The notes under the pieces were generated by a model. The model was not told the origin of the DNA and searched no databases. It saw only the letters and a list, made by a program, of their open reading frames with translations. Shown one piece after another: positions 1 through 38,956 of a stretch of 38,956 bases of DNA; positions within the stretch are counted from its first letter, which is position 1, and the number at the start of each line of letters is the position of its first letter. Source of the stretch: an uncultured Clostridia bacterium. Lineage in GTDB: Bacteria; Bacillota; Clostridia; Christensenellales; UBA1242. The stretch is taken from NCBI GenBank assembly GCA_947629145.1, contig CANRCQ010000006.1, positions 1-38,956 of the forward strand, given 5' to 3'. The position numbers were made by a program, and so were the translations under genes.

Positions 1-152
1 CAAACACAATCGGGCTTGCCCCAATCTCATACAGATGGTGGTATTTCGCAGTGGCAATGGGTGTTGCGATTGTGATTGCAATGCTTTCTGGCTTGTATCC
101 TGCAAGCAAGGCTGCAAAACTCGACCCTGTTGAAAGTCTTAGAAGAGAATAA
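1..152 (+). CDS. C-terminal fragment of an ABC transporter permease (FtsX/MacB-like); 5' end outside the window
   Basis: Reading frame from base 3 gives NTIGLAPISYRWWYFAVAMGVAIVIAMLSGLYPASKAAKLDPVESLRRE*, with the typical 'YPA.KAAKLDPVE.LR.E' terminus of FtsX/MacB permeases. Confidence 0.85.
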   Translation, partial: NTIGLAPISYRWWYFAVAMGVAIVIAMLSGLYPASKAAKLDPVESLRRE

Positions 153-153
153 T

Positions 154-813
154 ATGGACGAATTAGAAAAGAAATTTCAAAATGTAGCGGATTTTTATGC
201 CACAACACATAAACTGAAAGAACTTGTTAGAAGTGGCTGGAAACAATGGAGAATTGATGCCACTCGCCTTGAAAGTGTGGCAGAGCATATTTATGGTTGT
301 CAAATGCTCGCCTTTGCAATGATAAGTGAATTTCAACTTGATGTCAATCTTGAAAAAGTTTTGATAATGCTTGTTTTTCACGAACTTGGAGAAAATGTGA
401 TTGGCGACTACACAATCCATGACAACATCACCAAGGAAGAAAAATATAAAAAAGAGTGGCAGGCAATTTGCAATATTTTGTCCCCACTTAAAAACAAAGA
501 GTATATTTTAAATTTGCTTGACGAATTTTTCAGTAAACGTTCCAAAGAAGCGCTTTTTGCCTATTACATCGACAAATTTGAATGTGACATTCAATGCAAA
601 TATTATGACGAAATGGGCTGTTGCGACATGAACAAAGTTAGAGAGTGCGAAGACCTTTTAGAAGACCTACGCCGTCATGATGCTTTAGATAATGACGACA
701 GTTTTTCGCAAATTTGGATAGGCTATGACAAAAAAGTTTTGCCCTATGACGAAACTTTCAAAAAATTTTGCGACTTTATTTTGTCACATGAAATTTTCAA
801 GGGCAAAAAATGA
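154..813 (+). CDS. HD-domain hydrolase (YfbR/HDDC2-like nucleotidase type)
   Basis: In-frame ATG at 154 (MDELEKKFQ...); RLESVAEHIYGCQMLAFAM...VFHELGENVIGD...DKFECDIQ matches the HD phosphohydrolase motif pattern. Start trimmed from the ORF track. Confidence 0.8.
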   Translation: MDELEKKFQNVADFYATTHKLKELVRSGWKQWRIDATRLESVAEHIYGCQMLAFAMISEFQLDVNLEKVLIMLVFHELGENVIGDYTIHDNITKEEKYKKEWQAICNILSPLKNKEYILNLLDEFFSKRSKEALFAYYIDKFECDIQCKYYDEMGCCDMNKVRECEDLLEDLRRHDALDNDDSFSQIWIGYDKKVLPYDETFKKFCDFILSHEIFKGKK

Positions 814-1454
814 TTGATATAAAAAAATTCATAAAAGAAAATGCCGACAGCGGTTATGCAGATTTTAACCGCAAGTTTATCTTTTCAAAATACAAAATTG
901 ATGGCGTTCGCATCCCAACACTCAAAAAATTTGCCAAAAATATAGAGCCAGAATACATTGACCTTAACGAAAACATCACGCATGAAGAGATTTTGTTGTA
1001 TGGCTTTTCGGCAGCACATTTTGATGGCGAACAACTTGAATATCTGTCGAATATTTTGCCTTACATAGACAACTGGGCAACCTGTGACAGCATTGTGCAA
1101 GCAATGAAAATAAATAGTGAAGATGCCTACAAATTTTTCACAAATTTGCTTTTTGACAGCCGTGAGTTTTATGTTCGTGTTGGGATTGTTGGGCTTATGC
1201 GCAACTTTATAAAAACTGACAAAATCGAAGAAATTTTAAAAAATTTTAGCAAAATAAAAAGTGATGCATATTATGTAAAAATGGCGCTTGCGTGGTTTTA
1301 TGCCGAACTTGCCACCGTAAATTTCGACCTTGCAAAAAAGCAAATAAGTGCCACAAAAGATGCCTTTATAAGAAATAAATCGATTTCAAAATCGTGTGAA
1401 AGTTATCGCCTAAATATTGAACAAAAAGCGCAACTAAAACAACTTAAAGTTTAA
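810..1454 (+). CDS. DNA alkylation repair protein, AlkD-like
   Basis: HEAT-like repeat protein with 'VRIPTLKKFAK', 'EEILLYGFSAAHF', 'IDNWATCDSIVQAMK', 'FYVRVGIVGLMRNFI'; overlaps the upstream stop (ATGA). Confidence 0.8.
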   Translation: MIDIKKFIKENADSGYADFNRKFIFSKYKIDGVRIPTLKKFAKNIEPEYIDLNENITHEEILLYGFSAAHFDGEQLEYLSNILPYIDNWATCDSIVQAMKINSEDAYKFFTNLLFDSREFYVRVGIVGLMRNFIKTDKIEEILKNFSKIKSDAYYVKMALAWFYAELATVNFDLAKKQISATKDAFIRNKSISKSCESYRLNIEQKAQLKQLKV

Positions 1455-2160
1455 AATAGTGAAACCAAAAACTTGCAAGCATACTGTCATTTTTAGATGT
1501 CATAATCTGGACTTGACAGTTTTTTTCATCTTCACCTACAAAAGATGCAAGCCGCCTTGCCACCCCATTTGCACTATCAAAAATCTCAACACCTCTAAAT
1601 ATTTTTTGAAAAATATCTTTGACGGCAAAGTAGTGTGTGCAACCTAAAACAAGCGCCTTTGGAGAAAAACCTTTAAGCGCCTTTTCAATCACTGGTTCAA
1701 GCCACGACAAATCGTCTAAATTTTCGTCAATAAGTGTTGCAAGGGTCGGCATTGCCACAACCTTAATTTGCGGATTTTTTGATATTAAAATGTTATGCTT
1801 TGCCGTCACAGGCGTTGACAACACTAAAATATCTTGTGGGCTGTATTTCGAAAGTGCAGGCTTTATCGCCGGCACAGTGCCAATAAAAGTCACATCTTTA
1901 AATCGTTTGCGGCAACTGTCAAGCACGGTGCAAGAAAGTGTGTTGCACGCAAATATCACAATTTCAAAATCAAAAAAACTTTTAATATTTTCCAAATTTT
2001 GAAAAGTTAGTTTTATAAGTTCTTCCTTCGTCTTTGTTCCATAGGGCAGATTTTTATCGTCACAAAACAAAAGATAATCACACTTTGGGCAGACTTTCAC
2101 ACACTCTTTTAAAACATTCACTCCGCCGCTGCCACTGTCAATTAAAAGCACTTTTTTCAT
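1444..2160 (-). CDS. murI: glutamate racemase
   Basis: MKKVLLIDSGSGGVNVLKE...IFACNTLSCTVLD...GTVPAIKPA...LVLGCTHY: both catalytic Cys motifs (ACNT, GCTH). ATG at 2160 chosen over the longer ORF. Confidence 0.9.
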   Translation of the reverse strand: MKKVLLIDSGSGGVNVLKECVKVCPKCDYLLFCDDKNLPYGTKTKEELIKLTFQNLENIKSFFDFEIVIFACNTLSCTVLDSCRKRFKDVTFIGTVPAIKPALSKYSPQDILVLSTPVTAKHNILISKNPQIKVVAMPTLATLIDENLDDLSWLEPVIEKALKGFSPKALVLGCTHYFAVKDIFQKIFRGVEIFDSANGVARRLASFVGEDEKNCQVQIMTSKNDSMLASFWFHYFKL

Positions 2161-2182
2161 GACATTATATATGCAAAATCTT

Positions 2183-2926
2183 CTATAAAATTGCGTCAAA
2201 AACCTTTGCAACAACTGATGAAAAAAACTCAACTTTTTCTTCTGCATCTTTCTCTGTCAAAATCAAATCTCGCTTTTCTTTGCAAAGTGTCATCATCACC
2301 GCCCCAACACTCACACATGGCACATGAAGTGTAGAGTGATTTATGGCAAGCCCAAAGTTGTTTAGCGCGCTGCCTGGTGTAAGCCCTGCATCATTGAATT
2401 GAATGGAAGTTCCAAGTCGCGCGATGTTTTCTGTGGCAAGGCTGTCAAAAATCACGACCGCATCAATATCAAACGCACCTACAAGCAAGTGAATTATGTC
2501 ATATGCGTTAAATCCAGTTGAATTGAAAACATTTGGCATAAGTTTAAAAATGCGATTGTTTTTCTTAAACGGCATAAATGAAATTTTTTCAACCGCCCTA
2601 ACCCCAAAACTGTCCGCCAAAATTTTAGGATTGCCAATCCCCACAAGCAAAATTTTATCTTTCTTTTTGATATTATTTTCTTTGAACAAAAATCTAAGTC
2701 GCATCTCAATCTCTTTGGCAAGTATATTTTCGTGTTCTTTCAAAAAATAAGAAAGTTTAGGTGCGTTTAAAATAAAATAATGCCCCTTTTCAAAGCCAAG
2801 TTTGTTTGCCTTTGCAGTTGTGTCAACAAAAAGTTTGCTTGAAGTGGCGTTAAACTTGCCTAAATCCACAGTTTCATAGCCCAAAGCAGTCAAATCCTGC
2901 CCACATTCATCGATTAAATCCAACAT
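2183..2926 (-). CDS. gpr: GPR-like germination (spore) protease
   Basis: 'LLVGIGNPKILADSFGV' and 'VVIFDSLATENIARLGTSIQFNDAGLTPGSALNN...LHVPCVSVGAVMM' correspond to the two Asp-containing GPR motifs; adjacent to rpsT as in Bacillus/Clostridium. Confidence 0.75.
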   Translation of the reverse strand: MLDLIDECGQDLTALGYETVDLGKFNATSSKLFVDTTAKANKLGFEKGHYFILNAPKLSYFLKEHENILAKEIEMRLRFLFKENNIKKKDKILLVGIGNPKILADSFGVRAVEKISFMPFKKNNRIFKLMPNVFNSTGFNAYDIIHLLVGAFDIDAVVIFDSLATENIARLGTSIQFNDAGLTPGSALNNFGLAINHSTLHVPCVSVGAVMMTLCKEKRDLILTEKDAEEKVEFFSSVVAKVFDAIL

Positions 2927-2962
2927 ATTTTATATTATTTCAAAATTTTCTTGAAAAATAAG

Positions 2963-2991
2963 TTGATTTTTGAAAATTGTTATGCTATAAT
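2963..2991 (+). promoter_or_regulatory. sigma70/sigmaA-type promoter of rpsT
   Basis: TTGATT-17 nt-TATAAT with extended TGC -10 just upstream of rpsT. Confidence 0.7.
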
Positions 2992-3022
2992 TACATAGTT
3001 AGAAAATTTTAAGGAGAAAGAC

Positions 3023-3292
3023 ATGGCAAACATTAAATCAGCAAAAAAGAGAGTGTTAATTGAAAGAGAAAGACGTGTTGAAAACAACTCTGTCAAATCT
3101 GAAATCAAAACATATATCAGGAATTTTAAGGCTGACCTTGCAAACGATGTTACAAAAGCAGAAGAAACATACAAAGTTCTTATTTCTAAACTTGACAGTG
3201 CAGCAAACTCAAATGTTATTCATGCAAATTCTGCAAGCCGCAAGAAAGCCCATTTTGCAAAGTTGTTAGATAATGCAAAAAAAGCAAAATAA
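3023..3292 (+). CDS. rpsT: 30S ribosomal protein S20
   Basis: MANIKSAKKRVLIERERRVENNSVKSEIKTYIRNF...VIHANSASRKKAHFAKLLDNAKKAK; RBS aaggaga. Confidence 0.95.
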   Translation: MANIKSAKKRVLIERERRVENNSVKSEIKTYIRNFKADLANDVTKAEETYKVLISKLDSAANSNVIHANSASRKKAHFAKLLDNAKKAK

Positions 3293-3300
3293 AAACCCAA

Positions 3301-3325
3301 GCATATCTTTAAGATATGCTTTTTT
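3301..3325 (+). terminator. rho-independent terminator
   Basis: GCATATCtttaaGATATGC followed by TTTTTT. Confidence 0.85.
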
Positions 3326-3361
3326 ATTGACAATTTTCACGACAAATGGTAAACTTAAAAT

Positions 3362-4021
3362 ATGATTAGAATTACGAAAAACTGGGCAACCCTGTTAAAA
3401 GACGAATTTGAAAAGCCTTATTTTAAAAATTTGCAGGCCTTTTTGGAAAAAGAATACTCCACGCACACCATCTACCCTGACATGGAGAATATTTTTGCCG
3501 CACTAAACACAGTGAAGTATGAAGATGTGAAGGTTGTGATAATCGGTCAAGACCCTTATCACGAACCCAATCAAGCACATGGGCTTGCTTTTTCTGTGCA
3601 AGATGGTGTTGAACTACCCCCAAGCCTTGTGAACATCTACAAAGAAATTGAAGATGACCTTAAAATCACTTGTGATAAAAGTGGCAATCTCACGCGTTGG
3701 GCAAAACAAGGAGTGTTGCTTTTAAACACATCACTCACTGTGCGCCGCGGCCAAGCAAATTCGCATCACGGAGTTGGTTGGGAGATTTTCACAAATGTGA
3801 TAATCAAACTTCTCTCCCAGCGCGAAAAACCACTTGTGTTTTTGCTTTGGGGTTCTAACGCGCAATCTTTCACAGGCGAAATTGCTCCGCATCACCTAGT
3901 TTTAAAAGCCCCTCATCCAAGTCCGCTTTCGGCATATCGTGGCTTTTTTGGATGCAAACATTTCTCAAAAACAAATGAATTTTTAATTAAAAATGGACAA
4001 ACTCCAATAGACTGGCATTAA
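3362..4021 (+). CDS. ung: uracil-DNA glycosylase family 1
   Basis: VVIIGQDPYHEPNQAHGLAFSV ... LLLNTSLTVRRG ... APHPSPLSAYRGFFGCKHFSKTN. Confidence 0.95.
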   Translation: MIRITKNWATLLKDEFEKPYFKNLQAFLEKEYSTHTIYPDMENIFAALNTVKYEDVKVVIIGQDPYHEPNQAHGLAFSVQDGVELPPSLVNIYKEIEDDLKITCDKSGNLTRWAKQGVLLLNTSLTVRRGQANSHHGVGWEIFTNVIIKLLSQREKPLVFLLWGSNAQSFTGEIAPHHLVLKAPHPSPLSAYRGFFGCKHFSKTNEFLIKNGQTPIDWH

Positions 4022-4026
4022 AAAAG

Positions 4027-4048
4027 CACTTTTAAAGTGCCTTTTTTA
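4027..4048 (+). terminator. rho-independent terminator after ung
   Basis: GCACTTTtAAAGTGC then CTTTTTT. Confidence 0.8.
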
Positions 4049-7000
4049 TATTATCTTTTTGCGATTTAAAATGTAAATTATGGCTGCACCAAGCATAGTT
4101 ATTGCAATCGAACTTGCCATGCAAATCAGCGCGCTGACTGGCTTTGAAAACAGCGGCTTGTTCACAACAAAACTATCTACTTCAACCCCATATGCCACAT
4201 TGATATAGCCAATATGAAAGGTGCTTGCGGATGTTGTGCGAATTGTCACGACATGGCGTTTTGATGCCAAATCAGCGACAGACAACACCCTTTGATTTAT
4301 TTCAAATTCCCCATTAAGCGAAAGTGTGCAATAAGTTTTGCCGTCAATAAACACTTTTGCACTGCCATAGTCTGGCGCTGTGTTTGCAAACAAATCAAAG
4401 CCCGTGCCAACAAACTCAAATTCAAAAACACTGCCACTTTTGTTGGATGTAAGTTCGCCAGCTGCGTTTTCTGTAAAGCCTTCAACTTCCTTTGCAAAAG
4501 TGGATGGTTTCACAGTCTGTTCAAGTTTGCTAACCATCCCAGCATTGAGTTCTGCAATAACCGTGAACCGATAGCCACCATAATTGTCAGTTGTGTGAGT
4601 TACAACAATTTTAAAATATCTTGCACTTATCTCATCAAACTCAATAAATGCCCTTGAATTTGAATAATACAAAGAGTCAGTTTCATAAATTTTGGTGTAA
4701 TTTTTGTTATCTTTTGAAGCATACAACTCCATTTCAATGATGTAACTGTTGTAGAAATTTCTGGTGACAATTTCAAAGTAATTGAATTTTTGGACAGACT
4801 TGGTGTCAAGAACAATATTGTGCGGCATAGGTGTTATGTCGCTACCTGAATATCTGCTGTGGAAAATTGTTGCATCATTGCCATCAACCATATTCTGTGG
4901 CCCATCCGCCCCTGGCTGTTGATTTGGTGCTTCAAGGATTTCCCAGCCTTCTTTTTCAATCGGCTCTATAAACTTTGCATCATCTTTCACACTGACAAGA
5001 AAACGCGGAGTCCAGCCAGTAAACGACAAAACTTTTTCAATATCCTTTGTGGACAAACTTGGATGAAAAATGTTCTGTTTTGGAATATTCACAATATTTG
5101 TCGTGTTTGGAAATCTCACACCCACATACAAAAATCCCTGTCCGCCGTTGTTTACAAGGTTGCCTTCAACAAGAAGTGTGTCACCTTTTTTAAGTGTGAT
5201 TGAAAGTTTGTTTGTTTCTTGGAAATTGTTTGTAAAAGCCGATGTCGAAAGTGTGCCAACAACTTTATTGTCTTTTGTGAAAGTCAGTTGAACGCCGTCA
5301 TCACTTCTCACAAAAAACTCATGTTCGCCGTCTTGGTCGGCAACAAATTTGAATGTGGAATTTGTCAAACTTTTTACATTCGGTTCGTTGAAAGTCGGCC
5401 TTCCAGCAACAGAACTTACAAAACTTCTTGTTGGTTCATTTTCCTTGCTGTATGCAATCGCTTGTTCCATGTTTGTTGTGTTGATATTGTCCCAAACAAT
5501 ATTTTGCGTGCCATTGAAAATAAAGTTGAACCTTATTGGAAGTTTCACTTCTTCCCCAGTTTTTTTGATTTTCACAACAACGGCAAATTCATCGCCTTCA
5601 ACAATCTGTTTTGGCGGAAAATATTCAACTTTTAATATGTTTAAATTTTCATTTATCTTGCCATATTTAGGAAGAGTAAATCTTACAACTTCAAACTCAG
5701 TTGTAGAAAGAATGTTGTCCCCTGAAAAGTCAAAAATTGTTGGAGCATAAAAGTCAATTTCGTGCTTTCTTGCAGTTTCCGTGTCATTCACTCCATTTGC
5801 ATATCTATATGCAACTGGATAGAAAACTTTAAGTGATTTTATAAATTCAAGTTGGCTTTCTGTAAACATTTCGTCTTCGATATTTGCTGCAAACACTTCG
5901 TTGAGCCATGGCACAATATTCCAGTTTGTTGCAAGCGCCATTCTGTAAGCAAACTCCGCACGCGGATAACCAGGACAATACAAACTTCTTTTTTGTTTGT
6001 AAGTGTAAAAGAAATCAACAAATTTCTCTGGCCCAAAGTGATGCACAAGTGTCACATAAAGTGAAAGCATTGTGAAATACTTGTCATCTCCGCCAAGTTG
6101 AGAAAACTGCGAATAATCGTCAAAGTTGTATTTCATAACCTTGTTTACAACATAGTTCATTGTAAGATATGGATGAGTTGACATATCGCCGTGTTCCACA
6201 GTTGCAACACGATTATCCATGTTGCAAAGCATGGTGTAAACAAGAATAATCATCAAGTTGTTTGTAACTTCGCCTTCTGCATCACGTGGATTAAGCATTC
6301 CCCACGCATCAACCCCATATGCATCATCTTTTGTATGCCCAAGTTCATGGAAAACTCCCCAGCAACCCCTTGTGGTTATTGTTTCATAATTCAAACACGA
6401 ATCCAGCCAGCCCTTTGGCATTGCACAACTGCTTTCACTAAGTGCAACCGCACTTCCAGCAGGCACATGGTGGTCAAAAGACATAACGATATTAAAATTG
6501 TATCTTTTCCCAGTGAAACTTTCATTGACTGTGAAAACTGAGTGCCAAAAATAAGCAACTTTTTCAATATCATCAGTCTTTCTCATTGAAGAAGATGGCC
6601 CAATAAGTTGCCCATTTTCAGTGTCAAGAGTGCAAATAACCCCAGGTGCATCTCTCAGTGTTTTTTCAAATTCGTCTTTGGTTGTCACACCCAAAATAAA
6701 GTGTGGAGTTTCCACTGCGCCTGTGATTATCACTTCAACTGAGTTTGGCAGCGGCTGGATGTAAAGTGGGCCACCATAGGGCGAACCGATTTTATATTCT
6801 TTGTTGTTTTCCGTGAATGAAAATGTCGCACTCATTGCAGGCAGTTCATTGAAAATATTTTTGTGTTTGTCAATTCCAACAATCGGCAAATTGTAAAAGT
6901 CAGGCTCTGTCTTTTCCGCTTCGTCAATAATCATTTTGTCATACTTATTAAAATAAGAATCTGCTTGCCCTTCGGCAACATAAGCCATTGTTTCTTGCTG

Positions 7001-7657
7001 ATGAGTTGTCATTTTAAGTGTTTGCCCTTCTTTAAGCCCTTTCACAACCACTGTTGCAACTTCTCCTGGCGCAAGATAAAGCCCAGTTGTCATTGGGGAT
7101 TGATAGTTTGAATCTGTGACAATTCTTTTCTTAACGGCATTGTTTTCCACTTCAATCTTGCCATATTGGTCATCAATAGCAGGATGCTTTTTTAAAGTGC
7201 CTGCTTCGGCATCGGCTTGAGCATATTTGTTGAGATAAAGCGACTGCCTTATCATCATGTAACGCTCAAAAACAGAGATAGGTTCTGCCACACCCTGCTC
7301 ATTTAACTGAGTGGCATTTTGCCCATTTTTTGGATAATGTTTAAATTCAATATAAGCCTTTGTATTTTCTCTTGTTTCAAAGTTTGGAAGATAAAATGTG
7401 TCACTTAAAACTTCTGGAGCTTTTCTCTCCAAGCCGCGCTGTAAAACTTCCATAACTGGCTGTCTAAGTGTCACACGTCTGCCCAAAAGTTCTTGAAAAG
7501 TCTTTCTGGACATTCCTTCTTCAAGGCTGTTGGGTCTATCAAGTTCGCTTTTAGGTGCGGATGTGCTTGCATAGCAAAACATAGTCCCAAAAGAGCACAT
7601 AATTGCCACAAAAAAGCAACAAATTATTGATAAAAACACAAATTTTGCTTTTTTCAC
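4046..7657 (-). CDS. secreted, C-terminally membrane-anchored M60-like (enhancin/mucin-type) metallopeptidase with PA14-like and F5/8 type C domains
   Basis: GTG start with RBS; signal peptide; 'GVFHELGHTKDDAYGVDAWGMLNPRDAEGEVTNN' zinc motif; discoidin-like 'MVDGNDATIFHSRYS...NIVLDTKSVQKFNYFEI...ARYFKIVVTHTTDNYGG'; C-terminal TM followed by NRKKII. Confidence 0.85.
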   Translation of the reverse strand: MKKAKFVFLSIICCFFVAIMCSFGTMFCYASTSAPKSELDRPNSLEEGMSRKTFQELLGRRVTLRQPVMEVLQRGLERKAPEVLSDTFYLPNFETRENTKAYIEFKHYPKNGQNATQLNEQGVAEPISVFERYMMIRQSLYLNKYAQADAEAGTLKKHPAIDDQYGKIEVENNAVKKRIVTDSNYQSPMTTGLYLAPGEVATVVVKGLKEGQTLKMTTHQQETMAYVAEGQADSYFNKYDKMIIDEAEKTEPDFYNLPIVGIDKHKNIFNELPAMSATFSFTENNKEYKIGSPYGGPLYIQPLPNSVEVIITGAVETPHFILGVTTKDEFEKTLRDAPGVICTLDTENGQLIGPSSSMRKTDDIEKVAYFWHSVFTVNESFTGKRYNFNIVMSFDHHVPAGSAVALSESSCAMPKGWLDSCLNYETITTRGCWGVFHELGHTKDDAYGVDAWGMLNPRDAEGEVTNNLMIILVYTMLCNMDNRVATVEHGDMSTHPYLTMNYVVNKVMKYNFDDYSQFSQLGGDDKYFTMLSLYVTLVHHFGPEKFVDFFYTYKQKRSLYCPGYPRAEFAYRMALATNWNIVPWLNEVFAANIEDEMFTESQLEFIKSLKVFYPVAYRYANGVNDTETARKHEIDFYAPTIFDFSGDNILSTTEFEVVRFTLPKYGKINENLNILKVEYFPPKQIVEGDEFAVVVKIKKTGEEVKLPIRFNFIFNGTQNIVWDNINTTNMEQAIAYSKENEPTRSFVSSVAGRPTFNEPNVKSLTNSTFKFVADQDGEHEFFVRSDDGVQLTFTKDNKVVGTLSTSAFTNNFQETNKLSITLKKGDTLLVEGNLVNNGGQGFLYVGVRFPNTTNIVNIPKQNIFHPSLSTKDIEKVLSFTGWTPRFLVSVKDDAKFIEPIEKEGWEILEAPNQQPGADGPQNMVDGNDATIFHSRYSGSDITPMPHNIVLDTKSVQKFNYFEIVTRNFYNSYIIEMELYASKDNKNYTKIYETDSLYYSNSRAFIEFDEISARYFKIVVTHTTDNYGGYRFTVIAELNAGMVSKLEQTVKPSTFAKEVEGFTENAAGELTSNKSGSVFEFEFVGTGFDLFANTAPDYGSAKVFIDGKTYCTLSLNGEFEINQRVLSVADLASKRHVVTIRTTSASTFHIGYINVAYGVEVDSFVVNKPLFSKPVSALICMASSIAITMLGAAIIYILNRKKII

Positions 7658-7721
7658 ACTCTCTCCTTCTTACAAGTTCATTATATCATATAGTATATAA
7701 TTTTTCAAGATAAAGTGCGAA

Positions 7722-7743
7722 AAAAAAGACTGCAATTTTGCAG
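7722..7743 (-). terminator. rho-independent terminator of the BspA-like gene
   Basis: Minus strand CTGCAAAATTGCAG followed by TCTTTTTTTT. Confidence 0.75.
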
Positions 7744-7749
7744 CCCTTT

Positions 7750-10464
7750 TTAGTTGGATTTATATCTTCTCCAATAATCTGTGTATGTGGTTGTCAAAAG
7801 TATTGCAGCCGAACTTGGATATTGAAGAGCGCCATCCAAAGCTTCAACTCTTCCAAGCCCAGATTCAGCATTTGCATACCACTTTTTAACGGTGTTTTCA
7901 TCATATTCAAACACAACAGAATTAAGTGAAGTGCAACCCTTAAACGCATTGAAGCCGATGTATTGAACTTCTTTTGCAATCGTCACACTCTTTAAATTTA
8001 CACAGTCTTTAAACACATCACCAGCGATGACGGTTGTTCCGTCTTTAATATCCGCCGTTTCAATCGTCTTTTTAGCACCAATCAGCAAAAACTTGCCGTT
8101 TTCCATTTGAATATACAACAAATCGCCGTCCCAATTTGCTGGATTGTTGTAGTAAGCGGTGTTGTTAAATGCATCTGCGCCAACTTCGGTCACATTCCCT
8201 TTGATTGTGATTGTGGCAAGATTTGTGCAGTCTTCAAACGCATTAGAGCCGATTATTGTCACACTTTCTGGAATGACAATCTCTGCAAGAGAGTTGCCTT
8301 TAAAAGTGCCAGATGGGATATTTGTGATGCCTTCTTGCAAAGTGACATCCCCTTCGCCCTGAATGTTGATTTCATGTGCATAGTGCATAGGGTTTGCATG
8401 GTCGTTGTAGAATTGAATTCCCAGCCACTGAGATGTTGTGCCTAAATACACAACTTTTTCAAGATTGTCGCAGTTTCTAAATGCGTTGTAGTCACAGCTT
8501 AAAAGTGATGCAGGAAGTTGAATATGAGTCAACCCCTTGCAATCGTCAAATGCAAGTGAACATATTGTCAAAGTTCCGTCCCTTACAATAAGTGGCGATT
8601 CGGCAGTTGTCTGTATTTCAAACTCATTTGCTTCAACAATGTGTTTGCCGATATACATAACGCCGTTATCCCAGTTTTCTGGATTGCGATAAAAGGCAGT
8701 TCCATCAAAAGCGCATCTTCCCAAATATTTAACATTGTCACCTACATTTATATCAACAAGTTCGGTGCAACCAAGGAAAGCATATGTTTCAATTCTCTCC
8801 ACAGTGGATGGAAGGGTCACTTTTCTAAGTTTAACACATGACATAAACGAATATGCTTCAATATTTTTAAAGCCTTCGCCAATTTCAACTTCTTCCAAGA
8901 AGTTGTTTCTACTGAGTGTGGAAAGGTGAATTGAAAGAACTGGCAGTTCATTGTGCAGAGTTGGAATGATAAGTTTTCTAACATTTTTCGCATCGCCATA
9001 GCCACTTATATAATAACTTGCGCCGCTTTGTGTGTATTCCAGGCCGTCATGCCCACAAGGACAGATGTTTGACTCTTCATATATATGTTCAGTTTGCGTA
9101 AGTTTGTGTTCGCTGTGTCTTTGGCAAGTTGCACTGTGATTGTCGCCATGGTCAATCCAATCTCCCCACTGATGCCCAAGGGCAGGTTTTTCTTCCTTAG
9201 TATATGTGTCTTGACAAACAGAACAAGTGGATGTAGTTTTGCCTTCGGTTTCGCAATCTGGGTCAACAACTGTGTCATAATAAGTGCAGCCTTGAATGTC
9301 TTTAAAGCCACATTTATTGCAAGTTCGAGAGTGCGTCATTGTGCCGCGACCGTCACTTTCATATGCTTCCTTAATCCAAGAATGCCCCAGTGCAGAGCCG
9401 TCATCTTCTTGCTTTTTTCCATGAGAGCAAACTGTACAGACACTGTCTGTGTAACCGTCATCCGTGCAAGTTGGCTCTACATATGTTTCCCTGTATTCGC
9501 ACTTTCCGTTTTGTTCGTCTGGTGCTTGGCACTTTAAACATTCTCTATGATGCGAATCGGTTTCGTCATCATGTTGCCAGTCCCCAAAAGAGTGACCCTG
9601 TGCATCCTGTTCGTTGTCTCTGTAAGAATATTGACAAATTTGGCAAGTGTGGTCTGTGTAGCCAGCTTCCGTGCAATTTGCGGTTTTTGTGATTTCTTCA
9701 AGCGCGCATTCTTCTTCTACTATATGAGTTGGGTCATTCTCGCAAACTTTAAAATGCCAACCAGGTTTTTCGGTGTCTTTTTGCCACTGGCTGTATTTAT
9801 GCTGCAAGGCATCAACTTCGCTGTCATTGTATGAATACTGACATTGAGTGCAAGTGTGCGTTGTAAAGCCCTTTTCTTCGCAAGTTGGCTCTTTTGTCAC
9901 ACTTGTATCAAAATGACAATCGTCAAATTCAAGATGGTCACAATGTATGCAAGAATGAAAATGCTTTTTGTCTGTGTCTTGCAATCCAAATTCTTCCGCC
10001 ATAGAGTGTGAAACGTGTTGCCAAGGGCCATATTCATGTTCCTTTTGGTCAACAAGATTATCTTTAAATGAAAATTCACAGAATTGGCAAGTATGCTGCG
10101 TGTAGCCCCCTGCTTCGCAAGTTGCTTCAACCACATTTGAATCATACACACAGTCCACAATCCTTGTGTGAGTGTTGTCATTTTCACAAATATATGTGTG
10201 AGTTCCGTTGCCGTTGTTTACAGGTTTATCAGGCCATTTATGCCCCAGTGCCGCAACAACCCTTTCGCTTCGCGCTCCACACAGCGTGCAAATTGAATAT
10301 TCAAGCCCATCATCTTCACAGGTTGCTTCAATTTCGGCAGTCCAAACTGCAAAATTATGCTTGCACTCATTGCATCCAGAAAACAATAAAACTGCCCCAA
10401 TCGAAAAGAGCGCAATCATAATCACAATCAAAATATTTGAAATAACAACTTTGCGTGTTTTCAT
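7750..10464 (-). CDS. putative lipoprotein with about six Cys/His-rich repeats and C-terminal BspA-like (LRR_5) leucine-rich repeats
   Basis: ATG at 10464 with GGGGGA RBS; hydrophobic leader ending LLFSGC; repeats of the form 'tC.e.GyT.hTC..C.ysy.d....a.gH.w..W'; LRR_5 units 'LTIPESVTIIGSNAFEDCTNLATITI'-like. Confidence 0.8.
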   Translation of the reverse strand: MKTRKVVISNILIVIMIALFSIGAVLLFSGCNECKHNFAVWTAEIEATCEDDGLEYSICTLCGARSERVVAALGHKWPDKPVNNGNGTHTYICENDNTHTRIVDCVYDSNVVEATCEAGGYTQHTCQFCEFSFKDNLVDQKEHEYGPWQHVSHSMAEEFGLQDTDKKHFHSCIHCDHLEFDDCHFDTSVTKEPTCEEKGFTTHTCTQCQYSYNDSEVDALQHKYSQWQKDTEKPGWHFKVCENDPTHIVEEECALEEITKTANCTEAGYTDHTCQICQYSYRDNEQDAQGHSFGDWQHDDETDSHHRECLKCQAPDEQNGKCEYRETYVEPTCTDDGYTDSVCTVCSHGKKQEDDGSALGHSWIKEAYESDGRGTMTHSRTCNKCGFKDIQGCTYYDTVVDPDCETEGKTTSTCSVCQDTYTKEEKPALGHQWGDWIDHGDNHSATCQRHSEHKLTQTEHIYEESNICPCGHDGLEYTQSGASYYISGYGDAKNVRKLIIPTLHNELPVLSIHLSTLSRNNFLEEVEIGEGFKNIEAYSFMSCVKLRKVTLPSTVERIETYAFLGCTELVDINVGDNVKYLGRCAFDGTAFYRNPENWDNGVMYIGKHIVEANEFEIQTTAESPLIVRDGTLTICSLAFDDCKGLTHIQLPASLLSCDYNAFRNCDNLEKVVYLGTTSQWLGIQFYNDHANPMHYAHEINIQGEGDVTLQEGITNIPSGTFKGNSLAEIVIPESVTIIGSNAFEDCTNLATITIKGNVTEVGADAFNNTAYYNNPANWDGDLLYIQMENGKFLLIGAKKTIETADIKDGTTVIAGDVFKDCVNLKSVTIAKEVQYIGFNAFKGCTSLNSVVFEYDENTVKKWYANAESGLGRVEALDGALQYPSSAAILLTTTYTDYWRRYKSN

Positions 10465-10544
10465 AAATCCCCCATACAACTAGCATTATATCACAACATT
10501 TTATTTTTTGCACCTAATTTTCAAACAAAACAAAAATTTTTTAA

Positions 10545-10580
10545 AAAATTAAAAACACCACAACTTTAAGTCATGGTGTT
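10545..10580 (-). terminator. rho-independent terminator of tyrS
   Basis: Minus strand AACACCATGACTTAAAGTTGTGGTGTT followed by a T-rich tract. Confidence 0.75.
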
Positions 10581-10589
10581 TTCTCAAAA

Positions 10590-11825
10590 TTATTCAATCA
10601 CAACCTTAACAAATGTCTTTTTGCCTTTTTTAACGACAAATTCTTTTTTGTTGTCCAAATTTAAAACTTCGTTTAAATCTGTCTTTTTCTCGTTGTCAAT
10701 AAAGATTCCACCTTGTTCAATCAAGCGCCTTGCAGCGGACTTTGATTCAATTATCGACAAACTTGAAAGAAAATCAACTATTCCAACATCCCCCTTTAAT
10801 GACAACTCTTGTGTTGGCATATTATCGGTTGAATTTTTATTTTCAAACAACGAAATCGCAGCTTGTTGGGCTTTTAAAGCTTCTTCCTGTCCATGCACAA
10901 GTTTTGTCACTTCAAAGGCCATACGCTTTTTGGCTTTGACAATATCTTCTTTGCACATCCTTTTTATTTCTTCAACATCAATCTTTGTGAAAAATCTCAA
11001 CAACCTTTCAACATCTGCATCCAGGCAATTTACAAAGTGTTGGAAAAACTCAAAGGCAGAAGTCTTTTCTCTTGACACCCAAAGTGTGCCTTTTTCGGTT
11101 TTGCCCATTTTAATCCCATCTGCGTTTGTTAAAAGTGGACAAGTAAGCCCCATCATAAGCGGCCTTGGCGTTCCATCCTTAAAATTCATTTTGCGAGAAA
11201 GTTCAACTCCGCCGCAAATATTTCCCCATTGGTCAGAGCCACCAATTTGAAGTGTGCAACCAAATTTGTCGTTTAAATGCACAAAGTCAAAAGACTGCAT
11301 AAGAATGTATCCCATCTCCATAAAAGTCAAGCCGCCTTTTGCAAGCCTGTTTTTGTATAAATCCTTAGAAAGCATTTCGTTGACATTAAAATGCACACCA
11401 ATATCTCTTAAAAAATCAATGTAAGAGATGGGTTTAAGCCAATCGGCATTATCAACAACAATGGCAGGATTGTCGCCGTCAACACGCACAAATCGTTTAA
11501 TTATACTTGAAATTTCGCGCGCATTTCTTTCAACTTCTTCCTTTGAAAGCATTTTTCTCATGTCCGTTTTGTTTGTTGGGTCGCCAATTAAAGCGGTTGC
11601 TCCGCCAACAAGCACAATACACCTATGCCCACAATCCTGCAAAATTCTTGCCATCTGCAAGCCAAAAAAGTGTCCAATGTGCAAGTCGTCAGCCGTAGGG
11701 TCAATCCCAATGTAAAAAGTCACAGGTCCTGATTTTAAAGCCTTTTTAGTTTCTTCTAAATGTGTGGTTTGAAATACAAATCCACGTTCTTCTAATTGCT
11801 CAAAAGCATTATCTATAAATTTCAT
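10590..11825 (-). CDS. tyrS: tyrosyl-tRNA synthetase
   Basis: MKFIDNAFEQLEERGF...FYIGIDPTADDLHIGHF...GGATALIGDPT...QIGGSDQWGNI...KMGKTEKGTLW (HIGH and KMxKS-like motifs), C-terminal S4 domain; RBS aaggag before ATG 11825. Confidence 0.97.
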   Translation of the reverse strand: MKFIDNAFEQLEERGFVFQTTHLEETKKALKSGPVTFYIGIDPTADDLHIGHFFGLQMARILQDCGHRCIVLVGGATALIGDPTNKTDMRKMLSKEEVERNAREISSIIKRFVRVDGDNPAIVVDNADWLKPISYIDFLRDIGVHFNVNEMLSKDLYKNRLAKGGLTFMEMGYILMQSFDFVHLNDKFGCTLQIGGSDQWGNICGGVELSRKMNFKDGTPRPLMMGLTCPLLTNADGIKMGKTEKGTLWVSREKTSAFEFFQHFVNCLDADVERLLRFFTKIDVEEIKRMCKEDIVKAKKRMAFEVTKLVHGQEEALKAQQAAISLFENKNSTDNMPTQELSLKGDVGIVDFLSSLSIIESKSAARRLIEQGGIFIDNEKKTDLNEVLNLDNKKEFVVKKGKKTFVKVVIE

Positions 11826-11840
11826 GTTTTTCTCCTTTTT

Positions 11841-11868
11841 ATTATACAAAATTTTAAATCAAATTCAA
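11841..11868 (-). promoter_or_regulatory. possible secondary promoter directly upstream of tyrS
   Basis: Minus strand TTGAAT-16 nt-TATAAT just before the tyrS RBS. May be fortuitous in AT-rich DNA. Confidence 0.3.
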
Positions 11869-11915
11869 ATCGTTTTCACGCCCAAAAGGGCGTATTTTTT
11901 ATTAAATATAATCAT
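11865..11915 (-). CDS. 16-aa small ORF in the tyrS leader (MIIFNKKYALLGVKTI)
   Basis: ATG at 11915 preceded by AAAAGGAG with 6-nt spacing; stop TGA at 11865-11867; lies between the tandem attenuator terminators and tyrS. Confidence 0.4.
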   Translation of the reverse strand: MIIFNKKYALLGVKTI

Positions 11916-11932
11916 ATAAAACTCCTTTTAAC

Positions 11933-11969
11933 AAAAAATCTGCCACAAGTTTTAATGCTCATGACAGAT
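11933..11969 (-). terminator. second tandem terminator hairpin in the tyrS leader
   Basis: Minus strand ATCTGTCA-loop-TGGCAGAT (one G-U) followed by TTTTT. Confidence 0.65.
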
Positions 11970-11975
11970 AGAAAT

Positions 11976-12010
11976 AAAAAACTGCCACAAGCTAATTCGC
12001 TATATGGCAG
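11976..12010 (-). terminator. tyrS attenuator terminator (3:4 stem)
   Basis: Minus strand CTGCCAtatagcgaattagcttgTGGCAG followed by TTTTTTATTT. Confidence 0.85.
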
Positions 12011-12069
12011 ATGTTTTATAATTTTTTATTTGCAATACAAAACTTCTACATATAGCGTTCTAGATGTAG
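11998..12069 (-). promoter_or_regulatory. tyrS attenuator alternative stems: 1:2 pause stem and 2:3 antiterminator
   Basis: Minus strand CTACAT (12064-12069) pairs with ATGTAG (12046-12051); CGCTATATG (12049-12057) pairs perfectly with CATATAGCG (11998-12006), which overlaps the terminator 5' arm. Confidence 0.8.
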
Positions 12070-12107
12070 TAGTAATAATATGAAGTGTTTGCAAATAATT
12101 TTTTCAT
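12060..12107 (-). CDS. tyrosine-rich leader peptide MKKLFANTSYYYYYI
   Basis: Minus strand ATG AAA AAA TTA TTT GCA AAC ACT TCA TAT TAT TAC TAC TAC ATC TAG; RBS AAGGAG upstream; five consecutive Tyr codons upstream of tyrS. Confidence 0.85.
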   Translation of the reverse strand: MKKLFANTSYYYYYI

Positions 12108-12129
12108 AATTTCTCCTTGAAACATTACT

Positions 12130-12157
12130 ATTATATCACATTTTTCACAAAAATCAA
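12130..12157 (-). promoter_or_regulatory. promoter of the tyrS leader transcript
   Basis: Minus strand TTGATT-16 nt-TATAAT with extended TGn -10, close upstream of the leader-peptide RBS. Confidence 0.7.
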
Positions 12158-12167
12158 CAGTTTTTTT

Positions 12168-12242
12168 ATAAAAAAACACCATGATTTCAAATCACAGTGC
12201 AGATTTTTGTTTGGAGCGGAAGACGGGGATCGAACCCGCGAC
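12168..12242 (-). repeat. direct repeat copy 1: tRNA-Gly 3' half plus its terminator
   Basis: ataaaaaaacaccatgatttcaaatcacagtgcagatttttg-tttggagcggaagacggggatcgaacccgcgac; matches 12376-12451 except one inserted base. Confidence 0.9.
12212..12242 (-). pseudogene. truncated tRNA-Gly (3' T-arm/acceptor/CCA only)
   Basis: Identical to the 3' end of tRNA-Gly(GCC), with no 5' half. Confidence 0.85.
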
Positions 12243-12371
12243 TGCGTCACAAACTTCGCTTTGTGCTCATTTTTTGTAAAACAAAAAAGTTTCGCATTGT
12301 TGCTCGTTTGCTCCTTTCCCCTAAAACATTTTGAAATGTTTTTGGGAGCCCATCAAAACGGCAGAGGTCGC
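12243..12371. repeat. structured repeat element (copy 1), apparently inverted between the tRNA-Gly duplications
   Basis: gcgtcacaa...TTTTTTGTaaaACAAAAAA...cgcattgttgctcgtttgctcctttCCCCtAAAACATTTtgAAATGTTTTtGGG; bounded by GCGAC/GTCGC; 12360-12371 is the reverse complement of tRNA bases 12447-12458. Confidence 0.65.
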
Positions 12372-12375
12372 TTAA

Positions 12376-12451
12376 ATAAAAAAACACCATGATTTCAAAT
12401 CACAGTGCAGATTTTTGATTTGGAGCGGAAGACGGGGATCGAACCCGCGAC
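12376..12451 (-). repeat. direct repeat copy 2: 3' part of the intact tRNA-Gly plus terminator
   Basis: See copy 1; includes minus-strand terminator CACTGTGATTTGAAATCATGGTG-TTTTTTT. Confidence 0.9.
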
Positions 12452-12495
12452 CTCTGCCTTGGCAAGGCAGCGCTATACCGCTAAGCCACTTCCGC
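12421..12495 (-). tRNA. tRNA-Gly (anticodon GCC)
   Basis: GCGGAAGTGGCTTAGCGGTATAGCGCTGCCTTGCCAAGGCAGAGGTCGCGGGTTCGATCCCCGTCTTCCGCTCCA: full cloverleaf with encoded CCA. Confidence 0.95.
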
Positions 12496-12642
12496 AAATC
12501 GCATTCTCACACGAATGCTTTTATATAATAGCAAAAATTTATTAAAAAAGCAAGCATTTTTAACTATTTTTCAAAAAAATATTTCATTTTCCTAAAATTT
12601 AACATATAATTCAATTAAATTATCAATTTTTTCAAAAAATGT

Positions 12643-12672
12643 TTGACAAGCACCCAACTAATATGCTATATT
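12643..12672 (+). promoter_or_regulatory. promoter of the tRNA-Cys/tRNA-Leu unit
   Basis: TTGACA-18 nt-TATATT with extended TGC. Confidence 0.7.
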
Positions 12673-12687
12673 TAAAAAGTCCAATGT

Positions 12688-12762
12688 GGTACCATCGCCA
12701 AGTGGTAAGGCAAAGGTCTGCAAAACCTTTATTCCCCGGTTCAAATCCGGGTGGTACCTCCA
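12688..12762 (+). tRNA. tRNA-Cys (anticodon GCA)
   Basis: GGTACCATCGCCAAGTGGTAAGGCAAAGGTCTGCAAAACCTTTATTCCCCGGTTCAAATCCGGGTGGTACCTCCA. Confidence 0.96.
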
Positions 12763-12847
12763 AAAGTGTGAAAACACTTTTTATTTTTAGATTTTTCTAA
12801 AAATAACCGCCCTAAATTACAAATAATGTTTGTTTTAGGGAAGATAT

Positions 12848-12933
12848 GCCGGTGTGGCGGAATGGCAGACGCATGGGACTTAAAATCCCAAGTTCGAAAG
12901 GGCGTGTGGGTTCGACCCCCACCACCGGCACCA
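12848..12933 (+). tRNA. tRNA-Leu (anticodon TAA)
   Basis: GCCGGTGTGGCGGAATGGCAGACGCATGGGACTTAAAATCCCA...GTGGGTTCGACCCCCACCACCGGCACCA; long variable arm. Confidence 0.96.
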
Positions 12934-13107
12934 CGTCACAATCTGCGCTTTTTGCTGTCTTTGCCATATTGCAAAGACGCATTTGTCGCTTGATTGCTCC
13001 TTTTCCCCAAAAATGATAAATCATTTTAGGGGACCCCCAATATCGCATTTCATTGGCGCTTTTGCGCAATCGTTTTGTTATGTAAAATGATAAATCATTT
13101 TAGGGAT
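12934..13107. repeat. structured repeat element (copy 2) plus a degenerate partial copy immediately 3' of tRNA-Leu
   Basis: cgtcacaa...GTCTTTGCcatattGCAAAGAC...gcatttgtcgcttgattgctccttttCCCCaAAAATGATaaATCATTTTaGGGG (13005-13032); second AAAATGATaaATCATTTTaGGG at 13084-13105. Confidence 0.65.
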
Positions 13108-13137
13108 GCCCCTTGTGGCACTTTAGTAAATTCCTTA

Positions 13138-13167
13138 AACCTAAATCTAGTATGATTTAGGTTTTTT
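13138..13167 (+). terminator. rho-independent terminator of the tRNA transcript
   Basis: AACCTAAATCtagtatGATTTAGGTT followed by TTTT. Confidence 0.8.
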
Positions 13168-13181
13168 AATTTTGATAAAAC

Positions 13182-13210
13182 TTGACAAACACTCCCCCCC
13201 ATGTTAAAAT
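13182..13210 (+). promoter_or_regulatory. promoter of the small-gene operon
   Basis: TTGACA-17 nt-TAAAAT. Confidence 0.7.
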
Positions 13211-13236
13211 ATTAAAATCAACAAGGAGTGAATAAT

Positions 13237-13680
13237 ATGAGTGCAAATACACAAAAATTGTTTGAAATGATTGAAAATGCCGACCCATTTTATGATGAGT
13301 TTTGGGATGAAGTGCTCAGCGAGAATGTGAATGAATTTGTTGCAAATTTTTCTAACCAGGATTGGATGGATGTTGTTTCAATTTTGCCTGCTGGAAAAAG
13401 AGAAAAAGATTATTGTTTGTTGGAAACTATTCTTGCCAACTGTAAAGATGATAAGATTGTGACATCTGCGATTGAAAAAATGGTGAATTTAATTTGCCAA
13501 GATGAAGATATGCTTTGGATGATTTTTATGCAAGGAAAAATTTTAAAACTACACCTAAGTAAAGATGTTAAAACAAAATTAGAAAAGGCTTGCAGCGAAA
13601 GAATTAACTCACTAAATAAAAATATACAATGGTGTGAAAGTTTTAAAAAACAACTTGAAATTTTTGTGAAAAATACTTAA
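13237..13680 (+). CDS. hypothetical small acidic cytoplasmic protein (immunity-like size and context)
   Basis: AAGGAG RBS then ATG at 13237 (MSANTQKLFEMIENADPFYDEFWDEV...). Confidence 0.6.
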   Translation: MSANTQKLFEMIENADPFYDEFWDEVLSENVNEFVANFSNQDWMDVVSILPAGKREKDYCLLETILANCKDDKIVTSAIEKMVNLICQDEDMLWMIFMQGKILKLHLSKDVKTKLEKACSERINSLNKNIQWCESFKKQLEIFVKNT

Positions 13681-13703
13681 TAAATTATATTGGAGTTTAA
13701 ACT

Positions 13704-14354
13704 ATGCTTAAAGATGCATTTACATTTTACTATAAAGCAACACAACTAAAAGATATGTTAAGGCAAGGTGCTGTGCAATGGAATGTGGATAAAGACAGGC
13801 TTGAGAGCATTGCCGAGCATACTTTTGGTTGTATGATTTTGGCAATTTCATTACAACCAGAGTTGGATTTAAAAATCGATTTAGGCAAGACATTGGAGAT
13901 GTTGACTATTCACGAACTTGAAGAACTTGCAATAGGAGATGTCACTCCCCTAGACAAAATAGATAAAAAATCACTCAAATTAAAGGCAAGAAATGCTGTT
14001 TATAATTTTGTTAAAGACTTAAAATGTGGCAAAAGACTTATGGCTCTTACCGATGAATATAATTTAGGCGAAACTCAAGAAGCAAAGTTTGCGAAAGCTG
14101 TTGACAAACTTGAGTGTGTTTTGGAGTTTAAAAAATATCAAGACTTGGGACAGGTTTCATTATCTAATTTAAAGCCTGAAATGTTGCAAAACAAGAAAGT
14201 GAAAGAATTTGTAGAAAGCGGACAATATGATTTGGCGGACATTTTCTTTTTGTATCACAAGCCTGCATTTGAAGGTTTTGGAATAGATGAAAAATATTGG
14301 TTTAATCATTTAAAATCCCTTGATATAGGTGTTCAAAAGCCGAAAGAAAAATAA
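13704..14354 (+). CDS. HD-domain hydrolase (YfbR/HDDC2-like), paralog of the gene at 154-813
   Basis: KDRLESIAEHTFGCMILAIS...LTIHELEELAIGDVTPLD...AVDKLECVLEFKKYQ. Confidence 0.8.
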   Translation: MLKDAFTFYYKATQLKDMLRQGAVQWNVDKDRLESIAEHTFGCMILAISLQPELDLKIDLGKTLEMLTIHELEELAIGDVTPLDKIDKKSLKLKARNAVYNFVKDLKCGKRLMALTDEYNLGETQEAKFAKAVDKLECVLEFKKYQDLGQVSLSNLKPEMLQNKKVKEFVESGQYDLADIFFLYHKPAFEGFGIDEKYWFNHLKSLDIGVQKPKEK

Positions 14355-14373
14355 AATTAAGGAGAAAAACTAA

Positions 14374-14691
14374 ATGAAAATTACAAAAAGTTATATTAAG
14401 GATGGAAAAGAAGCAACGCGAAAAGAAAAAACGCACTACTGCCCTATATTAGACAAGCAGATTGATGAGTCAAATTGTTTGGAAGTTAGAGCGATTGTTG
14501 GCGGCGAAGTGGTTGATGTTGGCGGAACTAGTGACGGCGATTATTCAAAAATGTATGAAGTGGAAAATTATGATGATATTTGCCAATTTGATTGCCAAGG
14601 ATTAAACTTGCCACTTGAAAAAAGAAGAAAATGTCATTTTAAAAACAAAGAAGATTATTTGAAGTGGAAAAATTCTAAGGAGCAAAAATGA
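14374..14691 (+). CDS. hypothetical Cys-containing small protein
   Basis: Good RBS (aaggag) and overlap with the next gene; CPILDKQ..NCLE...CQFDCQGL. Confidence 0.6.
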   Translation: MKITKSYIKDGKEATRKEKTHYCPILDKQIDESNCLEVRAIVGGEVVDVGGTSDGDYSKMYEVENYDDICQFDCQGLNLPLEKRRKCHFKNKEDYLKWKNSKEQK

Positions 14692-15092
14692 AACTTGTTG
14701 AAAACAATAATGAAATCGAATTTTTGATTACTGGTTATGAATCCCCTGATTTAAAGTCAAGTGAAGATTTTGATTATGACGCAAATTGGTTGAATGATGC
14801 GGTTATCTACAACGGCAAAACCTACACTTTAGCTGGCATGTTAACAACCGAAATTGCTGAATTTATCGAAGAAATGGAGAAAGTGGATAGTGGCAAACAG
14901 CCAAACTGTTCTCTTGAACCCATAGAGCCAGGCATAATCATGACAGTTGAAAAGAAAAATGATAAATTTGCATTTACTTTGCAGTTTGGAATTAACGATA
15001 TGAGAACTGTCACTCAAAACTTAACAAACAAAGAGTTCATGGAAAAAATCAATGATTTCAAAGAAATTTTGCAAAAATACCCTGTTAGATAA
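14688..15092 (+). CDS. putative WapI-type immunity protein
   Basis: 'FLITGYESPD...FDYDANWLNDAVIYNGKTYTLAGMLTTEIAEFIEEM...SLEPIEPGIIMTVEKK' resembles WapI-family immunity proteins; assignment from memory. Confidence 0.5.
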   Translation: MKLVENNNEIEFLITGYESPDLKSSEDFDYDANWLNDAVIYNGKTYTLAGMLTTEIAEFIEEMEKVDSGKQPNCSLEPIEPGIIMTVEKKNDKFAFTLQFGINDMRTVTQNLTNKEFMEKINDFKEILQKYPVR

Positions 15093-15101
15093 GGAGAAAA
15101 T

Positions 15102-15467
15102 ATGAACATAAATCAAATAAATTTTGCTGATGCAAGTTTAAAGAAAATTGAGATTGAATACAACAAAATTATACTAAAAATTTTGCTAGACAATGACCAA
15201 AAAATTGAGATTGAGTGCAACAATATTGTTGGCATGGACAATCTTTGCCTTTGGGACGAAAATATTTTAGAAAGCATAAAAGTGTTCCCTGCAAGCAAAG
15301 ACAATGCTTTTATCAAAAAGATTATGCAAAATTATGATAACGATGCATTATATGACAATGGTAAATCACTTAAAAACGAAATTTATGATATACAAATCAA
15401 ATTTAATTTCCTAGCCGACCTTGTCGCCCACATCTATTGCCAAGACTACACCATAAACGAAAAATAA
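15102..15467 (+). CDS. hypothetical small protein, possibly immunity-like
   Basis: RBS aaggag; last gene of the operon before a terminator. Confidence 0.5.
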   Translation: MNINQINFADASLKKIEIEYNKIILKILLDNDQKIEIECNNIVGMDNLCLWDENILESIKVFPASKDNAFIKKIMQNYDNDALYDNGKSLKNEIYDIQIKFNFLADLVAHIYCQDYTINEK

Positions 15468-15470
15468 AAA

Positions 15471-15490
15471 ACGGCAAACGCCGTTTTTTT
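15471..15490. terminator. bidirectional terminator between convergent genes
   Basis: aaaaaACGGCaaacGCCGTtttttt. Confidence 0.85.
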
Positions 15491-15518
15491 TATTTATAAC
15501 ATATCATTAAAACATTAA

Positions 15519-17429
15519 TCAACGTCCTTTTGCTGAATCTTTATGTAAGCCTTTTCCGTGTGGGTTTTGTATGAACAGTTTATAGTCGTCTTGTTTCACA
15601 AGTGCCATAATATTCCCAACTGCTTTATTTAAAGTATCTTCATCGATTGTTTCTGTTGATGCATATATTTGTTGAAATTCTTCGTCACTTAAAGATGAGA
15701 AGTTTTGATTTAATGTCCCACTGAGATTAAGATTTTCTAATGTTTTTCTTCTGAATCCATCAAAATATTCACAATCATTAAGAGAAAAATTTACACTTTG
15801 TTTCGCAAAATTTGAAACCATTTCAAACAAGTTCTTAATTGAGCCATTTGTAGCCTCAGAAACACGACTCTCATAATCAATTTCTGATGTATATCTTGGC
15901 AAATGAAAAACTCTTACAGGGTTAGATAAAAATGCCTTTCCTGCTACTGTTTTTGGAATGCCAAATGCTTGCGCTTCTTGATATAATAAAAGATTTATTT
16001 GTCGAAAGTCTTCAACTCGGCACTCTCTTTCTATGATGTCTTGAACTGAATCCAAGAAATCTTGCATTTTTTGTTGTTTTTCACTTGTCGTAAGTGACAT
16101 AAATGCAGAAAATGTTTCATCAATATTTGATGTTGGTTCTTTTGGCTCGATTTTTTCAATAAATGAAAGAATATCAGTCGATGTTTCAACTAATTTTTGT
16201 TGTTCATTCTCATCTAATTCATCGATATATGCGGAAATTTTATTATAAAATTCCGCGCCCGTTTCAAGGTATTCTGCAAGTGCCCAGTTACTCAAATCTT
16301 TTAATTTCATTGATGCAAATTTTTTATAGTTGCGTTTAAATTGAGTGTATAACGTTTTGTCTTTATTATATTTTTTTCTTACTGCATCAGAAATTTGTTT
16401 GTCACATTCAAAACGCAAATTAACTTCATCGACAATGGATTTTAAATTTAAATTTGCAAGTTTATTAAAATTAAAACTCTTACTAGAGCCTTTTCTTTCT
16501 TGTATATCTGACAGCCAAGTTGGGTCTACAACATATACTCCTTGTTTAAGACCATATTTTGGATCTTCTTTCATCAAAACTTTTGCACGCACATGACCTT
16601 GCACCGTTTGAGATTGCGCATCAAATCCCAAAGCACGCATAATTTCAGTATAATATCTTGCATAACCAACACAACAAATGTATTTCGCATCATTTTTTAC
16701 TATTTCTGAAAGACTTCGACTTGCATTATATGGCTGTTTTTTGTCGTTTAAAGTATATTTATATTGAGCAAGATAGTGAAGTGCAAGCAAATGTTGTTCA
16801 TATGGGCTGCTTGTTTTAGATTTAATCAAGTCTGCTATTTGTGTTATTTTTCTTCTAACATCTTCGATTTTATCATTTTCGACTAAAAGACAAGTTTTTT
16901 TGATTTGATTTAAGTCTGTTGCATAAAGCAAATTGCTTATGGAATCAATGTCAAGCAAAACAACATCATCACTTAAATTTAACTTTGCAATGTTTTGCAT
17001 AACTTGTTTGGTTTTTTCATTATAACTATGAAAAACATCGTCATCTGTCGCTCCATTGCGTGTAACTCCAAGCGAAATTAATTTTACCTTGTTTTGTTTT
17101 GTAATATAATTTGTAAGAGTTTTAAGCATTTCACTGATTTCATCATTATTCATTTGTCTTAATGTTGTATCATCAACAGTAAAAACGATACTTTTATATT
17201 GAATATCTTTACTATGTGAAACCAAGTTTTTTAAACTTTTATACAAACTGTCCAAATCAGTAAAAGCCTTATCAAGTGAAATTGCCACTGAATAATCTTT
17301 ATTAGAATGATGATTTTTTTTTATATTGTAAAGTTTGTAATCTCGAACAAATTCTTTGTCTTTTATTATTAAAAACCCATCTCTTTCAAAATCTTCAATG
17401 TCTAATTGTGTTATTTTTTTATAATGCAT
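15519..17429 (-). CDS. large cytoplasmic protein with transglutaminase-like (papain-fold) domain
   Basis: 'YICCVGYARYYTEIMRALGFDAQSQTVQGHVRAKVLM...GVYVVDPTW' carries the Cys/His/Asp arrangement of TGc domains; no signal peptide. Confidence 0.6.
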   Translation of the reverse strand: MHYKKITQLDIEDFERDGFLIIKDKEFVRDYKLYNIKKNHHSNKDYSVAISLDKAFTDLDSLYKSLKNLVSHSKDIQYKSIVFTVDDTTLRQMNNDEISEMLKTLTNYITKQNKVKLISLGVTRNGATDDDVFHSYNEKTKQVMQNIAKLNLSDDVVLLDIDSISNLLYATDLNQIKKTCLLVENDKIEDVRRKITQIADLIKSKTSSPYEQHLLALHYLAQYKYTLNDKKQPYNASRSLSEIVKNDAKYICCVGYARYYTEIMRALGFDAQSQTVQGHVRAKVLMKEDPKYGLKQGVYVVDPTWLSDIQERKGSSKSFNFNKLANLNLKSIVDEVNLRFECDKQISDAVRKKYNKDKTLYTQFKRNYKKFASMKLKDLSNWALAEYLETGAEFYNKISAYIDELDENEQQKLVETSTDILSFIEKIEPKEPTSNIDETFSAFMSLTTSEKQQKMQDFLDSVQDIIERECRVEDFRQINLLLYQEAQAFGIPKTVAGKAFLSNPVRVFHLPRYTSEIDYESRVSEATNGSIKNLFEMVSNFAKQSVNFSLNDCEYFDGFRRKTLENLNLSGTLNQNFSSLSDEEFQQIYASTETIDEDTLNKAVGNIMALVKQDDYKLFIQNPHGKGLHKDSAKGR

Positions 17430-17454
17430 CTTTCTCTCCCATTTTTATATATCA

Positions 17455-17483
17455 ATCATATCATAATCCCCATATTATGTCAA
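17455..17483 (-). promoter_or_regulatory. promoter of the transglutaminase-like gene
   Basis: Minus strand TTGACA-17 nt-TATGAT. Confidence 0.6.
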
Positions 17484-17522
17484 ATTTTAGAAAAAAATTT
17501 CAAAATTTTTTTAAAAAAAGTA

Positions 17523-17551
17523 TTGACAAAGAAAAAATGATGTGATAAGAT
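17523..17551 (+). promoter_or_regulatory. promoter of the riboswitch transcript
   Basis: TTGACA-17 nt-TAAGAT. Confidence 0.7.
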
Positions 17552-17559
17552 ATGTGCAT

Positions 17560-17660
17560 AAAAGGGAGTAGTTTCCACAGCCGCGGACGTGGTTGCAAGG
17601 CGTCAATTCGAACATTTGTTCCGCTTTGCAAGAGCAAATAAGTGCTTTAACAAGACTTTT
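17560..17660 (+). ncRNA. yybP-ykoY (manganese) riboswitch aptamer
   Basis: AAAAGGGAGTAG ... TTGCAAGGCGTCAATTCGAAC-ATTT-GTTCCGCTTTGCAA ... TTTAACAAGACTTTT matches the yybP-ykoY consensus (GGGAGUAG, GUCAAUUCG..CCG, CAAGA) with P1 AAAAG:CTTTT. Confidence 0.88.
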
Positions 17661-17689
17661 TGAAGAAATTCAGGAAGTCTTGTTTTTTT
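17651..17689 (+). terminator. riboswitch expression-platform terminator
   Basis: CAAGACTT...AAGTCTTG followed by TTTTTTT; 5' arm overlaps the P1 3' strand. Confidence 0.85.
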
Positions 17690-17725
17690 GTCTTCCTGAA
17701 TAAAAAATCAAAAAGGAGACAAAAA

Positions 17726-18151
17726 ATGAAAAAATTAAAAAAACTTATAGCACTTTCGCTTGCCAGTATTTTCTGTGCCGGAACGACTTCTGTTTTGACA
17801 GGATGTAATTACAATCACGATGTTTCAAATACGGAAGATAGGATAAATCTTGTGTCAAACAAAAATGTGTATATTGTTGTCAGTGAAAATGGCATTGACA
17901 CCCTGCACAAAGGTGATGTTGTGACTTATATATGGAGTAGTGGTTATGGTGGCCCTGCTTCTTTACCAACGGTCCTTAAATTCAACTGTGGCAAGGATTT
18001 GCAAACTTATCAATTTGTGGCATATCCACAAGGTTGTCCAAAAGAAGACAAATATGATGAAATTTGCGATTGCGCGCGTGAAATAACACTCGCATCCGAA
18101 AATAACGATGTTAAAACTGCGCAAAAATATGACGCAGATAAAATTCTTTAA
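17726..18151 (+). CDS. uncharacterised lipoprotein under yybP-ykoY riboswitch control
   Basis: AAAGGAG RBS, ATG at 17726; MKKLKKLIALSLASIFCAGTTSVLTGC lipobox (LTGC). Confidence 0.75.
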   Translation: MKKLKKLIALSLASIFCAGTTSVLTGCNYNHDVSNTEDRINLVSNKNVYIVVSENGIDTLHKGDVVTYIWSSGYGGPASLPTVLKFNCGKDLQTYQFVAYPQGCPKEDKYDEICDCAREITLASENNDVKTAQKYDADKIL

Positions 18152-18163
18152 AGGAGAAAACAA

Positions 18164-18877
18164 ATGGGACTTTTTTATCTAACTGACGGATATGCAAAAT
18201 TGGAGAAAGTTGGGATTATTGTTTGCAGTGTAACATTATTGGGCGCAGTTACTATAATCCCCTACTGCGTAATCACCACACATAATGACACACAAAAAGC
18301 ACTTGAAGAATTAAACACAAAGATTGAAAAGGATTTGGATGTTGATTCTTTCAGCACACAAAGTGTCATTTTCGACAAGACAAACGAAAACTTCTTAATA
18401 AAAATTACTGGTTCATCAAAAGACAATTCATATCTTGCCGCCAACTACAAGGTTAATGAACAAGATTACTATAATCTTCAAAGTGAGAAAAATAATGTTG
18501 TCAAAATAAATGAACATGGACTTGGATTTATTAAAAACGTTCTCGAAGTTCTCAATCGCAGTGAGTTTTTAGAAAAAGATGCAGAAGAACTTGCGCTGGT
18601 GAGAAATGGGGAGTTGGTTTTAAATCTTTCAAAGCCTTATGTTGACGAAGAAAAGAAATCAATAAATTACGACTTGACAATTGCAAGACTTCACGGCAGC
18701 GACCTAAAACTAGGGAAATTTGTCGTTTCCGCTCCCCTAACTGACACTCTTAAAGAAAACCCAAAAGAAGTTTATTCTTTGCCAAGTGAAAAAGTGGAAA
18801 TTGAAAAAGTTAAAGTAAAAACATACACCGATGTGGCTCATGTTGAAATGTATGATAATTCAACTTTGATTATTTAA
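18164..18877 (+). CDS. uncharacterised protein with one N-terminal TM segment
   Basis: AAGGAG RBS; VGIIVCSVTLLGAVTIIPYCVI hydrophobic segment then a charged domain; 12 nt after the lipoprotein gene. Confidence 0.65.
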   Translation: MGLFYLTDGYAKLEKVGIIVCSVTLLGAVTIIPYCVITTHNDTQKALEELNTKIEKDLDVDSFSTQSVIFDKTNENFLIKITGSSKDNSYLAANYKVNEQDYYNLQSEKNNVVKINEHGLGFIKNVLEVLNRSEFLEKDAEELALVRNGELVLNLSKPYVDEEKKSINYDLTIARLHGSDLKLGKFVVSAPLTDTLKENPKEVYSLPSEKVEIEKVKVKTYTDVAHVEMYDNSTLII

Positions 18878-18994
18878 AACACCTTATAAATACTTGCTAA
18901 AACAACATAAATATGATACGATAAAATTAGAAGCTATTAAGGATGTTATTCCAGTAGAAAAAATTTAAAAAGCGTAATAAGGAGAAAATAAAAT

Positions 18995-19136
18995 ATGAAT
19001 CAAATTTACGCAGGTGGACACTCTATTGTGACGAAGGGCAACAAGTTGATAATCGATTCACGGAAATCTTGTTTTATCTGGAAATGAAGTTATTACAAAC
19101 AATCGTCAATTAAATGAAAATTCGCGCGAATTATAA
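18995..19136 (+). pseudogene. small frameshifted ORF (MNQIYAGGHSIVTKGNKLIIDS.. / ..LVLSGNEVITNNRQLNENSREL)
   Basis: RBS aaggag and ATG at 18995; stop at 19085-19087, but the adjacent frame continues coherently to TAA at 19134-19136. Confidence 0.45.
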
Positions 19137-19144
19137 TTAACAAG

Positions 19145-19187
19145 AAAATTAAAAGTGTTTAAAAAAAACGGCATTTGCCGTTTTTTT
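19145..19187. repeat. terminator-containing repeat copy 1
   Basis: aaaattaaaagtgtttaaaaaaaACGGCatttGCCGTttttt; near-identical to 21972-22013. Confidence 0.8.
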
Positions 19188-20218
19188 CATTTAATTATTG
19201 TTAATTTTTTAAAATCGATAATTTTGTCACACATATCAGTTTTTTGAGATAAATTATCACACAATTGTGCAAATTTTTCTATTGTCAGTCCCCTATCTTT
19301 ACTTTTACAATAAGAATAAAAATATGCGACAATAGGGATTGCCCAACTTTGTCCACTTCCAGAAATAGCAAAACCATTTTTACTTCCAAATTCTGTGATA
19401 ACACGCGTAACTGGCACACCAATTTTATGTGGCGTGTTAAATGTGTATCTGTATGAAGAAATTTGTTCTTTTGCAAACATAGGTTTTTCTGCGGCTGTAA
19501 AATTTAATTCGCTGAAAAATTTATGACTGTCAACAACTTCGCAATCGACCTGTTTTAATTTTTCAACCATATCTTTGATTTGCTGTTTTGTTGCCCACTT
19601 GGTTGTGTCATCAATCAACAAATTGCTTATACTCACCGCGTGTATTTTTTGCCCATTTTTTATTCGACTAAAAACATCTTTCAATGCTTTTAAAACAGTT
19701 TCATATCTTCGTTTCCATGAAGTTGTATAGGCAATGATTTTAGGATTATTTGCATACTTAAAAATATTTGACAAAACCCCTTCCATATGAAAATGAGTTT
19801 GGTCGTTTTTTGCTGAAAAATCAACCAATTCTATGTTTTTGTTTTTATAAAATTCATGGAGATAAAACTGCGAAGGATTGTCTATTATTGCCAAACAAAC
19901 ATCTTGGTCATCATCAATAAAATTGCAATGTTCAAAATTCAAAATTTTGTTTTTATCAAAAAATTTTGGCATTTTTTCTGGAAACAAAGTGCTTGAAGAA
20001 AATGGAATTTTATCAAAATCTTCTTTAGAAAGTTTAGAAAAATTGATATGTTTTACATTTTGATATTGAATTCCCCAAATTCTAAATAAGTTATCTTGTG
20101 AAAGACTTTCAACCCCTTCATGCGTTAAACCGCCATCAACCAACTTTTTGTTGACTTGTAATAAAAGATTTTTAATATACACTTCTTGAGAAAATTTAAA
20201 TTCATCAAATAAAATCAT
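19187..20218 (-). CDS. cytoplasmic subtilase (S8)-like protein
   Basis: Ordered motifs resembling the S8 triad: 'VCLAIIDNP' (Asp), 'HFHMEGVLSNI' (His), 'ISGSGQSWAIPIVAYF' (Ser, compare GTSMATP.VAG). RBS gggaga, ATG at 20218. Confidence 0.5.
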   Translation of the reverse strand: MILFDEFKFSQEVYIKNLLLQVNKKLVDGGLTHEGVESLSQDNLFRIWGIQYQNVKHINFSKLSKEDFDKIPFSSSTLFPEKMPKFFDKNKILNFEHCNFIDDDQDVCLAIIDNPSQFYLHEFYKNKNIELVDFSAKNDQTHFHMEGVLSNIFKYANNPKIIAYTTSWKRRYETVLKALKDVFSRIKNGQKIHAVSISNLLIDDTTKWATKQQIKDMVEKLKQVDCEVVDSHKFFSELNFTAAEKPMFAKEQISSYRYTFNTPHKIGVPVTRVITEFGSKNGFAISGSGQSWAIPIVAYFYSYCKSKDRGLTIEKFAQLCDNLSQKTDMCDKIIDFKKLTIIK

Positions 20219-20303
20219 ATTATCTCCCACAACTCATTATATCATAAAATTATTAAAAATCATTGATTTTTCAAAAATTTTTAATTGAAATAAAAACTTA
20301 GAT

Positions 20304-20332
20304 TTGACTTTTTTTGATTTTTTTGATATATA
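20304..20332 (+). promoter_or_regulatory. promoter placing the TSS at or next to the ABC-F start codon
   Basis: TTGACT-17 nt-TATATA; -10 ends 6 nt before the ATG at 20339; no RBS present. Confidence 0.55.
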
Positions 20333-20338
20333 AGATAT

Positions 20339-21979
20339 ATGTTAATTTTAGATGTAAGCAAAATTTCAAAAACATTTGGTTATGGGCAACTTTTTGAAGA
20401 TGTTTCTTTTTCATTGAATGAAGGAGAATCTATTTCAATCGTTGGGCCAAATGGTTGTGGAAAATCAACACTACTTAAAATAATCGCTGGCATTGAAAAA
20501 GCGGACAGCGGTTCAATCAACATAAAGAAAGGTGCATCAGTTGTTTATCTAGACCAAACATCCAGTGACAAAGTTGATGACAGAATTGTATTAGATGTTC
20601 TTAAAGATGCATTTATAGAAATTAACAAAATGTTTGAAAGAATAAAACATTATGAAAAGATAATGGAAAATCCAACAGACGAATATGATAAAATCTTAGA
20701 AAAATACTGCAAACTTATCGAACAGTTTTCTAGTGTTGGCGGATATGATGTGGATTACAAGATAAATCAAGTTTGCAGCGGCTTGAAGATAAGTCAAAAT
20801 ATGTTGCAACAACCTTACACATCTTTAAGTGGCGGAGAAAAAACGCTTGTTCAACTTGCAAAAGCGTTGCTTCAAAAACCGGACTTACTGCTGTTGGATG
20901 AGCCGACAAATCATTTGGACATAGAGAGAATTGAGTGGCTGGAAGAATATGTAAAAAGTTTTAAAGGCGCAATTGTAATTGTCTCCCACGACAGATATTT
21001 TTTAGATAAAATGTCAAATAAAATATTGGATTTATCTGGCATTGAAGCCTGTGTTTACAATACAAATTATTCTGGATATTTAATTGAAAAAGAACGAAAT
21101 TTTCAAAAGCAAATGGCTGCATATCAAGACCAACAACTTGTTATTAAAAGGCTTCAAGAACAAATCAAATATTTTGCTGAAAGGGGAATGGCGACAAACA
21201 GTTCAACACTCTGCAATCGCGCACACACCCTGCAAACACAATTGGACAGAATTTTGGCTCGCAAGGTTGAAAAGCCACTAGAAACAAGAAAAATCAAATT
21301 GGATTTTGCTGAAGAGAGAAAATCCAGCAAAAGAGTTTTTGAAGCGAAAAATTTGGTTGTTTTAAAGCCAAACGGAGAAAAAATTCTTGATGGAATAAAT
21401 CTTATAATCACTTCTGGAGAAAGGGTCGCATTGATTGGCTCAAACGGAAGTGGAAAATCTACGTTTGTTAAAACATTATTAGGCAAAAATGAGTTGCCAG
21501 TTAGCGGAGAAATATTTGTTGGCCCAAGTGTTAAAGTTGGCTATCTGTCCCAAATCATAGAATTTGATAATGACAAATTAAGTTTACTAGAATGTTTCAA
21601 ACAAGAAGCCTGCGTTAACGAACAAAAAGCAAGGCAAATTCTTGCATCTTTTCAATTTTATAAGGAAGATGTGAATAAAAAAGTCAAAAATTTGTCTGGT
21701 GGCGAAAGAATTAGACTTCGTCTTGCAAGTTTGCTGCAACAAAATGTAAATTGTCTTGTTTTTGACGAGCCGACAAATCATATTGACATTCCAACAAAAG
21801 AAGTGCTTGAAAAAGCAATTGATGATTTTAATGGAACTGTTGTTTTTGTTTCACACGACAGATATTTTATAAATAAATTTGCTGAAAAAACGGTTGAATT
21901 TAAAGATGGAAAAATTACAACATATCTTGGCAATTATGACTTTTATAAACATGAAAAAAATAAAGCATTAAAAAATTAA
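20339..21979 (+). CDS. ABC-F family ATPase (duplicated ATP-binding cassette)
   Basis: Two Walker A (GPNGCGKST, GSNGSGKST), two signature (LSGGEKT, LSGGERI) and two Walker B (LLLDEPTNHLDI, LVFDEPTNHIDI) motifs. Confidence 0.95.
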   Translation: MLILDVSKISKTFGYGQLFEDVSFSLNEGESISIVGPNGCGKSTLLKIIAGIEKADSGSINIKKGASVVYLDQTSSDKVDDRIVLDVLKDAFIEINKMFERIKHYEKIMENPTDEYDKILEKYCKLIEQFSSVGGYDVDYKINQVCSGLKISQNMLQQPYTSLSGGEKTLVQLAKALLQKPDLLLLDEPTNHLDIERIEWLEEYVKSFKGAIVIVSHDRYFLDKMSNKILDLSGIEACVYNTNYSGYLIEKERNFQKQMAAYQDQQLVIKRLQEQIKYFAERGMATNSSTLCNRAHTLQTQLDRILARKVEKPLETRKIKLDFAEERKSSKRVFEAKNLVVLKPNGEKILDGINLIITSGERVALIGSNGSGKSTFVKTLLGKNELPVSGEIFVGPSVKVGYLSQIIEFDNDKLSLLECFKQEACVNEQKARQILASFQFYKEDVNKKVKNLSGGERIRLRLASLLQQNVNCLVFDEPTNHIDIPTKEVLEKAIDDFNGTVVFVSHDRYFINKFAEKTVEFKDGKITTYLGNYDFYKHEKNKALKN

Positions 21980-22013
21980 AAGTGTTTAAAAAAAACGGCG
22001 TTTGCCGTTTTTT
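21972..22013. repeat. terminator-containing repeat copy 2
   Basis: aaaattaaaagtgtttaaaaaaaACGGCgtttGCCGTttttt. Confidence 0.8.
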
Positions 22014-22651
22014 TAATCTCCAAGCATATTAAGATATGTTGCAAGGGTTACAAACACTGAAGATGCAGTTGGCCTTGATGTGCCAAGATAGCCGCTTGCA
22101 TATTCTCTGCACTTTTCGGTTTTAGTGCTGAAATATTTTGTTATTTTATCAAAGCGGTCTTCATCATCAAAATTTGCAAGCATAAGAATCTTCTTTATTG
22201 TTGCAATATTGAAATCTTCGGCATTAAGTTTTTTGTCTTCAAGCATAGCATAAATTGTGGCTTTAAGAAGATTGCGTGCGGCAAAAATCCACATATAGTC
22301 GCCTTCTTGAATTGTAAGTGGAACTGTTAAAGAAATGACATCGTTCACAAGCCCAGAAACATCCCCATGATGCCCATTTTCATAATAGATGCGGTTTAAC
22401 ATATGATTTACAATTCCAAGCAAGCCCCTTGTGCTATTGTCAACACTTCCGCAAACTAAATAGTCAAGTGAAACATAAAACATTTTTGACATATCCATAA
22501 GTGTTGCAAGAGTTGGCAGATTTTCGCCAGTTTCCCACTTGCTGATTGCTTGGCTTGAAATATGAAGTTTCTCAGCAAGTTGGTCTTGAGTGAGATTATA
22601 CTCTTCCCTGAGTTTTTTAATGTTTTTAGATAAGTTTTCTGTGTATATCAT
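22013..22651 (-). CDS. XRE-family transcriptional regulator with C-terminal domain
   Basis: LSKNIKKLREEYNLTQDQLAEKLHISSQAISKWETGENLPTLATLMDMSKMFYVSLDYLV helix-turn-helix. Confidence 0.9.
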   Translation of the reverse strand: MIYTENLSKNIKKLREEYNLTQDQLAEKLHISSQAISKWETGENLPTLATLMDMSKMFYVSLDYLVCGSVDNSTRGLLGIVNHMLNRIYYENGHHGDVSGLVNDVISLTVPLTIQEGDYMWIFAARNLLKATIYAMLEDKKLNAEDFNIATIKKILMLANFDDEDRFDKITKYFSTKTEKCREYASGYLGTSRPTASSVFVTLATYLNMLGD

Positions 22652-22796
22652 ATTTACCTCCTTTACACACCACTATTTTACAACAATACGTAAGCAGTAG
22701 CAATAGTATTGATAGAGTTATTTTATAATAATAATAGAATTTCTCAACCTGTGGTTGATATACAGCAAATTTTAAAAGAATAACATCACAAAGACA

Positions 22797-24071
22797 TTAT
22801 TCTTCATCTTCTTCACTTTGTTCGTCTTCAAGCCCCAAAACTTTAAGGCTTTCGCCAGTGTCAAGTTTTTCAACAGAGCGCAGTTTGCTTGCAAGAAGTC
22901 TTGTTCTTGTTCCAACAAGGCTGTCAAAATCCTTGCTTGTCTTTTCAAACTGACCGCGTATTCTTTCGACAATTCCGCTGAATTTATCAAATTCAGTGCG
23001 CACTGCTCCCAAAACTTTCCACACTTGTCCGCTTTTCTTTTGAATAGCAAGTGTTCTAAATCCCATTTGCAAACTGTTTAAAAGTGCGCTCATGGTTGTT
23101 GGACCTGCAATAGTCACACTGTATTTGCTTTGAAGTTGTTCGATAAGCCCAAGTTTTGCAATTTCAGCATAAAGCCCTTCAACCGGCAAAAACATAACTG
23201 CAAAATTGGTTGTTTTTGGTGGGCAAATATATTTTGTGTTGATGTCCTTTGCCATGCTGTTTATGGTGGATTTCAAAAGTTCTTTCTTCTGTTTAACAAC
23301 ATCCAAATCGTTCTTTTCATAGGCATTTTGCAGGTCGCTGTAAATGGTGTAAGGAAATTTGCTGTCCACAGGCATATACACAAATTCGCCGTCATTTTGC
23401 CCAGGAAGTTTAACTGCAAATTCAACTGGCTCTCTGCCTTCGCCTGTGACAAAATTTGTTTCATATTGGTCTTTTGTGAGAATTTGCTCAAAAATTGCGC
23501 CAAGTTGCACTTCGCCAAAAATTCCTGTGGTTTTCACATTTGAAAGCATTTTTGTAAGGCTTCCAACATCGGTTGCAATATTCTGCATTTCCCCCAAAGA
23601 TTTATAAACACTTTCAAGTTGTTCACTTAAAACTTTAAATGTCTGTTCAAAGCGTTCATTGATTGTTTTTGAAAGTTTTTCATCAACCGTTTCACGCATT
23701 TTGTCAAGTTGACGATTGTTGTCTTCTTGCATCATTTTAATGTGTCTTTCGTTTGAAAGACGGATGGCTTCAAGTTTTTCTTCCTGCAATTTGCTCAACT
23801 CCAAAATTCGCTTTTCCAAAGCAACATTGTTTGCGGACAAATTTTCTTGAAAGGTGCGAAGTCCAAGCAGCAGTGCTTCGTTGTTCGCCTTTTGGGTTTC
23901 TGTCAAACTTTTTGAAATAAAGTCAACATTTCCATTAAAACTTTTTAATATATCATCTTTGTCAGTTTGGGAAAGTTTTGTTGAACTTTTGCTTTTAATT
24001 GTCACAAAAATTCCAACAATCGCAAGCACAATCAAAACACCAAGTAAAACGCAAATAATTATTTCAAGCAT
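22797..24071 (-). CDS. rmuC: RmuC family protein
   Basis: N-terminal TM, coiled coil, then 'TTGIFGEVQLGAIFEQILTKDQYETNF', 'MPVDSKFPYTIYSDL', 'VMFLPVEGLYAEI', 'IAGPTTMSALLNSLQMGFRTLAI'. Confidence 0.92.
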   Translation of the reverse strand: MLEIIICVLLGVLIVLAIVGIFVTIKSKSSTKLSQTDKDDILKSFNGNVDFISKSLTETQKANNEALLLGLRTFQENLSANNVALEKRILELSKLQEEKLEAIRLSNERHIKMMQEDNNRQLDKMRETVDEKLSKTINERFEQTFKVLSEQLESVYKSLGEMQNIATDVGSLTKMLSNVKTTGIFGEVQLGAIFEQILTKDQYETNFVTGEGREPVEFAVKLPGQNDGEFVYMPVDSKFPYTIYSDLQNAYEKNDLDVVKQKKELLKSTINSMAKDINTKYICPPKTTNFAVMFLPVEGLYAEIAKLGLIEQLQSKYSVTIAGPTTMSALLNSLQMGFRTLAIQKKSGQVWKVLGAVRTEFDKFSGIVERIRGQFEKTSKDFDSLVGTRTRLLASKLRSVEKLDTGESLKVLGLEDEQSEEDEE

Positions 24072-24091
24072 AAAAAACTCCTTTTAATTAA

Positions 24092-24115
24092 AAAACTGTC
24101 AATCGACAGTTTTTA
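24092..24115. terminator. bidirectional-type hairpin terminator
   Basis: aaaaaCTGTCaatcGACAGttttt. Confidence 0.7.
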
Positions 24116-25589
24116 CTAAGTTGAAGATAGCAGAGCCATTTGTGAAAATTTGAATAACACTTCCGCCGCCACCAATTCTAATTTCACCCTTGTTTTTAAC
24201 ACTGTTTCCAACATTGGATGTTATTCTGTTTTCAGGCACTTTATCTTCTTCAGTTGGACTTGGTTTGTCGGCAGCATCGAAGTTGTAAACTTGTGCGGTG
24301 AAACTTGCTGTATTTGTCACAGCGATATTGACATTTCCTGCTGCTTTAATTTTTGCATTAGATGGAATTTGCCCCATGAAAGAGAGAGAAACTCCAGAAT
24401 TTGTGTTAATTTCAATTGTGGAATTGTAATCCTCTACAAACGTCAAGTTTGCGCCAACACCAGTTCCTGTAATGACAGTGTTGCCATGAACTTTTCCTAT
24501 TTCAAACCAACCGTTTGTGGTGCTTACATGAACCCCTTCTGTCACTTCTCCGATTTTTATTCTTGGATTAGAGTTGTCCTTAACAGCGGACAGTGAGAAA
24601 GAGCCATCAATTTTTGAAATTGTGATAATTGGAGAAAGAATATTGTCAAGAGAGTTGTTGTAAGAAAGGTCCCCTTTGATAGTTCCAAAAAGGTGGTTTC
24701 CTTCAATGCTGTAAACACTTATTGTTTTTGCCTCGATATAGCCGACATTGATAGTTCCCTTAAGGCAAGTGAGTTTTAAATCTTTTCCTGAATATTTGAT
24801 AATAGGCAGTTGAATTTGCCCTTTATCCGTCACATTTATGCTTAAACTTGAAGCACTTGCAAAATCAAAACCATTTGCGTTTTGTCCATTTGCACTAACT
24901 TGTTTTGTAGAAGTGATTTTCCCCTTAATCGTTTGAAATACAAAATCGCCAGTTGCAGAGGAAGTGTTGAATTTTTCAGTAACAGAAATTGAGCCACTTT
25001 CTGTGGCCGCTGTAACGGAGTGAATATTGATGTTTTGCGCCCTTTTTGTTATAACTCCGCCAAGTTCAATATCCCCAGATGTTGTTGTAAAATCAAAGTT
25101 TACATCCGAAAAATTCCAAGAAGACGTGTTGTCAGCGTGAACAACAATTTCGATATTTTTTGAAAAATACATAAATCCATTTGGCTCGCTGACTTTGATA
25201 TTAACCTTGCTTCTGTCGCCGCCATCATACTGAACTGTGTAAGAGAAGTTCACAGCGCCCTTTGAAACACGAAAGCCCTTTGCGCCGTTGCTGATGTAGA
25301 CGCCGTCTTTTGGCATTTTATCTTCGTTGTTTTTTTCAACAGTTATGTTTGCATAGCCACATTCAACTTTTATATTTTTAACAGAACTCCAATCAATCGC
25401 TTCGTTGGTGTCAGTGGTTTTCGCCAAAAGTTGATAAGAGCCGTTGCCAGTGAAATATTCCATCCAAAGAATACTCTTGCCTGGATTAAACATCATAATG
25501 ACCATTAAGACCAGAAAAATTGTCACTAAAAGCAAAACAAACAATCCAAAATAGAAGAAAAAACCTTTTTTTATCTGTCCTTCTGCCAT
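24099..25589 (-). CDS. membrane-anchored beta-helix-like surface protein (DUF4097-like)
   Basis: N-terminal TM 'GFFFYFGLFVLLLVTIFLVLMVIMMF' then beta-rich 'TTSGDIELGGV...TESGSISVTEKF...TTNGWFEIGKVHGNTVITG'. Confidence 0.6.
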   Translation of the reverse strand: MAEGQIKKGFFFYFGLFVLLLVTIFLVLMVIMMFNPGKSILWMEYFTGNGSYQLLAKTTDTNEAIDWSSVKNIKVECGYANITVEKNNEDKMPKDGVYISNGAKGFRVSKGAVNFSYTVQYDGGDRSKVNIKVSEPNGFMYFSKNIEIVVHADNTSSWNFSDVNFDFTTTSGDIELGGVITKRAQNINIHSVTAATESGSISVTEKFNTSSATGDFVFQTIKGKITSTKQVSANGQNANGFDFASASSLSINVTDKGQIQLPIIKYSGKDLKLTCLKGTINVGYIEAKTISVYSIEGNHLFGTIKGDLSYNNSLDNILSPIITISKIDGSFSLSAVKDNSNPRIKIGEVTEGVHVSTTNGWFEIGKVHGNTVITGTGVGANLTFVEDYNSTIEINTNSGVSLSFMGQIPSNAKIKAAGNVNIAVTNTASFTAQVYNFDAADKPSPTEEDKVPENRITSNVGNSVKNKGEIRIGGGGSVIQIFTNGSAIFNLVKTVD

Positions 25590-25643
25590 TTTTAACCCCC
25601 TTATAGGTTTATTGTAACATAAATAAAGTAATATGTCAAAGAT

Positions 25644-27461
25644 TTAGTCCAAAATTGCCTTAATGCGTCTAATTCCGCTTGAAGAACTTTCTTCTTTAAC
25701 AATTTTTAAATGATGAAGGTCTTTTGTGTTGACCGCGTGTGGGCCACCGCAAATTTCCTTTGAAACATCGCCGATTGTGTAAACCTTAACAACTTGACCA
25801 TATTTGCTTTCAAAAACACCAACAGCGCCACTTTGTTTAGCCTGTTCAACACTCATTTCTTCGCAGGAAACAGGAATTTCTTGTGCAATCTTTTCATTGA
25901 CAAATTTTTCAAGTGTTTCAATCTCTTCTGGTGTCATTTTGTGGTCGAGATTAAAGTCAATTCTAAGGCGCTCCGGAGTGATGTTGCTTCCCTTTTGCAT
26001 AACTTGATTTCCAAACATCTTTCTAAGCCCAGCCATGATAAGGTGTGTTGCCGTGTGAAGTTTTGCACTTTCATAACTGTTGTCAGCAAGTCCGCCCTTA
26101 AATGTCCCAGCAGACGCAGTTCTGCTTTTTTCTTGATGTTCTTCAAATGCCTTTTTAAAGCCTTCTTCATCCACATCATAGCCCCTTTCCTTGGCAAGTT
26201 CTTTTGTAAGTTCAAATGGAAAACCAAATGTGTCATAAAGCCTAAAACAAGCCTTCCCAGAGATTATGTTTTCAACAACTTCGCCCTTTAAAGCGGCAAA
26301 AGACTTGTGTTTTTCAATGCCAGAAATAACTTTTTCAAACTCTTTATGTCCTTCATCAAGTGCCTTTGAAAACTTTTCAACTTCCAAGTTAAACTCAGCC
26401 TTTATATATTCGCGATTGCGCTTAATGTCGCTGTAATCAGCCCCATGTCTGTCCACGAAAATATCTATAATGTTTGAAAAATATTTTGTGTCAAGGCCGA
26501 TGTTTCTTGCACAGTTTACAGCGCGCCTTATAAACCTTCTTAAAATATAGCCTTGTCCCACATTTGAAGGCTTAACTCCGCGATAATCTCCCAAAACAAA
26601 CACTGCCGAACGCACGTGGTCGGTTATCACTCTGTAAGAACGTTTCGCACTTTCACTTTCTGTGTATTTAACCTGTGCTTTTGTGCCGATAAAATCAATA
26701 ACTTGCTTCAAAACACCGGTGTCAAATATGCTTGAAACACCGTTTAAAACAGCAACAGTTCTCTCTAGTCCCATGCCGGTGTCAATGTTAGGGCGGTCGA
26801 GTTTCTTTGCTTTTTCGCCAGCATTTTCAACCTTGTATTGCATGAAAACATCATTCCAAATTTCAAGATATTTGCCGCAGTCACAAGCCGGCGAGCAATT
26901 TTCACTGCACTTTGGTTTTCCGGTGTCATAAAACATCTCTGTGTCAGGTCCACAAGGCCCAACTCCGCCACCAAGCGCCCACCAGTTGTGTTCTTTATTC
27001 AAATAGAAAACATTTTCAATTCCACATTCTTTCCATGCCTTGTATGCAACTTCATCGCGTGGTGCGGTTTCATCCCCAGCAAAAACTGTGGTTGCAAGCC
27101 TTTCTTTTGGAATGCCAAGATATTTTGGACTTGTCAAAAATTCAAAGGAAAGTTTAATCATCTCTTCCTTTGGGCAGTCCCCCAAATACCAGTTTCCAAG
27201 CATCTCAAAAAATGTAAGGTGGCTTGCATCACCAACTTCGTCAATGTCATTTGTGCGAATGCAACGTTGAACATCACAAATTCTGTTTCCAGCAGGATGT
27301 TTTTCGCCCAAAAGATAAGGCACAAGCGGATGCATTCCAGCCGTTGTGAACAAAACAGTTGGGTCATTTTCAGGGATGATAGAAAGTCCTTCAATTCGCT
27401 TGAAGCCGTGTTCTTCAAAAAATTTAAACCATAAATCAATAAGTTCTCTTTCAGTAGTCAT
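25644..27461 (-). CDS. alaS: alanyl-tRNA synthetase, short form lacking the C-terminal C-Ala domain
   Basis: 'ENDPTVLFTTAGMHPLVPYLLGEKHP', 'TFFEMLGNWYLGD', 'GMGLERTVAVL', editing motifs HTATH and EICGGPHAVNT; 605 aa. Confidence 0.92.
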   Translation of the reverse strand: MTTERELIDLWFKFFEEHGFKRIEGLSIIPENDPTVLFTTAGMHPLVPYLLGEKHPAGNRICDVQRCIRTNDIDEVGDASHLTFFEMLGNWYLGDCPKEEMIKLSFEFLTSPKYLGIPKERLATTVFAGDETAPRDEVAYKAWKECGIENVFYLNKEHNWWALGGGVGPCGPDTEMFYDTGKPKCSENCSPACDCGKYLEIWNDVFMQYKVENAGEKAKKLDRPNIDTGMGLERTVAVLNGVSSIFDTGVLKQVIDFIGTKAQVKYTESESAKRSYRVITDHVRSAVFVLGDYRGVKPSNVGQGYILRRFIRRAVNCARNIGLDTKYFSNIIDIFVDRHGADYSDIKRNREYIKAEFNLEVEKFSKALDEGHKEFEKVISGIEKHKSFAALKGEVVENIISGKACFRLYDTFGFPFELTKELAKERGYDVDEEGFKKAFEEHQEKSRTASAGTFKGGLADNSYESAKLHTATHLIMAGLRKMFGNQVMQKGSNITPERLRIDFNLDHKMTPEEIETLEKFVNEKIAQEIPVSCEEMSVEQAKQSGAVGVFESKYGQVVKVYTIGDVSKEICGGPHAVNTKDLHHLKIVKEESSSSGIRRIKAILD

Positions 27462-27520
27462 ATTTTACTCCTTTTGAGATTATATCAAAAACAAAAAAGA
27501 AAAACAAGTAAAACAAACAA

Positions 27521-27546
27521 AAAAACGGCTAATCTGCCGTTTTTTT
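27521..27546. terminator. terminator hairpin
   Basis: aaaaACGGCtaatctGCCGTttttttc. Confidence 0.7.
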
Positions 27547-28026
27547 CTCTTCATCTTCAAATTGAGTTATCATTTCAACAATGCGAGTGTGTTTTCTTTT
27601 GCGCTTTATCTTTTCCAAAAAAGTTTTATCCCTTTTCTTGGAATCAAATTTGTCGATAGAGTTTGACATAGATTTGACAATCGCCTTGCTGGCAGTTCTG
27701 TTGTCCACCTGTTTTGCAATGATGTCAGTTGTCTTGGATTTTTGAACGGCATACACACAAATTTTCACACCCTTTCGTTTTTCGCGTTTAAGATATATGT
27801 AAAACGCCACAAAAAATGCCAAAAACACAACTACGAATGCGGCATAATACAAATTAAATTCACTGAAAATAATAAACACAACAACAAGCGCAAAAAACAA
27901 CAAAAGTGAAAACCAAGCCCCACGCAAATCCTGTTTGGCTTCTTCCACCTTTGTTTTTCCTTCCAAAAACATGATATGATATTTGCCTTCAACATTTTCA
28001 ATGTTGTTTATGTTATACTTAGCCAC
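27529..28026 (-). CDS. hypothetical membrane protein
   Basis: Two hydrophobic segments (FSLLLFFALVVVFIIFSEF, YYAAFVVVFLAFFVAFYIYL), basic C-terminus. Confidence 0.6.
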   Translation of the reverse strand: MAKYNINNIENVEGKYHIMFLEGKTKVEEAKQDLRGAWFSLLLFFALVVVFIIFSEFNLYYAAFVVVFLAFFVAFYIYLKREKRKGVKICVYAVQKSKTTDIIAKQVDNRTASKAIVKSMSNSIDKFDSKKRDKTFLEKIKRKRKHTRIVEMITQFEDEEKKTAD

Positions 28027-28094
28027 AAATCCCCCAACACTTTTATAATAGCATTAAACCTTGTGTCTTGTCAAATAAAGTTAAAAAATTTTAA

Positions 28095-29282
28095 TTATTT
28101 TCTTAAAATGTCGCCCACTTTAAGCATAAACTTGCATGGAACGGTCACTTTCTCTTGCACAACCTTTGCACTTTCAACATCTTCGCCAGATGAATTTGTT
28201 ATTTTTTCAATCTTCAATTTTTTATTTAAAATCTTTGTGTCTGGGCTTAAAATTTCCAAAACATCCCCCACAGAAAACTTGTTTCTCATTTCAAGTTCCA
28301 CAGTTTTGCCGTCACAATCGCGGCTTACAATCGCAACAAATTCGCTGTCTTGAACAGGCATAGAATCTTCTGTAAACTGCTTCTTTTCGTCTTTGAAATA
28401 AAAGCCAGTTGTGTAGTGTCTGTGACTTGCTTTTAAAAGTTCGTTGCAAAGTTGTTTGCTTGGCTTCTTAGGCAAAATATCAAGCGCCTGTCTGTATGCA
28501 TTTACAACTGTTGCAACATAATATGCGCTTTTCATGCGCCCTTCAATCTTAATGCTGTCCACGCCGATTTTTTGAAGTTCTCCTAAAAATGGCAACATAT
28601 TAAGGTCTTTTGAGTTGAAGATATAACTTCCGTGTTCGTCTTCTTGCACTTCAAGTTCATCTTCACGAGAAACTTCTCTCACCATGTATTTCCAGCGGCA
28701 AGCCTGAACACATTCGCCATGATTGGAGTCGCGCCCAGTAAGATAGTTTGAAAGCAAACATCTTCCAGAATACGCCATGCACATTGCCCCATGCACAAAC
28801 ACTTCAATCTCCACTTTTTTAGGCACATTTTTACGGATTTGGGCAATCTGTTCAAGAGTGAGTTCCCTTGCCAAAATTAGCCTTTTTGCGCCAAGTTCCG
28901 CCATTAAATTTGCCGAATAAGAGTTTATTATATTTGCCTGTGTGGAAACATGAACGGCAATATTTGGCGCGTGCACACGAACAAATTGCAACACACCAAT
29001 GTCCGCTACAATCACCGCATCCACCTTTATATCTTGCAAAAATTTGAGATATTCTTTAAGCCCAACAAAATCTTCATCACGCGCAATAATGTTTATTGTC
29101 ACATAAACTTTTTTGCCCTTTTCATGCGCAATCTTAACCGCTTTTTCCATCTCTTCGTTTGAGAAATTTCCTGCATAAGCCCTAAGCCCAAATTTTCCGC
29201 CGGCAAGATACACCGCATCCGCCCCAAAGTGCAATGCAGTTTCAAACTTTTCAAAATTTCCAGCAGGTGCTAAAAGTTCCAT
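28095..29282 (-). CDS. peptidase U32 family protein (TrhP/YrrO-like tRNA hydroxylation type)
   Basis: MELLAPAGNFEKFETALHFGADAVYLAG...VFVHGAMCMAYSGRCLLSNYLTGRDSNHGECVQACRWKY. Confidence 0.9.
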   Translation of the reverse strand: MELLAPAGNFEKFETALHFGADAVYLAGGKFGLRAYAGNFSNEEMEKAVKIAHEKGKKVYVTINIIARDEDFVGLKEYLKFLQDIKVDAVIVADIGVLQFVRVHAPNIAVHVSTQANIINSYSANLMAELGAKRLILARELTLEQIAQIRKNVPKKVEIEVFVHGAMCMAYSGRCLLSNYLTGRDSNHGECVQACRWKYMVREVSREDELEVQEDEHGSYIFNSKDLNMLPFLGELQKIGVDSIKIEGRMKSAYYVATVVNAYRQALDILPKKPSKQLCNELLKASHRHYTTGFYFKDEKKQFTEDSMPVQDSEFVAIVSRDCDGKTVELEMRNKFSVGDVLEILSPDTKILNKKLKIEKITNSSGEDVESAKVVQEKVTVPCKFMLKVGDILRK

Positions 29283-29294
29283 ACAATCCCCCTT

Positions 29295-30029
29295 TTAAGA
29301 AATGTTATTTTCTTGTAAATTCTTTTCTTTCTTTTGAAGTCTTTTAAGTTTAATCCAGTTCACAAGCCCATATGAATTTAAGAACAAATATTCAAAATAC
29401 ATGACTGTTGTCATAAGATAAGACATATCGCCTTGTAACACAATGCTAAGCCACAGCGTGATGCTTATACAATTCGACACAATGTAAAACAAAAATGTGT
29501 ATTCGCATCTTCTAAGCCCCAAATATCCTGCCATTATTCCAAGGGCAAGATTGATTATTGAAACAGTAAGATTTGCGTTTCCAAAGTAGCCTAACAAAAA
29601 ATACATTCCAACAGATATGCCTGCAATCACGATTGAAGAAACAATCCATTCAACCCAAGAAAGTGGCTTGTTGACTTTGACAACAGCCGTTTCTTTGGCG
29701 CTGTTTTTAATCCAAGTTATCACTTCAACAACAAGTGATGGAAGTGTTATTCCAAGGCACACGATAATCTCGCCATAATATCTGTTTTGCCAACTCATAA
29801 GACAATAGAACGCAATTTGCACAATTTCAAGAATAGGCCCCAAAAAATTACCCTTTGCAATAAGGCAGATGCTTGTAATCCCCAAGAAAGCATTTATAAA
29901 AAGAATGTAGTTTGCCCTGTAAATTCCGCCAATGATAAAGATAACGGCAACAAACACTGTATAGGTCAGCCATTCCCACCATTTAATGCATTTAAAACTG
30001 TTGAAAAGTGAATTAAATATTTTTTTCAT
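29295..30029 (-). CDS. PnuC-like nicotinamide riboside/mononucleotide transporter
   Basis: Multi-TM protein with 'ILEIVQIAFYCLMSWQNRYYGEIIV' and 'YLGLRRCEYTFLFYIVSNCISITLW'. Confidence 0.75.
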   Translation of the reverse strand: MKKIFNSLFNSFKCIKWWEWLTYTVFVAVIFIIGGIYRANYILFINAFLGITSICLIAKGNFLGPILEIVQIAFYCLMSWQNRYYGEIIVCLGITLPSLVVEVITWIKNSAKETAVVKVNKPLSWVEWIVSSIVIAGISVGMYFLLGYFGNANLTVSIINLALGIMAGYLGLRRCEYTFLFYIVSNCISITLWLSIVLQGDMSYLMTTVMYFEYLFLNSYGLVNWIKLKRLQKKEKNLQENNIS

Positions 30030-30030
30030 A

Positions 30031-31083
30031 TCAAATACTTACTGTGGCACTTGCCGTAAGTGACAAATCCGCAAGCCCAATCCCTGCCTTCATATAATAA
30101 TATGCAATCGCGCCAATCATAGCCGCGTTGTCCGTGCAATATTTAAGGTCTGGAAGATATAATTTCACACCATTATTTTTGCAAGCAATTTCAAGTTTTT
30201 CCCTAAGTCTGCTGTTAGCGCCAACCCCACCTGCAACCACAAGTTTAGGAAAGTTTTTGCACGCAGTCATTGTCTTTGAAACAAGCTCATCAGTGGCAAG
30301 TTCTTGAAAACTGCACGCAACATCCGCCTTTGAAAAATCAGCGCCCTTTTGTTCGCAGTTATGGACATAATTTACAACCGCCGTTTTAAGCCCACTGAAA
30401 GAAAAATTAAGTGTGTCTTTAAGCGGAGTTTTATAGTTGAATTTAACAGTGTTTTTGCCTTCCTTTGCAAGTCTGTCTATGTTTGGTCCACCTGGATATG
30501 AAAGCCCCAAAACGCGCGCCACCTTATCAAAACATTCCCCTACACTGTCATCCACAGTTGTCCCCAAAAGGTTGAAGTCGCAATAATCCTTCACTTCAAC
30601 AATGGCTGTGTGACCGCCACTGACCATAAGGCACAAAAATGGCGGAGTGAGTTCTGCGTGAGATATGTAGTTTGCCCCAATATGCCCATGAACGTGACTG
30701 ACGGCAATAAGTGGAACTTTAAGCGCATATGCAAGTGTCTTTGCAAAGTTCACACCAACTAAAAGCGCCCCAATAAGCCCAGCCCCATAAGTGACGGCAA
30801 CGGCATCTATATCGTCAAGTGTTTTGTTTGCTTTCAAAAGCGCTTCGTCCAAAACACCAGTTATGTTTTTTATATGATTTCTTGATGCAATCTCTGGCAC
30901 TACTCCGCCATATAATTTATGAATATCAATTTGGGAAGAAACAATATTTGAAAGCACCCTTCTTCCGTTTTCCACAAGCGCAATTGAAGTTTCGTCACAA
31001 GAAGACTCAACAGAAAGAATAAGCACATTTTCTTTGTGTTTTAACTGTTCATATTTTTTTTGTGCGTCTTCAAAATAACTCAT
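30031..31083 (-). CDS. tsaD: tRNA N6-adenosine threonylcarbamoyltransferase
   Basis: ILSVESSCDETSIALVENGRRVLSNIVSSQ...GGVVPEIASRNH...VSHVHGHI...MVSGGHTAIV. Confidence 0.96.
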   Translation of the reverse strand: MSYFEDAQKKYEQLKHKENVLILSVESSCDETSIALVENGRRVLSNIVSSQIDIHKLYGGVVPEIASRNHIKNITGVLDEALLKANKTLDDIDAVAVTYGAGLIGALLVGVNFAKTLAYALKVPLIAVSHVHGHIGANYISHAELTPPFLCLMVSGGHTAIVEVKDYCDFNLLGTTVDDSVGECFDKVARVLGLSYPGGPNIDRLAKEGKNTVKFNYKTPLKDTLNFSFSGLKTAVVNYVHNCEQKGADFSKADVACSFQELATDELVSKTMTACKNFPKLVVAGGVGANSRLREKLEIACKNNGVKLYLPDLKYCTDNAAMIGAIAYYYMKAGIGLADLSLTASATVSI

Positions 31084-32187
31084 CCCTTTACACTTGTCCT
31101 TTTAAGATATTCGTTTATAAAGTCTTGAATATTCCCATTCATAACCGCTTGAATATCACTTGTTTCAAAGTTGGTTCTGTGGTCCTTAACCATTGTATAA
31201 GGGCAGAAAACATAAGAACGAATTTGACTTCCCCACTCAATCTTTTTCACATCACCGCGGATGGATGCCAACTTTTCAAGTTCTTCAAGTTCTTGTTTTT
31301 CAACAAGTTTTGAATAAAGCATTTTCATTGCAGTTTCACGATTTTGAACCTGTGACCTTTCAGTCTGGCACGCAACAATAATTCCAGATGGAATATGCGT
31401 GATTCTAATGGCAGACTCTGTTTTATTGACGTGCTGTCCGCCTGCCCCAGAACTTCGATAGGTGTCAATTTTCAAATCTTCTGGGCGAATAACAATATCT
31501 GGCGCTTCTTCAATTTCAGGCATAACTTCCAAACTTGCAAAACTTGTGTGACGCCTTGCGTTAGCATCAAACGGAGAAATTCTCACAAGCCTGTGAACAC
31601 CCTTTTCCGCCTTTAAATAACCATATGCATATTCCCCAGAAACAAGAAAAGAAATCGACTTTATGCCTGCTTCTTCGCCATCAAGCACATCCAAAACTTT
31701 CACCTTAAATCCACTCATTTGAGCATACATACAATACATTCGATAAAGCATATCTGTCCAGTCCTGTGCTTCCGTTCCGCCAGCCCCTGCGTGCAAGGTC
31801 AAAATCGCATTGTAGTTGTCATATTTCCCAGACAAAAGTGTTTCAAGTTTGGCGCTTTCAATGTCCTTTTCAAGTTTTGAAAGAGTGGATGTAAGTTCGT
31901 CAAAAATCTGCGTGTCATCAACTTCTTCCAAAAGTTCAATTGAAGCCTGCGCATTGTCAATAAGTTTTTTCAAACTTTCAACTTTTTCAATCTTGTATTC
32001 ACAAAGTTTAACTTCCCTTCCAACCTTAGAAACATTCTTTGCATCCGCAAAAAAGTTTGGTTGCAACTGTTTTTCCTTTAAAGTATCAAGTTTTTCTTTT
32101 TGGCCGTCCGGGTCAAAGACACTCCTTGATAAACACAAAATCTTGTTTAATTTTTTCTAATTTTTCTTTTTGAATATCTAAAATCAT
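31080..32187 (-). CDS. prfB: peptide chain release factor 2, expressed by programmed +1 frameshift
   Basis: Zero-frame MILDIQKEKLEKIKQDFVFIKECL then TGA (32113-32115), shift to DPDGQKEKLDTL...; GGQHVNKTESAIRITH motif. The ORF track shows only the second frame. Confidence 0.95.
32112..32127 (-). promoter_or_regulatory. prfB programmed frameshift signal
   Basis: Minus strand AAGGAG TGT CTT TGA C: internal SD-like element 3 nt before CUU UGA C. Confidence 0.93.
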
Positions 32188-32245
32188 AACAATCCCCTAA
32201 AATCCATTAAATTTTAACATATATAAAAACTTTTGTCTAGTAAGT

Positions 32246-33190
32246 TCAGTAATTTTTCATAAGTCCATAGGTTATGTCCCATTCGCCAACAGATGAATAA
32301 TCGCTCAAAGTCAAGTTGTCAACAACAAGAGTCATGTTTACAAGTTCGGCTGATGTAAGCGCAAATGCGCCATCGTCTGTTTCGCTTGCAACAACAAGCA
32401 TTTTGTCTTCATTTTCAACAAAGAAAATCTTTTCGCCCTTTGAATTTAAAAGATAGCCTTCTTCATCAAAGTTGCTTGCAAAAAGTTCGTTTTCAGCAAA
32501 AAACAGCAAATTCATTTTGTTTTTTAATGCAAAATCAATGTTTTTCACAATCATTTTCATATTTTGTGCCGTTTCAAGTGTCATTTGTGTGTATTCTTTT
32601 AAAGTCACATTTTCGGTGTAAGTTGAAAGTGTTATGCTTTTAAACTTTCCTAAAATTTGAGAAAGGTCAAAGTTCTGCGATAACATGGCACTGTAAAAGT
32701 TCAACATTCCGCGTTGTTTAATGTCCAAAAAATCACCAATTTTAATTTCTTCATCATTCACTTCAAGCCCAACAAGGTCAATCACATTTTCAGTGTTGTT
32801 GGAGTTTTTCAAAACGCGAAATTCGTGGTCTAAAATATATGCTTGTCCGCCAATTTCGGCGCGGAAAAGTTCTTCGCGTTCTGTAACATGAACAACATAT
32901 CTGTTTGGAAAAACTGTTTCAATATTCAAAACTTTAAGATATGCAAACTTTTCATCATCCTGTTTTTCAAGATTTCTAATATATTTCTTTTTGCCGTCAA
33001 AGAAAACGCAACTTCCATATTTAAAATCGCCAGCCTTCACAATTTCATTTTCACTTAGTGTCAAATTTTTGATTGTTGAGTGAAACTGCACAGTCACTGA
33101 CGAAAGGGCAAAGAGTGTCCAAAAAAGTATCAACACAACTGATACACAAGCCAAAAGCACCGACAAAGTGATAATCCATTTTTTACTCAA
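32246..33190 (-). CDS. ftsQ: FtsQ/DivIB-like cell division protein
   Basis: Single N-terminal TM plus POTRA-like region 'VLNIETVFPNRYVVHVTEREELFRAEIGGQAYILDHEFRVL'. Probable TTG start at 33190 after AAAAGGAC, overlapping the murA stop; the ORF track start 33271 is probably too long. Confidence 0.75.
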   Translation of the reverse strand: MSKKWIITLSVLLACVSVVLILFWTLFALSSVTVQFHSTIKNLTLSENEIVKAGDFKYGSCVFFDGKKKYIRNLEKQDDEKFAYLKVLNIETVFPNRYVVHVTEREELFRAEIGGQAYILDHEFRVLKNSNNTENVIDLVGLEVNDEEIKIGDFLDIKQRGMLNFYSAMLSQNFDLSQILGKFKSITLSTYTENVTLKEYTQMTLETAQNMKMIVKNIDFALKNKMNLLFFAENELFASNFDEEGYLLNSKGEKIFFVENEDKMLVVASETDDGAFALTSAELVNMTLVVDNLTLSDYSSVGEWDITYGLMKNY

Positions 33191-34436
33191 TTTCTGTCCT
33201 TTTAATCTCCGCACCCAAAACAGCAAATTTTTCTTCGATTGCTTCATATCCACGGTCGATAAGTTCCACACCGCTTAAACTTGTATAGCCTTCCGCCTTC
33301 AATCCCGCAATGACAAGTGCCGCCCCACACCTTAGGTCACACACACACACATCCGCTCCAAAAAGTTTCTCAACCCCAACAATGCAAGCAAGATTGGAAT
33401 TGATTGTAATGTCCGCACCCATTTTTTTAAGTTCAAAAGCCGTGCCAAAACGATTTTCAAACAAATTTTCTTGCAAAACACAAACTCCCTGGCTTATGCT
33501 TTGAAGCACCATCATTTGCGGCTGCAAGTCGGTTGGAAAAGCCGGATAAGGCAAAGTTTTTATTTTCTCAATCGAAGAAGGCCTTTTGTTTGCTTTCACT
33601 CTTATTCTATCACTAAACACATCCAAGTTGCAAGCGGATTTTAAAAAAGACAGCAAACTTTCGTTGTGTTTTGCAAGTGCATTCTTTACAAGCACATCTC
33701 CGCCGCAAGTTGCCACTGCAAGAAGATAAGTTCCGGCCACAATCCTGTCTGGCATAACAGTGTAATTTACTCCGTGCAAACTTTCCACCCCAACAATTTC
33801 AATTTTGTCACTTCCAGCGCCACGCACATTCGCCCCACAGGCATTTAAAAAGTTTGCAAGGTCAACAATTTCAGGCTCTTTTGCGGCATTTTTGATTACA
33901 GTCACACCCTTTAATAAAATTCCGCACATCATAAGGCTTTCCGTTGCACCCACACTAGGAAAATCCAAAAACACTTCGCCAGAATGCAAATTCTCGCCGA
34001 AACAATAGATATAGCCGTGTTTTTCAACAATTCTCACACCAAGTGCCTTAAAACTTTTGATATGTATATCTATTGGGCGCGCGCCAATGTTGCATCCACC
34101 AGGATAGGCAATAACAGCGCTTCGAAATCTCCCCAAAAGCGCCCCTAAAATAAAGATTGACGCACGGACTTTTTGTGTAAGGTCATGTGTGATTTTTGCA
34201 TTTTCAATGTGTTTTGTATCTATGTAAAGTTCTCGCCCCAAAAGAACACTTTTTATATTTAAAAGCCCCAAAATCTCGCGCATACAGTCAAGGTCAGTCA
34301 AGTTGACATAGTTTGTAAAACAACACTCTCCATCCAATAGAACTGTGCTTGCCAAAATCGGCAGGAATGCATTTTTAGATGCATCAACCTCAATCTCTCC
34401 GGAAAGTGTGCAGCCACCGTTAATTAAAAGTTTCAT
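33183..34436 (-). CDS. murA: UDP-N-acetylglucosamine 1-carboxyvinyltransferase
   Basis: GGCTLSGEIEVDASKNAFLPILAS...YPGGCNIGARPIDIHIKSFKALG...PAFPTDLQPQ...ENRFGTAFELKKMGAD. Confidence 0.95.
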   Translation of the reverse strand: MKLLINGGCTLSGEIEVDASKNAFLPILASTVLLDGECCFTNYVNLTDLDCMREILGLLNIKSVLLGRELYIDTKHIENAKITHDLTQKVRASIFILGALLGRFRSAVIAYPGGCNIGARPIDIHIKSFKALGVRIVEKHGYIYCFGENLHSGEVFLDFPSVGATESLMMCGILLKGVTVIKNAAKEPEIVDLANFLNACGANVRGAGSDKIEIVGVESLHGVNYTVMPDRIVAGTYLLAVATCGGDVLVKNALAKHNESLLSFLKSACNLDVFSDRIRVKANKRPSSIEKIKTLPYPAFPTDLQPQMMVLQSISQGVCVLQENLFENRFGTAFELKKMGADITINSNLACIVGVEKLFGADVCVCDLRCGAALVIAGLKAEGYTSLSGVELIDRGYEAIEEKFAVLGAEIKRTEIE

Positions 34437-34458
34437 ATTCTAGTATATGAAAATGTTT

Positions 34459-35565
34459 TTATTTGTTTTCTTTCTTTTTAGACTGACGTGAAACAGAGAT
34501 TGCAACTCCAACACCAGCCATAAACACCATAACCGAAGTTCCGCCACTTGAAATAAACGGCAGTGGCAAGCCAGTTGGCGGAATGCTGCCAGTGACAACT
34601 GCAATGTTTAAAAGAAGTTGCACGCCGATTACAAGAGCCACTCCGCACGAAAGCAGACAGCCAAATCTGTCCTTTGCATTAAGTCCAATTTTAAACAGCA
34701 AAAAAATTAAAACAAAATAAGCACAAAGCAAAATAACACAGCCAAAAAATCCCAATTCTTCGCCGATTATGGAAAAGATAAAGTCACTTTCAGCAAACGG
34801 CAAAAACAGAAATTTTTGTCTGCTTTGAAAAAGTCCAACTCCCAAAAGCCCACCATTTCCAAGTGCATAAAGGGATTGAATAAGTTGAAACCCTTCGCCC
34901 TGTGGAGTAGCCCATGGATTTAAAAAGGCAAACAATCGTTTAAGTCTGTAAGGCTCTGCCAAAATCAAAATTGGCACTGCGGCAGCCGCCACAGAAGAAA
35001 AAATTATTGTGTGTTTTCTTGTCATTCCGCCAATTATAAGCATAAAGAAAGTGACAAATGCCAAACACATCGTCACACTCATGCTAGGCTCGATTATCAC
35101 CAAAAGACAAAGCATTCCAGCAACCATAAGTGGCGGAATAAGTGCCTTAAAAGATTTAATCTTGTCGTGTTGTTTTGAAAGATAGCACGCCATAAAAATG
35201 ACAAGCGCAAATTTTGCAATTTCACTTGGCTGAATGGAAACTCCCAAAATTCTCACCCATCTGTTTGCCCCATAACTTTGCACACCGAAAAAAGGCACAA
35301 ACACCAACACCAAAAGCCCCACACTCACAAGCAAAATCACATATTTCAACTTGTCCAAAATGTGATAGTCGATAAACGCTAAGAAGGTCATAGCACAAAT
35401 CCCAAGCACAACTCCAAAGATTTGTTTAAAAAGAAAAAAATATTGATTGTGATAGTGATATGCGGCGGAATAACAACTTGCACTGTAAACCATCACGCAG
35501 CCAAACACGGCAAGCGCAACAGTAATTACAAAAACCCACATTTCTGTGCTTGAAAATTTCTTCAT
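34459..35565 (-). CDS. ftsW: SEDS-family FtsW/SpoVE-like glycosyltransferase
   Basis: Multi-TM; 'GANRWVRILGVSIQPSEIAK', 'LPFAESDFIFSIIGEELGFFG', 'TGLPLPFISSGGTS'. Confidence 0.93.
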   Translation of the reverse strand: MKKFSSTEMWVFVITVALAVFGCVMVYSASCYSAAYHYHNQYFFLFKQIFGVVLGICAMTFLAFIDYHILDKLKYVILLVSVGLLVLVFVPFFGVQSYGANRWVRILGVSIQPSEIAKFALVIFMACYLSKQHDKIKSFKALIPPLMVAGMLCLLVIIEPSMSVTMCLAFVTFFMLIIGGMTRKHTIIFSSVAAAAVPILILAEPYRLKRLFAFLNPWATPQGEGFQLIQSLYALGNGGLLGVGLFQSRQKFLFLPFAESDFIFSIIGEELGFFGCVILLCAYFVLIFLLFKIGLNAKDRFGCLLSCGVALVIGVQLLLNIAVVTGSIPPTGLPLPFISSGGTSVMVFMAGVGVAISVSRQSKKKENK

Positions 35566-36854
35566 TCCCTAATTCCTAAAACAAGATTTTTAAACACATC
35601 GCCGCGCTGCGCATAACTTGAAAATTCATCAAAACTTGCACACGCCGGAGAAAGAATGACAAAGTCGCCTTCCACTGCATTTTGTTTGCAATACAAAACC
35701 GCATCTGCAAACTTTTCAAACCTTGTTGCACTTACATTATATTTTTGTGCGCACTTTAAAATATTCTCTCCGTCTGCTCCAAAGCAGACAACTTCTTTAA
35801 AAGAAAAGTTTGAAAAAATTTCGTCATATTCAATCTCTTTTCCAAGCCCACCAAGCAAAAGAAAAATACTCTCTTTTTTAAAAGCCAAAACACATGCAAC
35901 AGTGGATGCAACATTTGTGGCTTTGCTGTCATCAACAAAAGTGACACCTTCAATTTTGCCAACAAACTCCATGCGATGAGATGCTGGCGAAAAGTTTCTC
36001 ACGGCATATGAAAAATTTTCATTCGACACCTTAAAGTGCGAACAAATTGCCACACTTGCAAGCACATTTTCCAAATTTTTCTCTCCTAAAAGTTTTATGT
36101 CATTCACACTTAAAACACTTCGTTTATTGATAAAAATTTGATTATTTTTCAAAAAAACACCTTTTTTTAGCGTTTTTTTTGAAAAAAATTGATATTTTTT
36201 ATGCAAAATCATTTTTTTGCACTCTTCATCATCTAAATTCAAAATTAAGAAATCTCTGCCTTTTTGCCTTTGGCAAATCTTTGCTTTCACACTTTTATAT
36301 TCTTCAAAACTGCCGTGTCTGTCTAAGTGGTCAGGCTTGATGTTTAAAATGCAAGCAATGTTGGGGCGAAAAAATTTGCTTGTTTCAAGTTGAAAATTTG
36401 ACACTTCACAAACCACAACACAGTCCTTTGTTGTGCGCGTGCAAACAGACGAAAATGGCAATCCAATGTTTCCGCATAAGAAAGTTTTAAACCCTGCTTC
36501 TTTCAAAATTTTTGCAGTGAGCATACTGACTGTTGTCTTGCCATTTGTCCCTGTTATGCCAATAATTTTCCCCTTACTTTGAAGATAGGCAAAGTCAAGT
36601 TCGCTTAAAACAAGTTTGTTTTTTTCTTTAAGTTTTTCAAGCAAACTGTTGCCTTTCACTTTAATGCCAGGACTGACAACAACAATGTCATAGGTGTGTT
36701 CAAGCGGATGCCTTTCAAAGCCAACATAATCATAAAAATTGAGATTGTCGTCATAAAAACTTACGTGCGCACCCTTTGAAACGCAAAGTTTAATGACGGC
36801 TCGTCCGCTTTCGCCAAGCCCTAAAACTAAAATTTTTTTATTTTTTAATCTCAT
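35562..36854 (-). CDS. murD: UDP-N-acetylmuramoylalanine--D-glutamate ligase
   Basis: VLGLGESGRAV...GIKVKGN...IIGITGTNGKTTVSMLTAKIL...ILNIKPDHLDRH...FVDDSKATN. Confidence 0.95.
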   Translation of the reverse strand: MRLKNKKILVLGLGESGRAVIKLCVSKGAHVSFYDDNLNFYDYVGFERHPLEHTYDIVVVSPGIKVKGNSLLEKLKEKNKLVLSELDFAYLQSKGKIIGITGTNGKTTVSMLTAKILKEAGFKTFLCGNIGLPFSSVCTRTTKDCVVVCEVSNFQLETSKFFRPNIACILNIKPDHLDRHGSFEEYKSVKAKICQRQKGRDFLILNLDDEECKKMILHKKYQFFSKKTLKKGVFLKNNQIFINKRSVLSVNDIKLLGEKNLENVLASVAICSHFKVSNENFSYAVRNFSPASHRMEFVGKIEGVTFVDDSKATNVASTVACVLAFKKESIFLLLGGLGKEIEYDEIFSNFSFKEVVCFGADGENILKCAQKYNVSATRFEKFADAVLYCKQNAVEGDFVILSPACASFDEFSSYAQRGDVFKNLVLGIRE

Positions 36855-36863
36855 AAACTCCCT

Positions 36864-37826
36864 TTAAACAAGGCTCAAAAAAGTGGCAAGTGTCGCAATA
36901 GATAAAGCCGTTGTCACAACTATATATACGACAACGATTCTGTTTTCATGCACACCTTTTTTTTCAAAGTGGTGGTGGAGTGGGGTCATTAAAAACACAC
37001 GTTTTTTTGTTCGTTTATAGTGCAAAACTTGAATGATAACCGAAACTGCCGACAACACAAACATAAAGCCCATGATTGGAAGAAGCAGTTCTTGTCCACT
37101 TAAAACAGCAGTGCAAGCGATAAAGCCCCCAAGTGCAAGTGAGCCAGTGTCGCCCATAAAGATTTTTGCAGGGAAGCAGTTGCACATCAAATACCCCAAA
37201 AGTCCGCCGCAAAGCCCAAAACAGAGCATTGCCATGTTCTGCATCTGTAAGCCCCCAAGGCAAGCCAAAATCACGCCAAAAACTAAGATGTAAACAAAAC
37301 TCACACCCCCAGCAAGTCCATCCAGCCCATCAGTGAGATTTACACTGTTGGTGGTTGCCACCAGCACCAAAATGACAAAAGGAATAATCCAAAAATCGAT
37401 GTCAAAAGTTAAATTAAAAAAACTTAGGCTTGTCCGCCCAGACAGATAAACAAAAATTGACACAATAAGCGCTATTCCAACTTGTCCAACAATTTTTTGA
37501 TAGGGTTTCAGCCCTGCATTTTGAAGATAATGCACCTTTATAAAATCGTCTAAAAATCCCAAAAGCGCATAAGAAAAAGTGACAATAATTGCGAAAATTG
37601 CAAGTGTTTTTTCGCTTTCAAACAGAAAGAAACTTGCAAAAATAAGTGTCAACAGAAAGATAATTCCGCCCATAGTTGGTGTGCCTTGTTTTGAAGCATG
37701 CTTGTCCACATAATGCAAAATGCTTTGTGTCGCCTTCATTTTTTTGCAAAGCCACAAAACAAGCGGAGATATAATTGTGGAAAAAAGCAGACAAAAAAGT
37801 CCGCATATCAAAAATTTAACAACCAT
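36864..37826 (-). CDS. mraY: phospho-N-acetylmuramoyl-pentapeptide transferase
   Basis: 'HASKQGTPTMGGIIFLL', 'NSVNLTDGLDGLAGG', 'FMGDTGSLALGG', 'TPLHHHFEKKG'. Confidence 0.96.
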   Translation of the reverse strand: MVVKFLICGLFCLLFSTIISPLVLWLCKKMKATQSILHYVDKHASKQGTPTMGGIIFLLTLIFASFFLFESEKTLAIFAIIVTFSYALLGFLDDFIKVHYLQNAGLKPYQKIVGQVGIALIVSIFVYLSGRTSLSFFNLTFDIDFWIIPFVILVLVATTNSVNLTDGLDGLAGGVSFVYILVFGVILACLGGLQMQNMAMLCFGLCGGLLGYLMCNCFPAKIFMGDTGSLALGGFIACTAVLSGQELLLPIMGFMFVLSAVSVIIQVLHYKRTKKRVFLMTPLHHHFEKKGVHENRIVVVYIVVTTALSIATLATFLSLV

Positions 37827-38956
37827 AGAATTTGTCCTTTTTTATTTTTGGTTTAAATATGTTGTAAACTGCATCAAAATCGTTGTAAGGGTGTTTCACT
37901 CCCTGAATTTCCTGATATTTCTCTGCGCCCTTTCCTGCCACAACAATTATGTCTTTTTCTTTCGCAAGTGCAAGCATTTTTTCAATCGCCTTTTGCCTGT
38001 CTTTTTCAACAAAATGAGTTTTTCTCATGCCCTTTTCGATTTCTTTAATAATTTCCGCCGGTTTTTCAAATCGTGGATTGTCGTCTGTAAGGCAAACATA
38101 GTCCGCATTTTCTTCTGCGATTTTGCCCATTTTGTGCCGTTTGTCCTTGTCACGATTTCCGCCGCACCCAAACACAACAAACACCTTGCCATCAGTAAGT
38201 TTTCTTGCCGTTTGCAAAACTTTTTCAAGCCCATCCGGAGTGTGCGCATAGTCAATCACGACATATTTGCCGTCAAGATTTATCACATTAAAACGCCCTT
38301 CAACCGGACTTATGAAATTCAGTCCCCTTTTAAGCGCTTCTGCATTAAGCCCAAGTTTTTGACAAACACAAAGCGCCGCCAAAGAGTTGTAAATATTGTA
38401 ATCGCCAATTAGGTTTGTTTTAATTTCCACAATTTCATCATTTATGTTTGCAACAAATCTGCTTCCATTTAAACTGCAAAACACATCAATCGCAAATGCA
38501 TCGCAAGGGTTTTCAATTCCATATGTCGTCACAGGGATGTCAAGTTTTTGCGCAATTTCAAAGCAGCATGCATCATCCGTGCATATCACGGCGCTTTTCA
38601 CATTTTCAAAAAACTTTTCCTTTGCATTTTGATAGTTTTTCATCGTTCTAAAATAATCCAAATGGTCTTGCGTGATGTTCGTCAAAACTCCAATGTCAAA
38701 GTTTATTCCATGAATGCGGTCTTGGTCAACTGCGTGTGCGGACACTTCCATGACAACAAATTCAACACCTACATTATGCATTTTTTTGAAAGTTTCATGC
38801 AAAAAATCCGCATCTGGAGTTGTGAGCGGACACTCTTCCCTTTTGCCATCATAATAAACTCCGTTTGTGCCAATCAATCCCACTTTATGCCCATTGCGAG
38901 AAAGCATCTGTGCAATGATGTAAGATGTTGTTGTTTTTCCGTTTGTCCCTGTAACC
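37816..38956 (-). CDS. murE: UDP-N-acetylmuramyl-tripeptide synthetase, 5' end outside the window
   Basis: Frame continues past the ORF-track Met to VTGTNGKTTTSYIIAQ at the window edge; 'GLIGTNGVYYDG', 'VVMEVSAHAVDQDRI', 'DDNPRFEKP' (DNPR, mDAP-type). Confidence 0.94.
   Translation of the reverse strand, partial: VTGTNGKTTTSYIIAQMLSRNGHKVGLIGTNGVYYDGKREECPLTTPDADFLHETFKKMHNVGVEFVVMEVSAHAVDQDRIHGINFDIGVLTNITQDHLDYFRTMKNYQNAKEKFFENVKSAVICTDDACCFEIAQKLDIPVTTYGIENPCDAFAIDVFCSLNGSRFVANINDEIVEIKTNLIGDYNIYNSLAALCVCQKLGLNAEALKRGLNFISPVEGRFNVINLDGKYVVIDYAHTPDGLEKVLQTARKLTDGKVFVVFGCGGNRDKDKRHKMGKIAEENADYVCLTDDNPRFEKPAEIIKEIEKGMRKTHFVEKDRQKAIEKMLALAKEKDIIVVAGKGAEKYQEIQGVKHPYNDFDAVYNIFKPKIKKDKFYGC

Follow-up and report, generated by a model that had tools for sequence, protein, structure and literature searches.

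The window analysed here, 38,956 nt of DNA from an uncultured Clostridia bacterium, most probably (about 85 %) carries a compact yybP-ykoY Mn2+ riboswitch, acting as a transcriptional ON switch for an operon of a lipoprotein gene and a membrane-protein gene. This reading draws on computed homology to the class, on structure and covariation, on a P1.1 helix and a terminator that exclude each other, on the operon layout, and on the lipobox and conserved residues of the lipoprotein. Riboswitches of the yybP-ykoY class sense Mn2+ and usually lie upstream of exporters or related proteins (MntP, TerC/YkoY, P-type ATPases). The first-pass annotation had set out an aptamer, a terminator and two downstream genes between 17523 and 19136, and all of these are present there, together with a promoter (Table 1).

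Table 1. Features of the riboswitch leader and its operon in the window
Feature	Position	Strand	Basis or property
Sigma-70-type promoter, TTGACA - 17 nt - TAAGAT	17523..17551	+	Consensus scan
Aptamer	17560-17660	+	Four-way junction
P1.1 switch helix, 5' strand AAAAG	17560..17564	+	Pairs with 17656-17660; 94-98% of cells paired
L1, 5' strand GGGAGUAG	17564..17571	+	22/22 in genus, 33/34 in other genera
P2 hairpin, CCAC/GUGG	17575..17592	+	Double-sided changes in 4/4 pairs
P3 arm, UUGCAAGGCG/CGCUUUGCAA, 7-nt internal loop, GAAC/GUUC tip	17593..17631	+	Covariation
L3, UCAAUUC, predicted Mn2+ site	17603..17609	+	Match to published site nucleotides
P4 hairpin	17632..17647	+	Double-sided changes in 5/5 pairs
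P1.2 (AAC), L1 3' strand (AAGA), P1.1 3' strand (CUUUU)	17649..17660	+	AGAC in 56/56
Intrinsic terminator, CAAGACTT...AAGTCTTG-T7	17651..17689	+	-16.7 kcal/mol
Second hairpin, UUCAGGAAG...CUUCCUGAA	17669..17700	+	Conserved in 16 copies, compensatory changes
Small lipoprotein P0002, 141 aa, lipobox LTGC	17726..18151	+	ORF; AlphaFold core
Single-pass membrane protein P0001, 237 aa, one N-terminal TM	18164..18877	+	ORF; low-confidence model
Operon-end intrinsic terminator	19162..19187	+	Marks the operon end

The −35 box TTGACA, at 17523, opens the annotated interval, and TAAGAT follows at 17546–17551. Promoter-like matches are frequent in the AT-rich DNA of the window (seven found, 7.5 expected), so the promoter call rests on conservation, TTGACA/TATAAT being kept in the other 12 leaders. 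The leader then reads AAAAGGGAGUAG...GCGUCAAUUCGAAC...GUUCCGC...AACAAGACUUUUU, followed by the terminator. The pattern GGGAGTAG..GTCA..CAAGAC is found at a single place in the window and in none of 100 dinucleotide shuffles. Folding of the leader lies 5 sd below shuffles, with the terminator contributing most; the aptamer alone gives a z of −2.5. Searched at the DNA level, 112 genomes of the genus yielded 13 leader copies, the window included, in 12 genomes at an identity of ≥73 %, the 12 other copies being 73–96 % identical to the window. The genus total is 22 riboswitch loci in 19 of the 112 genomes, a minimum, since weak matches are lost under the strict filters. An 18-mer match on a viral contig (L122) was set aside as a chance hit, as the rest of the motif is absent and the sequence looks coding.

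The first-pass annotation had suggested an Infernal search with the Rfam yybP-ykoY model, RF00080. This gave no match at the locus, either at the gathering score or at E≤5, and none in the whole genome. The E. coli mntP riboswitch, a proven Mn2+ riboswitch, also falls under the cut-off (41.6 bits against 45), which makes the miss uninformative. RF00080 has 177 positions and covers long variable regions poorly; its gathering score is a detection threshold and not a biological definition. Across 101 genomes of the order, RF00080 gave matches in 11 genomes, none of them over the cut-off. PyrR, SSRC34, RAGATH-19 and other Rfam families were rejected in a 401 nt search, with scores far under their cut-offs and a poor fit.

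Two covariance models were built from leaders of this genus only, R1 from ten and R2 from 20. R1 recovers six of the 11 sub-threshold RF00080 loci of other families, scoring 35.6, 34.7 and 32.0 bits at best. An R1 hit in genome G073, within a coding sequence that is gyrase-like by eye, was dropped. At E≤0.001, a threshold at which chance alone should yield about 0.3, R2 has hits in 52 of 297 genomes from the order, spread over 29 genera; for loci before ion transporters, E-values go down to 4e-16 (L135). Of 27 R2 loci outside the family for which the downstream gene was read (Pfam on representatives, the remainder by eye), 26 precede ion transporters, namely 12 P-type cation ATPases, nine Na/Ca exchangers (one of which is followed by MntP), three OAD-beta and two CitMHS-type proteins; the other is a Band_7 gene. 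The loci of other families (L135, L137–L162) are found by the same model and share an alignment with strong covariation, but differ from the window in preceding P-type ATPases, Na/Ca exchangers, MntP, OAD-beta or CitMHS-type transporters. The reciprocal models and the joint alignment therefore tie the leader to the class by homology, beyond mere resemblance. The class named in the first-pass annotation is supported by these models, by covariation, by the Mn2+-site nucleotides and by the transporters downstream of homologues in the order, and, judged from its sequence, the leader is with high probability a Mn2+-class riboswitch.

All features of the four-way junction are present, with P1.1-L1-P1.2, P2, P3 with its internal loop L3, and P4; the strand at 17649–17660 pairs with 17571–17573 and 17560–17564. 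In ten aligned genus leaders, scored on P1.1, P1.2, P2, P3, the P3 tip and P4, 99.1 % of cells are paired and six pairs show double changes, which no shuffle equalled. In 20 genus copies, double-sided changes occur in 21 of 32 pairs and 96.9 % of cells pair, compared with 39–49 % for slid structures. This alignment was fitted to the first model and is hence biased towards that structure, so more weight goes to the slid controls and the compensatory changes. In the joint alignment, which has 58 rows, 94.9 % of cells are paired, 536 cells are double-changed and 29 of 32 pairs show double changes; the controls gave 63.7 % and 157 cells when shuffled, and 35–51 % paired when slid. GGGAGUA and AGAC are present in each of the 56 sense rows, the other two rows being weak antisense matches.

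The Mn2+-site nucleotides in Lactococcus lactis are G9, U39, C40, A41, U44 and C45 (PMC9190785). The window loop UCAAUUC fits UCAxxUC (U39 C40 A41 x x U44 C45 in L. lactis numbering), and the invariant Mn2+-binding adenosine in the U-C-A of L3 has its A41 equivalent at 17605. In L1, GGGAGUAG stands opposite AGAC. Within the genus, L3 has GUCA in 20 of 22 copies and GACA in the divergent copies of G005 and G069, and the C-A of the motif is kept in all; the loop takes the forms UCAAUUC, UCAAUAC, UCAGGAC and UCAUCUC, with ACA forms in two copies. The leader shares with the L. lactis yoaB type of RF00080 (PDB 4Y1I) the four-way junction, the L1 strands, an L3 with UCAxxUC and a P1.1 3' strand that is also the terminator 5' arm. 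It differs from the RF00080 class in falling under detection, in lying before orphan envelope genes rather than a Mn2+ exporter, and in a conserved second hairpin over the terminator 3' arm. The aptamer itself is typical of the class, and what is new lies in the regulon and the second hairpin.

The overlap of the terminator 5' arm with the P1 3' strand, already noted in the first-pass annotation, was confirmed, and P1.1 and the terminator are mutually exclusive. In the main leader group the terminator 5' arm is the L1/P1.1 3' strand CAAGACUUUUU, and the diverged genus copies inspected have the same overlap. In Xanthomonas oryzae the 3' strand is GAGACC, and L1 docks on L3, with Mn2+ stabilizing P1.1 against the terminator (PMC6754395); the same logic has been demonstrated during transcription (PMC11087558). 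Given this known mechanism and the strand overlap, Mn2+ is expected to turn the window switch ON.

The second hairpin (UUCAGAAAG...CUUUCUGAA) covers the terminator 3' arm and holds the U tract in its loop. Its downstream arm tracks changes in the upstream arm, with GGAAG/CUUCC in the window genome (G000) and further cases in G013, G114 and G014; the terminator accommodates G-U pairs where the hairpin shows compensatory changes. It is not evident in the most diverged genus copies. Antitermination by this hairpin was rejected, as its 3' arm appears only after the U tract, too late to decide termination; it is proposed that the hairpin may instead serve as a post-read-through lock. To our knowledge, no expression platform with such a locking hairpin has been described for the class.

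The operon content given in the first-pass annotation, a lipoprotein with lipobox LTGC and then a single-TM protein, proved correct, and the genes are preceded by a ribosome-binding site. P0002 has a signal peptide and a lipobox, and in 12 homologues its invariant residues are the lipobox Cys27, His61, Cys88, Cys114 and Cys116; signal peptide, lipobox and invariant C27 mark it as a bacterial lipoprotein. Its AlphaFold core (41–118) is mainly beta, with pLDDT mostly 78–90 and one low block near 71–80. The predicted model of P0001 is poor and of low confidence. Comparison of both proteins with PDB folds found no relative (best E 0.68 and 0.06, TM-scores <0.2), and searches of Pfam and NCBIfam gave nothing above cut-off. 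Neither has a Pfam match to MntP, P-type ATPase, TerC or Na/Ca exchanger, in line with the earlier remark on the absence of transporter features. P0001 occurs in four genomes, and in all four the riboswitch lies upstream of it within one operon. The lipoprotein profile (A7) finds seven loci in the sequence collection, mainly in uncultured Clostridia MAGs, two of them with sample names 'Lapin'. The lipoprotein family occurs in several species without a detectable riboswitch and, outside the riboswitch group, mostly lacks one.

Several other genes lie around this operon. A 30-codon ORF with the ribosome-binding site MNQIYAGGHSIVTKGNKLIIDSRKSCFIWK (18995–19087, +) precedes the operon terminator and is possibly a gene remnant. 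A divergent 636-aa gene (15519–17429, −) adjoins the operon and has a weak transglutaminase core match; genes judged transglutaminase-like by eye are also found after the riboswitch operons of G058 and G124 (L060, L061). A WapI-like immunity protein (PF24716, E 1.9e-15) is encoded at 14688–15092 (+).

No recognised exporter follows any of the 22 genus riboswitch loci, and a position before Mn2+ homeostasis genes, which is typical of the class but not defining, is found in none of them. The riboswitch-bearing genus genomes do encode P-type ATPases, with two to five domain matches each, and MntP is present in one of the 19. The first-pass annotation had proposed a survey of whether the gene pair repeatedly follows the riboswitch: it does in G000, G111 and G107, but other species have different orphan envelope genes at this position. 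The downstream genes were sorted by our own reading. Lipoproteins lie behind the riboswitch in G000, G111, G107, G013 and, at some distance, G005, with one of another type in G014, while G106 has P0001 alone. Two-TM or SHOCT-like proteins occupy the position in G024, G058, G124, G078, G082, G087 (twice), G071, G084 and G069; G125 has a bAvd/reverse-transcriptase operon, G004 (twice) has genes of unassigned kind, and no gene follows in G114 or behind the second G069 copy. Several of these sister-species proteins combine two TM segments with a weak SHOCT-like stretch (PF09851, E 0.0086 to 0.15), a likeness below the Pfam cut-off, and the window's own proteins have no SHOCT. Many two-TM copies also occur in other species for which R2 gave no riboswitch hit. 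Neither this family nor the lipoprotein family is strictly tied to the riboswitch, because both occur without a detectable one.

Some individual loci were also recorded. The set behind the Mn2+-type riboswitch in G125 (L059, reverse strand) is diversity-generating-retroelement-like; its members are a bAvd-like protein (match to PF22296 below the cut-off, E 4e-4), a reverse transcriptase identified by eye and a 707-aa protein. Locus L091 (G004) carries two Mn2+-type riboswitches 1 kb apart, at 763–869 and 1798–1899, each before an orphan protein, one of which contains repeats of IKNNWYPGGWVPPIK. In a profile search, G048, G101 and G103 each had six to nine copies, many of them clustered, of distant small two-TM relatives. 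Beyond the genus, the beta subunit of a Na+-transporting decarboxylase (OAD_beta) follows a Mn2+-type riboswitch in three genera (L144, L146, L150), CitMHS-type transporters lie directly behind one in L135 and L137, and a Band_7/SPFH gene follows one in L153 (G244).

In Bacillus subtilis, the TerC protein MeeY (YkoY), controlled by a Mn2+ riboswitch, helps to metalate exported proteins (PMC10246235). The window resembles this system in that the output of a Mn2+ riboswitch lies at the membrane or envelope. MeeY is a TerC-family membrane transporter, whereas the lipoprotein and single-pass protein of the window have no TerC similarity. It is plausible that the two proteins serve Mn2+ stress. A 'Mn2+-induced envelope system' can reasonably be inferred but not stated more firmly, because the pair occurs in three genomes only and the lipoprotein family is also found without the riboswitch.

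A possible, though unlikely, explanation is that the riboswitch is genuine and its downstream genes were captured by chance through turnover at a variable locus, with no Mn2+-related role. Downstream genes do vary by species, as the retroelement-like operon of G125 illustrates, and the two-TM and lipoprotein families exist without a riboswitch too; yet small membrane proteins or lipoproteins follow at most genus loci, and the riboswitch is followed by the lipoprotein repeatedly, in G000, G111, G107 and G013 as well as in G340, of another genus. Very unlikely is a change of the main ligand within the genus, the same aptamer fold having come to sense another divalent metal or signal to match the change in regulated genes. 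Such drift keeps a small probability because none of the 22 loci precedes a recognised Mn2+ exporter. The regulated genes differ from the outputs of the class, the L3 sequence is variable among the genus copies, and binding of further transition metals by Mn2+ riboswitches has been reported (PMC11477304). The class Mn2+-site nucleotides are nevertheless kept in the window, and a very similar L3 of the GUCAAUACG type precedes transporters in other families (L135, L146, L149, L150).

The leader could also be a stand-alone small RNA, or a fixed terminator attenuator without metal sensing, with a convergent likeness to yybP-ykoY. The highly conserved RNA with its own promoter and strong terminator, the several different downstream genes and the lack of an Rfam match would agree with this. 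It is extremely unlikely given that genus-only models find riboswitches before ion transporters with E-values as low as that of L135, that conservation covers L1, L3 and the helices jointly, and that genes with a ribosome-binding site follow.

According to the preferred reading, a Mn2+-responsive ON switch, transcription would start just before 17560 and the four-way-junction aptamer would be made. At high Mn2+, the ion would bridge L1 (GGGAGUAG/AGAC) and L3 (UCAAUUC), and the two legs would dock. Docking would stabilize the P1.1 switch helix AAAAG:CUUUU, which would sequester CAAGACUUUU, alternatively the terminator 5' arm, so that the polymerase could read through into both genes. At low Mn2+ the terminator would form. 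After read-through, CUUCCUGAA may capture the terminator 3' arm and so lock the open state. Both proteins would probably act at the envelope as part of the reaction to excess Mn2+; with its His and three Cys residues, the lipoprotein might serve at the surface as a metal- or redox-binding protein. A bolder version of this proposal, distinctly unlikely as it stands, is that in this lineage of ~1-Mb genomes the Mn2+ riboswitch has moved from exporters to a surface system, in which the His/Cys3 lipoprotein and its partner membrane protein would handle metal outside the membrane by binding it, buffering it or passing it on, with the second hairpin locking the open state. If true, the lineage would respond to Mn2+ without using an exporter.

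Across a large group of uncultured bacteria, genuine Mn2+-class riboswitches go undetected by RF00080, whereas many more of them are picked up with a compact model. The outputs of riboswitches point to gene function, and in this genus they link a Mn2+ sensor with several orphan small envelope families. A role of these families in metal stress becomes directly testable, and the second hairpin offers a testable new detail of how such switches may commit to read-through.
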